Assembly (NCBI GenBank): GCA_947492585.1
Contig: CANLND010000016.1
Location: forward strand, 1-64,000
Length of the DNA stretch: 64,000 nucleotides
Direction of reading: 5' to 3'
DNA from: an uncultured Paracoccaceae bacterium
GTDB lineage: Bacteria; Pseudomonadota; Alphaproteobacteria; Rhodobacterales; Rhodobacteraceae
Below are positions 1 to 64,000 of the stretch, piece after piece. Position 1 is the first letter of the stretch, and each line of letters begins with the position of its first letter. A model generated the notes under the pieces. It ran no database searches. It saw only the letters and a program-made list of their open reading frames with translations, and was not told where the DNA came from. Position numbers and translations under genes: made by a program.

Positions 1-101
1 ATCAGACATGTTCACCGCTCGTTTTTCCGAACCGTGAATCATAAAGCCCAACGGAAATCAATGGGTCCTGACCCTAGGCGTCCATACACACGTTATCTAG
101 G

Positions 102-123
102 GTATCCACAGGCTTCATCCACA
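102..123. promoter_or_regulatory. two DnaA-box-like 9-mers upstream of ybjN-like gene
   Basis: The 283 bases before the first gene hold no supported coding frame. Two 9-mers, GTATCCACA (102-110) and TCATCCACA (115-123), each differ by one base from the DnaA box TTATCCACA, and an AT-rich stretch follows (121-150). GANTC sites occur at 35-39 and 172-176. This could be a DnaA-responsive promoter or the edge of an origin-like region, but two imperfect boxes can also occur by chance. Confidence 0.25.
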
Positions 124-283
124 ATTTATTGAAGATATCCCCAAATACTGGGTTGTCAGATAGGGATTCTATGGCCACTCTATATCTTGTAGAGGAGAGG
201 CGAAATGCCCCTTTAGGTAGAGCATGTGACCAGAGATAGGGGTGCTTCTGCCCCAAACCTTTGGACGCGTAGAGAGGTGGACC

Positions 284-784
284 ATGTCCTTGTCTGAACA
301 CCAACTCTTTGAAGACTCCCATCCCATTGATGTTGTCGAGCATCTTGCGCAAAACCATCAATGGGACTTTGACCGGATCACCGATGATCAGATCGCCATG
401 TCGGTCGAAGGCCAGTGGCGGACCTATTCGCTGACGCTGGCCTGGTCAGATCCCGAAGAAACCCTGCGCATGGTGTGCAGTTTTGAAATGGATCCTCCAG
501 CGGCGCGCCTGCAGGGGCTGTATGAGCTGATCAACCAGATGAATGATCAGTGTTGGACCGGGGCGTTTACCTATTGGCCAGACCACAAACTGATGTTGTA
601 TCGCTATGGGATGCTGCTGACCGGTGGACAGATGGCGGGCCCCGAGCAGATTGACACGCTGTTGAACATGGCCGTCGCCAATTGTGAACGTTTCTATCCG
701 GCGATCCAGCTGAATGTCTGGGGAGAACGCACGCCAAAAGACGCCATGCAAGTCGCCATTGCAGAGGCCTATGGGCGGGCGTAA
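284..784 (+). CDS. YbjN domain-containing protein
   Basis: A 166-residue soluble protein of the YbjN family, whose fold resembles type III secretion chaperones; the role in alphaproteobacteria is not settled. The ATG at 284 is chosen over an upstream in-frame GTG because AGAGAGG lies just before it (271-277) and family members begin MSLxEH-like. There is no signal peptide or membrane segment. It is followed after 41 bases by proC, co-directional, suggesting one transcript. Family assignment is by overall similarity of the central region (YSLTLAW, PEETLRMVCSF) and is fairly firm. Confidence 0.8.
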   Translation: MSLSEHQLFEDSHPIDVVEHLAQNHQWDFDRITDDQIAMSVEGQWRTYSLTLAWSDPEETLRMVCSFEMDPPAARLQGLYELINQMNDQCWTGAFTYWPDHKLMLYRYGMLLTGGQMAGPEQIDTLLNMAVANCERFYPAIQLNVWGERTPKDAMQVAIAEAYGRA

Positions 785-825
785 ACATTTTTCCCGAACC
801 AAAAGAAAAGGGGCGGGGCAACTCG

Positions 826-1641
826 ATGAAACAATCTGAATTGGCCGCACGCGGCTTGGTGCTTTTGGGCTGCGGTAAAATGGGCTCGGCGATGCTGGCG
901 GGCTGGCTTGATGGCGGTTTGCCTGCGGGCTCGGTCTGGGTGCAGGATCCCTATCCCTCGGACTGGCTGGGCACGACAGGCGTACACATCAATCAGCCAC
1001 TGCCCGAAAATCCGGCGCTTGTACTGATTGCGGTCAAGCCGCAGATGATGACCGAAGCGTTGCCGGTGCTCAAAGGGTACGGTGGCGGGCAAACCCTGTT
1101 TGTTTCCGTGGCGGCGGGCACCTCTATTGTCAGTTACGAAACTATTTTGGGCGCCAGCTCTCCGATTGTGCGCGCCATGCCCAATACTCCAGCAGCCATT
1201 GGCCAAGGCATCACCGCCCTGGTTGGCAATGCCGCGTGCACCCCCTCGCATCTGGATCAGGCCGACCAGCTGTTGCAGGCCATCGGGCAGGTGGTGCGCC
1301 TGGAGCGCGAAGACCAGATGGATGCCGTCACCGGTGTCAGCGGTTCAGGTCCGGCCTATGTGTTTCATCTGATTGAAACACTTGCTGCGGCGGGTGTCGC
1401 ACAGGGGCTGCCAGCTGCGCTGGCGCTGCAACTGGCCAAGGCCACCGTCGCCGGAGCGGGCGCATTGGCTGAGGCGGCGGAGGAAACGCCTGCGCAGCTG
1501 CGGGTGAATGTCACCAGCCCAAACGGCACCACTCAGGCCGCGCTTGAGGTGTTGATGAATGAAACAGATGGGTTCCCGGCTCTTGTGACCCGTGCCGTCG
1601 CTGCGGCAACCGAGCGATCCAAGGAGCTTTCGCGTGGCTGA
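826..1641 (+). CDS. proC: pyrroline-5-carboxylate reductase
   Basis: Catalyses the last step of proline synthesis, NAD(P)H-dependent reduction of 1-pyrroline-5-carboxylate, in the cytoplasm. The 271-residue protein has the N-terminal dinucleotide-binding motif LGCGKMG (residues 14-20), the P5CR signature around DAVTGVSGSGPAYVF (about 166-180) and the SPNGTTQAAL segment near 230; the length is normal for the family. The stop overlaps the GTG start of the next gene by 8 bases, so the two are probably translationally coupled. Confidence 0.96.
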   Translation: MKQSELAARGLVLLGCGKMGSAMLAGWLDGGLPAGSVWVQDPYPSDWLGTTGVHINQPLPENPALVLIAVKPQMMTEALPVLKGYGGGQTLFVSVAAGTSIVSYETILGASSPIVRAMPNTPAAIGQGITALVGNAACTPSHLDQADQLLQAIGQVVRLEREDQMDAVTGVSGSGPAYVFHLIETLAAAGVAQGLPAALALQLAKATVAGAGALAEAAEETPAQLRVNVTSPNGTTQAALEVLMNETDGFPALVTRAVAAATERSKELSRG

Positions 1642-1984
1642 TCTGACCTTTGATGAATTTTTGAAAGTAGACGTGCGGGTCGGGCGGGTGCTGCGCACCG
1701 AAACCTTCCCCGAGGCGCGCAAACCTGCGATCAAAATGTGGATCGATTTTGGCCCCGATCTGGGCGAGAAAAAAACCTCGGCCCAAGTCACGGCGCATTA
1801 CACGCCTGAAGATCTGGTGGGCAAGGAGGTACTGGCCGTGGTCAACTTCCCTCCGCGCCAGATTGGCAAATTCATGTCCGAAGTTCTGGTGTTAGGTCTT
1901 CCAGATGACTCGGGTGAGATTGTTTTGATCGGCCCCGATGGCGATGTGACGGCTGAGGTGCCAGTGGGGGGGCGGTTGCATTGA
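1634..1984 (+). CDS. csaA: CsaA-like tRNA-binding domain protein
   Basis: A 116-residue single-domain OB-fold protein of the CsaA/Arc1p/EMAP type, described as a tRNA-binding, chaperone-like protein. Visible motifs are FLKVDVRVGRV near the N terminus, GEKKTSAQVT, and the NFPPRQIGKFMSEVLVLG segment typical of the family. The GTG at 1634 is preferred because AAGGAG (1621-1626) sits 7 bases before it; an ORF beginning further upstream would run through the proC end. The following dehydrogenase start overlaps its stop codon. Confidence 0.85.
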   Translation: MADLTFDEFLKVDVRVGRVLRTETFPEARKPAIKMWIDFGPDLGEKKTSAQVTAHYTPEDLVGKEVLAVVNFPPRQIGKFMSEVLVLGLPDDSGEIVLIGPDGDVTAEVPVGGRLH

Positions 1985-2937
1985 CCCGCGTCCTGATCAC
2001 CCGGCCAATGACGGCCGCGGTCGAATCCCGCGCGCGGGCCGAGTTCGATGTGGAAATTCGCACGGACACCACAGCCATGTCCCCATCAGAGATGCGCACC
2101 GCTCTACACGATTTTGATGTGGTGGTGCCCACATTGGGCGACATGTTCTCGGCCAGCGTTTTTGCCGAGGCCGGAGACATACGTTGCAAACTTCTGGCCA
2201 ATTTTGGCGTGGGTTATAATCACATCGATGTGGTGGCCGCGCAGGCCGCGGGGGTCGCGGTGACCAATACGCCGGGGGCTGTGACGGATGCCACAGCGGA
2301 TATTGCGATGACCTTGATGCTGATGTCTGCCCGTCGCGCCAGCGAAGGTGAGCGCCATCTGCGATCCGGACAATGGCAAGGCTGGCACCCAACCCAATTC
2401 CTGGGACAGCACGTCAGCGGGAAACACGTCGGGATCTTGGGAATGGGCCGCATTGGTCAGGCCATCGCGCGGCGCTGCCATTATGGATTTGGTATGCGGG
2501 TGTCTTATGTTGCGCGCAGCGACAAGGATCTCGAGTTCCCGACCTCTCGGATGTCTGATGCTGCGACGCTTGCCGCAGCGGTGGATTTCCTGGTGATTGC
2601 GGTGCCGGGCGGGGCGCAGACACGGCATTTGGTGGATGGGGCTATCTTGTCAGCGCTGCCGCGCCATGCCCATCTGATCAATATCGCGCGTGGTGAAGTG
2701 GTGGACGAAGCTGCGCTGATCGCCGCGCTTCAGTCTGGTCAAATCGCGGGCGCAGGTCTGGATGTCTACGAATTTGAACCCCAGGTGCCCGCGGCTCTGA
2801 GGGCCTGCGACAGGGCGACTTTATTGCCGCACCTTGGGACTGCCGCAGAAGAGGTGCGCAGCGGTATGGGGCAGATGGCGCTCGACAATGTGGCGGCCTA
2901 TCGGGCCGGGGCGCCCTTGTTGACCCCCGTCTCCTAG
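1981..2937 (+). CDS. D-2-hydroxyacid dehydrogenase (D-glycerate dehydrogenase / glyoxylate reductase type)
   Basis: NAD(P)-dependent D-isomer-specific 2-hydroxyacid dehydrogenase of 318 residues. The substrate-domain motif GVGYNHIDV is near residue 77, the Rossmann motif GILGMGRIGQ is at about 151-160, and the catalytic set is complete: Arg in NIARGEVVDEAAL, Glu in YEFEPQV and His in LLPHLGTA. The start is probably the TTG at 1981, which overlaps the preceding TGA; an ATG nine codons later is the alternative. It likely reduces glyoxylate or hydroxypyruvate; exact substrate is inferred from family resemblance only. Confidence 0.88.
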   Translation: MTRVLITRPMTAAVESRARAEFDVEIRTDTTAMSPSEMRTALHDFDVVVPTLGDMFSASVFAEAGDIRCKLLANFGVGYNHIDVVAAQAAGVAVTNTPGAVTDATADIAMTLMLMSARRASEGERHLRSGQWQGWHPTQFLGQHVSGKHVGILGMGRIGQAIARRCHYGFGMRVSYVARSDKDLEFPTSRMSDAATLAAAVDFLVIAVPGGAQTRHLVDGAILSALPRHAHLINIARGEVVDEAALIAALQSGQIAGAGLDVYEFEPQVPAALRACDRATLLPHLGTAAEEVRSGMGQMALDNVAAYRAGAPLLTPVS

Positions 2938-3016
2938 CGGTCAGGCATTCTCGCCTGAGGCCATCCATTCCTGTTTCTCTGGCAGGTGGTTGTGCCGCGA
3001 ATAGTTGAGCGGTGGT

Positions 3017-3094
3017 GCCATTTTGGGCTGTGCCCAAAATGGCCATGCCCAACGGGCAAAAGGCCTCGTTCCGAGGTCTGGTGCCGGGCGGGAG
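3017..3094 (-). repeat. bipartite hairpin repeat, copy 1
   Basis: Read on the minus strand: CTCCCGCC (3094-3087), a 5-bp hairpin CCTCG-GAA-CGAGG (3076-3064), CCCGTTGGGC (3056-3047), then a perfect 12-bp hairpin GCCATTTTGGGC/GCCCAAAATGGC (3043-3017). It lies between the convergent 3' ends of the hydroxyacid dehydrogenase and tdk. Four further copies with different stem sequences occur in the window. Confidence 0.7.
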
Positions 3095-3133
3095 GGCGCG
3101 TGTTCAGTCAGCAAAGGCCAGCTGCCCAACGGC

Positions 3134-3718
3134 TCACATGGGATCTCCCACAGCCGCGCGCCAGTGGCGGCGACATAGGGAGACATAGCTTTCGTTGCCG
3201 CCAATCTGCACCTGATCCCCCTCGATGAGAGGGCGCCCCTGTTCATCCTGTCGAATCACCATGGTCGCCTTTTTGCCGCAGTGGCAAATTGTGCGGACCT
3301 CTCGCATTTCATCAGCCAAGGCCAGCAACGTCGCCGAACCCGGAAATAGGTTGCCCTGAAAATCAACCCGCAACCCGTAGCACAGCACCGGGATCCGCAA
3401 ATCATCCACAACCCGCGCCAGTTGCCACACCTGTGCCCGGGTTAAGAACTGCGCCTCATCGACAAAAATTGCTGCCACATCTCCCCGGCTGATCCGCTCT
3501 GAGATTTGCGCAAATAGATCGTCGGTCTGTGAAAATATGTCCGCCTCTTCGGCGATACCGATTCGAGACGCAATGCGCCCCTGTCCGGCTCGATCATCAA
3601 TCTGTGCCGTCAGAAGATAGGTGTCCATGTTGTTTTCGCGGTAGTTATGCGACGCCTGCAACAGCACCGTCGATTTCCCCGCATTCATGGTGGAGTAGTT
3701 AAAATAGAGCTTTGCCAT
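3134..3718 (-). CDS. tdk: thymidine kinase
   Basis: Type II thymidine kinase, 194 residues, phosphorylating (deoxy)thymidine to dTMP in the pyrimidine salvage pathway. P-loop NAGKST is at residues 12-17, the catalytic Glu is in FVDEAQF (E88), the lasso/dNTP region GLRVDFQGNLFPGS follows at 116-129, and zinc ligands appear as C146, C148, C183 and H186. Length is standard. No strong Shine-Dalgarno is seen. It is monocistronic and convergent to the dehydrogenase, with repeat copy 1 between them. Confidence 0.96.
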   Translation of the reverse strand: MAKLYFNYSTMNAGKSTVLLQASHNYRENNMDTYLLTAQIDDRAGQGRIASRIGIAEEADIFSQTDDLFAQISERISRGDVAAIFVDEAQFLTRAQVWQLARVVDDLRIPVLCYGLRVDFQGNLFPGSATLLALADEMREVRTICHCGKKATMVIRQDEQGRPLIEGDQVQIGGNESYVSLCRRHWRAAVGDPM

Positions 3719-4191
3719 AACCAGTGGTGTATCTTGCCCGCGCGCGCGTGAAAACCGGGAAACTTACCGGGCACAAACAGGGCCAAGTTCAGGACCGCCG
3801 ACGCCGCAAGCCGGGACAGGTGAATGTCTCCTAGACCTTAGAAAAAAGGCGCATTTTCGCCCGTAAATTCCGGGTACCGCCTGTCCATCCCCTCCCCTAG
3901 GCAGCGCGCCTGATGGGCATCGGACAAACAACTCTGAAACAGAGCAGAGACGATGCGAAAATGCGCCAAAATCGGCAGAACAATTGCCGGATCCCAGAAT
4001 CTGCTCCCACTCACACTAGTCACAGACTCTGATGCCGCAGAGTGCGTATTGGCCACGCTCTCTAAATCTCATCCCGTTGAAACCGTAGTAGGGATGGTCA
4101 ATAAATTACAACTCCCCTACAAAACAACAATGGGAAAGATGGGGACGAGTTCCCCAAAAAAAAGATCCGGATGTGAGTGGGGGATTGAAAA
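3719..4191. other. 473-base intergenic region, no gene recognised
   Basis: Lies between divergent tdk and the HTH-like gene. Short open frames on both strands (for instance minus 3838-4056 and plus 3953-4195) have no recognisable homology, no good ribosome binding site and unusual composition. A purine-rich GTGGGGG (4178-4184) precedes the next start. No tRNA-like or riboswitch-like fold was recognised. Confidence 0.4.
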
Positions 4192-4653
4192 ATGACCGAT
4201 ATTGGCGCGTATTTAAAGAAGCATACCGAAGCATTGGTAAAGGATGTTGGGATTGAGACCGCCTGCCAGATCACTGGTAAATCCAAGGCGACTCTGGGCC
4301 GGTATTATTCTGACAATCCGGAACATGCGGACCGCTTTATGCCGGTGGATGCGGTTGCCCGTCTCGAAGACAACTCCTCTTTTCCACATGTCACTTCGGC
4401 GCTGGCCGATCTGCGCAACATCACATTGTCTTACAATGATCGCTCTGACAATGCGCAGCGCGGCAATGGCAACGTGAACTCGGATGTCATTGCTCTAAGC
4501 CAGCGTTTCGCCACGTTGATGAGCGAATATCAAACCGCCATGGAGGACGGTATTATCACCGTCAACGAAGCCAAACGTTTGCTGCGCGAAACGGTGCTGT
4601 TACAGCAGGTGCTTCTTGAGATGAAATTACACCTGGACGAGGGTAAAGGTTAA
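4192..4653 (+). CDS. unassigned protein with HTH-like N terminus and coiled-coil C terminus
   Basis: A 153-residue protein not assigned to a named family. Residues about 17-40 (KDVGIETACQITGKSKATLG) read like a helix-turn-helix of the kind seen in phage regulatory proteins, where ITGKSKATLGRYY would be the recognition part. Residues about 95-150 form long amphipathic helices rich in Leu, Glu and Arg (NEAKRLLRETVLLQQVLLEM), suggesting oligomerisation. It stands alone, preceded by a long intergenic region and followed by a perfect hairpin at 4656-4684. A DNA-binding regulator is plausible but unproven. Confidence 0.65.
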   Translation: MTDIGAYLKKHTEALVKDVGIETACQITGKSKATLGRYYSDNPEHADRFMPVDAVARLEDNSSFPHVTSALADLRNITLSYNDRSDNAQRGNGNVNSDVIALSQRFATLMSEYQTAMEDGIITVNEAKRLLRETVLLQQVLLEMKLHLDEGKG

Positions 4654-4655
4654 CC

Positions 4656-4684
4656 CATCTGCGCCTCATAGCGAGGCGCAGATG
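4656..4684. terminator. perfect 12-bp hairpin between convergent genes
   Basis: CATCTGCGCCTC (4656-4667), loop ATAGC, GAGGCGCAGATG (4673-4684). It begins 2 bases after the stop of the HTH-like gene and 8 bases before the end of the convergent lipoprotein gene; only a weak T run (ATTT) follows on the plus strand, so it may act on both transcripts. Confidence 0.65.
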
Positions 4685-4692
4685 ATTTGGGC

Positions 4693-4770
4693 TTAGATCA
4701 ACGGCACAAATGGCACGCCGCCACAGGCGGACAGCGACAACAGGGCCAGCAGTGCAAACATCAAACGCAT
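4693..4770 (-). CDS. 25-residue lipoprotein
   Basis: A tiny gene encoding a peptide that is almost entirely a lipoprotein signal: MRLMFALLALLSLSAC followed by GGVPFVPLI. The lipobox LSAC puts the acylated cysteine at residue 16, leaving a mature peptide of only ten residues. The Shine-Dalgarno AGGAG lies 7 bases before the ATG (revcomp of 4778-4782). Such minimal lipoproteins are too short for common gene callers; function unknown. Convergent to the HTH-like gene. Confidence 0.7.
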   Translation of the reverse strand: MRLMFALLALLSLSACGGVPFVPLI

Positions 4771-5079
4771 AGGCGTCTCCTAAAATTCTATCATTTCGGG
4801 GACCGTTGCGCGTTTACCGAATATAGTCAACGCCGGGTTGTTTTCCCCACTGATTTTCGTGGATCTGCGGTTGGAATGCGCCACTTCGCCCCGGCACGCT
4901 GGCACGTGCCAGTTCCCGAAGAGAAATCCGCCACAACAGCGTCGAATGTCACATTTTGACCGGCCTCCTCAGGCCATGAACATGTCCTATCATACGTGGT
5001 GCCGTGCCTGCACAGATTGTGCCGGGGGAGGGCCGCGACCAGAGCTGGCGCCTAAATCTTTCTCACCCCATCCGCACAA

Positions 5080-5110
5080 AAAAGCCCCGGTCTGTTGACC
5101 GGGGCTTTTA
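5080..5110. terminator. rho-independent terminator of carB
   Basis: A perfect 13-bp stem, AAAAGCCCCGGTC (5080-5092), loop TGTT, GACCGGGGCTTTT (5097-5109). It sits 28 bases beyond the carB stop and gives a U tract on the minus-strand transcript; the symmetry means it would also stop plus-strand transcription. Confidence 0.9.
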
Positions 5111-5137
5111 TTGAGATGGTTATCTGTTTGACGTACA

Positions 5138-8100
5138 TCAGCCTTGCAGCGATTTCACCTCAACTTCACCTTCCGCCTGCGCCTTGATGGCTAGGGCGGC
5201 CGCATTGGCGCCTGCGGCTGTGGTGAAATATGGGATTTTGCCATACAGCGCGACCGAGCGCATTTCCTTGCTGTCTTCGACAGCCTGCGACCCTTCGGTG
5301 GTGTTCATCAGGATCTGAACCTTGCCGTCTTTTAGCAGGTCCACCACGTGTGGACGGCCTTCGTAGACCTTGTTCACCACATCACAGGCAATGCCCTGAC
5401 CATCCAGCCAGGACTGGGTGCCGCTTGTGGCCACTAGGGTAAAGCCCTGAGCCACCAGCGTTTGTGCGGCTTCGCGCATCAGCTCACCTTTGTCGGTGTC
5501 TTTGATCGAAATGAACGCACAGCCCGCCGAGGGCAGAACCATTCCCGCGCCCATCTGTGCCTTGAGGAACGCACCGGCAAAAGAGCGATCCCAGCCCATG
5601 ACTTCACCGGTTGAACGCATTTCAGGGCCCAAAAGCGTGTCAACGCCGGGGAAACGGGCAAAGGGCAGAACGGCCTCTTTGACCGAGAACCACGGCATGT
5701 CGGGGTCTGCCAGTGTCATTGGATCCGCCATTGGCGTGTCCACGTCGTAGCCCGCATCCGGCGCATAAGGCGCCCGCAGTGGGAAGTTCGACAAAGGCTC
5801 ACCCGCCATCACACGCGCTGAGATCGACGCAATCGCACTGTCGGTGGCTTTGGCCACAAATGGCACGGTACGCGAGGCCCGTGGGTTCACCTCGATCAGG
5901 TAGATGTCACCATCCTTGATCGCAAACTGGATGTTCATCAGGCCCACCACATTCAGCGCCTTGGCCAGCGCAAATGTCTGTTCTTTGACTCGTTCGATCA
6001 CGTCCTTATCAAGCGAGTAGGGCGGCAGCGAACAGGCACTGTCGCCTGAGTGGACGCCCGCCTCTTCGATGTGCTGCATGATGCCTGCGACATGCACGTC
6101 TGTGCCGTCACAGATCGCATCCACGTCCAGCTCAACCGCACCGGACAGATAGCTGTCCAACAATACAGGGCTGTCGCCTGACACCACTACGGCCTCGGCG
6201 ATGTAACGTTCCAGCTGCGCCATGTCGCGCACGATTTCCATCGCGCGCCCCCCCAGAACATAAGAGGGGCGGATCACCAGTGGGAAGCCGATCTCTTTTG
6301 CAATCTCCAACGCCTGCGCATCTGTTGACGCGATGCCGTTGTTGGGTTGTTTCAGGCCCAGCTCATTGACCAGTGCCTGGAACCGCTCGCGGTCTTCTGC
6401 AAGGTCAATTGCATCGGGTGAGGTGCCAAGGATTGGAATGCCTTCGGCTTCCAGCGCGTTGGCCAGTTTCAGCGGGGTCTGACCGCCAAACTGAACGATC
6501 ACACCGTGCAGCGTGCCGTTGTCCTGTTCCACGCGCAGGATTTCCATCACGTGTTCCATGGTCAGCGGCTCGAAATACAGACGATCCGAGGTGTCATAGT
6601 CGGTTGAAACGGTTTCAGGGTTACAGTTGACCATGATGGTCTCATAGCCTGCATCCGTCAGCGCATAACACGCGTGGCAGCAGCAGTAGTCAAATTCGAT
6701 ACCCTGACCAATGCGGTTTGGACCGCCGCCCAGAATGACCACTTTTTTGCGATCAGACGGGCGCGCCTCGCACTCGGCTTCGCCCATCATTGGGGTTTCA
6801 TAGGTCGAGTACATATAAGGCGTCTGCGCCTCAAATTCGGCCGCGCAGGTGTCGATGCGTTTGAACACTGCCTTAACGCCAAGATTATGACGCGCGCGGC
6901 GCACGTCGTCTTCGTCGCGGCCGGTCAGATTCGCCAGACGGGCATCGGTGAAGCCCAGCATTTTGACCGCGCGCAGTTCTTCTTCGCGCACCGGCAGACC
7001 GTCTTTGCGGATCTCACGCTCGGCGTCCACAATCTCGCGGATACGGTCGAGGAACCATGGGTCAAAGGCGGTGACATTGTTGATCTCGACGTTGGTCAGA
7101 CCATGACGCATCGCCTGCGCGATGGTGCGCATGCGGTCCGGGGTGGTCTGGCTGATCGCCTTGATCACGGCGGCCTTGTCGGTTGCTGTGGCATCTTCCC
7201 ACAGACCTACGGTCACACCGGGAATGTCCACTTCGTCAAAACCGGTCAGGCCGGATTCCATTGACGCCAGCGCTTTTTGCAGAGATTCGTGAATGGTCCG
7301 GCCAATCGACATGGCCTCGCCCACGGATTTCATCGCAGTGGTCAGATAGGGTTCGGAGCCCGGGAATTTTTCAAAAGCGAATTTTGGGATCTTGGTGACG
7401 ACATAATCAATCGACGGTTCAAACGACGCGGGCGTCACTTTGGTGATGTCGTTGTCCAGCTCGTCCAGCGTATATCCCACGGCCAGCTTGGCGGCGATCT
7501 TGGCAATCGGGAAGCCGGTTGCCTTGGACGCCAGCGCCGAAGAGCGCGACACGCGGGGGTTCATTTCGATCACAACCATACGACCGTCGGCAGGGTTCAC
7601 CGACCATTGAACGTTGGAACCGCCGGTTTCCACGCCGATCTCACGCAGAACGTTGATCGAGTGGGTCCGCATGATTTGGTATTCTTTGTCCGACAGGGTC
7701 AGGGCAGGGGCCACGGTGATCGAATCACCGGTGTGCACGCCCATCGGGTCGACGTTTTCGATGGAACAGACGATGATGGCGTTGTCCGCTTTGTCGCGGA
7801 CCACTTCCATTTCATACTCTTTCCAGCCCAGCAGGCTTTCATCCACCAGAATTTGGTTCACAGGTGATGCATCCATCCCGGAGCGGCAATAGTGGATGTA
7901 GTCTTCGCGGTTATAGGCCACGCCACCACCCGTGCCGCCCATGGTAAAGGCCGGGCGGATGATCGCAGGCAGGCCGATGTCTTCCAGCTCTTCCAGCGCA
8001 AGGCGAATGCCTTCGTCCAGATCTGCGCTGCCATCGTCTTTCTTTGGCGCGGTCACAATTGACGCGCGCGGATTTTCAATGCCCAACCGGTCCATGGCTT

Positions 8101-8500
8101 CGCGGAAGAGCTTGCGATCTTCTGCCATTTCAATGGCATCGCGGGTCGCACCGATCATTTCGACGTTGAATTTCTCCAACACGCCCATTTCTTCCAGTGC
8201 CAGCGATGTGTTCAGGCCCGTCTGCCCCCCCATCGTCGGCAGCAGCGCATCAGGGCGTTCTTTTTCGATGATTTTGGCAACCACATCGGGGGTGATGGGT
8301 TCGATATAGGTCGCATCCGCCAGACCGGGGTCGGTCATGATGGTCGCAGGGTTGGAGTTCACCAGAATGACGCGGTAGCCTTCTTCGCGCAGCGCTTTAC
8401 AGGCTTGGGCACCGGAATAATCAAATTCACAAGCCTGCCCGATCACGATGGGGCCAGCCCCAATGATCATGATAGATTTTATATCTGTTCTTTTGGGCAT
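5138..8500 (-). CDS. carB: carbamoyl-phosphate synthase large subunit
   Basis: Large (synthetase) subunit making carbamoyl phosphate from bicarbonate, ammonia delivered by CarA, and two ATP, for arginine and pyrimidine synthesis. The 1120-residue protein has the duplicated architecture: an N-terminal half starting [21 protein letters not shown] with an ATP-grasp domain containing FTMGGTGGG near 186, an oligomerisation segment, a second synthetase half ([27 protein letters not shown]), and a C-terminal MGS-like allosteric domain. AAGGA lies before the ATG. carA is not adjacent; it must be elsewhere. Divergent from pabB. Confidence 0.98.
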
Positions 8501-8732
8501 GGCTCTTCATCCTTCGATTGTGCAGGCGCGACAGGGCTGAGTCGGAGGGGCGCAAGCGTGCGCCCAAATTGTCCTGCGTTATAGGCAGCGCGGGAAAAGG
8601 TGCAAGGGCAGAGTTTCGCTTTGTGCAAGTTCTCTGCAGCCTGCGCAGATCGGGGGTGGAATGGCGCATTCTGGACTTTGCACATAAGGTCAAAACACTA
8701 TATCGCCTCCTCATGACGACTGGGGAAATTAA

Positions 8733-9842
8733 ATGAAGCTGCGTTTTGATCGCGGACCCTTGGATACGGGGACCGAATTTTCCGCACCACGCGACGTGAT
8801 CCGTGCTGATCAGCCTGCTGATGTGTCAGCAGCACTGGCCGCCGTTGATCAGGCACGCGCTTCTGGATTTTGGGTGGCGGGCTACGCCTCATATGAACTG
8901 GGCTATGCGCTGGAGCCTAAACTGGCCGCCTATATGCCGCAGGATCGTGCGCTGCCCCTGATGTGTTTTGGCGTCTATGATGCACCACAGCCCGCATCTG
9001 CGTTGTCCACAGGGCCCGCCAGTCTGACGGACCTGAACCCGCGCTGGAGTGCACAGAGATACCAATCCGCATTTGACGTGGTCAAAGAAAATATTGGCAA
9101 AGGGGATATATATCAGGCCAACCTGACCTTCCCCATCGACACCACAGCGAGCGGCGGCGCATCGGCGCTCTATGCCGTGCTCGCCGCCAAGCAGCCAGTG
9201 GGCCATGGGGTTCTGGTCGAGCAGGACGGTCTGCCGGATCTTTTGTCGCGCTCGCCGGAATTGTTTTTCCGCACCGACGCCACGGGCGTCATCGAAACCC
9301 GCCCGATGAAGGGCACTCAGCCGCGCAGCCCGGATCCCGCCGAGGATGCCGCGCGCCAGGCGTTTTTGACCCGTGATGTGAAAAACCGGGCGGAAAACCT
9401 GATGATCGTGGATCTATTGCGCAACGACATCAGTCGCGTGGCCGAAGTTGGATCGGTGCATGTGCCAGATCTGTTCAAGGTTGAAACCTACGCCACCGTA
9501 CACCAGATGGTGTCCTTGGTCCGGGCGCAGTTGCGCGTTGATGTGGGGCTGGCGGATCTGTTTGCAGCGCTTTACCCCTGCGGATCCATCACCGGCGCGC
9601 CGAAAATCCGAGCGATGGAAGTGCTGGCGGATTTGGAACCTGCCCCCCGTGACATTTATTGTGGCACCATCGGCTGGGCCGCACCCGACGGCCGCAGTGA
9701 ATTCAACGTCGCCATTCGCACGGTGATGCTGGACGGGGAGCACGCCCGCCTGAACGTTGGTGGCGGCGTGGTCTGGGACAGCACGGCCGAAGCGGAATAT
9801 GAGGAAGCCTTATGGAAAGCGCGCTTTGCCCAGCTGAACTGA
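8733..9842 (+). CDS. pabB: aminodeoxychorismate synthase component I
   Basis: Chorismate-binding enzyme that forms 4-amino-4-deoxychorismate with the glutaminase PabA, the first step to p-aminobenzoate and folate. At 369 residues it matches short PabB forms. Catalytic-domain motifs are ETRPMKGTQPRSP near 190-200, DLLRNDISRVAEVGSV around 227-242, ETYATVHQMVS, and the PCGSITGAPK segment near 284-293. The pabC-like gene begins 31 bases before its end in another frame, so the pair is a coupled operon. Anthranilate synthase is the alternative but the short N terminus and partner argue for PabB. Confidence 0.93.
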   Translation: MKLRFDRGPLDTGTEFSAPRDVIRADQPADVSAALAAVDQARASGFWVAGYASYELGYALEPKLAAYMPQDRALPLMCFGVYDAPQPASALSTGPASLTDLNPRWSAQRYQSAFDVVKENIGKGDIYQANLTFPIDTTASGGASALYAVLAAKQPVGHGVLVEQDGLPDLLSRSPELFFRTDATGVIETRPMKGTQPRSPDPAEDAARQAFLTRDVKNRAENLMIVDLLRNDISRVAEVGSVHVPDLFKVETYATVHQMVSLVRAQLRVDVGLADLFAALYPCGSITGAPKIRAMEVLADLEPAPRDIYCGTIGWAAPDGRSEFNVAIRTVMLDGEHARLNVGGGVVWDSTAEAEYEEALWKARFAQLN

Positions 9843-10480
9843 TCAGCAACGATCCAGGTTTCCGCCTGATAGAGACCTTTGGATTTCATCCCGGTGAAGG
9901 TCTGCGCCGGGGGGGGCTTCACCTGTCCCGCATGAAGGCGTCCGCGCAATCGCTTGAATTGCCCTTTGACGACGCGGAAGCGCGCCACATCATGGCTACG
10001 ATTTCCGGTGACACGCCCCTGCGCTGCCGCCTGACGCTGGATGTTGCGGGTAAATTTCAACTGACACTGGCGGATCTCGCCCCAACCGCGCCGCGTTGGA
10101 GGCTCGCTGTCGCAGACACGCGATTGCAGGCAGAGGATCCATGGTTGCGGCACAAGACCACGCGCCGTGCGGTATATGATACTGCCCGTGCAAATTTGCC
10201 CGCTGGCGTGGATGAGCTGTTGTTTCTGAATACGCGTGGCGAGGTCTGCGAGGGCACAATTACCAATGTGTTTGTAGAGCTGGAGATGGACATGTGGGTG
10301 ACACCGCCCCTGTCGTCGGGCGTGCTGCCTGGGGTGTTGCGGCAGGAGCTGTTGATGTCCGGCCAGGTCCATGAGCAAATCGTGACCGTTGAAGATCTGC
10401 GAGCGGCGCGCAGTGTCTATGTTGGCAATTCGTTGCGGGGGAAAATCCATGCCTGTTGGGACGGGATCTCTGGCGCTTAA
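9812..10480 (+). CDS. pabC: aminotransferase class IV, probable 4-amino-4-deoxychorismate lyase
   Basis: PLP-dependent fold-type IV enzyme of 222 residues, probably releasing pyruvate from aminodeoxychorismate to give p-aminobenzoate. The PLP lysine is in RHKTTRR (about residue 114), the conserved cofactor-phosphate region is EVCEGTITNVFV (about 146-157), and TPPLSSGVLPGVLR matches the LLPG-type segment. It overlaps pabB by 31 bases. Repeat copy 2 begins 10 bases after its stop. The sequence is somewhat shorter than classical PabC, and a D-amino acid or branched-chain role cannot be excluded without the pabB context. Confidence 0.87.
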   Translation: MESALCPAELISNDPGFRLIETFGFHPGEGLRRGGLHLSRMKASAQSLELPFDDAEARHIMATISGDTPLRCRLTLDVAGKFQLTLADLAPTAPRWRLAVADTRLQAEDPWLRHKTTRRAVYDTARANLPAGVDELLFLNTRGEVCEGTITNVFVELEMDMWVTPPLSSGVLPGVLRQELLMSGQVHEQIVTVEDLRAARSVYVGNSLRGKIHACWDGISGA

Positions 10481-10489
10481 AGCCACGCT

Positions 10490-10567
10490 CTCCCGCCTGT
10501 CGCCAGCTGCATGGACATGCATCCGCGCCCGTTGGGCGTGGCCGCGCGCCCTTGCGGGCGCGCGGCC
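10490..10567 (+). repeat. bipartite hairpin repeat, copy 2
   Basis: CTCCCGCC (10490-10497), hairpin TGCATG-GA-CATGCA (10508-10521), CCCGTTGGGC (10528-10537), then a perfect 12-bp stem GGCCGCGCGCCC/GGGCGCGCGGCC with a TTGC loop (10540-10567). It starts 10 bases after the pabC-like stop. Confidence 0.7.
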
Positions 10568-10828
10568 GGGGTGCACAGATGTGCAACCGCGCCGCCCCCT
10601 AGGGCGGCGCCACGCCCAAGTCTGATGTGTTGGATCACATCCGTGATCCGGCCAGAGGACGCGGGAGCGCCTCTTTTGCCGGGGTCTCACCGCAGCGAAC
10701 CGTGCAAAACACGACGCATTTCACGCCATTGCTTGACAAGCGCGCTGCAACCCTGTGTATCGGCGGAGACGAATTTTGCGCCTCTGGCGCGCTCCCCACA
10801 GACGACCCGATCGATGAAAGGTCATGCT
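10568..10828. other. intergenic region upstream of aspS
   Basis: Together with repeat copy 2 this fills the 348 bases between pabC-like and aspS. It contains a further GC palindrome around GCCGCCCCCTAGGGCGGC (10591-10608) and the aspS ribosome binding site GAAAGG (10816-10821). No coding frame is supported, although the aspS frame stays open upstream to 10511. Confidence 0.45.
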
Positions 10829-12682
10829 ATGCACGCATATCGCAGCCATACCTGCGCAGAACTGAACAAATCCAACGTCGGCGAAACCGTTCGCCTGTCC
10901 GGTTGGGTCCACCGCGTCCGCGATCACGGCGGGTTGTTGTTCATTGATCTGCGCGACCACTATGGCGTGACACAGATCATGGCCGACCCGGACAGCCCGG
11001 TCTTTACCGAGATTGAAAAGGTCCGCTCCGAATGGTGTATCCGCATCGACGGCAACGTCAAAGCGCGCGATGAAAGCCTGATCAACGACAAAATCCCCAC
11101 AGGTGAAGTCGAAGTCTTCATCCGGGATATCGAGATCCTGGGCAAATCCGAAGAGCTGCCTTTGATGGTGTTCGGCGAACAGGAATATCCTGAAGAAACC
11201 CGCCTGCGCTATCGCTACCTCGATCTGCGTCGCGAAAAGATGCAGAAGAACATGCTGCTGCGTTCCAACATGGTGGCGTCGATCCGTCGTCGCATGTGGG
11301 ACAAAGGCTTCAACGAATACCAAACGCCAATTATCACAGCCTCTTCGCCTGAAGGCGCGCGTGACTTCCTGGTGCCCTCACGTTTGCACCCCGGCAAGTT
11401 CTATGCCCTGCCGCAGGCCCCCCAGCAGTTCAAACAGCTGATGATGGTGTCGGGTTTTGATAAGTACTTCCAGATCGCGCCGTGCTTTCGCGATGAAGAC
11501 CCGCGGGCCGACCGCTCACCCACCGATTTTTACCAGCTCGACCTTGAAATGTCCTTTGTCAGCCAGCAGGACGTGTTCGACACCATCCAGCCGGTGATGC
11601 AGGGCGTGTTTGAAGAGTTCGGCGGAGGCCGCAAGGTTGACAGTGAATGGCCGCAGATTTCCTATAAGGACGCGGCGAAATGGTATGGCTCGGACAAACC
11701 CGACCTGCGCAACCCGATCAAAATGCAGGATTGTTCTGAACATTTCCGCGGCTCGGGCTTTGCGATTTTTGCCAAATTGCTGGAGCAAGACGGCACCGAA
11801 GTGCGCGCAATTCCCGCGCCAACCGGTGGCAGTCGCAAATTCTGCGACCGCATGAACAAATTCGCACAACAAGAAGGCCTGCCCGGCATGGGCTATATCT
11901 TCTGGCGCAAGCAGACCGCTGACAGTATCGCGCAGGAACGCGGCATCACGGTCAAAGAGGTGAACGCGCTGGTCAAATCCGGCGAGATTGTTCTGGGTGA
12001 AGAAGCCGCAGGTCCGCTGGCCAAAAACATCGGCCCCGAACGCACCGAAGCCATCCGTCAGCAGCTGGGTCTGGGCGTCGGCGATGCGGCGTTCTTCTTG
12101 GGCGGCAAGCCCAAAGCGTTTGAAAGCGTTGCAGGCCGGGCCCGCAATGTGATCGGCGAAGAACTGAAGCTGACCGACAAAGACCGCTTTGCCTTTGCGT
12201 GGATTGTGGATTTCCCGATCTACGAAAAAGACGAGGAAACCGGCAAGGTCGATTTCGAACACAACCCATTCTCGATGCCCCAAGGCGGCATGGATGCCCT
12301 GTTGGGTGATCCGTTGAATGTGTTGGGATATCAGTACGATCTGGCTTGTAACGGCTACGAACTAGTGTCGGGCGCAATCCGAAACCACCGTCCAGAAATC
12401 ATGTTCAAAGCCTTTGAAATCGCGGGTTATGGCAAAGACGAAGTTGAAAAACGCTTTGGTGGCATGGTCAACGCGTTCCAATACGGCGCGCCTCCGCACG
12501 GGGGATGTGCAGCTGGTATCGACCGTATGGTGATGCTATTGGCGGATGAAGCCAACATTCGCGAAGTCATCATGTTCCCGATGAACCAGCGCGCCGAAGA
12601 CCTGATGATGTCCGCCCCAAGTGAGCCGATGTCGGATCAGTTGATGGAACTGGGTCTGCGGGTCATTCCACAAGATCAGTAA
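10829..12682 (+). CDS. aspS: aspartyl-tRNA synthetase
   Basis: Class II aminoacyl-tRNA synthetase charging tRNA-Asp, 617 residues from the chosen ATG. The N-terminal OB-fold anticodon-binding domain starts [13 protein letters not shown] and includes [19 protein letters not shown]; the catalytic core has [20 protein letters not shown] and [18 protein letters not shown] (motif 2 region), a bacterial GAD insertion, and motif 3 [14 protein letters not shown]. The ATG at 10829 has GAAAGG 8 bases upstream and matches the family start, so the longer open frame beginning at 10511 is not used. Terminator at 12705-12737. Confidence 0.97.
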
Positions 12683-12704
12683 ATGATCATTTAAATCTGC
12701 AACG

Positions 12705-12737
12705 ATGGCTCAAAGCATTGGCTTTGGGCCATTTTTT
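12705..12737 (+). terminator. rho-independent terminator of aspS
   Basis: ATGGCTCAAAGC (12705-12716), loop ATTG, GCTTTGGGCCAT (12721-12732), one G-T pair in a 12-bp stem, followed by TTTTTT. It lies 22 bases after the aspS stop. Confidence 0.92.
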
Positions 12738-12837
12738 ATGCGCGGTACGCTGCGGAACCGGGGGAGCAAGGCGCGGCACATCAGCGTGTCAGCGCAATCT
12801 GCGTCACGAGGGCGGGCGGAATTTCAGACAATCCGCG

Positions 12838-12984
12838 TCAAAACGAGCGTTTGGCGGGGAGGACGGCCGGGGGCGGGACGTCTCCGGTTTGTCTGTTACG
12901 GCGGATTTCACGGGCGGCCTGACGCGCTTGCCCATAAAGAACCACGGCCAGCACAACGGCGGACACACAAAACACCTCGATCAT
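12838..12984 (-). CDS. 48-residue single-pass membrane peptide
   Basis: A short frame starting 1 base after the stop of the response regulator gene, on the same strand. The peptide begins MIEVFCVSAVVLAVVLYG, a single membrane helix at about 4-17, followed by a basic segment RQAAREIRRNRQ and a Pro-rich tail ending KRSF. AAGG in the end of the regulator gene could serve as ribosome binding site, which would couple translation. It is too short for routine gene calls and its function is unknown; the clear helix plus positive cytoplasmic flank and the tight spacing are the support. Confidence 0.5.
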   Translation of the reverse strand: MIEVFCVSAVVLAVVLYGQARQAAREIRRNRQTGDVPPPAVLPAKRSF

Positions 12985-12985
12985 G

Positions 12986-13705
12986 TCAGATGGCGACCTT
13001 GTTTTGCAGGCGGTCTTGCACCAACCCGGCCATCAGGGCCGCAGCTGCATTGCCGGGGTCGCCCTGTTTGCGCGCCGTGGCCAGCCCGTCTGCGGCTGCT
13101 GCCAATGGTGAGTCGCCAATGCTTCGGGCCACGCCGCCGACAAATTGTGCCAGATAATCAAGGTCTTGTGAGTGTTCAGGCTCGTTCAGAATATCCGCAG
13201 CATGGGCCATATCGTCCTGAAACGCGATTACATCCGGTTCGATGATCTCTTCGCTCAGTGTGCGGGGGCCCGCGATGTGCCACTCGTCGGGCAAATGCGA
13301 CAAAATGGACTGTTGGAACGCGGCCAAGGCGCTGACGGGTTTTTGCAAAAACCCATCCGCTCCGACGGCCAGGGCTTCGGCGTCGCGCCCCAAATCACCC
13401 GAGGTGCCAAGCACAACACCAACCCGGGGCACTGTGGTTGAAATTTCTTCGATCAGGTCAAGGCCGGAGCCATCCGGCAGCCCCAGATCAATGATTGCCA
13501 CCGAGGGGCGATAAGCCTTGAGGTGCCGCCGGGCGGATGTCACACAGTCTGCACGCCGAATGCGCGCACCGCTGCGCAGGCACAACAGGCGCATGGCCTC
13601 ACAGGCAAATCGACTGTCTTCGACAACCAGAATAGTCAGGCCCAGCAGGGGGCGGCGGGTTGTGGGCAGTCTTTGGGCGGCAGTAAAGAGTTCTGAATCT
13701 TCCAT
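12986..13705 (-). CDS. response regulator with receiver domain and long C-terminal extension
   Basis: A 239-residue protein with a receiver domain at about 23-143. The phosphoacceptor Asp is D73 in AIIDLGLPDGSG, the acidic pocket is E29-D30 in VVEDSRF, the switch Thr is T101 and the conserved Lys is in LQKPVS (K122). Beyond the receiver there is no DNA-binding domain; instead about 95 residues with acidic and Ala-rich helices. The ATG at 13705 is preferred to one 24 bases upstream because AGGAG lies 11 bases before it. No histidine kinase is adjacent, so its partner is unknown. Confidence 0.85.
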   Translation of the reverse strand: MEDSELFTAAQRLPTTRRPLLGLTILVVEDSRFACEAMRLLCLRSGARIRRADCVTSARRHLKAYRPSVAIIDLGLPDGSGLDLIEEISTTVPRVGVVLGTSGDLGRDAEALAVGADGFLQKPVSALAAFQQSILSHLPDEWHIAGPRTLSEEIIEPDVIAFQDDMAHAADILNEPEHSQDLDYLAQFVGGVARSIGDSPLAAAADGLATARKQGDPGNAAAALMAGLVQDRLQNKVAI

Positions 13706-14002
13706 AACAACACATGCTCCTGATCGCATCTGACACGACGCTACGGATTTAAGGCTAATACAGAGTTAACGTGAAAGAGGTCCGATCCCAGAAATATCCA
13801 CAGGTGCTCGGGCGGCGTGAGCACCTCAAAATTTACGGGCGGAGGACTGGGAAGGTTTTGTTCATCGGGACCCGCTCGCGTTAAACGGTCAGCTTTGCAA
13901 GAAAATCCAAGTGTTAACGGTATCATAGGTGCAGCGACGCTTGCCACGCTGCACTGCGGCGCGCATAGTTTTCCCGCCAAATTGACTTTAGTGGAGGAAG
14001 CA
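13706..14002. promoter_or_regulatory. divergent promoter region, response regulator / epimerase
   Basis: 297 bases between two divergent genes. It holds several TTAA-containing words (for example GTTAACG at 13765-13771 and GTTAACGG at 13913-13920) but no clean CtrA-type TTAA-N7-TTAA pair, and no supported coding frame. GGAGG (13993-13997) is the ribosome binding site of the epimerase gene. Confidence 0.4.
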
Positions 14003-14407
14003 ATGATTGGACGGTTGAACCACGTGGCCATTGCAGTGCCGGACCTGGACGCAGCGGTTGCGCAGTACAGGGATACTCTGGGTGCGACAGTCGGCGCACC
14101 ACAGGATGAACCAGATCACGGGGTGACCGTGGTGTTCATTGAGCTGCCGAACACCAAGATTGAACTGCTGTACCCGCTAGGGGAAGACTCCCCGATCCAA
14201 GGGTTTTTGGACAAAAACCCAGCGGGTGGCATGCACCATGTGTGTTATGAAGTGGATGACATTCTGGTGGCCCGGGATCACCTGAAATCGCAGGGCGCGC
14301 GGGTTCTTGGAAGTGGCGAGCCAAAGATCGGCGCCCATGGAAAACCAGTTTTGTTTCTGCATCCCAAGGATTTCAATGGATGCCTGGTGGAACTTGAACA
14401 GGTTTAG
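14003..14407 (+). CDS. mce: methylmalonyl-CoA epimerase
   Basis: Interconverts the (R) and (S) forms of methylmalonyl-CoA, linking propionyl-CoA or ethylmalonyl-CoA pathways to succinyl-CoA. The 134-residue protein is a vicinal oxygen chelate fold metalloenzyme with the expected metal-ligand regions LNHVAIAVPD (H7), GMHHVCYEVDD (H79) and CLVELEQV (E130). The ATG at 14003 follows GGAGG by 5 bases; the frame is open further upstream but without a site. The DUF1467 gene follows after 57 bases, an arrangement I know from related Rhodobacteraceae. Confidence 0.93.
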   Translation: MIGRLNHVAIAVPDLDAAVAQYRDTLGATVGAPQDEPDHGVTVVFIELPNTKIELLYPLGEDSPIQGFLDKNPAGGMHHVCYEVDDILVARDHLKSQGARVLGSGEPKIGAHGKPVLFLHPKDFNGCLVELEQV

Positions 14408-14464
14408 CACTATGTGCAGCCTGCGTGCAGATGCGTGCGCGGGCTGACCCACAGGAGAACGATC

Positions 14465-14740
14465 ATGGGCATCACATCTGGCATGGTATTATATGCCGTC
14501 CTCTGGTTTTTGACCTTTTTGACCGTTTTGCCGATTCGGGTGAAAACTCAGGGCGATATGGGCGAGATTGTCCCCGGCACCCATGCAGGCGCGCCCGAAC
14601 AGCATTTCCTAAAGCAAAAAGCCTGGATCACCACCGGTATTGCGGCTCTGCTGTGGGGGATCATTGCCACGATCATTCTGACCGGAGCGATCACTCTGAA
14701 TGATTTTGACTGGCTCGACAGCCTTCCCGACCCAGAATAA
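14465..14740 (+). CDS. DUF1467 family small membrane protein
   Basis: A 91-residue protein with two membrane helices, one at about 5-23 (SGMVLYAVLWFLTFLTVLP) and one at about 55-78 (ITTGIAALLWGIIATIILTG). The intervening segment PIRVKTQGDMGEIVPGTHAGAP is characteristic of DUF1467, which is regularly found beside methylmalonyl-CoA epimerase in this group. AGGAG at 14453-14457 fixes the start. Function is unknown. Confidence 0.88.
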   Translation: MGITSGMVLYAVLWFLTFLTVLPIRVKTQGDMGEIVPGTHAGAPEQHFLKQKAWITTGIAALLWGIIATIILTGAITLNDFDWLDSLPDPE

Positions 14741-14773
14741 GGCCCCGCGCGCGGCCACAAGGCCAGCGCGCCC

Positions 14774-15466
14774 TTAGGCACGCTGCTGTAGTGTGTGGAA
14801 AATATGGGTAAACGTGGCCGCGCCCAGAACCGGAATGATCAGATTGACCAGAGGGATCGACAGCGGCACCGCCATCAATACACCGGCGACCCAGATGGTC
14901 ATGGCGTGTTTGCGCCGCAGTTTCTTTGCTTCATCAAACCCGACGCGCCGCGCGGCTGCGAGGGTGAAATATTCGCGCCCCAGCAGCAGGCCGTTGACGG
15001 CCCAGAAAATGATCGGCGCCGCGATAGAGAAGGTGAGATACAGCACCAGTGCCACCAGATTCGCAAAAATCAAAAAGCCCAGAAACAGCAGGGTATCTTT
15101 GAGTGCCGCGCCAAACGGCGTTGGAATGGCGCGGGGCAGGTGGCTGTAATGCTTGTCTTCCACGGCCTGTGCGACCTGATCCAGCATCATGGATGTGATG
15201 GCTGAGGCCACCGGCACCATCAAAAATACCGATAGAATCAGCATGAAAATCAGCGAACCCCAGGACAGAAGATTGTCCAGCCAGGTCACCGCCCCCAGCA
15301 GAGGCACAGTGGTTTGGGGCCCCACAAACAGGTGGATCAGCAGCAAGAAGATGACATAAATCGCTGCCAACAGAGCAACAGCCCAACCGATGCCCTGAAA
15401 CAAGACGCCACGAAACCTACGGTCCCCGGCTTGGCCTAAGGCTTTGAAAAAAGCGTCCAGTATCAT
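14774..15466 (-). CDS. EI24 domain-containing membrane protein (CysZ-like)
   Basis: A 230-residue integral membrane protein with about five to six hydrophobic segments, including WAVALLAAIYVIFLLLIHLF, SLIFMLILSVFLMVPVA and a C-terminal IWVAGVLMAVPLSIPLVNLI. The topology and the FTLAAARRVGFDEAKKLRRKH loop match the EI24/CysZ family; CysZ in gammaproteobacteria moves sulfate, but no sulfur gene is adjacent so the substrate is open. Its start overlaps the stop of the nitroreductase gene by 4 bases (ATGA), so the two are one operon. Confidence 0.85.
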   Translation of the reverse strand: MILDAFFKALGQAGDRRFRGVLFQGIGWAVALLAAIYVIFLLLIHLFVGPQTTVPLLGAVTWLDNLLSWGSLIFMLILSVFLMVPVASAITSMMLDQVAQAVEDKHYSHLPRAIPTPFGAALKDTLLFLGFLIFANLVALVLYLTFSIAAPIIFWAVNGLLLGREYFTLAAARRVGFDEAKKLRRKHAMTIWVAGVLMAVPLSIPLVNLIIPVLGAATFTHIFHTLQQRA

Positions 15467-16041
15467 GTGCTCATCCAGGTTGTGATGGTCTCAAGGTCCG
15501 GGCGGGGCCGTTCCGGTGGGCGGGGGCCTTCGGTGGCGATATGGATCAATCCGGCAATACGTTCATGTGGGGCCAGCCCAAAGGCCTCGGCGCAGAATTC
15601 GGGGTCATGACTGGCCCAGCCTGACAACCAGTTGGCACCCCAGCCCGCAGCCAGCGCGGCGTTTAGCAGCGACAGGCAGGCCGCCCCGGCGGCATAGGTC
15701 TGTTCTGCGGCAGGGATTTTGGGCGAGGGCTGCTGGACTTCAACCACCGCCACGGCCAAATGGCCCAGATCAAACTGACTGCGTCCTTTTGCGATGTCTT
15801 CGTCGGATTTGCCCAACCGTGCGCCTGCTGCGACGGTCAGGTCGGCCAATCGCGGCATTGCGCCTTTTTCCAGCACGATGAATCGCCATGGCACCAACAT
15901 GCCGTGATCCGGCGTACGGGCCGCGGCAGTCAGGAGCGGCATCAATTCGTCGCGCGTGGGGGCCGGCGCGACCAAGGTCTTGGCAGGGCGCGAGCGGCGC
16001 GACAACAGAAATTCTAGGGCAGCGGTGTTGCGGTCAGGCAT
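15463..16041 (-). CDS. nitroreductase family protein
   Basis: A 192-residue flavin oxidoreductase of the nitroreductase fold, similar in size to YdjA-type enzymes. The N-terminal LLSRRSRP corresponds to the FMN phosphate-binding RRSxR motif, followed by AARTPDHGMLVPWRFIVLE, which matches the APDHGxLxPWRF segment of the YdjA subgroup, and a C-terminal GLAPHERIAGLIHIATEG. First gene of a two-gene unit with the EI24 protein. Substrate unknown. Confidence 0.88.
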   Translation of the reverse strand: MPDRNTAALEFLLSRRSRPAKTLVAPAPTRDELMPLLTAAARTPDHGMLVPWRFIVLEKGAMPRLADLTVAAGARLGKSDEDIAKGRSQFDLGHLAVAVVEVQQPSPKIPAAEQTYAAGAACLSLLNAALAAGWGANWLSGWASHDPEFCAEAFGLAPHERIAGLIHIATEGPRPPERPRPDLETITTWMST

Positions 16042-16290
16042 GTGTGAAACCTTCTTACATTGCGAAGCCTATTTCGGCTTCCGCGCAGGTGAATTCAAGG
16101 GAGAGGTCCGTGGCTTGACACGAGACACAGTATAAAATCTGCCTCTGTGGCCTCGCGGGGACGGCTGTGGAGATATTGGTCTTTTGACGGCGGGATGTCG
16201 CATGGCATATTGCCGGTGCACAGGGGGTGTACCGCTGGTGCATATGTGGTGACGGATGAATTACAGCCATTTGGCGCCGGGCGGGGAGCG

Positions 16291-16569
16291 ATGGGAAAAC
16301 CAAAAAAGAAAGATCTTCCAGATCTCAGCCATCTGGCGGTGGCGGGGCAGGAGATTGTGGTACGGGTCACGCCAAACGCGGCGCGCACTCAGATCGTGCT
16401 GTCGTCGGACGGGGTGAAAATTCAGGTGACCGCGGCGCCAGAACACGGCAAAGCCACCGCTGCGGCCCAGCGGGCGCTGGCGATTGCGCTTGGCCTTGCA
16501 CCCAAACGGGTGCAGCTTCTGCGCGGCGCAACCAGTCGCAGCAAAGTGTTTCGCGTGACCGTGGATTAA
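16291..16569 (+). CDS. DUF167 (YggU-like) protein
   Basis: A 92-residue protein of the DUF167/UPF0235 family. Typical features are VVRVTPNAARTQIV, KIQVTAAPEHGKATAAAQRALAIALGL and the closing LLRGATSRSKVFRV. The ATG at 16291 is chosen for GGGGAG at 16283-16288; the frame extends upstream without support. Its TAA overlaps the convergent gene stop in TTAA. Function is unknown. Confidence 0.9.
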   Translation: MGKPKKKDLPDLSHLAVAGQEIVVRVTPNAARTQIVLSSDGVKIQVTAAPEHGKATAAAQRALAIALGLAPKRVQLLRGATSRSKVFRVTVD

Positions 16570-16805
16570 CCGTCTTCGGGCACCAGACGATAGATGCCTT
16601 CGGGCAGGTCCAGCGCCGCCGCCAAATCGCGGATCTGCTGATGGCTCAGCTGTAAGGTCTGTACCTTTTCGGATTCGGGATCCAGTTGTTCAACGGTGAC
16701 ACATTCGGAAAAGACGTTGACGGTCAGATCTTCCATCAGCGGGGCGGTGCCCTCGTCGATCACGGTAATCACAGTGGCGTCAAATTCGTGTTCAATGGTA
16801 AACAT
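16566..16805 (-). CDS. conserved hypothetical protein
   Basis: A 79-residue acidic protein starting MFTIEHEFDATVITVIDEG, with no signal peptide or membrane segment. The segment SHQQIRDLAAALDLPEGIYRL suggests a helical C terminus. An ATG 63 bases upstream is possible, but the shorter form looks more natural; neither has a strong ribosome binding site. I do not recognise a named family. It is convergent with the DUF167 gene, sharing TTAA at the stops. Confidence 0.65.
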   Translation of the reverse strand: MFTIEHEFDATVITVIDEGTAPLMEDLTVNVFSECVTVEQLDPESEKVQTLQLSHQQIRDLAAALDLPEGIYRLVPEDG

Positions 16806-16955
16806 GTGACCAGCTTGCCACCCTGACGTGCATCTGACAAGGAATTGCTTTGTCACGAGATAGTGCAACAGCTGTTCGTTCCATGGGGTGGTGCGTGATT
16901 GATCCTCCCCCTAAAGGCGCGGTAGACTTGTGGGGCACGTCTGGAAGGGATCATT

Positions 16956-17666
16956 ATGCGCCGGATCGTTTTTGTACTGGGAATATTGGTTGGGGCCTGC
17001 GATGTCGCCTTGGACCCAAACCCACAAGGTGCGCCAGCGCCTGTGATTGCAGCGGACAGCGCTGGTAGAGGCATAGATCGTGCCAGTTTTGCCGCCGTCA
17101 CAGCAACGGTTGAGCCTGTGGCTGAACGAGAATGCCGCGCGCGGTTGCGCAGCGGAAATTGTGACTTTTTGGTCCGGATCGATGGCAACCCCAAGGCACC
17201 ACCAAACGCGTTCCAAAGCCTGGACCGCAACGGGCGCCCGGTGATCACCTTTACCCAGGCGATGCTGCGTCAGATTGCGAACCGGGATGAGCTGGCTTTT
17301 GTAATGTCCCACGAGGTCGCGCACCATATTCGCGGTCATATCGCGCGGCAGCGCGAAAATGCGGTTGCGGGCGCGGTGCTGCTGGGCGGTCTTGCGACCC
17401 TTGCCGGGGGCACGGCGGCCGATGTGGCCAACGCGCAAGACATAGGCGCCACGGTCGGCGCGCGGGGGTATTCCAAAGAGTTTGAACTCGAAGCAGATGA
17501 GCTGGGCACGCTGATCACCCACAAGGCGGGATACCGACCCAGTGTGGGGGTTAAATTCTTCTATCGCCTGCCAGATCCCGGTGATCGGTTTTTGGGATCA
17601 CACCCGTCCAACCCGGATCGGATCAAAGTGGTTCAAGCCACCATTCGCCAAAATGGCCTGAACTGA
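16956..17666 (+). CDS. M48 family metallopeptidase, lipoprotein
   Basis: A 236-residue zinc peptidase of the M48 (BepA/LoiP/HtpX-related) type, probably acting in the periplasm. The signal peptide ends in the lipobox LVGAC (Cys15). The zinc motif HEVAHH is at 119-124 and the third ligand is the Glu in FELEADELG near 176. An Ala/Gly-rich helix follows HExxH as in the family. AAGGGAT precedes the ATG. yigZ-like starts 2 bases after its stop, so they are likely co-transcribed. Confidence 0.9.
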   Translation: MRRIVFVLGILVGACDVALDPNPQGAPAPVIAADSAGRGIDRASFAAVTATVEPVAERECRARLRSGNCDFLVRIDGNPKAPPNAFQSLDRNGRPVITFTQAMLRQIANRDELAFVMSHEVAHHIRGHIARQRENAVAGAVLLGGLATLAGGTAADVANAQDIGATVGARGYSKEFELEADELGTLITHKAGYRPSVGVKFFYRLPDPGDRFLGSHPSNPDRIKVVQATIRQNGLN

Positions 17667-17668
17667 AT

Positions 17669-18043
17669 ATGGCTGAAACACCTGCATCACCGTCCCTGCG
17701 CCAGTTGGGAGTGATCCTGACGGATCGGGGATCTAAATACGCCGTCACCGGTGCTGCGGTGCACGCGCGCAGCGAGGTGGATGCGGTGCTGGCTGCGCTG
17801 AAAAAAGACCGTGCCTATGCCAAGGCAACCCATAACACCTGGGCGGCGATGCTGCCTACAGGTGGGTTAAAGGCGGATGATGGCGAAAGCGGCGCGGGTA
17901 TGGTGATCTTGCGGATGATGGAGCGCGAGGGGGTGCAGGACCATGTGATCATCGTCACGCGCTGGTATGGGGGGAAAAAGCTGGGCGGCGACCGGTTTCG
18001 CCGTGTGCAAGATGCCGTCCGGGCGTATTTTGAGGTGATCTGA
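17669..18043 (+). CDS. YigZ/IMPACT family protein
   Basis: A 124-residue protein corresponding to the N-terminal IMPACT (UPF0029) domain of YigZ. The diagnostic blocks are KATHNTWAAML, DDGESGAGMVIL and VTRWYGGKKLGGDRFRR. It lacks the C-terminal domain found in E. coli YigZ (about 200 residues), so it is a single-domain form. Proposed roles in the family concern translation-related regulation, but none is established here. It follows the M48 gene by 2 bases. Confidence 0.88.
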   Translation: MAETPASPSLRQLGVILTDRGSKYAVTGAAVHARSEVDAVLAALKKDRAYAKATHNTWAAMLPTGGLKADDGESGAGMVILRMMEREGVQDHVIIVTRWYGGKKLGGDRFRRVQDAVRAYFEVI

Positions 18044-18070
18044 CAAAGTGGTCACGCTCCGGTTGGGAGC

Positions 18071-18119
18071 GCAGCCGGGGCCAGCCCCGGACCCCGGGGT
18101 ATTTCGGGCCAAAAAGAAG
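18071..18119 (+). repeat. second dispersed repeat (GGACCCC-GTATTT-GGCCAAAAAGA type), copy a
   Basis: Hairpin CCGGGGC-CA-GCCCCGG (18075-18090), then ACCCCGGGGTATTTCGGGCC and AAAAAGAAGC. The same order of parts occurs on the minus strand at 33480-33538. It lies between the convergent ends of the yigZ-like and DCC genes. I recall similar elements from other Rhodobacteraceae genomes. Confidence 0.65.
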
Positions 18120-18168
18120 CACGGCGTGTCCGTTGATCTGGATGTGGCGATGCTGCGCGACGGGCCCG

Positions 18169-18582
18169 TCAGGTGGGGTGTTGGCGGCTGTTTCGTTTCA
18201 AGCGGCGGAGGTGAAACACATAAAGCGTGGGCGCCAGGATGTAATCATAGGCAAATGTTGCCAGATGGCGGATGCCGGGCACGCCAATCAGCCGTGCCAG
18301 TTTACGATAGCGCGGCATTTGACCCCACAGAACCACAAAGGCATCAATACCGCTGAGCACCTGACCGTGATGGCGGATGTGCAAACGGCGTGCTGCGGTA
18401 TCTGCATCAAGGCCCCAACGCGCAAGTTCACAGGCGTTCAGATCGTCAAAACGGATCGCAAGATCTGAGTCTGCGGCGTATTTGGAATAGTGTTTGATTT
18501 CAAAATTGCACACCGGGCAGTCTGCGTTAAACAGGACTTCGGTTTCGTGTGGTGAGGTGGGCGAGGGGGTGTTCTGTTCCAT
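18169..18582 (-). CDS. DCC family thiol-disulfide oxidoreductase-like protein (DUF393)
   Basis: A 137-residue protein with the thioredoxin-like motif DCPVC at about residues 21-25 after a beta strand EVLFNADCPVC, and conserved LHIRHHGQVLSGIDAFVVLW in the middle, as in DUF393. A C-terminal hydrophobic stretch FAYDYILAPTLYVFHL may associate with the membrane. Substrate and partner are not known for this family. It is followed on the same strand by no close gene; rimO lies upstream, 80 bases away. Confidence 0.87.
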   Translation of the reverse strand: MEQNTPSPTSPHETEVLFNADCPVCNFEIKHYSKYAADSDLAIRFDDLNACELARWGLDADTAARRLHIRHHGQVLSGIDAFVVLWGQMPRYRKLARLIGVPGIRHLATFAYDYILAPTLYVFHLRRLKRNSRQHPT

Positions 18583-18662
18583 GGTTTTGGATCAGAACAA
18601 AAACGGGCAGTACTTACCAGTTGCCATTGTGTCGCGCGCGATTGGGGCGCGCGACTGTAGCC

Positions 18663-20087
18663 TTAGGACTGCGAGGTGAGCTGGCCCCAGAGATCATAGT
18701 CTCCGGCTTCATCGACCATGACGGTCACTAAATCGCCAACGTTCAGGCCTTTGGTGCCCTCATCAATGAACAGGTTTCCGTCAATTTCGGGCGCGTCTGC
18801 CTTGGTGCGGCACGTGGCGATTCCGTCTTCGTCGATGTCATCGACAATGACCTGACAGGTCTGGCCGACCTTGGATGCCAATTTGGCTTCGGAGATGGCC
18901 TGTGCCTTTTCCATAAAGCGCTCCCAGCGCTCTTGTTTGATCTCTTCTGCCACGTGATCGGGCAAATCATTCGACCGCGCCCCATCGACGTTTTCGTATT
19001 TGAAGCAGCCGACACGGTCCAGCTGTGCTTCGTCCATCCAGTCCAGCAGGTGCTGGAATTCCGCCTCGGTTTCACCGGGGTAGCCGACAATAAAGGTAGA
19101 ACGCAGCGTGATATCGGGACAGGTCGCGCGCCAGGCGTTGATTTCGTCCAGCGTTTTGGCTGCCGCGGCAGGGCGGGCCATGCGGCGCAGCACATCGGGG
19201 TGGGCGTGCTGAAAGGGAATATCCAGATAGGGCAACAGCGCGTTGCGTTCATCTGCCATCAGGGGGATCAGTTCACGCACGTGCGGGTAAGGGTAGACAT
19301 AATGCATGCGCACCCACAGCTCATCTGAGGGGGCAAGTTTGCCCAATTCGCGCGACAGATCCTGAATATGGCTGCGCACCTCGCCGTCTTTCCACGGATG
19401 TGATGAATATTTGCGATCAAGCCCATAAGCCGAGGTGTCCTGAGAGATCATCAACAGTTCGCGCACGCCCGCATCGACCAGTTTTTCGGCTTCGCGCAGC
19501 ACCGCATGGGCCGGGCGTGAGGCGAGTTTGCCGCGCATGTCGGGGATGATGCAGAATTTACATTTGTGATTGCAGCCTTCGGAAATCTTCAAATAGCTGA
19601 AATGGCGCGGGGTCAGTCTGACACCGGCGGCGGGTAGTAGATCCACATACGGGTTTGGCGCGGGTGGCACTGCGCTGTGCACGGCGTCCAGCACCTGTTC
19701 GTATTGATGTGGGCCGGTGACGGCCAGAATACGCGGGTGGTGTTCGCGGATGTAATCGGGTTCTGCCCCCAAACATCCGGTCACGATGACTTTGCCGTTT
19801 TCTTTTAGCGCTTCACCAATTGCGTCGAGGCTTTCGGCCTTGGCGCTGTCCAGAAAGCCGCAGGTGTTCACAATCACCGCATCTGCGCCGGTGTAGTCGG
19901 GCGAAATGCCGTAGCCTTCGGCGCGGAGGCGGGTCAGGATGCGTTCACTGTCAACCAAAGCTTTGGGGCAACCGAGGGACACCATGCCAAGCGTCGGCTG
20001 CCCGGCGCGAGGTGTCTCGGTCAGGGTTGCCTTTGGGGCAAGGTCGGGGCGGAGTTCTGGCGGATTGCTGGGGCGCGTGTCTGTCAT
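18663..20087 (-). CDS. rimO: ribosomal protein S12 methylthiotransferase
   Basis: Radical SAM enzyme that methylthiolates the conserved aspartate of ribosomal protein S12. The 474-residue protein has the N-terminal UPF0004 domain ([30 protein letters not shown]), the radical SAM cluster motif CNHKCKFC (C171, C175, C178) and a C-terminal TRAM domain. RimO rather than MiaB is indicated by SLGCPKxxVDSE and [10 protein letters not shown]-like [15 protein letters not shown] palindrome containing TATAAT lies just upstream (20093-20107). Confidence 0.96.
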
Positions 20088-20092
20088 GGTCG

Positions 20093-20107
20093 CGCGTATA
20101 ATACGCG
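20093..20107. promoter_or_regulatory. 15-base palindrome with TATAAT between rimO and asmA
   Basis: CGCGTAT-A-ATACGCG, 7-bp arms around one base, 6 bases upstream of the rimO start. It includes TATAAT on the plus strand and TATTAT on the minus strand. No convincing -35 element is spaced correctly on either side, so it may be an operator or part of an unusual promoter. Confidence 0.4.
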
Positions 20108-20227
20108 GACGGCCATTTGGGAATGGATGTTTTTCGTGCCGCGCTGAAACCGCAGTTCACTGAGATGTGTGATTGCGCTGGGGGGCTGGGCTTTCTATTT
20201 TACTGTGAACAACATTGGGAGAGCGTC

Positions 20228-22150
20228 ATGCGGTGGATTATTCGAGGGATCTCGGCACTTGTGCTTGCCCTGGCACTCTTGCTGGGGGTGGCGCTGATGT
20301 TGCCGGGCGAGCGCATTGCGAAACTGGCGACAGATCAAGTGGCAAAGCAAACAGGCCGGGCGCTGACTATTGATGGTCCGGTGCGGTTCAGTTTTTGGCC
20401 GACGCTGGGCATCAAGGCCGATGGGGTGCAGTTTGAAAACGCCCCGTGGTCCGGGCCGCAGCCGTTGATGCAGGCCGAGCGTTTGACGATCGGGTTGGAT
20501 GCGGCGGATCTTATCACCGGAACGGTGCGGATCACCGAAGTTTCGGCCATCCTGCCGGTTCTGAACTTGGCGACCAATGCCGCCGGACAGGGCAATTGGG
20601 AGCTGAACCAACCTGAGACGGCTTCCACATCGACCTCTGAGGCCTCGTCTGAGGCGCGTGTCTTTAGCGTTGAGCAGCTGGCGCTGCGCGGCGCGACCTT
20701 GCGGTATGTGGCAGATGGCAGCGCGCCGGTTGAATTTAAACAGGTGGATTTGGATCTGAATTGGCCCGAGCCAAATGGCACGGCGCAGATTGACCTGAGA
20801 GTGCGTCCGGGTGGTGAGCCTGTGCATGTGTCGGGCGCGGTCGGAACATTTTCGGATTTCCTGAGCGGCGCTGATGCCGACGTTGCGCTCTCTGTTGTGG
20901 CTCCCGGGGCGCAGATGCAATTTAAGGGACGGGCGTCCCATGCTGGAATGATTGACGGTCAGGCGCAACTAGACGCGCGTGACCCCGAAAAGGCGCTGGC
21001 AGCGCTGGGGTTTGCAGATGTCACTGTGCCCGCGGGACTGGGGCCGCATATCACTGCGGCAGCAAAGACGTCATATGCCGCTGGGGCTCCACTTACCTTG
21101 CAGGATTTGTCGTTAGGATTGGGTGACAACAAACTGACCGGACAGCTTGAGCTGAAACTGGGCGGCGCTGTGCCTGAAATCACTGGTGCGTTGACCGGGG
21201 GGGCGCTTGATTTCTCGGGGCTTTCCAGCGCCCCCGACGCGGGGCCTGGCGGATCGATTGAAACACAAGGCTGGTCGCAGGCGCCACTGGATGCCAGCGC
21301 ATTGGCACGGGTCAACGGGCGCATTGCGCTGGGGTTTGACAGTCTGAAGACCGATGCGGTGCAGTTTGGCAAAAGCCAGCTGAACCTGTCACTGGAGCGC
21401 GCGCGTGCTGTGGTCGAATTTCAACCGGCTGCGCTATTTGGAGGCACGGTTCAGGGCCAGATGGTGGTCAACAATCGCGGTGGCCTGTCGGTCGGCGGGG
21501 ATCTCAGTTTTAATGGCATCCTGTTGGAGCAGGCGTTGGGCGAAACAGCGGGTTTTGACCGTTTGAACGGCGAGGCGCTGGGGGCGATCCGCTATCTGGG
21601 CGCAGGGGACTCGCTGGACGCTATCATGAACTCCCTGTCTGGCGAGGGCTGGTTTGAGGTGGGCAAAGGCTTCTTTACCGGGTTCGATCTGGAGGCGCTG
21701 ATGAAAACGGGCGGGGGCAACGGCGGCTCCACTGTGTTTGATCAGCTCAGCGCCAGCTATACGCTGCGTGACGGCACGCTTCACAATGATGATTTGGTGT
21801 TGCGCCTCAAAGGGGTCCAAGCCAAAGGCGCGGGACGGGTGATGATCGGCGCGCAGCAGCTGGACTATCTCTTTACCCCTGCGCTGACCACCGGGAGCGG
21901 GCGGCTGCTGACTATTCCGGTCAAGATCACCGGGCCGTGGTCTGATCCCAAAATTCGCCCCGATCTGAAACAGGCATTGCAGCCCAAACTGGATGCTGTG
22001 GAAGAGCGCGCCAAAGAACAAGTGCGTGAAAAGCTAAGTGACGAGTTGGAGGCTGTGATTGAACCAGATCAAGACCTGAATGAAGTGTTGAAGGATCGGA
22101 TCGAACAGGAAGCCAAAGAGCAATTTTTGAAGTTTCTATCTGGGAACTGA
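20228..22150 (+). CDS. AsmA family protein
   Basis: A 640-residue inner-membrane anchored, periplasmic protein of the AsmA family, related to bridge-like lipid transfer proteins and outer-membrane assembly factors. The single N-terminal membrane helix is at about 4-23 (IIRGISALVLALALLLGVAL), followed by the AsmA N-terminal signature TGRALTIDGPVRFSFWPTLG. The C-terminal part (IPVKITGPWSDPKIRPDLK) is the conserved AsmA_2 end and is followed by a charged helical tail rich in Glu and Lys. GGGAGAG (20217-20223) supports the ATG at 20228 rather than an earlier start. Confidence 0.9.
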   Translation: MRWIIRGISALVLALALLLGVALMLPGERIAKLATDQVAKQTGRALTIDGPVRFSFWPTLGIKADGVQFENAPWSGPQPLMQAERLTIGLDAADLITGTVRITEVSAILPVLNLATNAAGQGNWELNQPETASTSTSEASSEARVFSVEQLALRGATLRYVADGSAPVEFKQVDLDLNWPEPNGTAQIDLRVRPGGEPVHVSGAVGTFSDFLSGADADVALSVVAPGAQMQFKGRASHAGMIDGQAQLDARDPEKALAALGFADVTVPAGLGPHITAAAKTSYAAGAPLTLQDLSLGLGDNKLTGQLELKLGGAVPEITGALTGGALDFSGLSSAPDAGPGGSIETQGWSQAPLDASALARVNGRIALGFDSLKTDAVQFGKSQLNLSLERARAVVEFQPAALFGGTVQGQMVVNNRGGLSVGGDLSFNGILLEQALGETAGFDRLNGEALGAIRYLGAGDSLDAIMNSLSGEGWFEVGKGFFTGFDLEALMKTGGGNGGSTVFDQLSASYTLRDGTLHNDDLVLRLKGVQAKGAGRVMIGAQQLDYLFTPALTTGSGRLLTIPVKITGPWSDPKIRPDLKQALQPKLDAVEERAKEQVREKLSDELEAVIEPDQDLNEVLKDRIEQEAKEQFLKFLSGN

Positions 22151-22178
22151 TCTGCACTGACTGTGCCGCAAAACGCAA

Positions 22179-22204
22179 GCGCGCCCGCCGTGAGGCGGGC
22201 GCGC
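22179..22204. terminator. 11-bp GC hairpin between asmA and kdsA
   Basis: GCGCGCCCGCC (22179-22189), loop GTGA, GGCGGGCGCGC (22194-22204), between convergent genes. There is no T run on either side, so intrinsic termination is uncertain. Confidence 0.5.
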
Positions 22205-22241
22205 GGATCGCCTGCGTTAGCAGGGGAAATGTCATAATTTA

Positions 22242-23075
22242 TCAGATGCGGATGGGGTCCGCTTTGGCCAGCGCGTCAAACTGCATCAGGCTTTTGACCA
22301 GCGCAGGCATTTGATCCAGATAGATCATGTTCGGGCCGTCCGACGGAGCCGTGTCGGGATCTTCGTGGGTTTCGATGAACACCGCCGCGATGCCCAATGA
22401 CACAGCCGCCCGCGCCATCAGGGGCGCAAATTCGCGCTGCCCACCGGACGATCCACCTTTGCCGCCGGGTTGCTGTACCGAATGGGTTGCGTCCATAACC
22501 ACTGGATAGCCCCCTTGGGCCATTTGTGGCAGGCCGCGCATGTCTGTCACCAGCGTGTTGTAACCAAACGAGGTGCCGCGTTCGGTCAGCAAAATATTGG
22601 TGTTGCCGGTGCTTTCCACTTTGGACACGACATTTGCCATGTCCCACGGGGCCAGAAACTGGCCCTTTTTGATGTTGATGGCTTTGCCGGTTTCACCCGC
22701 CGCAATCAGCATGTCGGTCTGACGGCACAGAAAGGCGGGAATTTGTAGGATGTCCACTGCGTCCGCAGCTACCGCGCATTGGTCGGCTGTATGCACATCT
22801 GTCAGCACTGGCACATCAAGGGCCTTGCTGACGTCTTGCAAAATTTTCAATCCGGCTTCGAGGCCCAGCCCACGCTTGCCCGAAAGGGAGGTGCGGTTGG
22901 CTTTGTCATATGAGGCTTTGAACACAAATTGCGCGCCAGCCTGATCGCAGGCCTCTTTCATCGCGCCTGCAATCATCTGCGCGTGATCAGCACTTTCCAA
23001 CTGGCACGGGCCTGCAATAATGGTCAGCGGGCTGTCGTTGCCCACGGTGAGGCCGGCAATATCGATATTTTTCAT
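22242..23075 (-). CDS. kdsA: 3-deoxy-8-phosphooctulonate synthase
   Basis: Condenses phosphoenolpyruvate and arabinose 5-phosphate to KDO 8-phosphate for lipopolysaccharide or capsule. The 277-residue protein has IIAGPCQLES near the N terminus, FKASYDKANRTS, DVHTADQC and KKGQFLAPWDM, all diagnostic for KdsA. The ATG at 23075 lies 2 bases after the upstream stop, so it is the third gene of the kpsT-kpsE-kdsA unit; the longer frame to 23123 would overlap kpsE. The position with capsule export genes suggests a capsule-dedicated copy, which the sequence alone cannot prove. Confidence 0.95.
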   Translation of the reverse strand: MKNIDIAGLTVGNDSPLTIIAGPCQLESADHAQMIAGAMKEACDQAGAQFVFKASYDKANRTSLSGKRGLGLEAGLKILQDVSKALDVPVLTDVHTADQCAVAADAVDILQIPAFLCRQTDMLIAAGETGKAINIKKGQFLAPWDMANVVSKVESTGNTNILLTERGTSFGYNTLVTDMRGLPQMAQGGYPVVMDATHSVQQPGGKGGSSGGQREFAPLMARAAVSLGIAAVFIETHEDPDTAPSDGPNMIYLDQMPALVKSLMQFDALAKADPIRI

Positions 23076-23077
23076 GG

Positions 23078-24763
23078 TTAAGACGAAACCTGTTCTCTGA
23101 GAATGGACGCGGTGAGCGAACACATCAGATAAATACCGGAAAACACCAAAAAGGCCAGAACGGTGTTTTCAAACTTGCGCGGATAAGACGGTTCTTCGCT
23201 TGCGACAGGCTCGACATGGGTGGTCAGATAGCGCACCTGACGGTTGGCTTCCATCTGCGTCGATTGCACCTGTTCCAGCGCGGCTTGCAGCATCAGGTCG
23301 CGCGTTGCCAGGTCCATCTGCGCCATCTGGATTTGAACGCGCAGATTGGCCAGAGAATTTTCGCCTGCCGAAGCATCCTGCATCCGGCCATTCAGATTGG
23401 CGATAACCGTTTCAAGCCGGTTGATGTCGCCTTCGACTCCGGCCACTTTGGCGCGGTTCGGGCGGCTGTTGTCGCGCAATGCGGCCAGCTCCAGTTGTTT
23501 TTCCTGCAATTGCAATTCAAAGGTGCTGATTTGCGACCGCAACGAGGTAATCACCCCTTCGGGATCCAGAACGCTGCCCTTTTGTTGCAACAAAACCAGA
23601 TTCTCCTGCGCGTCGCGGCGCTGCGATTCGGCCCGTTCAAGCGCGAATTCAGATTCCGACATCTGATCCGTACGTTTCTGCCGGGACAGATTGTTTACTT
23701 TCTCTTGCGCATAAGAAATCAGCTTGCTCGAAAATTCAGCCGCAACCTCGGGATCGGCGGCCGAAACCTCCATGCGGATGACGCCTTCGGTTGGATCATA
23801 GCCAATTTTCACATTGCGCCCAAAGGTTTTGAAGGCTTCTTCGTTGGTGGGCTCAGGCTTTAGGCGTTGGATCGGGTCGATCCACTCTTGGGTGAAATGG
23901 GCCTTAAATCCGACCTCACGGTCCAGACGTAGCATGGCCTCTTTGGATTCCAGATAGCCCTGTACGGCAATTGAATCCTGACTGGTGGCAAACTGGGTGC
24001 CGCGCAGCAATCCCCCCGCGCCACCGCCGCCGTCTGCCTTGAGCACCAGAAATTCGGATTTGGACGAGTACATAGGCGTGGCATAATTGTAGAAATAGAC
24101 GCCGGTCGCAGTTGTCGGAATGACGACAAAAAAGGCCAGACGTCCCAGCAATAGCGCCATCTTGCGCCGCCGTCTGCGCGCGATGTCTTCCTGGATGCTC
24201 TTGATTTCTTTGGTGCGCCGTTCCGCCGGGCTGAGTTCGGTTGAAGGCAGATTGGTTTTGCCAGTGGGCACCGTCTGGGGCAGCTGAACGGCCGTCGGCG
24301 CGGCGGGGCTGCCTTCGGGTTGGGCGGTGTTTTTGGGCACCACCAGTTCCAGCATATTCGCATGTTTGAAGGGATCGATGCCCTTGGTGCGCAACAGACG
24401 CACCGCGTCAAAATCTGACGTGGCGGCCAGGCCATTTTTCATCGCCAGACGGCGCGCCATGCGCAGTTGACGACCGGTCAGCCCTTCGCGCTTGATCGCC
24501 TCTATATCGGTATCCATTGACGTTTCGCGCGGGGCACCTAGCCTATCCGCCATTTTGGACGCTTTGCTTGGGCTCTGATCATCTGACGCCGCGGCCGGAG
24601 CGGGGGCAGTGTTGCGGGCACGGGGGGGCGTTTTGGAGGGCTGTGACGTTCCTGAATCAGCAAGAGGGCCTGCGACAGCCCGCGCCGTTGCGGGCGGGGT
24701 GTCGGGCTTTGCGTCCGAGTTGCGGCGGATGCGGAATTTCTTAGCCTTGGGTTTCATAGTCAT
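23078..24763 (-). CDS. kpsE: capsule polysaccharide export protein, KpsE/Wzz-like co-polymerase
   Basis: Inner-membrane periplasmic adaptor that links an ABC polysaccharide exporter to the outer membrane. From the chosen ATG it is 561 residues, longer than E. coli KpsE (about 380) because of a roughly 200-residue Pro/Ala- and Arg-rich cytoplasmic N terminus. One membrane helix is at about 202-224 (LLGRLAFFVVIPTTATGVYF), long coiled-coil helices fill the periplasmic part, and a second helix at about 531-552 ends the protein. The start overlaps the kpsT end; ATG at 24763 or 24757 are equally possible. Confidence 0.87.
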   Translation of the reverse strand: MTMKPKAKKFRIRRNSDAKPDTPPATARAVAGPLADSGTSQPSKTPPRARNTAPAPAAASDDQSPSKASKMADRLGAPRETSMDTDIEAIKREGLTGRQLRMARRLAMKNGLAATSDFDAVRLLRTKGIDPFKHANMLELVVPKNTAQPEGSPAAPTAVQLPQTVPTGKTNLPSTELSPAERRTKEIKSIQEDIARRRRRKMALLLGRLAFFVVIPTTATGVYFYNYATPMYSSKSEFLVLKADGGGGAGGLLRGTQFATSQDSIAVQGYLESKEAMLRLDREVGFKAHFTQEWIDPIQRLKPEPTNEEAFKTFGRNVKIGYDPTEGVIRMEVSAADPEVAAEFSSKLISYAQEKVNNLSRQKRTDQMSESEFALERAESQRRDAQENLVLLQQKGSVLDPEGVITSLRSQISTFELQLQEKQLELAALRDNSRPNRAKVAGVEGDINRLETVIANLNGRMQDASAGENSLANLRVQIQMAQMDLATRDLMLQAALEQVQSTQMEANRQVRYLTTHVEPVASEEPSYPRKFENTVLAFLVFSGIYLMCSLTASILREQVSS

Positions 24764-25400
24764 AGAGCTGTTTCGCTTCTTCCAAGGAGTCAAACATGTA
24801 CAATTGCCCGTCCAAAAGCACCGCGGCGGTGCGGGCAAATTTTTCAAGGGTTTTAGGCTGATGTGACACAATCACAATAGTCGTCGTCTTCAAGCGCTCT
24901 TCCAGGATTGAGCCGGCCTTTTTGTTGAATTCAACATCCGTCGTGCTTGGCATGCCCTCATCGATTAAATAGATGTCGAAATCCAACGCCAGCATCAGTG
25001 AAAAGTTGAACCGTGCGCGCATTCCCGAGGAATAGGTGCCAAGGGGCTGATCAAAATACTCCCCTAGACCACACAGCCAGCGGCAGTAGGCTTCGACATA
25101 ATCGGGATCCAGACCATAGATTTTGGCGATGTATCGAGCGTTCTCCATGGCGGACAAACGCGACACCACACCGCCCATAAAGCCCAACGGAAACGAAATT
25201 TTACTGCTGCGGCGAATTTCACCCTCGTCCGGTTTTTCGAGCCCGGCCATCATATTCACCAATGTGGTTTTACCGGTGCCATTGGGCGCAAGGATGCCAA
25301 CCGAATTGCCAAGTTCGACCTTGAAGGACACCTTATCCAGGATGACCTTGCGTTGGGTGCCCGTCCAGAAGGACTTGCTGACGTTTTCGAACTCAAGCAT
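24741..25400 (-). CDS. kpsT: polysaccharide ABC exporter ATP-binding protein
   Basis: A 219-residue ATPase of the KpsT/Wzt-short type driving capsule export. Walker A is APNGTGKTT (38-46), with Ala in the first position of GxxxxGK, the signature is YSSGMRARF (about 122-130), Walker B is DIYLIDEG (about 141-148) and the switch His is in VSHQP. ISFPLGFMGGVVSRLSAMEN is typical of the polysaccharide subgroup. First gene of the unit; the permease KpsM is not next to it. Confidence 0.92.
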   Translation of the reverse strand: MLEFENVSKSFWTGTQRKVILDKVSFKVELGNSVGILAPNGTGKTTLVNMMAGLEKPDEGEIRRSSKISFPLGFMGGVVSRLSAMENARYIAKIYGLDPDYVEAYCRWLCGLGEYFDQPLGTYSSGMRARFNFSLMLALDFDIYLIDEGMPSTTDVEFNKKAGSILEERLKTTTIVIVSHQPKTLEKFARTAAVLLDGQLYMFDSLEEAKQLYDYETQG

Positions 25401-25625
25401 CAGGTGTTCCGGTGCTGCTCAGATGGGCCGCGTTTGGCGCATAGAAATTGTGAACCCAGTAAATGGGGGGCTTTTGATACTCTAGCGTGAGAGTATTAAT
25501 CCGATATGGCGTGATTTTGGCTTTATTATGTCAAATTATACTCTATTTTATCAAGGAAGTATTAACCACGTTTGAGGATCGATGCGGGTCTAACATCCTT
25601 GCGCTTTGGCCTCTTGGGGGAGCAC
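25401..25625. promoter_or_regulatory. AT-rich divergent promoter region with ATACTCT/AGAGTAT palindrome
   Basis: The region between kpsT and the UDG-like gene is much richer in A and T than its surroundings. It contains ATACTCT-AGCGTG-AGAGTAT (25477-25496), a 7-bp inverted repeat that could be an operator or stem, and minus-strand TTGACA (25529-25534 region) as a possible -35. No coding frame is supported. Confidence 0.45.
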
Positions 25626-26228
25626 ATGTCATCGCAGCCCTCGACTGAGCGTTTGGCAGATGAAATTCGGGCGTGCAGGTTGTGTGCTGACCGGTTTTCG
25701 GCCACGGCGACGGGCCATGCCCCACGACCGGTGGCGTGGTTTCAAAGTTCGGCGCGTATCTTGATCGCGGGGCAGGCGCCGGGGCTGCGTGTACACGAAA
25801 GCGGGCAGCCGTTTACGGATGCCTCCGGCGACCGGTTGCGGTCTTGGCTTGGTCTTCGGAACGAACAATTTTACGATCAAAGTCGGATTGCCATTGTACC
25901 GATGGCGTTTTGTTTTCCTGGCTATTCAGCGTCGAAATCTGATTTGCCGCCACCAAAAATCTGCGGGGAAACGTGGCATGCGCGCGTGTTGGCGGCATTG
26001 CCCCATATTCAGCTGCGCGTGTTGGTTGGAGGGCATGCACATAAATATCATTTGGGCACCCGCGCTGGTGTCACCGAGGTCGTGCGGGGGTGGGCAGATC
26101 AGGGTGACGGCGTGTTTCCCTTGCCACATCCGTCGTGGCGCAATACCGGTTGGTTGAAACGGAACCAATGGTTCGAGGATCAGCTGCTGCCGGTCCTGCG
26201 CAACCGGGTAAAGGATGTGATGCAATGA
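25626..26228 (+). CDS. uracil-DNA glycosylase family protein
   Basis: A 200-residue member of the uracil-DNA glycosylase superfamily. Motif 1 is GQAPG (49-53) with PFTDASGDRLRSWLG downstream, and motif 2 is HPSWRN. Cysteines C17, C20, C96 and C113 show the CxxC...C...C arrangement of Fe-S cluster family 4/5 enzymes, although the overall sequence is of the shorter, divergent group. The ATG at 25626 has GGGGGAG at 25616-25622. The next gene overlaps its stop by 4 bases. Activity on uracil is likely but not proven from sequence. Confidence 0.85.
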   Translation: MSSQPSTERLADEIRACRLCADRFSATATGHAPRPVAWFQSSARILIAGQAPGLRVHESGQPFTDASGDRLRSWLGLRNEQFYDQSRIAIVPMAFCFPGYSASKSDLPPPKICGETWHARVLAALPHIQLRVLVGGHAHKYHLGTRAGVTEVVRGWADQGDGVFPLPHPSWRNTGWLKRNQWFEDQLLPVLRNRVKDVMQ

Positions 26229-27016
26229 CCGAACCGACCCCTTTGGATCTGGCGCATGCGGCGATGGAGCAAGAGCCTGCCAACGAGACCGCGCGCCTGC
26301 AGTTTTACGAACGCCTTGCCGACTGTGAGCTGTTCATGATGCTGGGGGAGGAGCCCGAAGGAGACGAGATTTCGCCGTCAGTTTTTGACACCGAAGACGG
26401 GCGATTTGTGCTGGTATTTGATCGCGAGGAACGGCTTGCGGCATTTGCAGGACGGGTGGTGCCTTATGTTGCACTGTCAGGGCGTGGTGTAGTGCAGATG
26501 CTGGTGGGGCAAGACATTGGGTTGGGGGTCAATCTTGAGGTGGCGCCGTCGGCCATCTTGATCCCGGATGCGGCGGTGTCCTGGTTGCACCAGACCTTGG
26601 GGCATGCGCCGGAACAGGTGGAAGCGGGGGTCGAAGAGTTTTTGCCGCCTGCTGGCCTGCCCGAAGCGTTGCTGACCGCGTTGGATGTGAAGCTGGCAAC
26701 CGCTGCGGGACTGGCCACAAATGCTTATCTGGTTGCGCTGCGGTACTCAGGCGGTGGTCAGGGGCACTTGCTGGGGTTTGTTGATGCAACCGATGGGGCA
26801 CAAGAGGCCCTTGCCAAAGCGGTGTCGGAGGCGTTGACCTTTTCAGGAATTGAAGTGGGGGCTTTGGATGTTGGGTTCTTTGCAGCAGAAGATCCCGCCG
26901 CAGCGCGTCTGGCGCGCGTTGGCCTTCGTTTTGAGCTGCCCGCTTTGAAAACGACCCAAAGGTCATCACCAGCCGCGCCGGGATCTGATCCGGACAAGCC
27001 TCCACGTCTGGTCTGA
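26225..27016 (+). CDS. SseB family protein
   Basis: A 263-residue cytoplasmic acidic protein of the SseB-like family (N-terminal SseB domain, MTEPTPLDLAHAAMEQEPAN..., FYERLADCELFMML). It has the domain pattern of enhanced serine sensitivity protein homologues, with a C-terminal second half of similar composition (VALRYSGGGQGHLLGFVDATD). Start codon ATG overlaps the preceding stop (ATGA). Function in this family is not established. Repeat copy 3 follows its stop. Confidence 0.82.
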   Translation: MTEPTPLDLAHAAMEQEPANETARLQFYERLADCELFMMLGEEPEGDEISPSVFDTEDGRFVLVFDREERLAAFAGRVVPYVALSGRGVVQMLVGQDIGLGVNLEVAPSAILIPDAAVSWLHQTLGHAPEQVEAGVEEFLPPAGLPEALLTALDVKLATAAGLATNAYLVALRYSGGGQGHLLGFVDATDGAQEALAKAVSEALTFSGIEVGALDVGFFAAEDPAAARLARVGLRFELPALKTTQRSSPAAPGSDPDKPPRLV

Positions 27017-27067
27017 ACGCAGATCTTCTTTGGGGGGGACCGTACGGGAACAGGCGGCAGGGCGGGG

Positions 27068-27136
27068 CTCCCGCCTGTCATTGATTTTTGACAAAATCGC
27101 TTCCCGTTGGGCCGGGCGCCGCGCAAAGCGCGGCGC
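27068..27136 (+). repeat. bipartite hairpin repeat, copy 3
   Basis: CTCCCGCC (27068-27075), hairpin GATTTT-TGAC-AAAATC (27083-27098), CCCGTTGGGCC (27103-27113), then a 9-bp stem GCGCCGCGC/GCGCGGCGC with AAA loop (27116-27136). It lies between the convergent SseB-like and yghU genes. Additional GC-rich hairpins follow to about 27255. Confidence 0.7.
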
Positions 27137-27278
27137 GGTCTGCGGTCGGCGCGAGTGCTCTAGATGATCGGTGCCAGCAGCGCGCCGCAGGCGCGCTGCT
27201 GGGCCCAAGGCCGTTAGGCTGGGCCGTCTCAGACGGCCAGCCGCGGGCGCGGGAGAGCTGCGTTTTGCGGCGAAACAC

Positions 27279-28163
27279 CTAGTCTGGGGCGCTGTCTTTG
27301 GCGTCCAACTTGTCTTGCGTTTGGGTTGCGAAATCTTCGGCGCTGTGGCGCTCCCACAGTTGGGTTTCGAGGTCACCAAAGGCGCGGTTTACCATTCGGC
27401 CGCGTTGTACCGCGGGGCGGGCGTCGATCCGTTTGGCCCATCGTAGCAAATTGGTGTAGCTTTCGACGTCCAGAAACTCTGCTGCCCCGTAGAGGCGGCC
27501 CAGAACCAGCTGACCATACCAAGACCAGATGGCCATGTCGGCAATCGAATAGCTGTCCCCAGCGATATAGGTCGTCTTGGCCAATTGCTGGTCCAATACG
27601 TCCAGCTGGCGCTTTGTTTCCATGGCAAAGCGGTCGATGGGATACTGCCATTTCTCTGGCGCGTAGGCATAGAAGTGGCCAAAGCCCCCGCCCAGATACG
27701 GGGCGCTGCCCATTTGCCAGAACAGCCAGTTCATCACCTGCGTGCGCTCGGCCCCTGCCTTTGGCAGGAAGGCGCCGAATTTCTCGGCCAGATGTACCAA
27801 GATCGATCCGCTTTCAAACACCGGCACGGGCGCGTCTCCGGAGCGATCCATCAGAGCAGGGATTTTCGAATTTGGGTTGATCTCGACAAAGTCGGACCCA
27901 AATTGATCGCCGTCCCCGATTTTGATCAGCCAGGCGTCATATTCGGCTCCTGTGTGACCTGCAGCCAGCAATTCTTCCAGTAGGACGGTGACTTTCACAC
28001 CATTTGGCGTGGCCAAAGAATAAAGCTGCAGCGGATGCTTCCCAATGGGCAGCTCTTTGTCGTGGGTGGCGCCTGCGATGGGGCGGTTGATGCTGGCGAA
28101 TTCGCCCCCGTTGCCCTGTTCCCAAACCCAGACCTTAGGGGGAGTGTAGGTTGTCTCTGTCAT
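27279..28163 (-). CDS. yghU: glutathione-dependent disulfide-bond oxidoreductase YghU
   Basis: Glutathione S-transferase-like protein of the Nu class with disulfide-bond reductase activity in E. coli. The 294-residue sequence tracks YghU almost throughout: GKHPLQLYSLATPNGVKVT, AEYDAWLIKIGDGDQF, NPNSKIPAL, FESGSILVHLAEKFG and NWLFWQMG. The ATG at 28163 matches the family start and the longer frame to 28463 is not used. Divergent from the YHS-protein gene. Confidence 0.95.
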   Translation of the reverse strand: MTETTYTPPKVWVWEQGNGGEFASINRPIAGATHDKELPIGKHPLQLYSLATPNGVKVTVLLEELLAAGHTGAEYDAWLIKIGDGDQFGSDFVEINPNSKIPALMDRSGDAPVPVFESGSILVHLAEKFGAFLPKAGAERTQVMNWLFWQMGSAPYLGGGFGHFYAYAPEKWQYPIDRFAMETKRQLDVLDQQLAKTTYIAGDSYSIADMAIWSWYGQLVLGRLYGAAEFLDVESYTNLLRWAKRIDARPAVQRGRMVNRAFGDLETQLWERHSAEDFATQTQDKLDAKDSAPD

Positions 28164-28474
28164 AAGATATGCCCTGTCTTTTCGATCTACGCCCCAGTTG
28201 GGGCCTGTGTTTTGGTGCGGCCGCTTGGCGTGTTCACACGGGCTGCGTGCACAGACATAAGGGGCGGGGCACAAATTCCAATGACTGGAACCTTTGTTTT
28301 TACAAAAACCTTTGTTTTTACAAAACCTGTAACGAAAGGGGCTGTTTCTGTCACAGACGCTCATCCATAAACACAGAGCCGTGAGCCCCCCTTCGCATAA
28401 GGTGCAAAACCCATATTGTAACGCCAAGGGCACGCAAAAGCCGCGTGCGACATCTATTCTCAATAGGAGCGATC
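28164..28474. promoter_or_regulatory. divergent promoter region with duplicated 17-mer
   Basis: 311 bases between yghU and the YHS-protein gene. Two adjacent copies of CCTTTGTTTTTACAAAA occur at 28291-28307 and 28309-28325 (period 18), a likely duplicated protein-binding site. AGGAG (28465-28469) serves the YHS gene. No coding frame is supported. Confidence 0.5.
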
Positions 28475-28993
28475 ATGAAACGATTTGTCTTTGCTGCACT
28501 TACGGCGGCCAGTTTTGCCCTCCCGGCCTTTGCTGGGGAACAGTATCTGGATGAAACCGGATTTGCGGTTTCTGGTTATGATGTGGTTGCCTATCGTGGC
28601 CTGACGCAATCATCCGTTGGCACGGCGCAACCCAATGCGGTTCCGGGCAAGGCATCGATCACCGCAGAGTATAACGGGTCGACCTTTGCGTTTGCGACCA
28701 CAGAAAACCGCGACACGTTTCTGAGCAACCCGGATTATTATGCGCCGCAATATGACGGCCACTGCGCCTATGGCGTATCACGCGGTGGCAAGGTTCCGGG
28801 CAACCCACATCTGTGGCGGATCGTGGACGACAAGCTGTATCTCAACATCACCAAAAATGTGGTAGGGTTCTGGGAACAAGACATTTCGGGCAATATCAAT
28901 CTGGCCACCGGCAATTGGCCCGGAATTGAGCCAAAGCCCGCGTCTGAAAATACCATTCCAAACTTTAGCTCACCCGCACCCAAAACCCACTGA
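28475..28993 (+). CDS. exported YHS domain-containing protein
   Basis: A 172-residue periplasmic protein with a signal peptide (MKRFVFAALTAASFALPAFA, cleavage likely after residue 20). The mature part carries a YHS-type domain around GYDVVAYRGL and TTENRDTFLSNPDYYAPQYDGHCAYGVSRG, the pattern found in exported YHS proteins of Proteobacteria, some near metal genes. AGGAG at 28465-28469 fixes the ATG. Ends before a strong bidirectional terminator shared with the desaturase gene. Confidence 0.88.
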   Translation: MKRFVFAALTAASFALPAFAGEQYLDETGFAVSGYDVVAYRGLTQSSVGTAQPNAVPGKASITAEYNGSTFAFATTENRDTFLSNPDYYAPQYDGHCAYGVSRGGKVPGNPHLWRIVDDKLYLNITKNVVGFWEQDISGNINLATGNWPGIEPKPASENTIPNFSSPAPKTH

Positions 28994-29056
28994 GGGGGCG
29001 GATCGCTACGCTGACGCTATTGTGACGTAGCCGAAGCGTTTTGGGTCAATACAAAA

Positions 29057-29096
29057 AAAAAGGCCGGGCGCACTGGAATGTGCGCCCGGCCTTTTT
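29057..29096. terminator. bidirectional rho-independent terminator
   Basis: A 17-bp stem with AAAAAGGCCGGGCGCAC (29057-29073), loop TGGAAT and GTGCGCCCGGCCTTTTT (29080-29096), located between the convergent YHS-protein and desaturase genes; A and T runs flank both sides. Confidence 0.95.
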
Positions 29097-29116
29097 GATG
29101 TCACGTGGTGTGCGGA

Positions 29117-30151
29117 TCAGCCGCGCAACTGGCGCGCCTGTTTGAACGAGACCAGCGTCTTGCTGTTTTCATCCCACAAATGCAGGCGGGCGTTCTGAAA
29201 GCTTTCGCGGATCGTCATGCGATTGCTTTCGGCAAGGTCGATGTGATCGTTCAGCACTTCGGGGAGACGGTAAAACGGGATCCGGCTGTTCAAGTGGTGC
29301 ACATGGTGAATGCCGATATTGGCGCTCATCCATTGCAGAACAGGGTGCATAACGTAGTGCGAGCTGCCCTCTAGTGCCGCTTCATGCATATGCCAGTCTT
29401 CGTCGGCTTCCCAATGGGTGGTTTCAAACTGATGCTGAACATAAAACAGCCACATGCCGATTGTCGCCGCCAGCAATGTTGAGGGCACAAAGATCAGCAC
29501 CAGCGGCATCAGGCCACCGATCAGATAGGTCACGGTCAACCAGAGGGCCAGAACAGCATTGGTGCCCATGGCGCTGATCCAGAACTGGCGGTGTTCGGTC
29601 AGGCCAAGCGGCAGGCGGTTTTGGATAAAGAACAAATAGCCCGGACCAAAGCCAAACAGCAGCACGGGATTGCGATACAACCGGTACAACAACTGCTGGG
29701 ATCTGGTCAGCGCATGATATTCAGCGACAGTTTTGGTGTGGATGTCCCCCATGCCGCGGCGGCCCAGATTTCCAGTGCAATTGTGGTGAACCGAATGGGT
29801 GCGTTTCCACACGTCATACGGGGTCAGCGTGAGCACACCCAAAAACCGTCCCAGCCAGTCGTTCGCGGTGCGATTTTTGAAAAAAGAGCCGTGGCCGCAA
29901 TCATGTTGAATGGCAAAAAGGCGCAACAGAAAACCGGCGTTGATCAGAGAGACCGCAAAACTCAACACATAGCTGACGCTGAGCAATTTCCAAGCGATGC
30001 CCCACAGCACAACAAACGCGCCCAACGTTACCACAAGTTCAAAAACGGAACGTGGGGTACTTGAGTCGCGATATGCGGCCAGGATTTTTATCCATTCCCG
30101 CGCGCCGCGCGTTTGGGGCTGCTGCTGAGAGGTGTCAGTTTGATCGAACAT
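29117..30151 (-). CDS. membrane fatty acid desaturase (acyl-lipid omega-6 type)
   Basis: A 344-residue membrane di-iron desaturase that introduces a double bond in acyl chains. Histidine boxes are HDCGH (about 83-87), HSVHH (about 119-123) and HHVHH (about 281-285), with hydrophobic pairs between them (VVTLGAFVVLWGIAW, SYVLSFAVSLINAGFLL, NAVLALWLTVTYLIGGLMPL). The start at 30151 is chosen for the GCAGG site; an ATG 63 bases earlier is possible. It is downstream of gcrA but separated by the gcrA terminator. Confidence 0.9.
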   Translation of the reverse strand: MFDQTDTSQQQPQTRGAREWIKILAAYRDSSTPRSVFELVVTLGAFVVLWGIAWKLLSVSYVLSFAVSLINAGFLLRLFAIQHDCGHGSFFKNRTANDWLGRFLGVLTLTPYDVWKRTHSVHHNCTGNLGRRGMGDIHTKTVAEYHALTRSQQLLYRLYRNPVLLFGFGPGYLFFIQNRLPLGLTEHRQFWISAMGTNAVLALWLTVTYLIGGLMPLVLIFVPSTLLAATIGMWLFYVQHQFETTHWEADEDWHMHEAALEGSSHYVMHPVLQWMSANIGIHHVHHLNSRIPFYRLPEVLNDHIDLAESNRMTIRESFQNARLHLWDENSKTLVSFKQARQLRG

Positions 30152-30316
30152 GTGCCTGCTTTTTTCTGTTTCGGTCGACGTAGTAGCCGATTTGAGCGGC
30201 TTCGCATATGACACATGCGGCCCGCCGTGGGAATGTGATGCTGCGTGACAATGTGCAGCGGTGATCGGGCTGACCCATCTGGCATCCCGCAGGGAGACAC
30301 AGGGCTGGCAAAACGG

Positions 30317-30350
30317 AAAGCGCCCCGTTCGGGGTGAACCGGGGCGCTTT
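30317..30350 (-). terminator. hairpin terminator of gcrA
   Basis: AAAGCGCCCCGTTC (30317-30330), loop GGGGT, GAACCGGGGCGCTTT (30336-30350); 14 pairs with one bulged C, 22 bases beyond the gcrA stop on the minus strand. Confidence 0.75.
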
Positions 30351-30371
30351 GGGGGATTTGACGCGAATCAG

Positions 30372-30956
30372 TTAGCGTTTGCGATCGCGACGTGTGCTCA
30401 TCGGTTGGAACGCAACGCCGACATGGGCCTCGCAATACGGTTTGCCTTGTTGAACGGGCAAACCGCAGAACCAGAAATCTTCGGTGGCGGGATCGCCAAC
30501 CGGCCATTTGCAGGTCCGCTCGGTCAATTCCATCAGGCCCAGCTTTTTGGCTTTTTTCTCAACTTCGTTGACTTTGGCCAGTGCTTCGGGGCTGATTTCA
30601 TTGGCCGAAGGCTGGGGCGGCAGGGGCTGCCCAGCTGGGATGATCTGCTTGCGTGCAGGCAGGTTTGGCCGTGCCTCAGCGGTCGCGGGTTCCGGTGTCT
30701 GCGGGCGCGCAGGCTCGGTTTTGGGCTGCGGCTTTGGTTTGGGCGCGGCCGCTTTGGGCGCGGGCGCGGGAGGCTTTTCTTTGGCCTCGGGTGTCTTGGC
30801 CGCAGTGGTCGTGCGGTTGGACAGTCCCAGACGGTGTACCTTGCCGATTACGGCATTGCGGGTCACACCCCCCAGTTCCTTGGCGATCTGGCTGGCCGAC
30901 TGACCTTCGCCCCACATTTTTTTGAGCAGTTCAACGCGCTCGTCTGTCCAGGACAT
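30372..30956 (-). CDS. gcrA: GcrA cell cycle regulator
   Basis: Sigma70-associated transcription regulator of alphaproteobacteria that responds to GANTC methylation by CcrM. The 194-residue protein has the N-terminal HTH region MSWTDERVELLKKMW...SASQIAKELGGVTRNAVIGKVHRLGL, a long Pro/Ala/Lys linker, and the C-terminal sigma-interacting part with Cys residues in RTCKWPVGDP, FCGLPV and YCEAH. AAAGG precedes the ATG at 30956. Divergent from the ABC-2 permease gene. I saw no GANTC in its own upstream region. Confidence 0.96.
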   Translation of the reverse strand: MSWTDERVELLKKMWGEGQSASQIAKELGGVTRNAVIGKVHRLGLSNRTTTAAKTPEAKEKPPAPAPKAAAPKPKPQPKTEPARPQTPEPATAEARPNLPARKQIIPAGQPLPPQPSANEISPEALAKVNEVEKKAKKLGLMELTERTCKWPVGDPATEDFWFCGLPVQQGKPYCEAHVGVAFQPMSTRRDRKR

Positions 30957-31115
30957 ATTTTGCCTTTCCAAGCTAATAGCGGCCCCAGGTTCCTGCGGCC
31001 GCCATCGAATTCCGTATCAGCGTTCTATTCTAGTCACTCATGGCCGAGTTACAAGGCATCTTGCACGTTGTGTGTAAGAAGCTATGCAAGGGGACAACAA
31101 CGACACGAGGCACAG

Positions 31116-31928
31116 ATGGCTGAGACCGGATACAAAGTGGAATTGGGCGAACGACGGTTTGGTCGATTCAACCGTTTGGGCATGCAGACCCTTGCCTTAC
31201 GTGAAATCAAGCGCTTCTGGGTGGTTTGGACCCAGACTCTGATGGCGCCGATGGTCACGGCAGCCCTGTTTTTATTGATCTTCAATATCGCCATCGGACC
31301 CAGCCGGGGGGATGTGATGGGCGTGCCCTTTTTGCACTTTTTGGCGCCAGGAATCCTGACCATGACGGTGATCCAGAATGCTTTTGCCAATACCTCGTCT
31401 TCGATTGTGATTTCCAAGGTGCAGGGCAATATTGTGGATACACTGATGCCGCCTTTGTCGGGGCTTGAATTGCTGATGGGCTATTTGGCCGGTGCGGTGG
31501 CGCGGGGGCTGTTTGTCGCAGTCGGCATTGGTCTGGGCTTAATGCTCGCTCTGGGCGTGGTGCCGGCCCATCCACTGGTGGCTTTGGGCTTTGTGATTCT
31601 GGGGGCGATCCTGCTGGGGGGGATTGGTATCATTGCAGGGGTGTTTGCCGACAAGTTTGACCAAATGGCCGCGATTACCAATTTCATTGTGACTCCTTTG
31701 GCGTTTCTGTCGGGCACGTTTTACTCGGTTTCGGCCTTGCCACCTGTGTTGCAGGCACTGTCACGGGTAAACCCGGTGTTCTACCTCATCGATGGTGTGC
31801 GTTACGGGGTGATTGGAACATCAGACAGCGCGCCACTATTGGGGGCGGCTGTGTGTGTATCCGCCTGCGTTGCCATGTGTACGCTGGCATGGTGGATGCT
31901 GCGCACCGGGTATCGATTGAAAAACTAA
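31116..31928 (+). CDS. ABC-2 type transporter permease
   Basis: A 270-residue membrane protein with about six helices, of the ABC-2 (YadH/DrrB) family. The N terminus LALREIKRFWVVWTQTLMAPMV and the conserved FLAPGILTMTVIQNAFAN and TPLAFLSGTFYSV segments are typical of multidrug or lipid exporters. The ATG at 31116 has ACGAGG at 31105-31110; the frame runs open far upstream through gcrA antisense and is not coding there. No ATP-binding partner gene is adjacent. Confidence 0.9.
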   Translation: MAETGYKVELGERRFGRFNRLGMQTLALREIKRFWVVWTQTLMAPMVTAALFLLIFNIAIGPSRGDVMGVPFLHFLAPGILTMTVIQNAFANTSSSIVISKVQGNIVDTLMPPLSGLELLMGYLAGAVARGLFVAVGIGLGLMLALGVVPAHPLVALGFVILGAILLGGIGIIAGVFADKFDQMAAITNFIVTPLAFLSGTFYSVSALPPVLQALSRVNPVFYLIDGVRYGVIGTSDSAPLLGAAVCVSACVAMCTLAWWMLRTGYRLKN

Positions 31929-32285
31929 CGTCGTCCCTATTGGGGGGCAGCTGCTGCCCGTGCAATCTGAATAGAACGCTGGCCGGGATCCGCGCTGGCC
32001 AGGCTGGGCCGACGGGTACAGTCGCGTAGAAGGGTTTCAAAACGGCGGAAAACGCTGACATAAGGGCTTCACAAAGACCAAAACCTTCGTTATGGAACGG
32101 CCCATGATCAAATATGCCATCACTCTGACGTTCCGACGTCGACGCTAAAGCATGCGAACGGGCGATACGCCCGAATTGATCCCTGTGCCTGCCTGATTGG
32201 CACAAACCACTCCAAAATGATTGACCCACCGGCCCGGCTTATGCACAGCTTTGGCCTCAAGTTCTGAGAAGAAGGATGATCGCAG
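31929..32285. other. 357-base intergenic region upstream of argD
   Basis: No coding frame is supported. It contains a GGGCAGCTGCTGCCC palindrome (31943-31957) shortly after the permease stop and GAAGAAGGA before argD (32268-32276). No riboswitch or attenuator was recognised. Confidence 0.4.
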
Positions 32286-33461
32286 ATGATCGCGTCCGTA
32301 TTGCCCACCTATTCCCGCGCCCCACTTCACTTTGTGAAGGGGGAAGGCTCTTGGCTGATCGAAGCTGATGGCCGTCGCTTTTTGGATCTGGGCGCAGGCA
32401 TCGCCGTCAACGCGCTGGGCCATGCGCATCCCGTGTTGGTTGAAGCACTGACCAGCCAGGCGCAGAACCTGTGGCATGTCTCGAACCTCTATCAAATCCC
32501 GCAGCAGCAGCAGCTTGCTGATACTTTGGTAGAGCACACCTTTGCCGATACCGTGTTTTTCACCAATTCCGGCACCGAATCCTGCGAGCTGGCAGTGAAA
32601 ATGGCGCGCAAGTATTTCTACGACAAAGACCAGCCAGAGCGGGTCGAGATCATCACCTTTGACGGCGCGTTCCATGGCCGCTCTTCCGCAGGCATTGCCG
32701 CAGCTGGGTCGGAAAAAATGACCAAAGGCTTTGGCCCCTTGCTTCCGGGATTTGTGCACCTGACCTTTGGTGACCTGGATGGGGTGACCAATGCGATCAG
32801 TGATAAAACAGCAGCTATTTTGATTGAACCGGTGCAGGGCGAGGGTGGTATTCGCCCAGTGCCAGATGCCGAGATGAAAGCTCTGCGCCAGATCTGCGAT
32901 GAAAATGGCATCTTGTTGATCTTTGACGAGGTCCAATGTGGCGTAGGTCGGACCGGGAAATTGTTTGCCCACGAATGGTCAGGCGTCACCCCAGACATCA
33001 TGATGGTTGCCAAAGGCATCGGCGGTGGTTTTCCACTGGGGGCCGTGCTGGCCACGGAAAATGCGGCGTCCGGCATGACAGCGGGCACGCACGGTTCGAC
33101 CTATGGCGGCAATCCCTTGGGCTGTGCCGTGGGCAATGCCGTGCTGAACGAAATCGCCAAGCCTGCGTTTCTGGCTGAGGTCAATCGCAAGGCGGGTCTG
33201 TTCCGCCAAAAACTGGAGGGGCTGGTGGCCAGCCATCCTGACGTATTTTCTGAGGTTCGCGGATCCGGGATGATGTTGGGGCTGAAATGTGTCTCCAGCA
33301 ATATGGAACTGGTCCAGGCGGGGTTTGACAATCAGCTGATCACCGTGCCCGCAGCCGACAATGTGATCCGCCTGCTGCCTGCGCTCAACCTGACCGATGC
33401 GGACATCGAGGCGGCTCATGACCGTCTGGATCGCGCGGCCAGTCAGGTTAGCGCAGCCTGA
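32286..33461 (+). CDS. argD: acetylornithine / succinyldiaminopimelate aminotransferase
   Basis: PLP enzyme of arginine synthesis (N-acetylglutamate semialdehyde to N-acetylornithine), often also serving lysine synthesis. The 391-residue protein has FTNSGTESCELAVKMAR, the PLP-Asp region ILLIFDEVQCGVGRTG and the Schiff-base Lys in VAKGIGGGFPLGA near residue 242. It precedes argF by 104 bases, a conserved arginine pair, with a second-type repeat between them. Upstream AAGAAGGA is about 9-10 bases from the ATG. Confidence 0.96.
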   Translation: MIASVLPTYSRAPLHFVKGEGSWLIEADGRRFLDLGAGIAVNALGHAHPVLVEALTSQAQNLWHVSNLYQIPQQQQLADTLVEHTFADTVFFTNSGTESCELAVKMARKYFYDKDQPERVEIITFDGAFHGRSSAGIAAAGSEKMTKGFGPLLPGFVHLTFGDLDGVTNAISDKTAAILIEPVQGEGGIRPVPDAEMKALRQICDENGILLIFDEVQCGVGRTGKLFAHEWSGVTPDIMMVAKGIGGGFPLGAVLATENAASGMTAGTHGSTYGGNPLGCAVGNAVLNEIAKPAFLAEVNRKAGLFRQKLEGLVASHPDVFSEVRGSGMMLGLKCVSSNMELVQAGFDNQLITVPAADNVIRLLPALNLTDADIEAAHDRLDRAASQVSAA

Positions 33462-33479
33462 CCGTTTCACGAGAATGCA

Positions 33480-33538
33480 AAAGGCCCCTCTTTTTGGCCG
33501 TAAATACCCGCGGGGGTCCGGGGGCAGACAGCCCCCGG
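33480..33538 (-). repeat. second dispersed repeat, copy b
   Basis: On the minus strand: hairpin CCGGGGGC-TGTCT-GCCCCCGG (33538-33518), ACCCCCGCGGGTATTTACGG and CCAAAAAGAGG. Same order of parts as 18071-18119. It lies between argD and argF. Confidence 0.65.
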
Positions 33539-33565
33539 CGCTCTGCGACATGAAAGACAGATGTG

Positions 33566-34492
33566 ATGAACCACTTTCTAGATATCCATAAGACCGATGC
33601 ACAGGATCTGCAGGCCATCATTGCCCAGGCCGCACAGATGAAACAGGCGCGCCAGGGACGCCCAAAAGGGGCCCTGGATGACACACAGCCCTTGGCTGGC
33701 CATATGGTGGCGCTGATCTTTGAAAAACCCTCAACCCGGACGCGGGTGTCCTTTGATGTGGGCGTGCGTCAGATGGGTGGGCAAACCATGGTGCTGTCCG
33801 GCAAGGACATGCAATTGGGCCATGGGGAAACCATTGCAGACACCGCCCGTGTCCTTAGCCGCTATGTGGACCTGATCATGATCCGCACCTTCGATGAAAC
33901 CGTGCTGATGGAAATGTCGGAATATGCAACCGTGCCGGTGATCAACGGCCTGACCGACCGCACCCATCCGTGCCAGATCATGGCTGATATTCTGACCTAC
34001 GAAGAGCACCGCGGCTCGATCAAGGGCAAAAAAGTCGTCTGGGCGGGAGATGGAAACAACGTCTGCGCCTCCTTCCTGCATGCGGCGGGGCAGTTTGGGT
34101 TTGATCTCACCTTTACCGGTCCTTCACAATTAGACCCCGAAGATGAATTTGTGGCTTTGGCGCGCAAAATGGGGTCAACCATCAGCATTGAGCGCGACCC
34201 GGTTAAGGCCGTCACAGGTGCTGATCTGGTGGTGGCAGACACTTGGGTGTCGATGCATGACAGTCAGTCGTCAAAAGAACGGCGCCACAACATGCTGCGT
34301 GGGTATCAGGTCAACGACGCGTTGATGGCGCATGCCAAATCTGATGCGCTGTTTATGCATTGCCTGCCTGCCCACCGCGAAGAAGAGGTGACATCCTCGG
34401 TGATGGATGGCCCGCAATCTGTGATCTTTGACGAGGCGGAAAACCGTCTGCATGCGCAAAAAGCCGTTATGCGCTGGTGCCTTGGTCTTTGA
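33566..34492 (+). CDS. argF: ornithine carbamoyltransferase
   Basis: Forms citrulline from ornithine and carbamoyl phosphate, which CarB in this window helps supply. The 308-residue enzyme has the carbamoyl-phosphate motif [11 protein letters not shown] (STRTR near 56-60), [11 protein letters not shown] (HPCQ near 134) and [13 protein letters not shown] (HCLP near 265), all catalytic blocks intact. The ATG at 33566 is preferred to the GTG one codon earlier. The gene ends at a strong hairpin shared with the convergent phosphate transporter. Confidence 0.97.
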
Positions 34493-34504
34493 GCCATATC
34501 CCGA

Positions 34505-34542
34505 CTGTGTGGCCGGGGCCATGTTTGGTCCCGGCCACACAG
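34505..34542. terminator. 13-bp hairpin between argF and pit
   Basis: CTGTGTGGCCGGG (34505-34517) and CCCGGCCACACAG (34530-34542) with a 12-base loop, between convergent genes. No T run follows directly. Confidence 0.6.
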
Positions 34543-34552
34543 CGCGTATCTG

Positions 34553-36034
34553 TTAGCCCGCGATCTGGCGCAGCAGCGCATACAGCAGCGCAGAAATAAG
34601 CGCTGAGGCCGGCACGGTGATGACCCATGCTGCGACAATGGTCATGAAATGGCTGCGACGAACCAATTTGCGGCGTCGGTGTTCTTCGCTGGCAAGGTGT
34701 TGCACTTTGGCTCTGGGCGCCACACTGGATTTGCGCCGGTGTTCGAGGAACCATTCGCGGAAAAAACCAACCCCAAACACTGCGCCAACGGCGATATGGG
34801 TGGATGACACCGGAAGACCCAGACCACTGGCCAGAAGCACCGTAAAGGCCGTCGACAAAGAGACACAGAACGCGCGCATCGGGTTTAGTTTGGTGATCTG
34901 ATCCCCCACCATTCGGATCAACTTTGGTCCAAACAGAAACAGGCCCAGAGAGATTCCAAATGCCCCGATAACCATAACCCAGGCAGGAACAGGCACTTCG
35001 GCGGTTGCCGTACCGGTCTGAAGCGTCTGCACAATGGCGGCCAATGGACCAATGGCATTGGCCACGTCGTTGCCGCCATGGGCAAACGACAATAGGGTGG
35101 CTGCAATCACCAGCGGCCATGAAAACAGCGCTTTGAGAGATCTGGATCGGTTGCTCATGCCAAGGGATTGACGGTGAACGAGCGGGCGCGCCACCACATA
35201 GATCGCAAGCCCCACGCCTGCGCCAAACAGCAAAGTATTCTGAAGTGGCATATGCCACAGACGGCCCAGACCTTTGTGCGCCAGATAGGCCGCAAAAACA
35301 CCCCCCATTAATGCCAGCAAAACCGGCACCCAGCGGCGCGCGGCGGCGATGGGGTCTGGCTGATACAGAATGTAGATCTTGATAAAGGCCAAAATCAACG
35401 CGGCGATCACCCCAGCCAAGGCGGGGGAAAACATCCAGCTTGCCGCAATCAGCCCAACAATGTGCCAGTTTACCGCATCGGCGCCCGCGGCCAGAACACC
35501 GGCCCCGACAACGCCTCCGATGATGGAGTGGGTCGTTGACACCGGGGCGCCAACCCATGTGGCCAGATTAACCCAGAGTGCCGCTGCCATCAGTGCCGCC
35601 ATCATGGCCCAGACAAAGGTTTGACTGTCGGTCACGCTGTCTGGTGGAATGATATTGTTTGAAATGGTTTTCACCACCGAGTCGCCAGCCAAAAGGGCGC
35701 CTGCGCTTTCGGCGAGGGCGGCAATTAACAACGCGCCCCCCAGTGACAGCGCGCGGGCACCCACCGCAGGACCCATATTGTTGGAGACATCGTTTGCACC
35801 GATGTTCAGCGCCATATAGGCCCCAAATCCGGCTGCTGCGACCACAATCACGTTGTGGCCCTCCCCCCCCAGGACCACAGCGGCGATGACCGAGGCCAGA
35901 ACGATAAAAGCCAAGGCAAGTCCGGGAGCAACCAAAGGGCGGGAGACATAGGCCGTGGCCAGTTCCAGCTGGGAAATCCGTTTTAGATCTTTGTCCAGCG
36001 TTTTCCAGCCTGCGGGTTCAGGCGTGTCGCTCAT
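34553..36034 (-). CDS. pit: inorganic phosphate transporter, PiT family
   Basis: Low-affinity cation-coupled phosphate (or metal phosphate) permease, 493 residues with about ten membrane helices. The duplicated family signature is seen as GANDVSNNMGPAVG in the first half and GGNDVANAIGPLA in the second. A large cytoplasmic stretch separates the halves and a basic segment (EHRRKSSVAPRAKVQ) precedes the last helix. AAGGAAGA lies before the ATG. Neighbours give no hint of regulation; no PhoB box was recognised. Confidence 0.94.
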   Translation of the reverse strand: MSDTPEPAGWKTLDKDLKRISQLELATAYVSRPLVAPGLALAFIVLASVIAAVVLGGEGHNVIVVAAAGFGAYMALNIGANDVSNNMGPAVGARALSLGGALLIAALAESAGALLAGDSVVKTISNNIIPPDSVTDSQTFVWAMMAALMAAALWVNLATWVGAPVSTTHSIIGGVVGAGVLAAGADAVNWHIVGLIAASWMFSPALAGVIAALILAFIKIYILYQPDPIAAARRWVPVLLALMGGVFAAYLAHKGLGRLWHMPLQNTLLFGAGVGLAIYVVARPLVHRQSLGMSNRSRSLKALFSWPLVIAATLLSFAHGGNDVANAIGPLAAIVQTLQTGTATAEVPVPAWVMVIGAFGISLGLFLFGPKLIRMVGDQITKLNPMRAFCVSLSTAFTVLLASGLGLPVSSTHIAVGAVFGVGFFREWFLEHRRKSSVAPRAKVQHLASEEHRRRKLVRRSHFMTIVAAWVITVPASALISALLYALLRQIAG

Positions 36035-36118
36035 GTGTTCTTCCTTGACCTTCGGGCGCCGCAGTGGTGGTCCGCTGCATATGTAGACAGTGCAGGTCCA
36101 TTACGGGCTGGTCGTCTA

Positions 36119-36577
36119 TCATAAAGCGCGCAGAACCGCTTGCAACTCGGGTTCGGCAACCAAGGTTGCGGCCTTGAGCGGGGTAAACCAGCGGCGTTTG
36201 CGTTGATCAACCTCGGGAAAGTCATCTGCAAGGTCCGTCACCGACACGCGGTATATCAGCACAGTCACCGGTTCGACCGCGCCGTTGTCACGTCGTTTGT
36301 CGTAGTTGTACGATCCCATCGGAGTGTCATCGATCTGAGAGTTGGTAACACCGGCTTCTTCCCAGGCTTCTTGCAGGGCGGCTTCGGCGCAGGTTTTACC
36401 GGTCATCGGCCAGCCTTTTGGTATGATCCAGCGGCCACTGTCCCGGCTGGTGATCAGCAAGACTTTGGGACCCGCGTCCGTTTGGCGCAGGCAGAGCGCC
36501 GCAACTTGCAGACGCCGTGGGCGAAATATCATAGGTCTGAGATATTCTTCCCAGATCCCATTCAGCGTGTGGGTCAT
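36119..36577 (-). CDS. Nudix hydrolase
   Basis: A 152-residue protein of the Nudix fold, resembling the diphosphoinositol-polyphosphate phosphohydrolase type. The Nudix box reads GWPMTGKTCAEAALQEAWEEAG: the first Glu is Lys and the Arg of REUXEE is Gln, but the metal-binding EAWEEAG core is kept. RWIIPKGWP precedes it. The ATG at 36577 or 36631 are both possible; neither has a strong site. Substrate is not predictable with confidence. Confidence 0.82.
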   Translation of the reverse strand: MTHTLNGIWEEYLRPMIFRPRRLQVAALCLRQTDAGPKVLLITSRDSGRWIIPKGWPMTGKTCAEAALQEAWEEAGVTNSQIDDTPMGSYNYDKRRDNGAVEPVTVLIYRVSVTDLADDFPEVDQRKRRWFTPLKAATLVAEPELQAVLRAL

Positions 36578-36784
36578 GTGCTTGGCTCGGAGTCGTGTAT
36601 CGACCGTTCTCAGTAGAGTTTTAGCAACCATACCTCGGGGTACCAGTGGTTCAAGGCGATTTTACGGGGAATTGCGCAACTGCGATACATCTTTGTGTGA
36701 TTTGCCGGCGGGGGTCTTTGGCCTGTTTTGGCGAACTGGGAGCTTCGCTGGGGCCGATGGGCAGGGCGAGGGCGCGGTTTGGTT

Positions 36785-39256
36785 TCACTTTCGCCGTTTG
36801 GCCCGCAGGGTCGGGTCGGCTTCGGTGGGATCTTCGGGCCAGGGGTGTCTGGGGTATTGCGCGCGCATGTCTTTGCGCACGTCTTCATATGAGCCCGCCC
36901 AAAACCCCGGTAAATCACGGGTAATCTGAATAGGGCGCTGGGCGGGGGACAGCAGTGAGACCTTCAGGGCGACGCCGCCCACCGTGGGGTGACGGGTGAC
37001 GCCAAACATTTCCTGCAAGCGGACGGAAATTTCGGGGATTTCACCTGAGTAATCGATTGGGATTTTACGGCCCAGCGGGGTTTTGAACCCTCCGGGGGCT
37101 TCGCGGTCCAAGAGCTGGGTTTGTTCCCACGACAGCGCGGCCTGAAGAGCGGGCAGCGGATCAAAGCGTTTCCAGTCCTCGGCACTGCGCACATTGCTTA
37201 GCATCGGCAGTAACCAGTCTTCGAGCGTGTCCGTCAGACCGGTCAGCGTGAAATCTGGCAGGTCATGGCCTTCGGCGCGGACCAGTTCGACACGGGCTGC
37301 CAGGCGGGCCGCAGCTCCGGTGAGGCGCAGGCCGAGATCGCGAACGCCCTCCAGCATGGCCACGGCCACTTGATCGGCGGGCACGTCTTTCCAGATCTGG
37401 TCATCCAGCAGGACAGTGCCAAATTGCAGTTGGCGACGGGAGACCACGCGGCGGTCCCGTTTGGACCAGCTGCACAGGGACACGTTGTTTAGCTGATCGG
37501 CAAATAGCTCACGGATTTCGGCATGGTTGATCTGAGACGCCAGCCGAATGCGGGCTTCACGCGGGTTGCCGTCGGTGTCGAGCGCCACCAAAAAGGGCGC
37601 GCTGGCCAGTGGGTCCTCGGGGCGCAGGACGCAGCCCTTGCCGCCGGACAGCACATAGCGTGGGGTGTCACCTTTGCGTCGCTGTCCCACCCGATCGGGA
37701 TAGGCCAGTGCGGCCATGGCGGCGGGTCCGAGATCTGAGGTGTGATCTGGCGCGGATTTGTCGAGATAGGCGGTCAGCCGTTTTGTTTCGGCTTTGATCC
37801 GGTCCACCACAGGGCGGTTCAGCTGAAACCGATGGCGTGCGGCAAACCCTTTTGGGTTTTTCAGCGCGTCCAGACGCAGCGACAGATCCGCGGGCGCGCC
37901 GCGCAAGGGATCGCGTTCGGACAGGAGCGCGGCAATCGGAGCAGCCGGGCGTCCGGCGCGCAGCAGCATATGCCCCAAACGCGGATGCAGCGGCAGTTTT
38001 GACAGGGCTTTGCCATGCGCGGTGATCCGGTGATCTGCGGTCAGGGCCCCCAACATCTGCAACAGGGTCTGGGCTTCAGACAGGCTGCCCACAGGGGGGG
38101 GCGTCAAAAAGGTCAGGTCTTCGGGGGCCGCGCCCCACAAGGCAAGTTCAAGCGCCAGATCGGTCAGGTCCGCAGATTCGATTTCAGCGGGTGGGAAGGC
38201 GGCCATCGCGCCTTCTTCACCTTTGGTCCACAGGCGATAACAGAGGCCTTCGGCAACACGACCTGCACGGCCCTGACGCTGTGTTGCTTCGGCGCGGGTG
38301 ACTTTTTCGGTGACCAGACGCGACATGCCAGATCCCGGATCAAACCGGGTCCGGCGCGCTTGTCCCATATCGACCACAACGCGGACGTCTTGAATGGTCA
38401 ATGATGTCTCGGCGATGGAGGTCGCGAGCACCACTTTGCGCCCATGTTTCAGGGGCTGGATTGCAGCCTGCTGCTCAGCAAAGGGCAGGGCTCCAAACAG
38501 GGGGCGAATTTCGCAATCGCCGGACAGACGACCGTCCAGCTGGGCCGCTGCGCGCCGGATTTCACCTTCGCCCGGTAGAAACACCAAGATGCCGCCACCG
38601 ATTTTGCGGGTGTCGCGATCCGCCTGCACCACCAGATCCACCAAGGCATCCAACCGGCGCGCCTGCGGCGACAGCGGTTTGTCGAGCCAGCGGGTTTCAA
38701 CCGGATAGCTGCGCCCGTCTGATGTGACCATTGGGGCCTCCATCAATTTGGCGACGGGGCCAGCGTCTAATGTGGCGGACATGGCGATCAGCATCAGGTC
38801 TTCGCGTAGGGCGCCGGCCACCTCTAAACACAGCGCCAGACCCAGATCGGCATTTAATGAGCGTTCGTGAAACTCGTCAAAGATCACCGCGCCGATGCCC
38901 GGCAGATCGGGGTCCGACTGCAACATACGGGTGAGGATGCCTTCGGTGACCACTTCGATTCGCGTTTGCGGCGAGGTTTTAGAGGCCCCCCGCATCCGGT
39001 AGCCGACCGTTTCGCCGGGGCGCTCTCCCAGTGTGTCGGCCATGCGTTCGGCCGCCGCGCGCGCCGCCAGACGCCGGGGTTCCAACATCAGGATTTTACC
39101 CGTAACCAGCCCCGCATCCAACAGCGCAAGCGGCACGCGCGTGGTTTTACCAGCTCCGGGTGGGGCCTGTAACACAGCACGCCCAGTGTCACGCAGGGCC
39201 TGCAACAGTGCAGGCAGGGCATCATCAATGGGCAGGCGGGGGCTATAGTTGGTCAT
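36785..39256 (-). CDS. hrpB: ATP-dependent helicase HrpB
   Basis: DEAH-box superfamily 2 helicase of 823 residues. Motifs are APPGAGKTT (31-39), DEFH (127-130), SAT (160-162), and the C-terminal HrpB-specific domain ending with a long tail (WPEDPTEADPTLRAKRRK). Motif VI-like QRQGRAGRVAEG is near the middle. HrpB has no well-established role; E. coli HrpB is dispensable. Divergent from meaB across a 330-base gap. Confidence 0.95.
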   Translation of the reverse strand: MTNYSPRLPIDDALPALLQALRDTGRAVLQAPPGAGKTTRVPLALLDAGLVTGKILMLEPRRLAARAAAERMADTLGERPGETVGYRMRGASKTSPQTRIEVVTEGILTRMLQSDPDLPGIGAVIFDEFHERSLNADLGLALCLEVAGALREDLMLIAMSATLDAGPVAKLMEAPMVTSDGRSYPVETRWLDKPLSPQARRLDALVDLVVQADRDTRKIGGGILVFLPGEGEIRRAAAQLDGRLSGDCEIRPLFGALPFAEQQAAIQPLKHGRKVVLATSIAETSLTIQDVRVVVDMGQARRTRFDPGSGMSRLVTEKVTRAEATQRQGRAGRVAEGLCYRLWTKGEEGAMAAFPPAEIESADLTDLALELALWGAAPEDLTFLTPPPVGSLSEAQTLLQMLGALTADHRITAHGKALSKLPLHPRLGHMLLRAGRPAAPIAALLSERDPLRGAPADLSLRLDALKNPKGFAARHRFQLNRPVVDRIKAETKRLTAYLDKSAPDHTSDLGPAAMAALAYPDRVGQRRKGDTPRYVLSGGKGCVLRPEDPLASAPFLVALDTDGNPREARIRLASQINHAEIRELFADQLNNVSLCSWSKRDRRVVSRRQLQFGTVLLDDQIWKDVPADQVAVAMLEGVRDLGLRLTGAAARLAARVELVRAEGHDLPDFTLTGLTDTLEDWLLPMLSNVRSAEDWKRFDPLPALQAALSWEQTQLLDREAPGGFKTPLGRKIPIDYSGEIPEISVRLQEMFGVTRHPTVGGVALKVSLLSPAQRPIQITRDLPGFWAGSYEDVRKDMRAQYPRHPWPEDPTEADPTLRAKRRK

Positions 39257-39586
39257 GCCCCCTTATTGCGAGGCCTTCACAAAAGGTCCAGCCTGTTGCG
39301 CCCAGCGGGGTGTTGCGGGTGATTCTGCGGTGCCCCGTGTGGTGGCGAGGCGATTAAACCGAGTTGCCGTATGTGATTTGACCCGCGCCGGATTTGAGCT
39401 TTGGCGGCGAGGATCTTGCCATGATAGCGATAAACGCCTTGCTTGGCGGCGGGGTGGGCGGCACATCCAGTGGTGCGCAGCGCTTTGCGTTTGGATCGAA
39501 ACACCGGACTGGCCCCTACGTCGGTTCTGGACAATCGGGGCAGGCTTGCGTGACAGTGGCGGAAATTTTGGGATGAGAGGCAGGCT
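39257..39586. other. 330-base divergent region between hrpB and meaB
   Basis: Open frames on both strands (for example plus 39394-39576, 60 codons from a TTG) have no homology I recognise and no good ribosome binding site. GAGAGG (39574-39579) lies before meaB. Otherwise nothing distinctive was seen. Confidence 0.4.
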
Positions 39587-40558
39587 ATGAATATCGCGGA
39601 TATGAGCGACAGGATCTTAAACGGGGAACGTCGGGCCCTGGCGCGTGCCATCACTCTGATTGAAAGCGCACGCCCTGATCATCGTAGCGATGCTGAGGCG
39701 TTGTTGCGCCAGTTGGGCGGCGCAAACCGCGAAGCTCTGCGCATCGGCCTATCAGGCACGCCGGGGGTGGGGAAATCCACTTTTATCGAATCTTTTGGCA
39801 TGATGCTGATCGGCCTTGGACTGCGGGTGGCGGTTTTGGCGGTGGATCCCAGCTCAACCCGCTCTGGCGGCTCTATTTTGGGGGACAAAACCCGGATGGA
39901 CCACCTGAGCCGTGAGAAAAACGCCTTTATTCGCCCGTCCCCCAGCCAGAACCATCTGGGGGGTGTCGCTCGGCGGACCCGCGAAGCGGTGACTTTGTGT
40001 GAGGCCGCTGGATTTGACATCGTATTGATTGAAACGGTTGGGGTCGGGCAGTCTGAAACGGTGGTGTCAGAGCTGTCTGATCTGTTCTTGCTGTTACTGG
40101 CGCCTGCGGGTGGCGATGAATTGCAGGGGGTCAAACGTGGTATCATGGAAATGGCCGACATGATTTTGGTCAACAAGGCCGATGGCGCATTGAAATCCAC
40201 GGCCACCCGTACCTGTGCGGATTACACCGGTGCGCTGCGTCTGATGCGCAAACGCCCGCAAGACCCCGAGGGTTTCCCTTGTGCCAAAATGGTGTCCGCC
40301 CTAGAGCAGGAAGGGCTGAACGACGCATGGTCCGCTATGGAGCAGTTGATTGAATGGCGCCGTGACAACGGTCACTGGCAGGCGCGGCGTGGACAACAGG
40401 CGCGCTATTGGTTTGAAGAAGAAGTCAAAGGCGCGCTGCTGGCGAAATTGCAAACGGCGGACGCGCAGGCGCGCATGGCTGCGTTGGCGGAGGCGGTCGG
40501 GGCTGGTAAAACCTCGCCGACCGGGGCGGCGCGCAGTCTGTTGGAGAGCCTGACTTAA
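39587..40558 (+). CDS. meaB: methylmalonyl-CoA mutase-associated GTPase MeaB
   Basis: G3E-family GTPase that protects and reloads adenosylcobalamin-dependent acyl-CoA mutases (also annotated ArgK). The 323-residue protein has the P-loop GTPGVGKST (57-65), VDPSSTRSGGSILGDKTRM, ETVGVGQSE and the base-specificity motif NKAD near 197. The mutase gene is not adjacent, although the epimerase of the same pathway is in this window at 14 kb. Confidence 0.93.
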   Translation: MNIADMSDRILNGERRALARAITLIESARPDHRSDAEALLRQLGGANREALRIGLSGTPGVGKSTFIESFGMMLIGLGLRVAVLAVDPSSTRSGGSILGDKTRMDHLSREKNAFIRPSPSQNHLGGVARRTREAVTLCEAAGFDIVLIETVGVGQSETVVSELSDLFLLLLAPAGGDELQGVKRGIMEMADMILVNKADGALKSTATRTCADYTGALRLMRKRPQDPEGFPCAKMVSALEQEGLNDAWSAMEQLIEWRRDNGHWQARRGQQARYWFEEEVKGALLAKLQTADAQARMAALAEAVGAGKTSPTGAARSLLESLT

Positions 40559-40748
40559 TCATGCTTTTTGCCACCTGTAGCATGAGGCGTTTGAGTAGGT
40601 GCGCCCCTGCATCCCGGTGGTTCAAATATTCCCGTCAGAGTGCCGCTGTTTGTTCATGAAAACGGGCGTTTCGGCGCTTGGCGTAAAGGATCCACAGGAG
40701 GCTGTGCAGGAAATCCCTGAATCTTGCCACAAATCCTGTGCAGATGAC

Positions 40749-40777
40749 TTGACCCTCTCTCAAATTCCTCCTAAACG
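40749..40777 (+). promoter_or_regulatory. candidate sigma70-type promoter of rpmB
   Basis: TTGACC (40749-40754), a 17-base spacer and TAAACG (40772-40777) about 115 bases before the rpmB start. The -35 fits well, the -10 only partly. The whole 335-base region from meaB to rpmB (40559-40893) has no supported gene. Confidence 0.35.
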
Positions 40778-40893
40778 CATCCAACCAGTTTTCGGGCGCA
40801 GCCAATGGCCGCGCCCTAGTGATTTGGCATTTAATGCGGTTTCCCGAATGGATCGGGGCTGAGGAGAATGCCGCAGATACGAAGGATAAACCC

Positions 40894-41184
40894 ATGTCGC
40901 GCCGTTGCGAATTGACCGGAAAAGGCCCGATGACTGGCAACAATGTCAGCCATGCTAAAAACAGAACTCGTCGTCGGTTTCTGCCGAACCTGAACGACGT
41001 CACCCTGCAGTCCGATACACTGGGCCGTGGCGTGAAGCTGCGCATTTCCGCAGCTGCTCTGCGTTCTGTTGATCACCGTGGTGGTCTGGATGCGTTCTTG
41101 GCAAAAGCCAAAGACGAAGAGCTGTCGACTGCTGCTCTGAAAGTGAAAAAAGAGATCTCCAAAGCACAAGTTGCTCAGGCCTGA
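40894..41184 (+). CDS. rpmB: 50S ribosomal protein L28
   Basis: Large-subunit ribosomal protein of 96 residues. It starts [33 protein letters not shown], which is diagnostic for L28 of alphaproteobacteria, and ends in a Lys-rich helical tail. AAGGA (40882-40886) is 7 bases before the ATG at 40894. It stands alone, with a clear terminator at 41211-41243. Confidence 0.97.
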
Positions 41185-41210
41185 TCCATTTCACAAACGT
41201 GAAATTCTGA

Positions 41211-41243
41211 AACGCCGTGCTTCATCATGAAGCGCGGCGTTTT
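41211..41243 (+). terminator. rho-independent terminator of rpmB
   Basis: AACGCCGTGCTTCA (41211-41224), loop TCA, TGAAGCGCGGCGTT (41228-41241), one G-T pair in 14, followed by TT and a weaker T run. Confidence 0.9.
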
Positions 41244-41304
41244 GCCGTTTGAAACAGGGAAATCTACCCTTGAGCTTGTATGCAACCCCAGCCATACACG
41301 CTTT

Positions 41305-41655
41305 ATGTTCCTGGGATTTCGCTTAATTCTTGCCCTTTTTCTAACGTGCTGCATCGCTGCCACCAGCAGTGCAGCGGCGGCGCGATTGGGTATGCAGGAT
41401 GCGCAAGGGCAGCTGGTTATTTGTACTGGCGATGGGGTGGTCACGCTGTATTTGGACGCGCAGGGAGAGCCCACGGCCGCGCCGCACAGCTGTCCTGACT
41501 GTTTGGTTCCGTCGCTAGAGGCGCTGGGCATTACCACACAAGCGGCGCCCCAACCGCGTGCCTTTCGACGCATAGCGCATGCGCCCATGCCGTATTTTCA
41601 GGCGTTGACACTATTGATACAGGCCACAGCCCGCGCGCCGCCCGGAGCTGCATAG
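41305..41655 (+). CDS. DUF2946-like exported protein
   Basis: A 116-residue protein with an N-terminal hydrophobic segment (FRLILALFLTCCIAATSSAAA) acting as signal peptide or anchor, then VICTGDGVVTLYLDA and the CPDC motif in APHSCPDCLVP. This C-x-C-like pair after a short beta region fits DUF2946, small exported proteins often beside copper genes. The PCu(A)C chaperone follows 42 bases later, supporting a copper-related role. The ATG at 41305 lacks a good ribosome binding site, so the start is uncertain. Confidence 0.72.
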   Translation: MFLGFRLILALFLTCCIAATSSAAAARLGMQDAQGQLVICTGDGVVTLYLDAQGEPTAAPHSCPDCLVPSLEALGITTQAAPQPRAFRRIAHAPMPYFQALTLLIQATARAPPGAA

Positions 41656-41697
41656 TCCGCCACCCTTTTTATCACTCAAATACATGGGAGACGTGTT

Positions 41698-42216
41698 ATG
41701 TCCCTGAAATCGTATCTTCTTGCGGCAGTTGCTGCTGTAGCGCTGACCACGCCCGCTGTGGCCGACCACACTGGCGTTAAAGTCGAGGACGCCTATGCGC
41801 GGGTTTCTTCGCCCAACGCCAAAACGGGCGCTGCCTTTTTGCAGATCATCAACCACACCGACGAAGATGATCGCCTGATTGATGCGAAATCTGATGTGGC
41901 TGCGCGTGTTGAGTTGCACACCCACAAGGCCGGCGACAATGGTGTGATGCGGATGATCCATGTGGAAGAGGGCTTTGCCCTGCCTGCGGGCGGCGACCAC
42001 GTGCTGAAGCGCGGCGGCGATCATGTTATGCTGATGGGGTTGAACCGCAGTCTCAAACACGGTGATGTTGTGCCAATCACGCTGGTCTTTGAACAGGCCG
42101 GGGAAATTGTTGTGGACGTCACAGTTGATCTGGAGCGCAAGGCGCAACACGGCGGCGCTCATGATCACCATAAAGCTGCCACAGACGGAGATCACGACCA
42201 TTCGGCGCACCACTAA
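41698..42216 (+). CDS. copper chaperone PCu(A)C
   Basis: Periplasmic copper(I) chaperone that can deliver copper to the CuA site of cytochrome oxidase. The 172-residue protein has a signal peptide (about residues 1-22, ending TPAVA) and the H-x-M ligand set: HTHKAGDNGVMRM and GGDHVMLMGL. A His-rich tail (AHDHHKAATDGDHDHSAHH) is an addition to the minimal domain and could bind further metal. Follows the DUF2946-like gene. Confidence 0.92.
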   Translation: MSLKSYLLAAVAAVALTTPAVADHTGVKVEDAYARVSSPNAKTGAAFLQIINHTDEDDRLIDAKSDVAARVELHTHKAGDNGVMRMIHVEEGFALPAGGDHVLKRGGDHVMLMGLNRSLKHGDVVPITLVFEQAGEIVVDVTVDLERKAQHGGAHDHHKAATDGDHDHSAHH

Positions 42217-42341
42217 TCGCGCGCGGCTTGAGTAACACTGGTGCGGGCCTTTGCGGAGGCCCGCAGTCACTGGTGGGCAGCTATGATGTTGTTATAGTGC
42301 AGGGACACTGCACCCATCACGATTTAACCGGAGCCGCTGCC

Positions 42342-42779
42342 ATGTCCGTTCGTATCCTGTTTGTCTGTCTTGGCAATATCTGCCGGTCCCCCGCTGCCGA
42401 AGGCGTGTTTCGCAGGCTTGCTCCTGAAATGATGTGTGACAGCGCAGGCACCGCTGGTTGGCACGTGGGCAATCCCCCTTACGCGCCCATGCAGCAGGCC
42501 GCCCGCAAGCGTGGTGTGGACCTGAGCGCACTACGCGCACGTCAATTTTCTGTGGCGGATTTTGATGCTTTTGACCTGATCATTGCCATGGACGACAGCA
42601 ACCGCGCAGATATTGAAGCAGAGCGTCCCGACGGCAATTCAACGCCTGTGGTCCTGTTCACGGATTTTGCCCCACACAGCGGCATGGATCATGTGCCTGA
42701 CCCTTACTATACGCGCGATTTCGGCGGCTGTCTGGATTTGATCCAGACAGCCGCCGAAGGTCTAAAAGGCGCAGTGTAA
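42342..42779 (+). CDS. low molecular weight protein tyrosine phosphatase
   Basis: A 145-residue phosphatase with the active-site loop CLGNICRS (C9 to R15, CX5R) and the general acid Asp in DPYYTRDF (D120). All catalytic residues are present. The ATG at 42342 is chosen because family members begin directly with VRILFVCLGN; the open frame starts earlier at 42228 without support. Arsenate reductase is the alternative in this fold but the DPYY motif favours a phosphatase. Confidence 0.93.
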   Translation: MSVRILFVCLGNICRSPAAEGVFRRLAPEMMCDSAGTAGWHVGNPPYAPMQQAARKRGVDLSALRARQFSVADFDAFDLIIAMDDSNRADIEAERPDGNSTPVVLFTDFAPHSGMDHVPDPYYTRDFGGCLDLIQTAAEGLKGAV

Positions 42780-42783
42780 CCGA

Positions 42784-43749
42784 TCAGGTTTCGATGACGC
42801 GAAATTCACCTGCCAGCCAGGGCAGGCGGCTCACGGCGGGGTCAACCATTTGGGTTTGAACCAGACGGCGCACTGTGGTGCTGACGTCGCGGGGGACACG
42901 GTCCGCCCAGTCGGATGCGGCAAACATCGAGATTGTCCGTGCGCATGAGCCTGAGGGCAGGGGGAACACATCCAGTTGTTCATGGAAACGCGCGGCGCGC
43001 ATATAGCCCAACGGTGTGGTGATAGCCCAGCCGATGCGACGTGCCACCATGGCCATCAGCGCCAGATGAGACCCGATTTCAAAGCGTTCTTCGTAATCCA
43101 GCTTATAGCGGTGGAGGTGGGCTTCGATCTGACGTGAAATCAGCTGCTCGCGTTCATAGCGCAGGAAAGGCAGCTCGTTTAGAAGATCTGGTTCGTTTTG
43201 GGGATCTTTAAAGAACCCGCGGGGCGCCACCAGAATAAAGGGATCCTGTATCATCGGATATTCGGTGACCCCATCGCGCAATTCACCGGTCGAGGCGGCA
43301 ACAGCAATGTTCAGCTCGCGCGCGTCCATGGCGCGGCAGATTTCAAGGCTGGAGGCGGTGACCATTTTCAGGCGACATTGGGTCAGGCTGTCCGCCAAGA
43401 TGGTTGCCAGACGCGGGGTCAGATCATTGTCAAAGTCATCGATAAGACCAATGGTCAGCGTGCTCAGATGGGTCAGATCCATCACGGTCAGCTCGCTTTG
43501 CGCCAATCGCAGTTCTGACAACACCAGTTCTGCCCGCACCAGAAAATTACGCCCGGCCGGGGTCAGCACCATCGGACGGCGCCCGTGATCCACCAGATCG
43601 CCACCCAAAGCTTTTTCCAGATTGCGCAATTGCTGACTGACGGCAGGCTGGCTTAGCCCGGTGATCTCAGCTGCCTGGGCGACGGATCCAGTTTTGGCGA
43701 GGGCCTCAAAAACCTCCAAACCACGCAGCGTGACCCCTTTTAACAACAT
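42784..43749 (-). CDS. LysR family transcriptional regulator
   Basis: A 321-residue regulator with an N-terminal winged helix-turn-helix (LRGLEVFEALAKTGSVAQAAEITGLSQPAVSQQLRNLEKALG) and a substrate-binding domain. Unlike most LysR genes it is not divergently paired with an obvious target within the window: the neighbours are the phosphatase, convergent, and a small exported protein on the same strand. Target and inducer are unknown. Confidence 0.92.
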   Translation of the reverse strand: MLLKGVTLRGLEVFEALAKTGSVAQAAEITGLSQPAVSQQLRNLEKALGGDLVDHGRRPMVLTPAGRNFLVRAELVLSELRLAQSELTVMDLTHLSTLTIGLIDDFDNDLTPRLATILADSLTQCRLKMVTASSLEICRAMDARELNIAVAASTGELRDGVTEYPMIQDPFILVAPRGFFKDPQNEPDLLNELPFLRYEREQLISRQIEAHLHRYKLDYEERFEIGSHLALMAMVARRIGWAITTPLGYMRAARFHEQLDVFPLPSGSCARTISMFAASDWADRVPRDVSTTVRRLVQTQMVDPAVSRLPWLAGEFRVIET

Positions 43750-43963
43750 GAAAATACTCCAAAAAAGTTCTTGAAACTGTGTAAAATTTTATTGAATGCG
43801 AGGAAAGGTGTGCCCCGGGTGGATTTTCCCCGTACTGATGCGGATGCGCGCCGCGTCTACAACGGGTGCACAGATCACAGCAATTGCAGTGACGAAACGG
43901 GAATGAAACTCACTATTTTTGGTGAACCTAGGATGTATCTATTGGAGCCCGCGTCATTTTGTC

Positions 43964-44269
43964 CTACCCGCAGCGGCGCACGGCGACAGATCCAAAGGCC
44001 TGATATTTTTGCCACAGACGTTCATCACTGCGCCGATCTGACTGGCGAACGCTCTGGGCCTGATCGGGGTCTTTGAACCATTTGGCGACCACGCGCTGGT
44101 CGGTGCGGCTCAAGGTGCTGTCGGCCACGCGACCGATGCAGCGACACAAGGATTGGCTGGCGGGGCGGTCTGACTGGCGGCAGGCCCGTTCGACATCAGC
44201 AAACGCCCCAGAGGTAGAGGTGATCAAAGCCAATCCAAAGCTGGCAGCGACGGTGGTGATGCGGATCAT
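43964..44269 (-). CDS. small exported hypothetical protein
   Basis: A 101-residue protein with a signal peptide (MIRITTVAASFGLALITSTSGAFA, cleavage about 24). The mature part has four cysteines, three of them clustered as ACRQSDRPASQSLCRCIG plus one at the end (VRRCG), which could form two disulfides. DQRVVAKWFKDPD and LWQKYQAFG are conserved in similar hypothetical proteins of this family as I recall. Function unknown. Confidence 0.75.
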   Translation of the reverse strand: MIRITTVAASFGLALITSTSGAFADVERACRQSDRPASQSLCRCIGRVADSTLSRTDQRVVAKWFKDPDQAQSVRQSDRRSDERLWQKYQAFGSVAVRRCG

Positions 44270-44458
44270 GCCTGTGTTTCCAATGTGTTGGTCGTAAACG
44301 CCATCCTGTCCCGGATGTTGCAGGCCAATATGGCCGAGCCTGATCCAAGTTGCAATTGCAGCAACGCGGATGTAATGCGGTTCAGCTCTCGCCCGGACCG
44401 AAAATATGAGATTGGATCGCGATGCGATGCCCCCTTCACCCGGACGATAGACCGGGCA

Positions 44459-44485
44459 GCCCCCGCCCGCCCCCCAGGCGGGGGC
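44459..44485. terminator. GC-rich hairpin at the 3' end of the Ser-Ala-His repeat gene
   Basis: GCCCCCGCC (44459-44467), loop of nine mostly C bases, GGCGGGGGC (44477-44485), then TTT on the plus strand. It lies 30 bases beyond the stop of the minus-strand gene; without a U tract on that side its role is uncertain. Confidence 0.4.
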
Positions 44486-44514
44486 TTTGCCCCTACCTCG
44501 GTCGGGCGCTGCCC

Positions 44515-45903
44515 TCAGCGATTGGGGCGCTGCTTTGGACGCAAGGAGGTTGCTGGGGATGAAGTCTCTGCCAATGGGTTAGTCACATTACTTGCAGCCA
44601 GTTCAGAAATGAATTGAATGTCTGCGGTGACGTTTTCGTAGAGTGTTTTTACGCGGGTTTCTCCTGATGCAAAGACAAAAAGGCTGGTGGCCAGCCCCGC
44701 AATAAGAGGTGTTGGTTTGGTCAAAAGCGCCGCGATCTTGCCAATTTCGCTTTGTGGGAGTTTTGAAAACTCTGACTTGGGCTTTGCTAGGCTTGCCTCC
44801 AATTCTGCTACCTTGGCGTTCAATCGCCCGATCTCAGCTTTTAGCGCTTCTTCGCTTTCAGGTTCATTGCGCGTCCCTGAGTGAAACTGTTCCAGCGTGG
44901 TCGCGATGGCGGTCATCGCAGCGGGTATTGCACTCAAGCTCTCAAACGCCTCGGGCAGGGCGTTTGCGCCGGTCTCTGCGTGATAGGATTGAATGGCGCC
45001 TTGGATCTGCTCAGACATCCCGTGTAATGTGGCGCTTGCCGCGAGGGAGGATTTCAGAAGCGTATCGACAGACTGCGGTTCGTGTTCGGGGAAGCGATCT
45101 TGGGCCGGTGTTTTATCACGTTCAAATTCGTCCCGGATCCGCGCAATCTCCTGCGCGACGGCTTCGGGGCCTTCGTCCCAGATGGGATCGGGGATGCCAA
45201 GCGCAAGACTTTGCTGCAGTTCCCAATCCAGCGGTTCACCATCCAACAGGCCCTGATACCACTCTACCCAGAACTGCCATTCCGGTTTGTTCGCGGCATA
45301 GGTTTTGAATTCGTTCCAGTAACTAAAGAGGTGCTCAACCCCCATGGTGGTGGGCCACAGTTGTGTGCTGAACAACCGGTCTATTGATGGTTTTGCGTCG
45401 GCAAAAGCAGCGGAGTGGGCAGCGGAGTGGGCGGCGGAGTGCGTGGCGGAGAGGGCGGAGAGGGCGGAGAGGGCGGAGAGGGCGGAGTGGGCGGCGGAGT
45501 GCGTGGCGGAGAGGGCGGCGGAGTGGGCGGAGTGCGTGGCGGAGAGGGCGGAGTGGGCGGCGGAGTGCGTGGCGGAGAGGGTGGAGTGGGCGGCGGAGTG
45601 CGTGGCGGAGAGGGCGGCGGAGTGGGCGGAGTGGGCGGCGGAGTGGAATCGCTTCACCTCTGCGGGTGGACAGGTGCCCGCACCCGCAGAGGTGAGAATT
45701 GCGCGAAAGCACGCCAACAACAAGTGAGAGTTCTCAGACCTACTGGAAGATTGATAAATCGTGCGCATGGCAACGGGTAAGCAGCGCAGGCTTGCGCGTG
45801 TGGCGATCACGATACAGGTTTGCTGATCCTGCTCTTTGAGCCAGCTTTTAAACTTTTCTTCGGTGGTGATTTTGTTGAAATCGTCCAATTCAAATACCTG
45901 CAC
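44515..45903 (-). CDS. Ser-Ala-His/Leu repeat protein of unknown function
   Basis: A 462-residue protein from a GTG start. Residues 1-87 form a conserved-looking cytoplasmic domain ([30 protein letters not shown]). Residues 88-167 are 22 tandem units of SAx or SAxx, x mostly His, Ala, Thr or Leu (SAAH, SATH, SAL). The rest includes [17 protein letters not shown] and [21 protein letters not shown], which I recall from Ala-repeat proteins in other Rhodobacteraceae, then coiled-coil helices (about 350-395) and one hydrophobic stretch near 405-422. Starts lie 69 bases from lepA, divergent. Function unknown; the repeat may form an Ala-type coiled coil or a filament, which is my inference. Confidence 0.7.
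45403..45642. repeat. tandem 9/12-base repeat encoding SAx/SAxx units
   Basis: Units of 9 and 12 bases with core GCGGAG on the plus strand, about 240 bases in all. Because unit lengths are multiples of three, changes in copy number keep the reading frame. All three plus-strand frames are also free of stops here, an effect of composition. Confidence 0.85.
45654..45695. repeat. 15-bp inverted repeat within the repeat-protein gene
   Basis: TCACCTCTGCGGGTG (45654-45668) and its exact reverse complement CACCCGCAGAGGTGA (45681-45695), 12 bases apart, immediately upstream (in coding sense) of the SAx repeat. It can fold in mRNA or act as a DNA target. Confidence 0.7.
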
Positions 45904-45972
45904 TCGAAATATCTATACCGAACCCTACACGCCCGCTTGACCCGCGCAAGGTTTCAAATCATATCCCTCACC

Positions 45973-47787
45973 ATGACAGAGCTCTCGAAAATCCGCAATT
46001 TCTCCATCGTCGCCCATATCGACCACGGCAAATCCACCCTTGCTGACCGGCTCATCCAAGAGACCGGCACGGTGGAGGACCGCGATATGAAGGCTCAGCT
46101 GCTTGATACTATGGATATCGAGCGCGAACGTGGCATCACGATCAAGGCCAACACGGTCCGCATCGACTATAAGGCCGAGGACGGCGACACCTATGTGTTG
46201 AACCTGATCGACACCCCCGGCCACGTGGACTTTGCCTATGAGGTTTCCCGCTCCATGCGTGCGGTTGAGGGCTCGTTGCTGGTGGTGGATTCCACGCAAG
46301 GGGTTGAGGCGCAGACGCTGGCGAATGTGTATCACGCGATCGAAGCCGACCACGACATCGTGCCGATCCTGAACAAGATCGACCTGCCAGCCTCCGACTG
46401 TGACCGGGTGGCGGAGCAGATCGAAGATGTGATTGGCATTGATGCCACCGAGGCCATTCAGGTGTCGGCCAAAACCGGGCAGGGCATCCGCCCGACGCTG
46501 GAAGCCATCGTAAAGCAACTGCCCGCGCCCGAGGGCACGCTGGATGCGCCGCTCAAGGCGATGCTGGTGGACAGCTGGTATGACGCCTATCTGGGTGTGA
46601 TTGTTCTGGTGCGCATCATGGACGGCACCCTGAAAAAGGGTATGCGCGTTAAATTCATGTCGAATGACACGCTGCACCATGTGGACCGCGTTGGCGTCTT
46701 CCGTCCTGAAATGGAAATGGTCGACAGCCTTGGCCCCGGCGAAATCGGCTTCCTGACCGCCTCGATCAAACAGGTGCGAGACACCCGTGTGGGCGACACC
46801 ATCACCAATGACCGTCACGGCTGTGAAGTGGCGCTGGACGGCTTTAAGCCCGCGCAGCCAGTGGTGTTCTGTGGTCTGTTCCCGGTGGACAGTGCTGAAT
46901 TTGAAGACCTGCGCGATGCGATCGACAAGCTGGCGCTGAATGATGCGTCGTTTAGCTTTGAGATGGAAACATCCGCCGCCTTGGGATTTGGTTTCCGCTG
47001 TGGCTTCCTCGGCCTGTTGCACTTGGAAGTGATCCGCGACCGGATTGAGCGTGAATACAACATTGAGCTGATCACCACCGCGCCATCGGTGATCTATCAC
47101 ATCTACATGAAGGCCAAAGCGGGCGAAGAACCCGAGATGCTGGAACTGCACAACCCTGCCGACATGCCTGACATGTCCAAGGTGGACCACCTGGAAGAGC
47201 CGCGCATCAAGGCGACCATCATGGTGCCCGACGAATATCTGGGGGACGTGCTGAAACTGTGCCAGGATCGCCGCGGTATTCAGGAAAACCTCACCTATGC
47301 GGGCACCCGCGCCATGGCGGTCTATGACCTGCCGCTGAACGAGGTGGTGTTTGACTTTTACGACCGTCTGAAATCGGTGACCAAGGGCTATGCCTCGTTC
47401 GACTATCAGATGATGGGCTACCGCGAGGATCAGCTGGTCAAGATGTCCATTCTGGTGAACGACGAACCTGTCGATGCGCTGTCAACCATGGTGCACCGCG
47501 ATCGCGCCGATATGCGCGGCCGGGCCATGTGTGAAAAGCTGAAAGATCTGATCCCGCGCCACATGTTCAAAATCCCGATTCAGGCGGCGATTGGCGGCAA
47601 GGTCATCGCGCGTGAGACATTGTCGGCCCTACGCAAGGACGTGACGGCGAAATGTTACGGCGGCGACGCAACCCGGAAACGGAAGCTGCTGGACAAGCAG
47701 AAGGCCGGTAAGAAGAAGATGCGCCAGTTTGGTAAGGTGGATATCCCACAAGAGGCGTTTATTTCAGCGCTTAAGATGGATGATTGA
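45973..47787 (+). CDS. lepA: elongation factor 4
   Basis: Ribosomal GTPase implicated in back-translocation and initiation quality. The 604-residue protein starts [22 protein letters not shown] (G1), with DTPGHVDF (G3), NKIDLP (G4) and SAKTG (G5), and has the LepA-specific C-terminal domain ending [17 protein letters not shown]. The ATG at 45973 matches the family start, although no Shine-Dalgarno is visible; the frame is open upstream to 45820. Confidence 0.97.
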
Positions 47788-47793
47788 TTTTGG

Positions 47794-47815
47794 ACCCCGC
47801 GCCTCGGCGCGGGGT
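47794..47815 (+). terminator. terminator of lepA
   Basis: ACCCCGCGC (47794-47802), loop CTCG, GCGCGGGGT (47807-47815), then TAATT, 6 bases after the lepA stop. Confidence 0.8.
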
Positions 47816-47883
47816 TAATTGGTTCTGGGGGGATTGAGATAATCTGGCCAGAAGAATCTTCGAAGGCCATGCATGCCCATAAA

Positions 47884-47909
47884 AGAGGCGCCGCAAATGC
47901 GGCGCCTCT
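47884..47909 (-). terminator. terminator of the small-protein operon
   Basis: AGAGGCGCCGC (47884-47894), loop AAAT, GCGGCGCCTCT (47899-47909). Read on the minus strand it is followed by TTTTA and lies just after the 57-residue protein gene stop. Confidence 0.82.
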
Positions 47910-47910
47910 A

Positions 47911-48084
47911 TCACTTTTCTTTGCGAACGCCCTTAAAGGGTGCCTTGCTGGAGGTCTTCACATCCATAAAGCGTCCATTCGAGGTGTCTCGCTTCACGTA
48001 GTGGCCGGAGGGTGTCTTGGTTTGGGAGCGCCCCTTTACCATTCCGTTGCGTCGACCATCTCCTGATGGTGGATTTGTTGCCAT
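47911..48084 (-). CDS. 57-residue basic protein (RSQ...GRFMDVK...FKGVRKE family)
   Basis: A short, very basic protein beginning MATNPPSGDGRRNGMVKGRSQ, then SGHYVKRDTSNGRFMDVKTS and ending PFKGVRKEK. AAGGAG sits 6 bases before the ATG and a terminator follows the stop, so it is a real gene despite its length. I recall many near-identical hypothetical proteins with NGMVxxRSQ and TGRFMDVKxDGxPFKGVRKE blocks across bacteria, often in accessory regions, with no assigned function. It follows the 68-residue Cys/His gene by 12 bases on the same strand. Confidence 0.82.
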   Translation of the reverse strand: MATNPPSGDGRRNGMVKGRSQTKTPSGHYVKRDTSNGRFMDVKTSSKAPFKGVRKEK

Positions 48085-48096
48085 GCTATAAGCTCC

Positions 48097-48303
48097 TTAA
48101 CTCGTGTGACACGCGTTGGAGCAATAGTAGCATCCGTTCACTACGGTATAGTGGTTACGTGCTTCTGCTACGGCAGGACCGCAAGATGAAAAGTCACCAA
48201 GGTAAATTCTATTTTCCTTAGCGGGCAACCAGCTGCAACCTTCTTTGTGCACCTCATGGTCCCCATTAGGTTGGGCGTTTTTGTTTACGTAGTATCGTGA
48301 CAT
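48097..48303 (-). CDS. 68-residue Cys/His-rich small protein (YYVN...YCSNACHT family)
   Basis: A small protein starting MSRYYVNKNAQPNGDHEVHKEGC. It has HEVHKEGC, an isolated Cys in FSSCGPAV and a C-terminal GCYYCSNACHTS, giving five Cys and three His that could bind zinc or another metal. AGAAGGA precedes the ATG at 48303 (a TTG one codon earlier is less likely). I recall wide distribution of this family with no known function. First gene of a two-gene unit with the 57-residue basic protein. Confidence 0.82.
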   Translation of the reverse strand: MSRYYVNKNAQPNGDHEVHKEGCSWLPAKENRIYLGDFSSCGPAVAEARNHYTVVNGCYYCSNACHTS

Positions 48304-48376
48304 CAAGTGTCCTTCTTCGGTTTATAGTTTTTGAAGACCACTTGACACATTCTGGGTTGTCTGCTTTTAGAAACCC

Positions 48377-48471
48377 ACATCGTGAACGCCCGCCGTGGCC
48401 TTCTTTAGAAGACAGCGGATTTGGGAATTCAGCGCCATTCGAGTCTGTAAACTTGAATGGCGCATTTTTTT
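48377..48471 (+). ncRNA. candidate small RNA
   Basis: A possible promoter TTGACA (48342-48347), 17-base spacer, TTTTAG (48365-48370) is followed about 100 bases later by a strong terminator (48432-48471). No open frame with a start site lies between them. The -10 is poor, so this is a candidate only; the alternative is a terminator of an unseen short leader transcript. Confidence 0.35.
48432..48471 (+). terminator. rho-independent terminator without an obvious gene
   Basis: GCGCCATTCGAG (48432-48443), loop TCTGTAAA, CTTGAATGGCGC (48452-48463) with one G-T pair, then ATTTTTTT. It is on the plus strand, whereas the adjacent genes run on the minus strand. Confidence 0.85.
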
Positions 48472-49113
48472 ACGCCCAACATATCATGCTGTACCGATTA
48501 CACGTATGCATATTGTGTGTCAATGGGAATTGAACGCTATAGGGGATTTTCATCTCCACTCTTAGCGCATGCTAGCAGGTATACCCCTAGATGCAGTGGC
48601 TAGTCAACAAATCTCTGCGGTGAGTCCCTGCAAAAACTCTGGTTTTTCTCACATTTTGTCGCAGATTTTCATGAAATATCGTGAAAAAGTTTGCTTTAAG
48701 GAGATTTCTGATTGGTTTAAACAGCTTTTGATTGTGATTTTTGTTGGTGATTTACATTCGCAAACAAGCCGTTGCTTCTGCGTGAGGTACAGAGGGGAGG
48801 CATTGCTTTTTTTTGTCGTGCTGATCTTTGTGGGTATTTTTGGTCATACGTGTATGGAGCAGCCTGTTGCTTGTCGCGCTATGCAAGCCATTGCCTAGAG
48901 GCGGGCAGGGTGCTGCCCTCAGCGGTTTGGCGCAGCGACATCGGGTAAATGAACCGGGAAAAAGCTGCGTTATATTCCCTCGCGTGCGGTGCAAAACGGG
49001 ATGAGCCAGCCCGCACCGCAAGATTGGGCGCTGACCACTGCATTTCCCTCGCAAAACCTGACCACGATCAAAGCGCCATAGCCGCAATCGCCCTAAACCT
49101 CTCCCCGTGGAAC
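48472..49113. other. AT-rich intergenic region, no gene recognised
   Basis: About 640 bases, clearly richer in A and T than the flanks up to roughly 48890. A frame of 109 codons (48569-48898, plus) has a hydrophobic stretch but no ribosome binding site and no recognised homology; it might be a decayed gene. The run TTTTTTTT at 48808-48815 and word GTGCTGCCCTCAGCGG (48910-48925), which resembles the 3' end of the repeat-protein gene, are the notable points. Confidence 0.45.
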
Positions 49114-49332
49114 GTGCGGTTCTTTTGGCGTGAGGGTGCAACGTTCAGACTTGCTTTGATTTTACACGTGTTCATCACCTCTACCCTGTCGGGCAGCGCC
49201 GTGATTGCGCTGTTGGTGATGGGGATCGATGGGGGACAGGCCTTGGCTGTGGCTGCCGATCTTGGATTTGTGGCCGCGATCCCTGCCAGCGCTGCTTTGG
49301 CGCGGCGGCGCCTGTATGCGGTGGCGCAATAA
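49114..49332 (+). CDS. small two-helix membrane protein
   Basis: A 72-residue hydrophobic protein with helices at about 11-32 (LALILHVFITSTLSGSAVIALL) and 40-58 (ALAVAADLGFVAAIPASAAL). It resembles short proteins that are often labelled CTP synthetase by mistake in Rhodobacteraceae. The GTG at 49114 is a guess; the frame is open from 48949 and no clear ribosome binding site decides. Convergent with the entericidin-like gene. Confidence 0.55.
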   Translation: MRFFWREGATFRLALILHVFITSTLSGSAVIALLVMGIDGGQALAVAADLGFVAAIPASAALARRRLYAVAQ

Positions 49333-49336
49333 CGCC

Positions 49337-49474
49337 TTACAGCGCGTTCTGAACGTCCTGCGCCGCGCCAGAAAGGGCCTGACCCGCTTTTTGCAGATCG
49401 CGCCCGGCCCCTTTGGTGGTTTCACAGGCGGTCAGTGCTATCAGCGTCAATAGAATCACAGCGGTGCGGGTCAT
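49337..49474 (-). CDS. entericidin-like lipoprotein
   Basis: A 45-residue lipoprotein: a signal with lipobox LTAC (Cys at about 16) followed by ETTKGAGRDLQKAGQALSGAAQDV, the small amphipathic helical body of entericidin A/B. AAGGA precedes the ATG at 49474. In E. coli this family is a toxin-antitoxin-like lipoprotein pair linked to stationary phase; only one copy is seen here. Confidence 0.85.
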   Translation of the reverse strand: MTRTAVILLTLIALTACETTKGAGRDLQKAGQALSGAAQDVQNAL

Positions 49475-49754
49475 CAAGGATCCTTTCAGTCCGGGGGGGC
49501 AAATGCGCCGGTTCCCGTGGTTTGGCGGTGGTAAAACCCTGCGCAAACCGGGCGCAAATGGCAAGCGGATCGGGTGGAAAAATGTCATATCTCTGCTGAA
49601 ACATCATCAGGGGGTGCTGGAAATTTGGTCAATAAAACAAACCTGTGCAACCTCGCCACACTGTTTCCAACTCCCCAAATCCAGCGAGTTTTTTGGCTGG
49701 ATTGTTTCCATTAACGTTAACGTCAAGTTTGATGATCACGAGGCTTTGGACGCA

Positions 49755-50057
49755 ATGGATTTCGCGGCGCAGCGACAGCTTTTGGAACAGCTCCGGCAAT
49801 CGCTTGTCACAGCTGCGCGCCCGTCAGTGTCTGAGGGGCAGGGCCTGCCGGGGGACGGTGAGGGCCATTGGCACATGGATGCGGTACTGGAGCAGCTGGA
49901 TCGGCAAACACATGGCGAGGTGCAGTTGGTTGAGGCCGCGCTGGCACGGTTGAGCGAGGGCTCATACGGGTTCTGCCATATTTGTGGCGATGCCATTGAC
50001 GATCAACGCTTGGCTGAGAACCCGGTTAGCCCCCTTTGCATGTCATGCTCGGCCTGA
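49755..50057 (+). CDS. TraR/DksA-type zinc finger protein
   Basis: A 100-residue protein with an N-terminal helical half and the C-terminal four-cysteine zinc finger (C74, C77, C95, C98) in YGFCHICGDAI and PLCMSCSA. It lacks the acidic coiled-coil tip of full DksA, resembling short TraR-like regulators of RNA polymerase. Start is tentative: the frame is open from 49413 but family length and a CACGAGG site support 49755. A TTAACGTTAAC palindrome lies upstream (49712-49722). Confidence 0.85.
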   Translation: MDFAAQRQLLEQLRQSLVTAARPSVSEGQGLPGDGEGHWHMDAVLEQLDRQTHGEVQLVEAALARLSEGSYGFCHICGDAIDDQRLAENPVSPLCMSCSA

Positions 50058-50151
50058 ATTTGCTGGATGGGGAGGGGTGACCCGGCTTTGGCTTTCCTTT
50101 GTTTGGCGGTGGGCATAAACGGGCTGCACTGTGTCTCACTGGAGTGTTCTT

Positions 50152-50661
50152 ATGTCCTGTTCTCTTTGCGCAACTGATGCGCCTGTGTCATTCTTTGCGG
50201 TGACTGGCGGGCCGGATGGGGCGGGCTGTGATATCTGTGCGGCCTGTCAAACCCAGATCGAGGGCACGTTGGATGCCGATCAGATGCGCGGTCTTGCGAC
50301 GGCAATGTGGAGCGAAATTACAGCTGTGCAGGTGCTGGCCGTGCGGCTGTTGCAGCGCCTAAAGGACCTAGATTGGGCGCGTGATCTGATTGATCAGCTG
50401 TGGTTGGACGACGAGACACGGGCCTGGGTTGAGGCAGAGCCCACAGCCAGTGCGCATAAAGATGCCAATGGTGCGTCTCTTAGCGTCGGGGATACTGTGG
50501 TCTTGATCAAAGATCTCCCGGTCAAAGGGGCCGGTTTTACGGCCAAACGTGGCACTGCGGTGCGCAACATTTCACTGGTGCAGGACAACCCTGAACACAT
50601 CGAAGGTCGCGTCGAAGGTCAACGTATCGTAATTTTGACCCAATATGTGAAACGTAAATAA
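50152..50661 (+). CDS. phnA: PhnA domain protein
   Basis: A 169-residue protein with an N-terminal zinc ribbon (C3, C6 and CDICAAC) and a C-terminal PhnA domain running from about 100 (DANGASLSVGDTVVLIKDLPVKG) to the end (YVKRK). Despite the historical name for alkylphosphonate uptake, PhnA has been shown in E. coli to hydrolyse phosphonoacetate only in other, unrelated enzymes; its function is open. GGAG precedes the ATG. Confidence 0.9.
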   Translation: MSCSLCATDAPVSFFAVTGGPDGAGCDICAACQTQIEGTLDADQMRGLATAMWSEITAVQVLAVRLLQRLKDLDWARDLIDQLWLDDETRAWVEAEPTASAHKDANGASLSVGDTVVLIKDLPVKGAGFTAKRGTAVRNISLVQDNPEHIEGRVEGQRIVILTQYVKRK

Positions 50662-50763
50662 CTCACTCTGGCGTCAACTGAAGCCTGCGACCTGCTGCCC
50701 GTTGCTGCCGCGCGTGCGATGTGGCACAAGCAAAATAACTGACTGAACAGACGAGTTTAGCCC

Positions 50764-51417
50764 ATGACCGATTTCGCCGAACGTCGCCGTATGATGGTAG
50801 ACACCCAGGTTCGCCCTTCTGACGTGACCAAATACCCGATCATCGAGTCCATGCTTTCCGTACCGCGAGAGCTTTTTGTTGCCAAAGGCCAGGCCGAGGC
50901 GGCGTATGCGGACCAGAATGTCCCACTGGCGGACAACCGGGTGATGCTTGAAGCGCGTACGCTGGCCAAAACGCTGGACGCGTTGGACATCACCAACGAA
51001 GAGCTGGTGTTGGATCTGGGCTGCGGCCTTGGCTATTCCAGCGCGGTTGTGGCCCGTATGGCCCAAATGGTGATCGGGGTCGAAGAAGAGAGCGAACTGG
51101 CGGATGAAGCTCAGTCTCAGCTGTCTGAAATTGGTGTCGACAATGCAATCGTGCATTCTGGTGCGCTGACCGATGGCGCGGCCGAGCACGGCCCCTATGA
51201 TGTGATCCTTGTGCAGGGGGGTGTTGAAACCTTGCCGCAGGCGATTGTTGATCAGCTCAAAGAGGGTGGGCGTATCGCAGTATTGTTCATGACCGGTGCG
51301 TTGGGTGAAGTGAAAGTCGGCCATAAGACAAATGGTGAGGTGTCGTGGCGTTTTTCGTTCAATGCGACAGCTCCTGTTCTGCCCGGATTTGAGGCGATTC
51401 AAGAATTTTCACTTTGA
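50764..51417 (+). CDS. protein-L-isoaspartate O-methyltransferase family protein
   Basis: A 217-residue SAM-dependent methyltransferase related to Pcm. The SAM motif I is VLDLGCGLGYSSAV (about 83-96), and the N-terminal ERRRMMVDTQVRPSDVT and ADQNVPLADNRVM segments match the Pcm-like proteins that precede tolC in Rhodobacteraceae. The canonical Pcm substrate segment is altered, so true isoaspartate repair is uncertain. Its stop codon lies in a 10-bp hairpin. Confidence 0.85.
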   Translation: MTDFAERRRMMVDTQVRPSDVTKYPIIESMLSVPRELFVAKGQAEAAYADQNVPLADNRVMLEARTLAKTLDALDITNEELVLDLGCGLGYSSAVVARMAQMVIGVEEESELADEAQSQLSEIGVDNAIVHSGALTDGAAEHGPYDVILVQGGVETLPQAIVDQLKEGGRIAVLFMTGALGEVKVGHKTNGEVSWRFSFNATAPVLPGFEAIQEFSL

Positions 51418-51432
51418 CCTTAGGTCAAAGTG
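51410..51432. terminator. 10-bp hairpin overlapping the Pcm-like stop codon
   Basis: CACTTTGACC (51410-51419), loop TTA, GGTCAAAGTG (51423-51432). The TGA stop (51415-51417) is inside the left arm. It is followed by CTGATTTT, a weak T run; an operator for tolC is an alternative. Confidence 0.55.
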
Positions 51433-51549
51433 CTGATTTTGGGTGGAAAACCCGAAACAGCAAACATAGCTCCCGTTTTAACCCTGTCAAAGCGCGGGGG
51501 AGAAACGGAACATTCAGGCGGAAAAGCCGCGTCAGACAGGTGCCGAACC

Positions 51550-52986
51550 ATGCGAGCCAACAAGATTGCAAAACGAGTTTCTTTTAAGGGTGTCAAAGCC
51601 ATTTTGCGGGCCGGCGGTCTGACGGCTGTTCTGGCAGCGCCTCTTGCGGCACAGGCCGACAATCTGACTGATGCGATGATTGGGGCGTATAACACCAGCG
51701 GGCTATTAGAACAGAACCGTGCACTGTTGCGGGTAACGGATGAAAATGTCGCTGCTGCGGTGGCGTCCTTGCGCCCTGTGATCAATTGGACGGTGCAGGC
51801 GTCGCACCAGTATTCACGCGGGCCCAACGTTGTTGGCGGGCTGAACGAACAGGAAACGAATTCGCTTTCGACGGCTGTGAACCTGCAATGGGTGTTGTGG
51901 GACGGTGGGCAGCGTCGGTTGAGCAAGCAGTCGGCTCAGCAGGCAGTTTTGGCCACCCGGCAGTCTTTGTTGAATATCGAGCAGCAGGTTCTGTTTCAGG
52001 CGGTCCAAGCCTATGTTGGGGTTCTGGCCCAGCAAGAGAATGTGCGCTTGCGGGTGAACAACCTGCGGCTGCTAAAAGAAGAGCTGCGGGCGGCCAACAA
52101 CCGCTTTGAGGTCAAAGATGTAACGCGTACCGACGTGGCGCTGGCGCAAAGCCGCGTTGCCGGGGCGCAGGCTGCTTTGACGCAGGCGCGTGGGGATCTG
52201 GAGGTTGCTAAGGCGACCTATCGTCAGGTCGTAGGACGGGCGCCCGGGCCGATTGCAGGGCAGCCGCCGTTGCCAAAAGGTATCCAAAGCCCCGCCAATG
52301 CGCAGGCTTTGGCACAACGCAACCATCCCAATATCCTGTCGCAGCAATACGCGGTGAAGGCCGCAGAGCTTGCCGCCAGAAGCAGCCGTGCTGCGCTGGG
52401 GCCGAACGTCACGCTGAATGGCAACGTGGGCCATACCGAAACCCGGAATGCACGGCGGGACTCCGACATCTCTGGCGTGTCGCTGAATTTCACGCAGAAT
52501 CTGTACTCGGGTGGGGCACGCGCGTCGGCCAAGCGGGCGGATATCGCGCGACTTGATGCAGAAAAGGGTGCGTTGATCTCTACTCAGCGCGCGGTCACGC
52601 AGGGGGTTTCCGCGTCTTACGTTGGATTGGAAACGGCAAAAGCCAGCCTTGTGTCATCGGGCGAACGGGTCCGTGCTGCGCGATTTGCCTTTGAAGGCCT
52701 GCGCGAGGAAGCGACATTGGGCGCGCGCACCACGCTGGATGTTCTGGAAGCCGAACAAGAGCTTTTGGATGCACAGGTGGAACGCGTGCAGGCGCGGGCG
52801 CAGCAGGCCCTTGCGGCCTATTCATTGTTGCAAGCGCAAGGTCTGTTGACGGCCGAGCATCTTGGGTTGGCGGTCGAGATCTATGATCCCACGCTGTATT
52901 ACAATCTGGTCAAAGATGCGCCCGCTGAAGTGAGCAAGCGCAGCCGAGATCTGGATCGTGTTTTGAAGGCCTTGGGCAAGAACTAA
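51550..52986 (+). CDS. tolC: TolC family outer membrane protein
   Basis: Outer-membrane channel for type I secretion and efflux. The 478-residue protein has a signal peptide (about 1-36, ending LAAQA) and two repeats of the OEP helical domain, with LQWVLWDGGQRR, TRTDVALAQSRV and the matching second repeat NFTQNLYSGGARASAKR, TTLDVLEAEQELL. The start at 51550 is supported by ACAGG and the signal peptide; the frame is open from 51430. Confidence 0.94.
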   Translation: MRANKIAKRVSFKGVKAILRAGGLTAVLAAPLAAQADNLTDAMIGAYNTSGLLEQNRALLRVTDENVAAAVASLRPVINWTVQASHQYSRGPNVVGGLNEQETNSLSTAVNLQWVLWDGGQRRLSKQSAQQAVLATRQSLLNIEQQVLFQAVQAYVGVLAQQENVRLRVNNLRLLKEELRAANNRFEVKDVTRTDVALAQSRVAGAQAALTQARGDLEVAKATYRQVVGRAPGPIAGQPPLPKGIQSPANAQALAQRNHPNILSQQYAVKAAELAARSSRAALGPNVTLNGNVGHTETRNARRDSDISGVSLNFTQNLYSGGARASAKRADIARLDAEKGALISTQRAVTQGVSASYVGLETAKASLVSSGERVRAARFAFEGLREEATLGARTTLDVLEAEQELLDAQVERVQARAQQALAAYSLLQAQGLLTAEHLGLAVEIYDPTLYYNLVKDAPAEVSKRSRDLDRVLKALGKN

Positions 52987-53078
52987 GCCGTGTGAAAACT
53001 GGCAAGGCTTTGAACCTGTTGTGTGATTGAGTAACTGCCGCTACAGTTGCAGGAGAGCATGAGGTAGATTGAGCAATA

Positions 53079-53924
53079 ATGTCAGATCCAGTCACGCAGG
53101 CAGATGTTGAAGATGTCCTGTCGTCGATTCGCCGTTTGGTGAGCGATGACGGCCAGAAGGTTTCGAATGTACAGACCAAGCGCCGCGCGCCCGTGCCGCG
53201 CTTGGTTTTGACCCCCGCCTTGCGGGTGGCAGATGATACAGACCCAACACCCCCTCCTGCTGACACTCCGCGCGCTGAGGCTTTTGATTTGTCTCAATAC
53301 GCTGAGCCACAGCAGGGGCTAAGCGTTGTTTCTGATGCGCGCGAGCCCCAAACTCCGCTGACCCCAGAGGCCCCTTGGCAAGATCCGGACGCGACGCTGT
53401 TTGCAATGGTTCAGGATGCCGCGCCAGAGGACGCCGTGTCTGACATGCCGCTCGACGGGCCTCAGGTGAATGACACGGCACTGGGTGCACCTGTTTCTGA
53501 ACCCACCGTCCCAAATGCGTCACAAAAGGCTGCAGCCGTGGTGCAAAAGATCGCTGAGATGGAGGCCGCAACCGGGTTTCGATCGGCATTTGAGGGGTGG
53601 GAGCCGGATGAGCGGAACACGCCGCCCTTTGCAGAGACTTCGAGACATACTGTCCCATGGCAGGACCCCTCAGAGGTGGCGTCATCGGCGACGGATTTCT
53701 CAGACGAGCTGTGTGTTGAGGACGCGGTGACGAACAGATGTATGTCTCGTGTGACTGAGACGGTGGACGACAGCGTTTTGGACGAAGAGGCGCTACGTGA
53801 ATTGGTGGCGCAGACCGTGCGCGAAGAGTTGCAGGGTGTTTTGGGCGAACGGATCACGCGCAATGTACGCAAACTGGTGCACCGCGAAATTCAACGTGCG
53901 TTGGCCGCCCGCGATCTGCGTTAG
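53079..53924 (+). CDS. PopZ-like protein (DUF2497-like)
   Basis: A 281-residue acidic protein with the three-part layout of PopZ: a short N-terminal helix DVEDVLSSIRRLVSDD, a long Pro/Glu/Asp-rich disordered middle, and a C-terminal helical block LDEEALRELVAQTVREELQGVLGERITRNVRKLVHREIQRAL. PopZ forms polar microdomains and anchors chromosome origins in Caulobacter; here the assignment is by architecture and end motifs, so related DUF2497 proteins remain possible. Repeat copy 4 follows its 3' end. Confidence 0.72.
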   Translation: MSDPVTQADVEDVLSSIRRLVSDDGQKVSNVQTKRRAPVPRLVLTPALRVADDTDPTPPPADTPRAEAFDLSQYAEPQQGLSVVSDAREPQTPLTPEAPWQDPDATLFAMVQDAAPEDAVSDMPLDGPQVNDTALGAPVSEPTVPNASQKAAAVVQKIAEMEAATGFRSAFEGWEPDERNTPPFAETSRHTVPWQDPSEVASSATDFSDELCVEDAVTNRCMSRVTETVDDSVLDEEALRELVAQTVREELQGVLGERITRNVRKLVHREIQRALAARDLR

Positions 53925-53989
53925 GTCGGACAACGACTGATCCGTTCTGATCTATTTTCCGGGCGCTGATACTGTGCGGCGGCGCAGGG

Positions 53990-54063
53990 CTCCCGCCCGG
54001 CTTCGATTTCTTTACAAAAGAAAATCTGTGCCCGTTGGGCCGAGCGCCGCGCAGGCGCGGCGC
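53990..54063 (+). repeat. bipartite hairpin repeat, copy 4
   Basis: CTCCCGCC (53990-53997), hairpin GATTTCTTT-ACA-AAAGAAAATC with one bulged A (54005-54026), CCCGTTGGGCC (54031-54041), then GCGCCGCGC-AG-GCGCGGCGC (54044-54063). It lies between the convergent PopZ-like and cobQ genes. Confidence 0.7.
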
Positions 54064-54121
54064 GGTTGCGCGTGGGGGGAAGTCGTTGGCTGCATCTTTG
54101 CGGGCTGCGGTGCTGACTGGG

Positions 54122-55564
54122 TTATCGGGCCAGCGACAGCAAGTGGTCGAGATCCATATATGTTTCGAGATGGTCCGCGAGCTGATCCAGTGCTGCATCG
54201 ACCGATGTGTCGTATTGCGTTTGGCTGGATTGACCGAACTGCCCCAAAAACGCCGCCCGGAAGGGATCAGAGGCAAACAGCCCGTGAAGATACGAGCCAC
54301 GCACCCGACCATTTTCTGAGGTGGCACCTTCTGGGCGCGCGCCGATCTGCAACCAATTGCGCGCGCAGTCCGGACCGGTGGTCTGGCCCATATGGATTTC
54401 GTAGCCGGTCACGGGAAGTTGGCTGTCGGCGGTTGTTGCATCTACCAAAGTTACGCGCTTTTCATCTCCCATGACGGTTTTGACATCGAGAAGACCAAGC
54501 CCCGCGACGTCTCCGCTGCGTCCGTCGACGCCGTGCGGGTCGCTGATGCGGCGGCCGAGCATCTGATACCCGCCACACAACCCCATCACATGTCCGCCGC
54601 GCCGATGGTGGGCCAGAATATCGATGTCCCAGCCTTGGGCGCGCAGATAGGCCAGATCCCCTAGGGTAGATTTGCTGCCGGGGATCAGCACCAAATCAGC
54701 ATCACCGGGCAGAGCCTGTCCACCGGGAATGATGTCCACGCTGACGTCTGGCTCGGCGGCAAGGGGGTCCAGATCATCAAAGTTGGCCATGCGTTCAAGC
54801 TGCGGCACAACAATTTTAAAGGATCCCCCGGTGTGCGAGGCGATGTCCAGCATGTCCTCGGCAGGGAACTTCCACGCGTCCCAAAACCATGGGATAACCC
54901 CCAGCGAGGGCCAACCCGTGCGCGCGGCGATATCGTCGCGTCCGGCATCAAACAGGCTGAGATCGCCCCGAAAACGGTTGACGGCAAAGCCAACTATTTT
55001 GTCCAGGTCGCCTTGCTCTAGCACCGCCTGCGTGCCGACAATCTGCGCGATCACACCGCCGCGATGAATATCTCCCATCAGTACCACAGGTACATCCGCG
55101 GCGCAGGCAAAGCCCATATTGGCGATGTCGCCCTTGCGGAGGTTGGTTTCTGCCGGGGAGCCGGCCCCCTCGATCAATACCAGATCTGCATCGGCGCGCA
55201 GGCGATGATAGCTTTGCAATGCGGCCTCAAGCAGGCCGGATTTGTCGCGCATAAAGGATCCCGCCGCCCGGGTGCCGCGGCGCTTGCCCTGAACGATGAC
55301 CTGCGCTCCGGTGTCGGTTTCGGGTTTGAGCAGGATTGGGTTCATATCTGTATGGGGCGTCCGCTTGGCCGCCAGCGCCTGTAGGGCCTGAGCGCGACCA
55401 ATTTCGCCGCCGTCTGGCGTCACTGCGGCATTGTTCGACATGTTTTGCGGCTTAAATGGAGCCACACGCAAGCCACGTCGCGTGTAGGCCCGCGCCAATC
55501 CGGCAACGATCATTGATTTTCCGACATTGCTGCCGGTGCCTTGGATCATGATTGACTGCGCCAT
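54122..55564 (-). CDS. cobQ: cobyric acid synthase
   Basis: Amidates four side chains of adenosylcobyrinic acid a,c-diamide in cobalamin synthesis. The 480-residue protein has the dethiobiotin-synthetase-like N-terminal domain with P-loop [19 protein letters not shown], and a C-terminal type I glutaminase domain with the nucleophile Cys in [12 protein letters not shown] and the His in [10 protein letters not shown]. No other cobalamin gene is in the window. The B12 product is needed by the methylmalonyl-CoA mutase system that MeaB serves. Confidence 0.95.
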
Positions 55565-56107
55565 ATTGGTCTCCTGTTGCGGATCAGGTTTGGCCGTGAT
55601 TCCGGTGTTGAACCATAGAGCTGTTTAGAGCCGAATTGAATACGTCCGAACTGTGTGACACTGCCCCGTCCAGTTTGGGCACAAAGGCGGCAGTTTTGGG
55701 CCTTTTGGAGGGGGCTGTCATTGCGCCGAGTGGCCGCGACGGCACATGTTTGGGGCCGAAGTTGATTATTGAAGCGCTGAATTTCCGGGCAGCTCAGCAA
55801 AAACTATTTGCGACTGTCATCGAGGGTTCGCGCTGCGGGACATCGGGGAGCGGCCGAGGCGTGGCAGTGTGGGCTGGGACACAGGCTGTGACGGCGGCGA
55901 CGCAGGCCGTGTTGGTGGCGTACATCTGATGCACCGGTTCGCCCGTTGGGAGGGCCCGTGTGTCGCACGATGGGGGCAACTTAGCTCTCCGTGGTTGCGT
56001 GCCGCGTGGTGAGGCGTTCAGCATGAACAGAGGTGGTATGGAGAGTGAAAAAAGAAAAACGCGCCCAGTGGGCGCGCTTTTCTAATAAAGACAAAGGCCT
56101 GCTGGGT
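55565..56107. other. 543-base intergenic region, unassigned open frame
   Basis: A frame from a TTG at 55636 to 55929 (97 codons) has no homology I recognise and no good ribosome binding site. A hairpin (56060-56076) terminates the DUF6280 gene. The motif CCCGTTGGG occurs at 55942-55950 without the rest of the bipartite repeat. No RNA gene or riboswitch was recognised upstream of cobQ. Confidence 0.4.
56060..56076 (-). terminator. terminator of the DUF6280 gene
   Basis: CGCGCCC (56060-56066), loop AGT, GGGCGCG (56070-56076); on the minus strand TTTTTC follows the stem, about 30 bases beyond the stop. Confidence 0.8.
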
Positions 56108-56425
56108 TTAAGCAGCTTCTGCCTGCGCCGCATTGCGGCGTTCGCTCTCTTCGCGCGACAGCGCGACAGAGGTCCGTACGCCACGGCCAACGAAGTCCAT
56201 GAGGCCTTCGACCACGCGTTCATTGGGGTCAATGCCAGCACAGCTCAGCACTTCACGCCCATCACGTGACCGTGCCCAACGGGCGATTTGTTCTGGGCCA
56301 TTGCCATATTTTTTGTCATCAGCAATAGCGTCATCTAGTGCGGCCAAAACAACTGCAGCAAAGAGTTTGCGTGCGCGATTGCCTTGCTCATTGTTGTAAG
56401 CGGTGCCATCAACGAAATCCTGCAT
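56108..56425 (-). CDS. DUF6280 family protein
   Basis: A 105-residue cytoplasmic helical protein that I recognise as the conserved DUF6280 family of Rhodobacteraceae. Features are MQDFVDGTAYNNEQGNRARKLFAAVVLAALDDAIADDKKYGNGPEQIARWARSRDG and GIDPNERVVEGLMDFVGRGV. AAAGGA lies before the ATG. Function unknown. The long N-terminal string is quoted only by its blocks: NEQGNRARKLF, KKYGNGPEQIARWARSRD and SRDGREVLSCAGIDP. Confidence 0.85.
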   Translation of the reverse strand: MQDFVDGTAYNNEQGNRARKLFAAVVLAALDDAIADDKKYGNGPEQIARWARSRDGREVLSCAGIDPNERVVEGLMDFVGRGVRTSVALSREESERRNAAQAEAA

Positions 56426-56521
56426 CTCGTTTCCTTTGTTGTTCTTGGTATTGCATTTTCGGCGTAGCGCCCCTTATGACGAAACTATGACGATTCGGGT
56501 AGCCTGTATTTGCATATCTCC

Positions 56522-56538
56522 CATGCGTTTAACGCATG
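56522..56538. promoter_or_regulatory. 17-base palindrome upstream of efp
   Basis: CATGCGTT-T-AACGCATG, perfect 8-bp arms, in the 226-base region between divergent DUF6280 and efp. It could be an operator for either gene. Confidence 0.4.
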
Positions 56539-56651
56539 TCTAACGAACGCGGTTTTTCGGGGCCTATTGGGTGCAACGCCAGCTTGCCAGCTGTCTTCAC
56601 GCTCGATATAGGGGCTAGAAACTAGTCATCAACCACCCGAAAGGCTTTCCC

Positions 56652-57215
56652 ATGCCCAAAATCAACGGCAACGAAATCCGTCCCGGCAATGTTCTGGAAC
56701 ACAACAACGGTTTGTGGGCCGCTGTCAAAGTGGATCATGTGAAGCCTGGCAAGGGCGGCGCTTTTGCTCAGGTCGAGCTGCGCAACCTGCGCAACGGTTC
56801 CAAGTTGAACGAACGCTTCCGGTCCGCGGACAAAGTCGAGCGCGTGCGTCTAGAGCAAAAAGACCAACAGTTCCTCTATGAGAGCGACGGCATGTTGGTG
56901 TTCATGGATGCTGAAACTTATGAACAGATTGAGCTGCCCGCAGAACTGTTGGGCGATCGTCGCCCGTTCTTGCAGGACGGCATGACGATCGTTGTGGAAT
57001 TCCACGAGTCAGAGGCCTTGAACGCCACCGTGCCACAAAAAGTGACCTGCAAGATCGTTGAAACTGAACCAGTGGTCAAAGGTCAGACCGCGGCAAATTC
57101 GTTCAAACCAGCGATTTTGGACAATGGCGTCAAAGTCATGGTGCCGCCGTTTGTTGGCCAAGACGAGCTGATCGTGGTGAACACCGAAAGCATGGAATAT
57201 TCCGAACGCGCCTAA
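56652..57215 (+). CDS. efp: elongation factor P
   Basis: Translation factor that relieves ribosome stalling at polyproline. The 187-residue protein has the three-domain form with the KOW-like N-terminal domain and the modifiable loop at VKPGKGGAF, where K34 is the usual lysine target; no epmA or epmB gene is in the window. C-terminal OB domain ends with [12 protein letters not shown]. Terminator at 57241-57269. Confidence 0.96.
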
Positions 57216-57240
57216 GTGTTTGTTGAAGTCCAAGATTATT

Positions 57241-57269
57241 AAGCCTCACAGTTTCTGTGAGGCTTTTTT
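57241..57269 (+). terminator. terminator of efp
   Basis: AAGCCTCACAG (57241-57251), loop TTT, CTGTGAGGCTT (57255-57265), followed by TTTT; a clean rho-independent signal 26 bases after the efp stop. Confidence 0.95.
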
Positions 57270-57307
57270 GTTGGCAGCCACAGAGAAGAGAAATAGGCTT
57301 GTAAATT

Positions 57308-57325
57308 GTAATGATATAACATTGC
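57308..57325. promoter_or_regulatory. candidate Zur box
   Basis: GTAATGATATAACATTGC is an imperfect palindrome (7 of 9 positions pair, flanked by a further T-A pair) that matches the GTTATGATATAACATTAC-like Zur operator known from alphaproteobacteria. It lies 37 bases before the GTPase start, a position suited to repression in zinc sufficiency. Confidence 0.7.
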
Positions 57326-57362
57326 ATTAATGAGCATGTTAAAACTTCCGATGGAGATTGTG

Positions 57363-58532
57363 ATGAAGGATATTGCAGCGGCCAACACCCGCCTGCCGGT
57401 TACGGTGCTGTCAGGCTTTTTGGGCGCAGGGAAAACCACGCTATTGAACCGGGTCTTGAACAATCGCGAGGGGCAGCGCGTCGCCGTCATTGTCAATGAC
57501 ATGTCCGAGGTCAACATTGATGCCGATTTGGTCCGCGAGGGCACTGAATTGTCGCGGTCCGAAGAAAAGCTGGTCGAAATGTCCAACGGCTGCATCTGCT
57601 GCACCCTGCGTGATGACCTGTTGAAAGAGGTGCGCACATTGTCAGAGGAGGGGCGGTTTGATTACCTGCTGATTGAATCCACGGGCATCTCAGAGCCGCT
57701 TCCTGTGGCCGCCACGTTTGATTTTCGGGATGAAGAGGGGCACAGCCTGTCGGATGTTGCCCGCCTGGACACGATGGTCACGGTGGTGGATGCCGTGAAT
57801 CTGCTAAAGGACTTCTCAAGCCATGATTTCCTGACAGATCGCGGTGAATCCTTAGGCGATCAGGATGACCGCAGTTTGGTCAGCCTGCTGACGGAACAAA
57901 TTGAATTTGCCGATGTTGTGATCCTGAACAAGATTTCCGACGCAGGCCCTGAGCGCACCGATGCGGCGCGCAAGATCATTCGGGCACTGAATGGTGATGC
58001 CAAAATCATTGAGACTGATCACTCAGAGGTGCCAGCTGGGGCGATCCTCAACACCGGGCTGTTTGATTTTGAAACCGCGCATGAACATCCGATGTGGGCC
58101 AAAGAGTTGTATGGTTTTGCCAATCACACGCCGGAAGACGAAGAATACGGGATCACCTCTTTTGCCTATCATGCGCGTGCGCCGTTTGATCCGCAGAAAT
58201 TGCATGCTGCGCTGAACGGCGATCTTCCGGGCGTAATCCGCGCCAAGGGTCATTTCTGGATCGCCACGCGCCCGGAATGGGCCGCTGAATACAGCCTTGC
58301 CGGCGCATTGTCCTCGGTTAAACCATTGGGGCGCTGGTGGGCCTCGATCCCCCAAGACCGGCTGCCGACCCATCCCGAGGCCCAAGCCGAGATCGCGCGC
58401 AATTGGGTGGAGCCCTGGGGCGATCGACGCCAAGAGTTGGTGTTTATTGGTGTTGATCTGGATCGTGAAGCGATCTACGCGCGCCTGAATGCCGCGCTTG
58501 TTTCGACGGAAGTGTTTGCAGCTGACGACTGA
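57363..58532 (+). CDS. zigA: COG0523 GTPase (ZigA/YciC-like zinc metallochaperone)
   Basis: A 389-residue G3E GTPase with Walker [12 protein letters not shown] (about 17-27), the metal-binding CxCC motif in NGCICC (C77, C79, C80) and NKIS near 190 in the NKxD position. The C-terminal CobW_C domain follows. The ATG at 57363 has GGAG 8 bases upstream, rather than the ATG at 57330. With the Zur box and downstream DUF1826 gene it is most likely a zinc-starvation metallochaperone, not the cobalamin-synthesis CobW. Confidence 0.9.
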
Positions 58533-58573
58533 CGAGACCTGTCAGATCCGTTTCCGCAGTGGGGCCGTGGCTG

Positions 58574-59215
58574 ATGGCTGACATCGATCTTGTCGCCAGA
58601 CAGACCCGCCTTCCGCCGGGGGTTTCGGTGTCTACGGCGTCAGAGGGGTTGGCCGCAATTCATGATCCGAATTGTGCCGCTGCCCTGTGGACGCGGGCAA
58701 CGTTACCGTCTTTTCAAAACTGGTTGGACGCTCTTGATCCTCTAAACCTGCCGACGGCGCGGATTATATTGCGGCCCAGTCGGGTTGAAATCGCACTCAC
58801 ACAGATCTGCGCGAGCGTGGGCACTCCTGCGGGTGAACATCGCGATCGCTTGATCGAGGATATTTCAGCTCAGGCGCAGATTTTTGCCGATCTCGTGGCG
58901 GCTTCTTATCTGCGTCTGCGTTTGGATGCGGTTACAACAAACGCGTGCAGCAAATTCCATATGGATGCGTTGACGGCGCGGCTGATCTGCACCTATCGCG
59001 GCCGAACCACCCAGCTGGGACAGGCCGCGCGTGGCGAGATGCCGACCGACATTTATGACGTCCCACAATCCAGCCCCTTGGTGCTGCGTGCGTCGAAATG
59101 GCCGACTGCCGGTGCCACCAATCTATTGCACCGCTCGCCGCCCATAGAAGGCAGCGGCGAAACCCGATTGGTGTTGGTGTTGGATCCGGTTCACGATCCA
59201 GACGACGAAATCTAG
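58574..59215 (+). CDS. DUF1826 domain-containing protein
   Basis: A 213-residue protein with no membrane segment, of the DUF1826 family that is recurrently encoded after COG0523 GTPases in zinc-responsive clusters. Recognisable blocks are ALWTRATLPSFQNWLDAL, FHMDALTARLICTYRGRTTQ and NLLHRSPPIEGSGETRLVLVLD, the latter suggesting an oxygenase-like beta fold with HxD and a later His. It probably belongs to the same Zur-controlled transcript, 41 bases after the GTPase. Function is unknown. Confidence 0.88.
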   Translation: MADIDLVARQTRLPPGVSVSTASEGLAAIHDPNCAAALWTRATLPSFQNWLDALDPLNLPTARIILRPSRVEIALTQICASVGTPAGEHRDRLIEDISAQAQIFADLVAASYLRLRLDAVTTNACSKFHMDALTARLICTYRGRTTQLGQAARGEMPTDIYDVPQSSPLVLRASKWPTAGATNLLHRSPPIEGSGETRLVLVLDPVHDPDDEI

Positions 59216-59242
59216 CCTCATAGGACAGGCCTGCACCTGCTC

Positions 59243-59788
59243 TTAGTCGGGCAGATGCAGGTCAAAGCCGCATTCATCCATCATCTTGCCATAGGCTGCC
59301 GTGAAACCGCTCAGCGAGGCCTCATACAGCATGTCATTGCCCACCCAGATTTCAACAAAGCTGCCTTGTTGCATGGCGCGCAGCATGGGCAGCTGGTCCA
59401 GATGTCCCACTCCGCTTGAGGCTTCGGCGATGCCTTCGTCGTTGATCCAGGAATTGGCTACGGCTGAAATGTGAAAGCTGCGATCAAAGTCAAAGATGAA
59501 ATCAACCGTCTGCCCGGTTTGCAGCAACGTTGGATAGGAGCGCGGAGAAGATTCCCAGACATAGGCCATCGGGTAATGGAAGGGGGGACCCGCATCGCCA
59601 GAAAACACCTCAACCGCCAGTACGGGATCGCCATCCCCGCCTGTGCGGGCGGAACAGAAGACATAATCGTCTTCTTCGCTAATGTGATCTTCGACAAAAA
59701 CCTGCCAGTCCTTATAGGTCCAGTGTTGGGCGGCGTGGGCGGGCAGGGCCCAGGCAAGGGCAAGCAAGGAAACAGAAATCAGACGCAT
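59243..59788 (-). CDS. exported protein, IalB-like
   Basis: A 181-residue periplasmic protein with a signal peptide (MRLISVSLLALAWALPAHA). The mature part has WQVFVEDHISEEDDYVFCSA, MLRAMQQGSFVEIWVGNDML and SLSGFTAAYGKMMDECGF, which resemble the invasion associated locus B (IalB) fold: a paired Cys and a GF-Ax motif near the C terminus. TAGGAG precedes the ATG. IalB assignment is by pattern only. Confidence 0.68.
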   Translation of the reverse strand: MRLISVSLLALAWALPAHAAQHWTYKDWQVFVEDHISEEDDYVFCSARTGGDGDPVLAVEVFSGDAGPPFHYPMAYVWESSPRSYPTLLQTGQTVDFIFDFDRSFHISAVANSWINDEGIAEASSGVGHLDQLPMLRAMQQGSFVEIWVGNDMLYEASLSGFTAAYGKMMDECGFDLHLPD

Positions 59789-59917
59789 GGCCGCTCCTAA
59801 AAGGGAGATGGATGAATTTTGCCCAACCTTGGGTCAAAGAGCTGAATATTTCCTTTTTTCTGGCGTCCTCTGCACGTCTTTCGCTAAATGAAATGGCACT
59901 ATATGGAGCGCAAGATC

Positions 59918-60088
59918 ATGCAGAAACGCACCTTGGATCTGGCAGGCTGGGGTCTGTTTGTCCTGTCGGCTCTCGGCTTTATCGTGGCCAGCATCGGCAC
60001 GTTCTGGGCGATGCTGGGCAGCCTGTTGTTTCTGGTGGCATGTCTGGTCTTTATCTACGGCCTGTATTTCGGCAAGGAAGACAGCTGA
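59918..60088 (+). CDS. small two-helix membrane protein
   Basis: A 56-residue protein with two hydrophobic helices at about 9-25 (GLFVLSALGFIVASIGT) and 28-48 (AMLGSLLFLVACLVFIYGLY), ending GKEDS. GGAG 10 bases before the ATG at 59918 selects that start over an ATG 15 bases earlier. Its TGA abuts the convergent ygfZ stop, giving TGATCA. Function unknown. Confidence 0.72.
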   Translation: MQKRTLDLAGWGLFVLSALGFIVASIGTFWAMLGSLLFLVACLVFIYGLYFGKEDS

Positions 60089-60838
60089 TCACGCGTCTGG
60101 GGTTGCCCGCCAGTGTACTTCGGCGTCCCCGGCCTGCATGGCGCCCGTCGCACGATCGAACCGCAAATAGGCAATCGCCTGATCGCCGCTTTGGGTGAAC
60201 AATGTGCCTGCGGTTTTGCCGTCGGCTTTCAATTCACTGCCGATGGGGGCGGATCCATTCACAGCCACGGTGGCCAGCCCCTTGCGCAGCTCAGTCTTGT
60301 GCTTCATGCGCGCGGTGACCTCTTGGCCTACGTAGCATCCCTTGCGGAAATCAACACCGTTCAGCGTTTCAAAACCGGCCTCAAGAATATAGCTGTCTTG
60401 GGTCAGTTCTATGCCGGTTTCTGGAATGCAATGGGCCACCCGCAGCGCGGTCCAGTTGGTGCCATCGTCGCCCTCAACACTGCCATAAATACGCCAGCCC
60501 ATGGCTGCATTGCGCGGATCAACCAACGCGTTGTCAGGCAGCTCTCCGGTCCCGCGCTGGACCTTTAGGGCGGTCTCGTCGATCACGACATCCGCACGCA
60601 GTCGGTACATCGACAGGCGTTTGATCACGCTATCCCCCAGGTTGGCGTCAATGTCCAACAGCACCCCGCCATCGCTGTCAGCTGATAAGAAAAAATCGGC
60701 CAGATATTTACCCTGTGGTGTCAGCAGCGCGGCGTAGACCAGCCCCTGATCAACCTTGTCTACATCGTTGGTCACCAACCCTTGCAGGAAGGAACGCGCG
60801 TCGGATCCGGTGAAACGATAGATCTTGCGAGCAGACAT
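60089..60838 (-). CDS. ygfZ: folate-binding protein YgfZ
   Basis: Tetrahydrofolate-binding protein that supports Fe-S cluster assembly, related to GcvT. The 249-residue protein carries the signature KGCYVGQEVTARM with the key Cys at 168. AGGAG lies before the ATG at 60838; a much longer open frame reaching 61522 is antisense to the glycosyltransferase and not used. Divergent from the glycosyltransferase gene with an 84-base gap. Confidence 0.94.
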   Translation of the reverse strand: MSARKIYRFTGSDARSFLQGLVTNDVDKVDQGLVYAALLTPQGKYLADFFLSADSDGGVLLDIDANLGDSVIKRLSMYRLRADVVIDETALKVQRGTGELPDNALVDPRNAAMGWRIYGSVEGDDGTNWTALRVAHCIPETGIELTQDSYILEAGFETLNGVDFRKGCYVGQEVTARMKHKTELRKGLATVAVNGSAPIGSELKADGKTAGTLFTQSGDQAIAYLRFDRATGAMQAGDAEVHWRATPDA

Positions 60839-60922
60839 TATGGGCTCTCCTTTGGCCTTTACTATCGGTTTGATATAGGAACGATCTGCAAAGTGAATAG
60901 CAAATGACCACAGGATACCATC

Positions 60923-61603
60923 ATGCGGGCCCCAATCAGTGTTGTAATCCCGACTTTTGAAGACGCGGGGCATGTGCAGGCCTGTCTGGAACGGCTGATG
61001 GAAGGGCTTGCGTCCGGGATCATCCGCGAAGTGGTGATCAGCGACGGGGGGTCTACGGACGCCACGCGGGTGATTGCCGATGAGGCCGGGGCAACCGTTG
61101 TGACCGGTGCGCGCTCTATGGGAGGGCAATTGCGCAGGGGGTGTCAGGCCGCCAAGGGGGATTGGCTGTTGGTGGTGCATGCGGACACCTTGTTGCCTGT
61201 GGGCTGGGCGGCGGTGGTGCAGGCCCACATGGAGCGAGAGCGGGCAGGGCCTGCGCATTTCAAATTGGCGTTTGACGCCAGGGGCCTGCGGGCTGCACTG
61301 GTGGCGGGGTGGGGCAATATGCGGTCCCTTATTCTGGGTTTGCCCTATGGCCATCAGGGGCTGTTGGTGCCGCGCGCGCTGTACCTTGAAAAAGGGGGGT
61401 ACCCGGACCAACCCATTATGGAAGATCTGGAGATCGCCCGTCGTTTGCCGGGCATGACGATTTTGTCCGCAACTGCCCTCTGCAACGCAGAGCCGTTTTT
61501 GCAAAAGGGCTGGCTGCGCCATGGAGCTGGCAATTTATGGCGGTTGGCGCGCTACGCTATGGGCGTTGACCCCGCGCGCCTGTTGCCCAAGGAGCGATCT
61601 TAA
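60923..61603 (+). CDS. glycosyltransferase family 2 protein
   Basis: A 226-residue family 2 glycosyltransferase of the TIGR04283 type. Motifs are SVVIPTFED at the start, VVISDGGSTD (nucleotide binding), the metal-binding DxD-like HADT (86-89) and the acceptor region YPDQPIMEDLEIARRL with the catalytic Asp. Substrate unknown; the neighbouring MsbA-type exporter, whose 3' end is 1 base away in the opposite direction, hints at envelope work only weakly. Confidence 0.88.
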   Translation: MRAPISVVIPTFEDAGHVQACLERLMEGLASGIIREVVISDGGSTDATRVIADEAGATVVTGARSMGGQLRRGCQAAKGDWLLVVHADTLLPVGWAAVVQAHMERERAGPAHFKLAFDARGLRAALVAGWGNMRSLILGLPYGHQGLLVPRALYLEKGGYPDQPIMEDLEIARRLPGMTILSATALCNAEPFLQKGWLRHGAGNLWRLARYAMGVDPARLLPKERS

Positions 61604-61604
61604 G

Positions 61605-63467
61605 TCAGGCCTGTCCAAACACACGACGGGTGAGGCGCTGGAACCATCTGGTTTTGTCTTCATCGCCCACGGTAGGTCTGGGGATCTGGGCGGACAGTGC
61701 CTTTTGGTCAACCAGTGTTTTTCCGTCTTGAAATTGCAGGCGGTACAGGTCGGCGTAGATGCCGCCACGTTCCAGCAGTTCATCATGCGTGCCCTGATCG
61801 GCAATCTGACCCCGTTCCATCACGATGATTTTGTCGGCGTTGCGAATGGTCGACAGGCGGTGGGCGATCACAATGGTGGTGCGCCCGCCTGCAAGGCTGT
61901 CCAGAGCGGCTTGCACCATCTTTTCGGATTGGGCATCCAGCGCGGATGTGGCTTCGTCGAGCAGCAGAATTGGCGTGTCGCGCAGCAGCGCCCGTGCAAT
62001 CACCACGCGCTGGCGTTGCCCCCCCGAAAGAGCAGAACCACGTGGCCCAACGAGCGTGTCCAGGCCATCGGTGAGTTTGGGGAGGAAATCGGAGACATGT
62101 GCAGCATCGAGCACTTGTTTCAGACGTTCATTGGACACATCCGTGCGGCCCAGAAGAATGTTTTCCCGCAACGTTTCATCAAACAGCAGCGCTTCTTGGG
62201 TGACCACCGAAAACAGACCGCGTAGATCGGACAGTTCCATATCTGCAATCGCCACGCCCCCAATAGTCGCCTGACCCTGTTGCGGGTCAACAAGGCGCGT
62301 CAGAAGGTTAAAGACGGTTGATTTCCCAGCGCCGGATGCACCAACAAGCGCAGTGGTTTTGCCTGCCTCCGCCACCAGAGAGAGATCGCGTAGAATATCA
62401 GAATCGCCGTATTGCAGGCCGATGTTATCAAAACGAATTTCAGGCAGGCCCGTTGGAGGTGTTTTGGGCTGAGCAGGTGAAACCATAGAAATAGGCATAT
62501 CCATCAACGCCTTGATCCGCTCTAGTGCGGCGGCGGCGGCCTGCCAGGTGCCGCTGACGGCTGCAAGACGGCGCATAGGGTCAAAAGTCAGGCCGATGGC
62601 TGTGAAGAAGCTCATGAATTGACCGACGGATTTTTCTCCGGCGATGATCTCTCCGCCGCCGTAAAGCACCACCCCCATGACGCCGAGACCTGCCATGATA
62701 TCAATCAATCCGGTGATTGAGGAGGTGCCAAAGCTGGCCTTGACTTCAGAGTGGACGAAATCGTCCATATGGGTGGCAAACCGGTCCTGCTGGTAACGCT
62801 CTAGGCTGTTGAGCTTGATTGGAATGATGCCGTGAAAGATCTCATCAAGGCGGGTGGCGAGGGTGGCGCCAAGATCGCGCGCACGTGACGCTTTTTTTCG
62901 TACATATCGCTGGACCGAAGCAATCGGCAGCAGCAAGAGCGGCAAGCCGACCAGCATGATGATGGTCCATCTCCAGTCAACCATCATCGCCACATAAAGG
63001 GTTGCGATGAGTTGAGTGACGTCCCGCCCGGCTCCGGTGATGACAGCGCGCCAGACCTGATTGATGCTGGTGACATCGGTCTGAACCCGCTGGATGAGCG
63101 CTCCGGGTGGGTGGTCTTGGTGAAATGCAGGATCTTGCTGGATCAACCGGCCGAGCATGTCTTTGCGCAGGTAGGCTGCCGAGGTTTGTGAAATTTTGGC
63201 CAGCAGAACCTTTTGGCAGACGGAGCTGAGACCCCGCACGGAAAAGATTACCAAAAAGGCGAGGCTGACCCAGAACAGGGCGTTTGCATTGCCGGCCACA
63301 AAGACGTGGTCGAACATGGGCTGCATCATATAGGCCAGCCCGCCCACCATGGAGCCCTCAATGAGCATAAAGATCACGGCCACCCCTAAGAGCCCCATAT
63401 GGCGACGCAGATAACCGCGCCAGAGCCAGCCGAGAAGCTCGCGGGAGGATTTTGGAGGAGTGCTCAT
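61605..63467 (-). CDS. MsbA-type ABC transporter (permease and ATP-binding fused)
   Basis: A 620-residue half-transporter: six membrane helices in residues about 20-310 followed by an ATP-binding domain with Walker A VGASGAGKST, Q-loop SVVTQEALLFDETLRENI, signature LSGGQRQRV and Walker B PILLLDEATSALD. The arrangement and GALIQRVQTDVTSIN fit lipid flippases of the MsbA group, which move lipid A or similar lipids across the inner membrane. The C-terminal tail after the ATPase (about 40 residues) is unusual. Repeat copy 5 lies upstream. Confidence 0.9.
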   Translation of the reverse strand: MSTPPKSSRELLGWLWRGYLRRHMGLLGVAVIFMLIEGSMVGGLAYMMQPMFDHVFVAGNANALFWVSLAFLVIFSVRGLSSVCQKVLLAKISQTSAAYLRKDMLGRLIQQDPAFHQDHPPGALIQRVQTDVTSINQVWRAVITGAGRDVTQLIATLYVAMMVDWRWTIIMLVGLPLLLLPIASVQRYVRKKASRARDLGATLATRLDEIFHGIIPIKLNSLERYQQDRFATHMDDFVHSEVKASFGTSSITGLIDIMAGLGVMGVVLYGGGEIIAGEKSVGQFMSFFTAIGLTFDPMRRLAAVSGTWQAAAAALERIKALMDMPISMVSPAQPKTPPTGLPEIRFDNIGLQYGDSDILRDLSLVAEAGKTTALVGASGAGKSTVFNLLTRLVDPQQGQATIGGVAIADMELSDLRGLFSVVTQEALLFDETLRENILLGRTDVSNERLKQVLDAAHVSDFLPKLTDGLDTLVGPRGSALSGGQRQRVVIARALLRDTPILLLDEATSALDAQSEKMVQAALDSLAGGRTTIVIAHRLSTIRNADKIIVMERGQIADQGTHDELLERGGIYADLYRLQFQDGKTLVDQKALSAQIPRPTVGDEDKTRWFQRLTRRVFGQA

Positions 63468-63602
63468 CGGGGGCCGCCTGTGTCGTTCAAAGGATCTTCG
63501 GAAGGAAAGACCCGTGCATTTAAGCAGCTGAGGCTATGGGTGCAAGCGCTGCAGCTGCTGGGGGCAGCGCCTTAGCGCCGTTGGCGTTTGTGTCCGCAGG
63601 CC

Positions 63603-63684
63603 CTCCCGCCCCGTTTTGGCGGACGGGGAATCCCGTCCTAAGCCAAACGCGTTGGGCCGAGCGCCGGGCCTGACGGCCCGGCGC
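63603..63684 (+). repeat. bipartite hairpin repeat, copy 5
   Basis: CTCCCGCC (63603-63610), hairpin GGACGGG-GAAT-CCCGTCC (63621-63638), CGCGTTGGGCC (63648-63658), then a perfect 10-bp stem GCGCCGGGCC/GGCCCGGCGC with TGAC loop (63661-63684). It lies just beyond the 3' end of the hisC-like gene and upstream of the ABC transporter. Confidence 0.7.
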
Positions 63685-63710
63685 GGGTGGCGTTTATGAT
63701 GACCGAGCGT

Positions 63711-64000
63711 CTATCCCGGCCAACGTTTGCGCGCGTCTGTAAGTGCCGCTGGCAGAGCGTGCGCAAATGCGTCGCGTTCAGGTTTTGGACTGCAGCTTAC
63801 ACGGATACATCTATTGTGTGGCGCCGCAAAAGGCATCCGCACAAAAAGGCCTTGCGCCGTTAACGCGTCCAGCACGGCCTTGGCAAAATCGCCATCACGG
63901 CCGCAGTCTATTGTCACGAAATTCGTTGCCGAGGGCAGGGCTGTTAGGCCATTTTGGGTGGCGATTTCACCAAGCTCAGCGCGCGCTGTTTCAAGTTGCT
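63711..64000 (-). CDS. hisC: PLP-dependent aminotransferase, histidinol-phosphate type (partial, 5' end outside window)
   Basis: The C-terminal 96 or so residues of a class I/II aminotransferase. ALPSATNFVTIDCG is the segment before the small domain and LFVRMPFAAPHNRCIRVSCSP carries the substrate-binding Arg typical of HisC-like enzymes. The reading frame continues to the window edge, so the start and PLP lysine are not visible; histidinol-phosphate specificity is inferred from this end only. Confidence 0.75.
   Translation of the reverse strand, partial: QLETARAELGEIATQNGLTALPSATNFVTIDCGRDGDFAKAVLDALTAQGLFVRMPFAAPHNRCIRVSCSPKPERDAFAHALPAALTDARKRWPG

Follow-up and report, generated by a model that had tools for sequence, protein, structure and literature searches.

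The element in the window

The window, by which we mean the whole 64,000-nucleotide stretch of DNA that was analysed, carries five full copies of a short element consisting of two linkers and two hairpins (Table 1). The copy that stands at the centre of this account (copy 3) lies between two convergent genes and faces, within the same intergenic gap, an inverted second half on the opposite strand. Copy 2 has a similar inverted partner. Both halves were overlooked in the first-pass annotation, whose count of five is correct for full copies, all of which we find where it had placed them. Searching the window with a covariance model (R1, described below) returned the five copies, the two inverted halves, and four weak matches with E-values of 0.23-0.86.

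All five copies have the same linkers, CTCCCGCC and CGTTGGGC, in agreement with the earlier description of them as nearly invariant, and the nucleotide preceding CGTTGGGC is, as had been reported, either C (four copies) or G (copy 5). The first-hairpin stems that had been quoted as differing between copies (GATTTT/AAAATC, TGCATG/CATGCA, and GGACGGG/CCCGTCC) are present and complementary; full pairing of TGCATG with CATGCA would leave only 2 nt for the loop, and a stem of five pairs is therefore the realistic form there. When copy 3 is folded alone, the lowest-energy form of its first hairpin is a competing pairing, TGTCA/TGACA, and not the GATTTT/AAAATC stem to which the model aligns it. Copies 1, 3, and 4 do lie between convergent genes. 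The further statement that all five copies sit at the 3′ end of a gene holds by position, with the qualification that copy 5 lies between two minus-strand genes, adjoining the 3′ end of the right-hand one (23 nt past its stop codon) and antisense to it.

Table 1. Copies of the element in the window, their parts, and their neighbouring genes (R1, covariance model; bit scores are for R1)
Feature	Positions	Strand	Parts, sequence, or flanking genes	Basis
Copy 1	3017..3094	-		48.1 bits
Flanks of copy 1			convergent: 1981-2937 (+, 2-hydroxyacid dehydrogenase) and 3134-3688 (-, thymidine kinase)	Pfam
Copy 2	10490..10569	+		59.2 bits
Flanks of copy 2			about 10 nt past the stop of 9812-10480 (+, class IV aminotransferase); class II tRNA synthetase gene (+) downstream	Pfam
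Inverted second half, partner of copy 2	10586..10667	-		32.7 bits
Copy 3	27068..27139	+	left linker, hairpin 1, right linker, hairpin 2	68.9 bits
Flanks of copy 3			convergent: 26225-27016 (+) and 27279-28433 (-)	
Copy 3, left linker	27068..27075	+	CTCCCGCC	sequence
Copy 3, hairpin 1 inner stem	27083..27098	+	GATTTT / AAAATC	sequence, model alignment, covariation
Copy 3, right linker	27105..27112	+	CGTTGGGC	sequence
Copy 3, hairpin 2	27116..27136	+	GCGCCGCGC / GCGCGGCGC	sequence and fold
Inverted second half, partner of copy 3	27174..27255	-	sub-type CTCCCGCGCC...GGCCTTGGGC	28.2 bits, E 3.6e-5
Copy 4	53990..54066	+		72.1 bits
Flanks of copy 4			convergent: 53079-53924 (+) and 54122-55564 (-, CobB/CobQ-like)	Pfam
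Copy 5	63603..63687	+		59.8 bits
Flanks of copy 5			both minus-strand: 61605-63467 (ABC transporter) and 63711-64772 (extends past the window)	Pfam

A high-copy repeat in the genome

The genome to which the window belongs (G000; 3,587,845 bases in 83 contigs) contains 26 matches to the pattern CTCCCGCCN{15,35}CGTTGGGC and none to its reversal. Copy 5 escapes this pattern because its spacer is longer, and widening the spacer to N{15,37} gives 27 matches. On its own, CGTTGGGC occurs 15 times in the window and is also frequent in shuffled versions of it (mean 4.56, largest 12), and therefore only the full arrangement is diagnostic. From 24 copies in this genome we built R1, a covariance model of 74 positions and 21 pairs, a kind of model that the first-pass annotation had suggested as a means of looking for further copies with compensatory changes at gene ends. 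At E<=0.1 it places 70 copies in the 3.59 Mb, of which 69 have E<0.005 and the remaining one has 0.037. The search scored 150 of 2848 first-look candidates and may therefore have passed over weak copies, and copies with broken linkers would escape a model that rests on the linkers. The copies lie at gene 3′ ends, as anticipated. Among the 69 strong matches, CTCCCGC opens 65, TTGGGC is present in 66, and 63 have both. The unit is thus CTCCCGC, a variable hairpin 1, TTGGGC, and hairpin 2, about 75-85 bp in all. In its copy number in this genome, and in having exact matches in each of 17 other genomes of the genus, it resembles the high-copy, dispersed, extragenic palindromes of the REP/BIME kind.

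A fold kept while its letters change

The claim that selection acts here on structure and not on sequence is strongly supported by comparison among copies. In the 26 exact copies of the own genome, hairpin 1 has a mean folding energy of -11.9 kcal/mol, as against -5.4 for chimeras joined from the halves of two copies. All 69 first-hairpin units in this genome are distinct, with a best pairwise spacer score of 0.69 per letter and a median of 0.34. We then used two further sets, one of 136 copies from other Rhodobacteraceae (100 of at least 115 named loci searched) and one of 106 copies (80 stretches) from two congeneric genomes, G016 and G017. Paired cells are standard in 77.8% of cases in the named set (56.5% shuffled; none of 500 shuffles as high) and in 81.7% in the G016/G017 set (57.0% shuffled), and the covariation scores are 0.428 (0.124 shuffled, 0.036-0.071 with the partners slid) and 0.518 (0.145 shuffled), respectively, both alignments having been fitted to the structure and hence leaning towards pairing. 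Covariation is far above both kinds of control, where stems pairing no better than chance had been named as the outcome that would count against the claim.

All 136 of the 136 named copies, and 105 of the 106 from G016/G017, have a standard pair beside the linkers, and G-C, C-G, A-U, and U-A all occur there. In the outer part of hairpin 1, standard pairs make up only 56-66% of cells in these two sets, owing in part to alternating tandem mismatches. Among 224 copies, the tandem positions beside the linkers are both non-standard in 117, both standard in 62, and otherwise in 45; the non-standard form (117 of 224) is T.C/C.T, which is G.A on the complement. Folding of single sequences is less telling. 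With their flanks, the five window copies have z-scores against shuffles of -4.62, -1.59, -2.96, -0.10, and -4.06, three beating every shuffle and two (-1.59 and -0.10) being unremarkable when folded alone; the comparative evidence for the fold is much the stronger.

Several asymmetries suggest that the folding strand is the complement of the one read from CTCCCGC to TTGGGC. On the read strand, most single mismatches in hairpin 1 are A.C and C.T, with A.C/C.A in 46 cases and G.T/T.G in 10 (259 of 311 copies scored), counts that are affected by the C-rich composition of that strand. Tetraloops of the GNNA type occur on the complement in 46 of 94 cases and on the read strand in 2, a bias that we take as a hint only, and the tandem mismatches become G.A on the complement. 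Other observations speak against the complement. Its edge in stability (269 of 302 copies, RNA parameters) is largely an effect of composition, since four rounds of shuffling give 238-251 of 302; the loop-near stem has no wobble asymmetry (34 G.T, 25 A.C); and hairpin 2 is slightly more stable on the read strand (228 of 302).

Position relative to genes

In the own genome, 44 of the 69 copies lie between convergent genes. For placement we used 65 copies from this genome, 106 from G016/G017, and 135 from the named loci, all at loci picked for containing the element, with genes called by a simple hexamer-based script that may be wrong in single cases. The 184 unpaired copies in these sets comprise 117 between convergent genes, 36 co-directional in the sense orientation, 17 co-directional in antisense, 7 between divergent genes, and 7 with one flank unknown; the excess of sense over antisense has p=0.013. 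By comparison, convergent gaps make up 112 of the 450 gaps of at least 60 bp in the named loci, which are themselves enriched in the element. For the 117 unpaired copies between convergent genes, CTCCCGC lies a median of 24 nt from the upstream stop codon, and hairpin 2 a median of 56 nt from the other stop codon. Outside the own genome, 195 of 241 copies lie within 100 nt of a stop codon. A preference for 3′ ends, above all between convergent genes, with few copies between divergent ones, is the placement of REPs and BIMEs.

The copies also form inverted pairs, as REPs and BIMEs do: 57 are tail-to-tail and 4 head-to-head across the three sets. In 19 of the 61 pairs the two halves overlap by 25-28 nt, which is a shared hairpin 2, and in the others they are spaced by -4 to 171 nt.

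A plain intrinsic terminator can be rejected for lack of a T-run behind hairpin 2: in unpaired copies of the G016/G017 and named sets, the T fraction at the 15 positions past the end of the match is 0.13-0.29. Canonical terminators are not clearly rarer where the element is present (6 of 63 convergent regions of the named loci with it, 10 of 56 without). At three places in the own genome (C4:120308, C13:27438, and C3:40677), we saw by eye an apparent hairpin-plus-T-run terminator beside the element, and an element that has ordinary-looking terminators as neighbours does not simply replace them.

Distribution, dispersal, and retention

The 17 other congeneric genomes searched have 2-61 exact matches each. 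Across 295 genomes of the family, 63 have at least one exact match and 232 have none; three or more (up to 114) occur in 33 of the 295, as opposed to 3 of 295 for the reversed pattern. The covariance model, with at most 80 candidates scored per genome, finds matches at E<=0.001 in 12 of 61 family genomes, the own genome included. Among members of the class outside the family, 18 of 285 have one or two matches, and those listed do not look hairpin-like by eye. The family of repeats is thus patchy within the Rhodobacteraceae and at chance level outside. Carriers among the matches listed include Ruegeria, Leisingera, Phaeobacter, Tropicibacter, Tropicimonas, Tritonibacter, and Mangrovicoccus.

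Dispersal within a genome is seen in two cases. In genome G022, closely similar copies occupy 16 of 24 loci examined, and one identical first-hairpin unit is present in eight copies and another in three. Compared with one reference, 15 copies score 0.82-0.98 over the 120 bp that begin with CTCCCGC, and the 100 bp upstream match at 0.25-0.40, the level of unrelated DNA. The gene preceding these near-identical copies is on the same strand in 14 of 16, ending 10-80 nt before the copy (12 at 10-40 nt), and on the opposite strand in 2. Genome G118 has a 204-bp inverted dimer at two loci 0.57 Mb apart (88% identity). On the left, the similarity extends about 12 bp beyond the outer CTCCCGC; on the right, it breaks off near the corresponding CTCCCGC. 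Two loci of this genome also share an identical 49-bp first unit and differ in the second hairpin, which makes the two hairpins modular. Nothing of the kind was seen in the own genome, where all 69 first-hairpin units differ and recent movement is therefore not shown.

Retention is suggested by comparison with the congeneric genomes, as judged by raw counts from BLAST among element-flanking genes at 55% identity or more. In G017, 18 of 39 exact-match loci adjoin homologues of genes that flank the element in the own genome; both flanks correspond at 12 of these, and at each of the 18 at least one homologue agrees in orientation. The figures for G016 are 9 of 41 loci, 3 with both flanks, and 7 with a same-orientation match. 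Four G016 copies have exact counterparts in Tritonibacter mobilis NBRC101030. At corresponding places in these two genomes the letters of the hairpins have often changed completely.

Relation to known repeats and RNAs

GTAG REPs and BIMEs are described as short, palindromic, extragenic repeats with tens to more than 100 copies per genome, found at 3′ ends between convergent and unidirectional genes, as singles and as inverted dimers (PMC3733652). Our element is similar in all of these respects other than architecture: it has two hairpins, a first hairpin that is nearly free in sequence, and the two near-invariant linkers CTCCCGC and TTGGGC. Few copies contain GTAG or its complement at any position (8 of 69 own, 8 of 136 named, and 8 of 106 from G016/G017). 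The CGTC REPs, as presented in the same paper, share with the element their occurrence in alphaproteobacteria, their dimers, their 3′-end placement, and the lack of a known dedicated transposase; each of their units consists of a single stem of 8-9 bp that begins with AT and carries a CGTC tag, in most cases with a CCA tail (PMC3733652). We reject this assignment, as positions 9-12 read CGTC in only 4 of 69 own copies, 81 of 136 named copies, and 44 of 106 copies from G016/G017, the stems vary in length and in how they begin, and the element has other linkers. The text of that paper, its species figure aside, makes no mention of Rhodobacter, Ruegeria, or Roseobacter. Thus, as far as the two super-families are described there, the element shares the REP way of life and neither the tags nor the stems of either (PMC3733652).

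Bacterial MITEs, which are non-autonomous, are a possible further point of comparison; the G118 dimer (204 bp) has inverted ends CTCCCGC...GCGGGAG and is dispersed, and the element differs from MITEs in that single halves are common. With the structured RNAs of Rfam it has in common a conserved fold with compensatory changes. A known Rfam RNA is rejected, as no match reaches the gathering threshold in the window or in 20 loci, where three matches at E 0.55-0.9 all fall under the gathering scores. Passages of PMC4809877, PMC8632094, and PMC2864571 name other Rhodobacterales RNAs or sRNAs and not this element. By title and abstract, the open-access literature yielded no description of the repeat; subscription papers, mostly outside that scope, may contain one.

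A proposed REP-like family and its alternatives

Here, we propose that the element is probably a new REP/BIME-like family of dispersed repeats in the Rhodobacteraceae, of neither the RAYT nor the CGTC type. Of the three roles offered in the first-pass annotation (mRNA 3′ stabilisation or termination, a mobile REP-like element, or a binding site for a structure-specific protein), the second is the best supported, by the G022 copies, the G118 dimer, the patchy amplification, and the inverted pairs. The near-invariance of the linkers makes a structure-specific binding protein a fair inference, and a role in mRNA stabilisation or termination is possible in view of the 3′-end position and of retention beside homologous genes.

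The main alternative is a structured RNA at mRNA 3′ ends that is inherited vertically, acts as a terminator, a 3′ stabiliser, or an antisense shield, and has linkers to which a protein binds; dispersal would then be rare and secondary. We regard this as unlikely overall, though several observations speak for it: the nearly universal standard pair beside the linkers, the median of 24 nt from the upstream stop codon, the excess of sense over antisense copies, the copies beside homologous genes in other species, and the scarcity of degraded copies (a single match at E 0.005-0.1, with 150 of 2848 candidates scored). Presence beside homologous genes across species may exceed what a decaying mobile repeat would give. 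What weighs against this alternative is the near-identity of G022 copies that have unrelated DNA upstream, the repeated G118 dimer, the 232 of 295 sampled family genomes without an exact-pattern match, the missing T-run behind hairpin 2, and canonical terminators that are not clearly scarcer beside the element.

The other explanations fare worse. That these are ordinary GTAG-type REPs moved by a RAYT transposase would agree with the extragenic, 3′-end, and convergent placement, the inverted dimers, and the high copy number that the published account gives for such repeats (PMC3733652), but the element has no GTAG tag, and the REP transposase family PF01797 was found neither in the own genome nor, counting it, in 16 of 18 congeneric genomes searched. 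In other genera, just 2 of 12 copy-rich genomes have the family, and an identical search detects it in 5 of 14 control genomes; this reading is largely refuted, and we hold it to be very improbable. About equally hard to credit is the idea that pairing is a by-product of template-switch (quasipalindrome) mutation and not of selection. Whole inner stems are indeed swapped between corresponding copies with the outer parts kept (e.g. C3:57783 and L243), but template switching alone would not keep CTCCCGC and TTGGGC near-invariant, and it accounts neither for the place beside stop codons nor for the coordinated tandem positions (117, 62, and 45 of 224). Integron attC sites are recombination sites recognised by their fold, with boxes of the form RYYYAAC ... 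GTTRRRY, the latter being the R′ box consensus. GTTGGGC fits GTTRRRY, and variable stems between conserved boxes are common to both, but the other end of the element is CTCCCGC and not RYYYAAC, and the copies are scattered at 3′ ends and not arrayed with cassettes. The left box largely refutes an attC site, which we consider next to impossible.

In light of the element being a repeat whose fold is constrained, whose place is past stop codons, which has dispersed in G022 and G118, and which occurs beside homologous genes in congeneric genomes, how might it spread and persist? It is best filed as a family that appears, from genome comparison, to be mobile in some lineages and retained in others. 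The unit, either single or a tail-to-tail inverted dimer whose halves have hairpin 2 in common or a spacer between them, would spread without a gene of its own, by means of a putative enzyme that is apparently not a RAYT transposase. This enzyme would recognise the fold and the two linkers on what is presumably one single strand, and such recognition would leave the letters of the hairpins free provided that they pair. Copies would settle just past stop codons, mostly between convergent genes, and many would be kept, probably because GC-rich hairpins towards the 3′ end of transcripts do no harm or bring some benefit, for example by blocking 3′ exonucleases or by limiting read-through and antisense transcription. 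No replication-strand bias was seen on two chromosomes (21 and 16 of 37 copies in G061; 6 and 6 of 12 in G062, one small-contig match left out), with the terminus taken as opposite dnaA, a result that counts slightly against a single-stranded mechanism tied to the lagging strand.

A bolder version is that the element is addressed by its fold independently of sequence, mobile with no known transposase, inserted in one orientation 10-40 nt past stop codons, and then kept by its hosts across species as a 3′-end device. We think this rather doubtful as a whole; if it were true, the element would be a self-spreading gene-end module, copied by a structure-specific nuclease or via an RNA intermediate of the transcript end. 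Either way, it offers a clean natural case in which fold and not sequence is conserved over hundreds of copies, with near-invariant linkers that mark what is recognised. The family is widespread in the marine Roseobacter group and amplifies in lineages in which the search gave no RAYT-family gene, which opens the questions of how REPs move without RAYTs and what they do at 3′ ends, for example in Ruegeria pomeroyi and Tritonibacter mobilis, which are tractable in the laboratory.

Minor observations

A weakly conserved, purine-rich GGRRGCG lies at -7 to -1 before CTCCCGC (305 copies in three sets), so that the element may extend beyond our model; the complement of GGRRGCG could pair with CTCCC. 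Some genera have fixed inner letters (for example TCCGCTCG...CTCGCT in G298 and TCGGCC...GGCCTC in G277), which are lineage-specific sub-families. Three element-bearing contigs (L071, L097, and L159) are filed as Nocardioides marinus DP1N28-1, an actinobacterium; given the element and the sister name Leisingera aquaemixtae DP2N28-1, this assembly is probably mislabelled or mixed. A second repeat, AAATACTCCGGGGGTGA, lies directly downstream of many G022 copies and of one copy in the own genome; some of its occurrences continue into a palindrome of the GGGGGCAGCGCCCCC type, which is not found in the window. The repeat occurs at 17 of 333 loci, namely 15 from G022 (L306-L332) together with L011/L181 (G000:C5, beside 102380), and may be either a companion module or a separate Rhodobacteraceae repeat.
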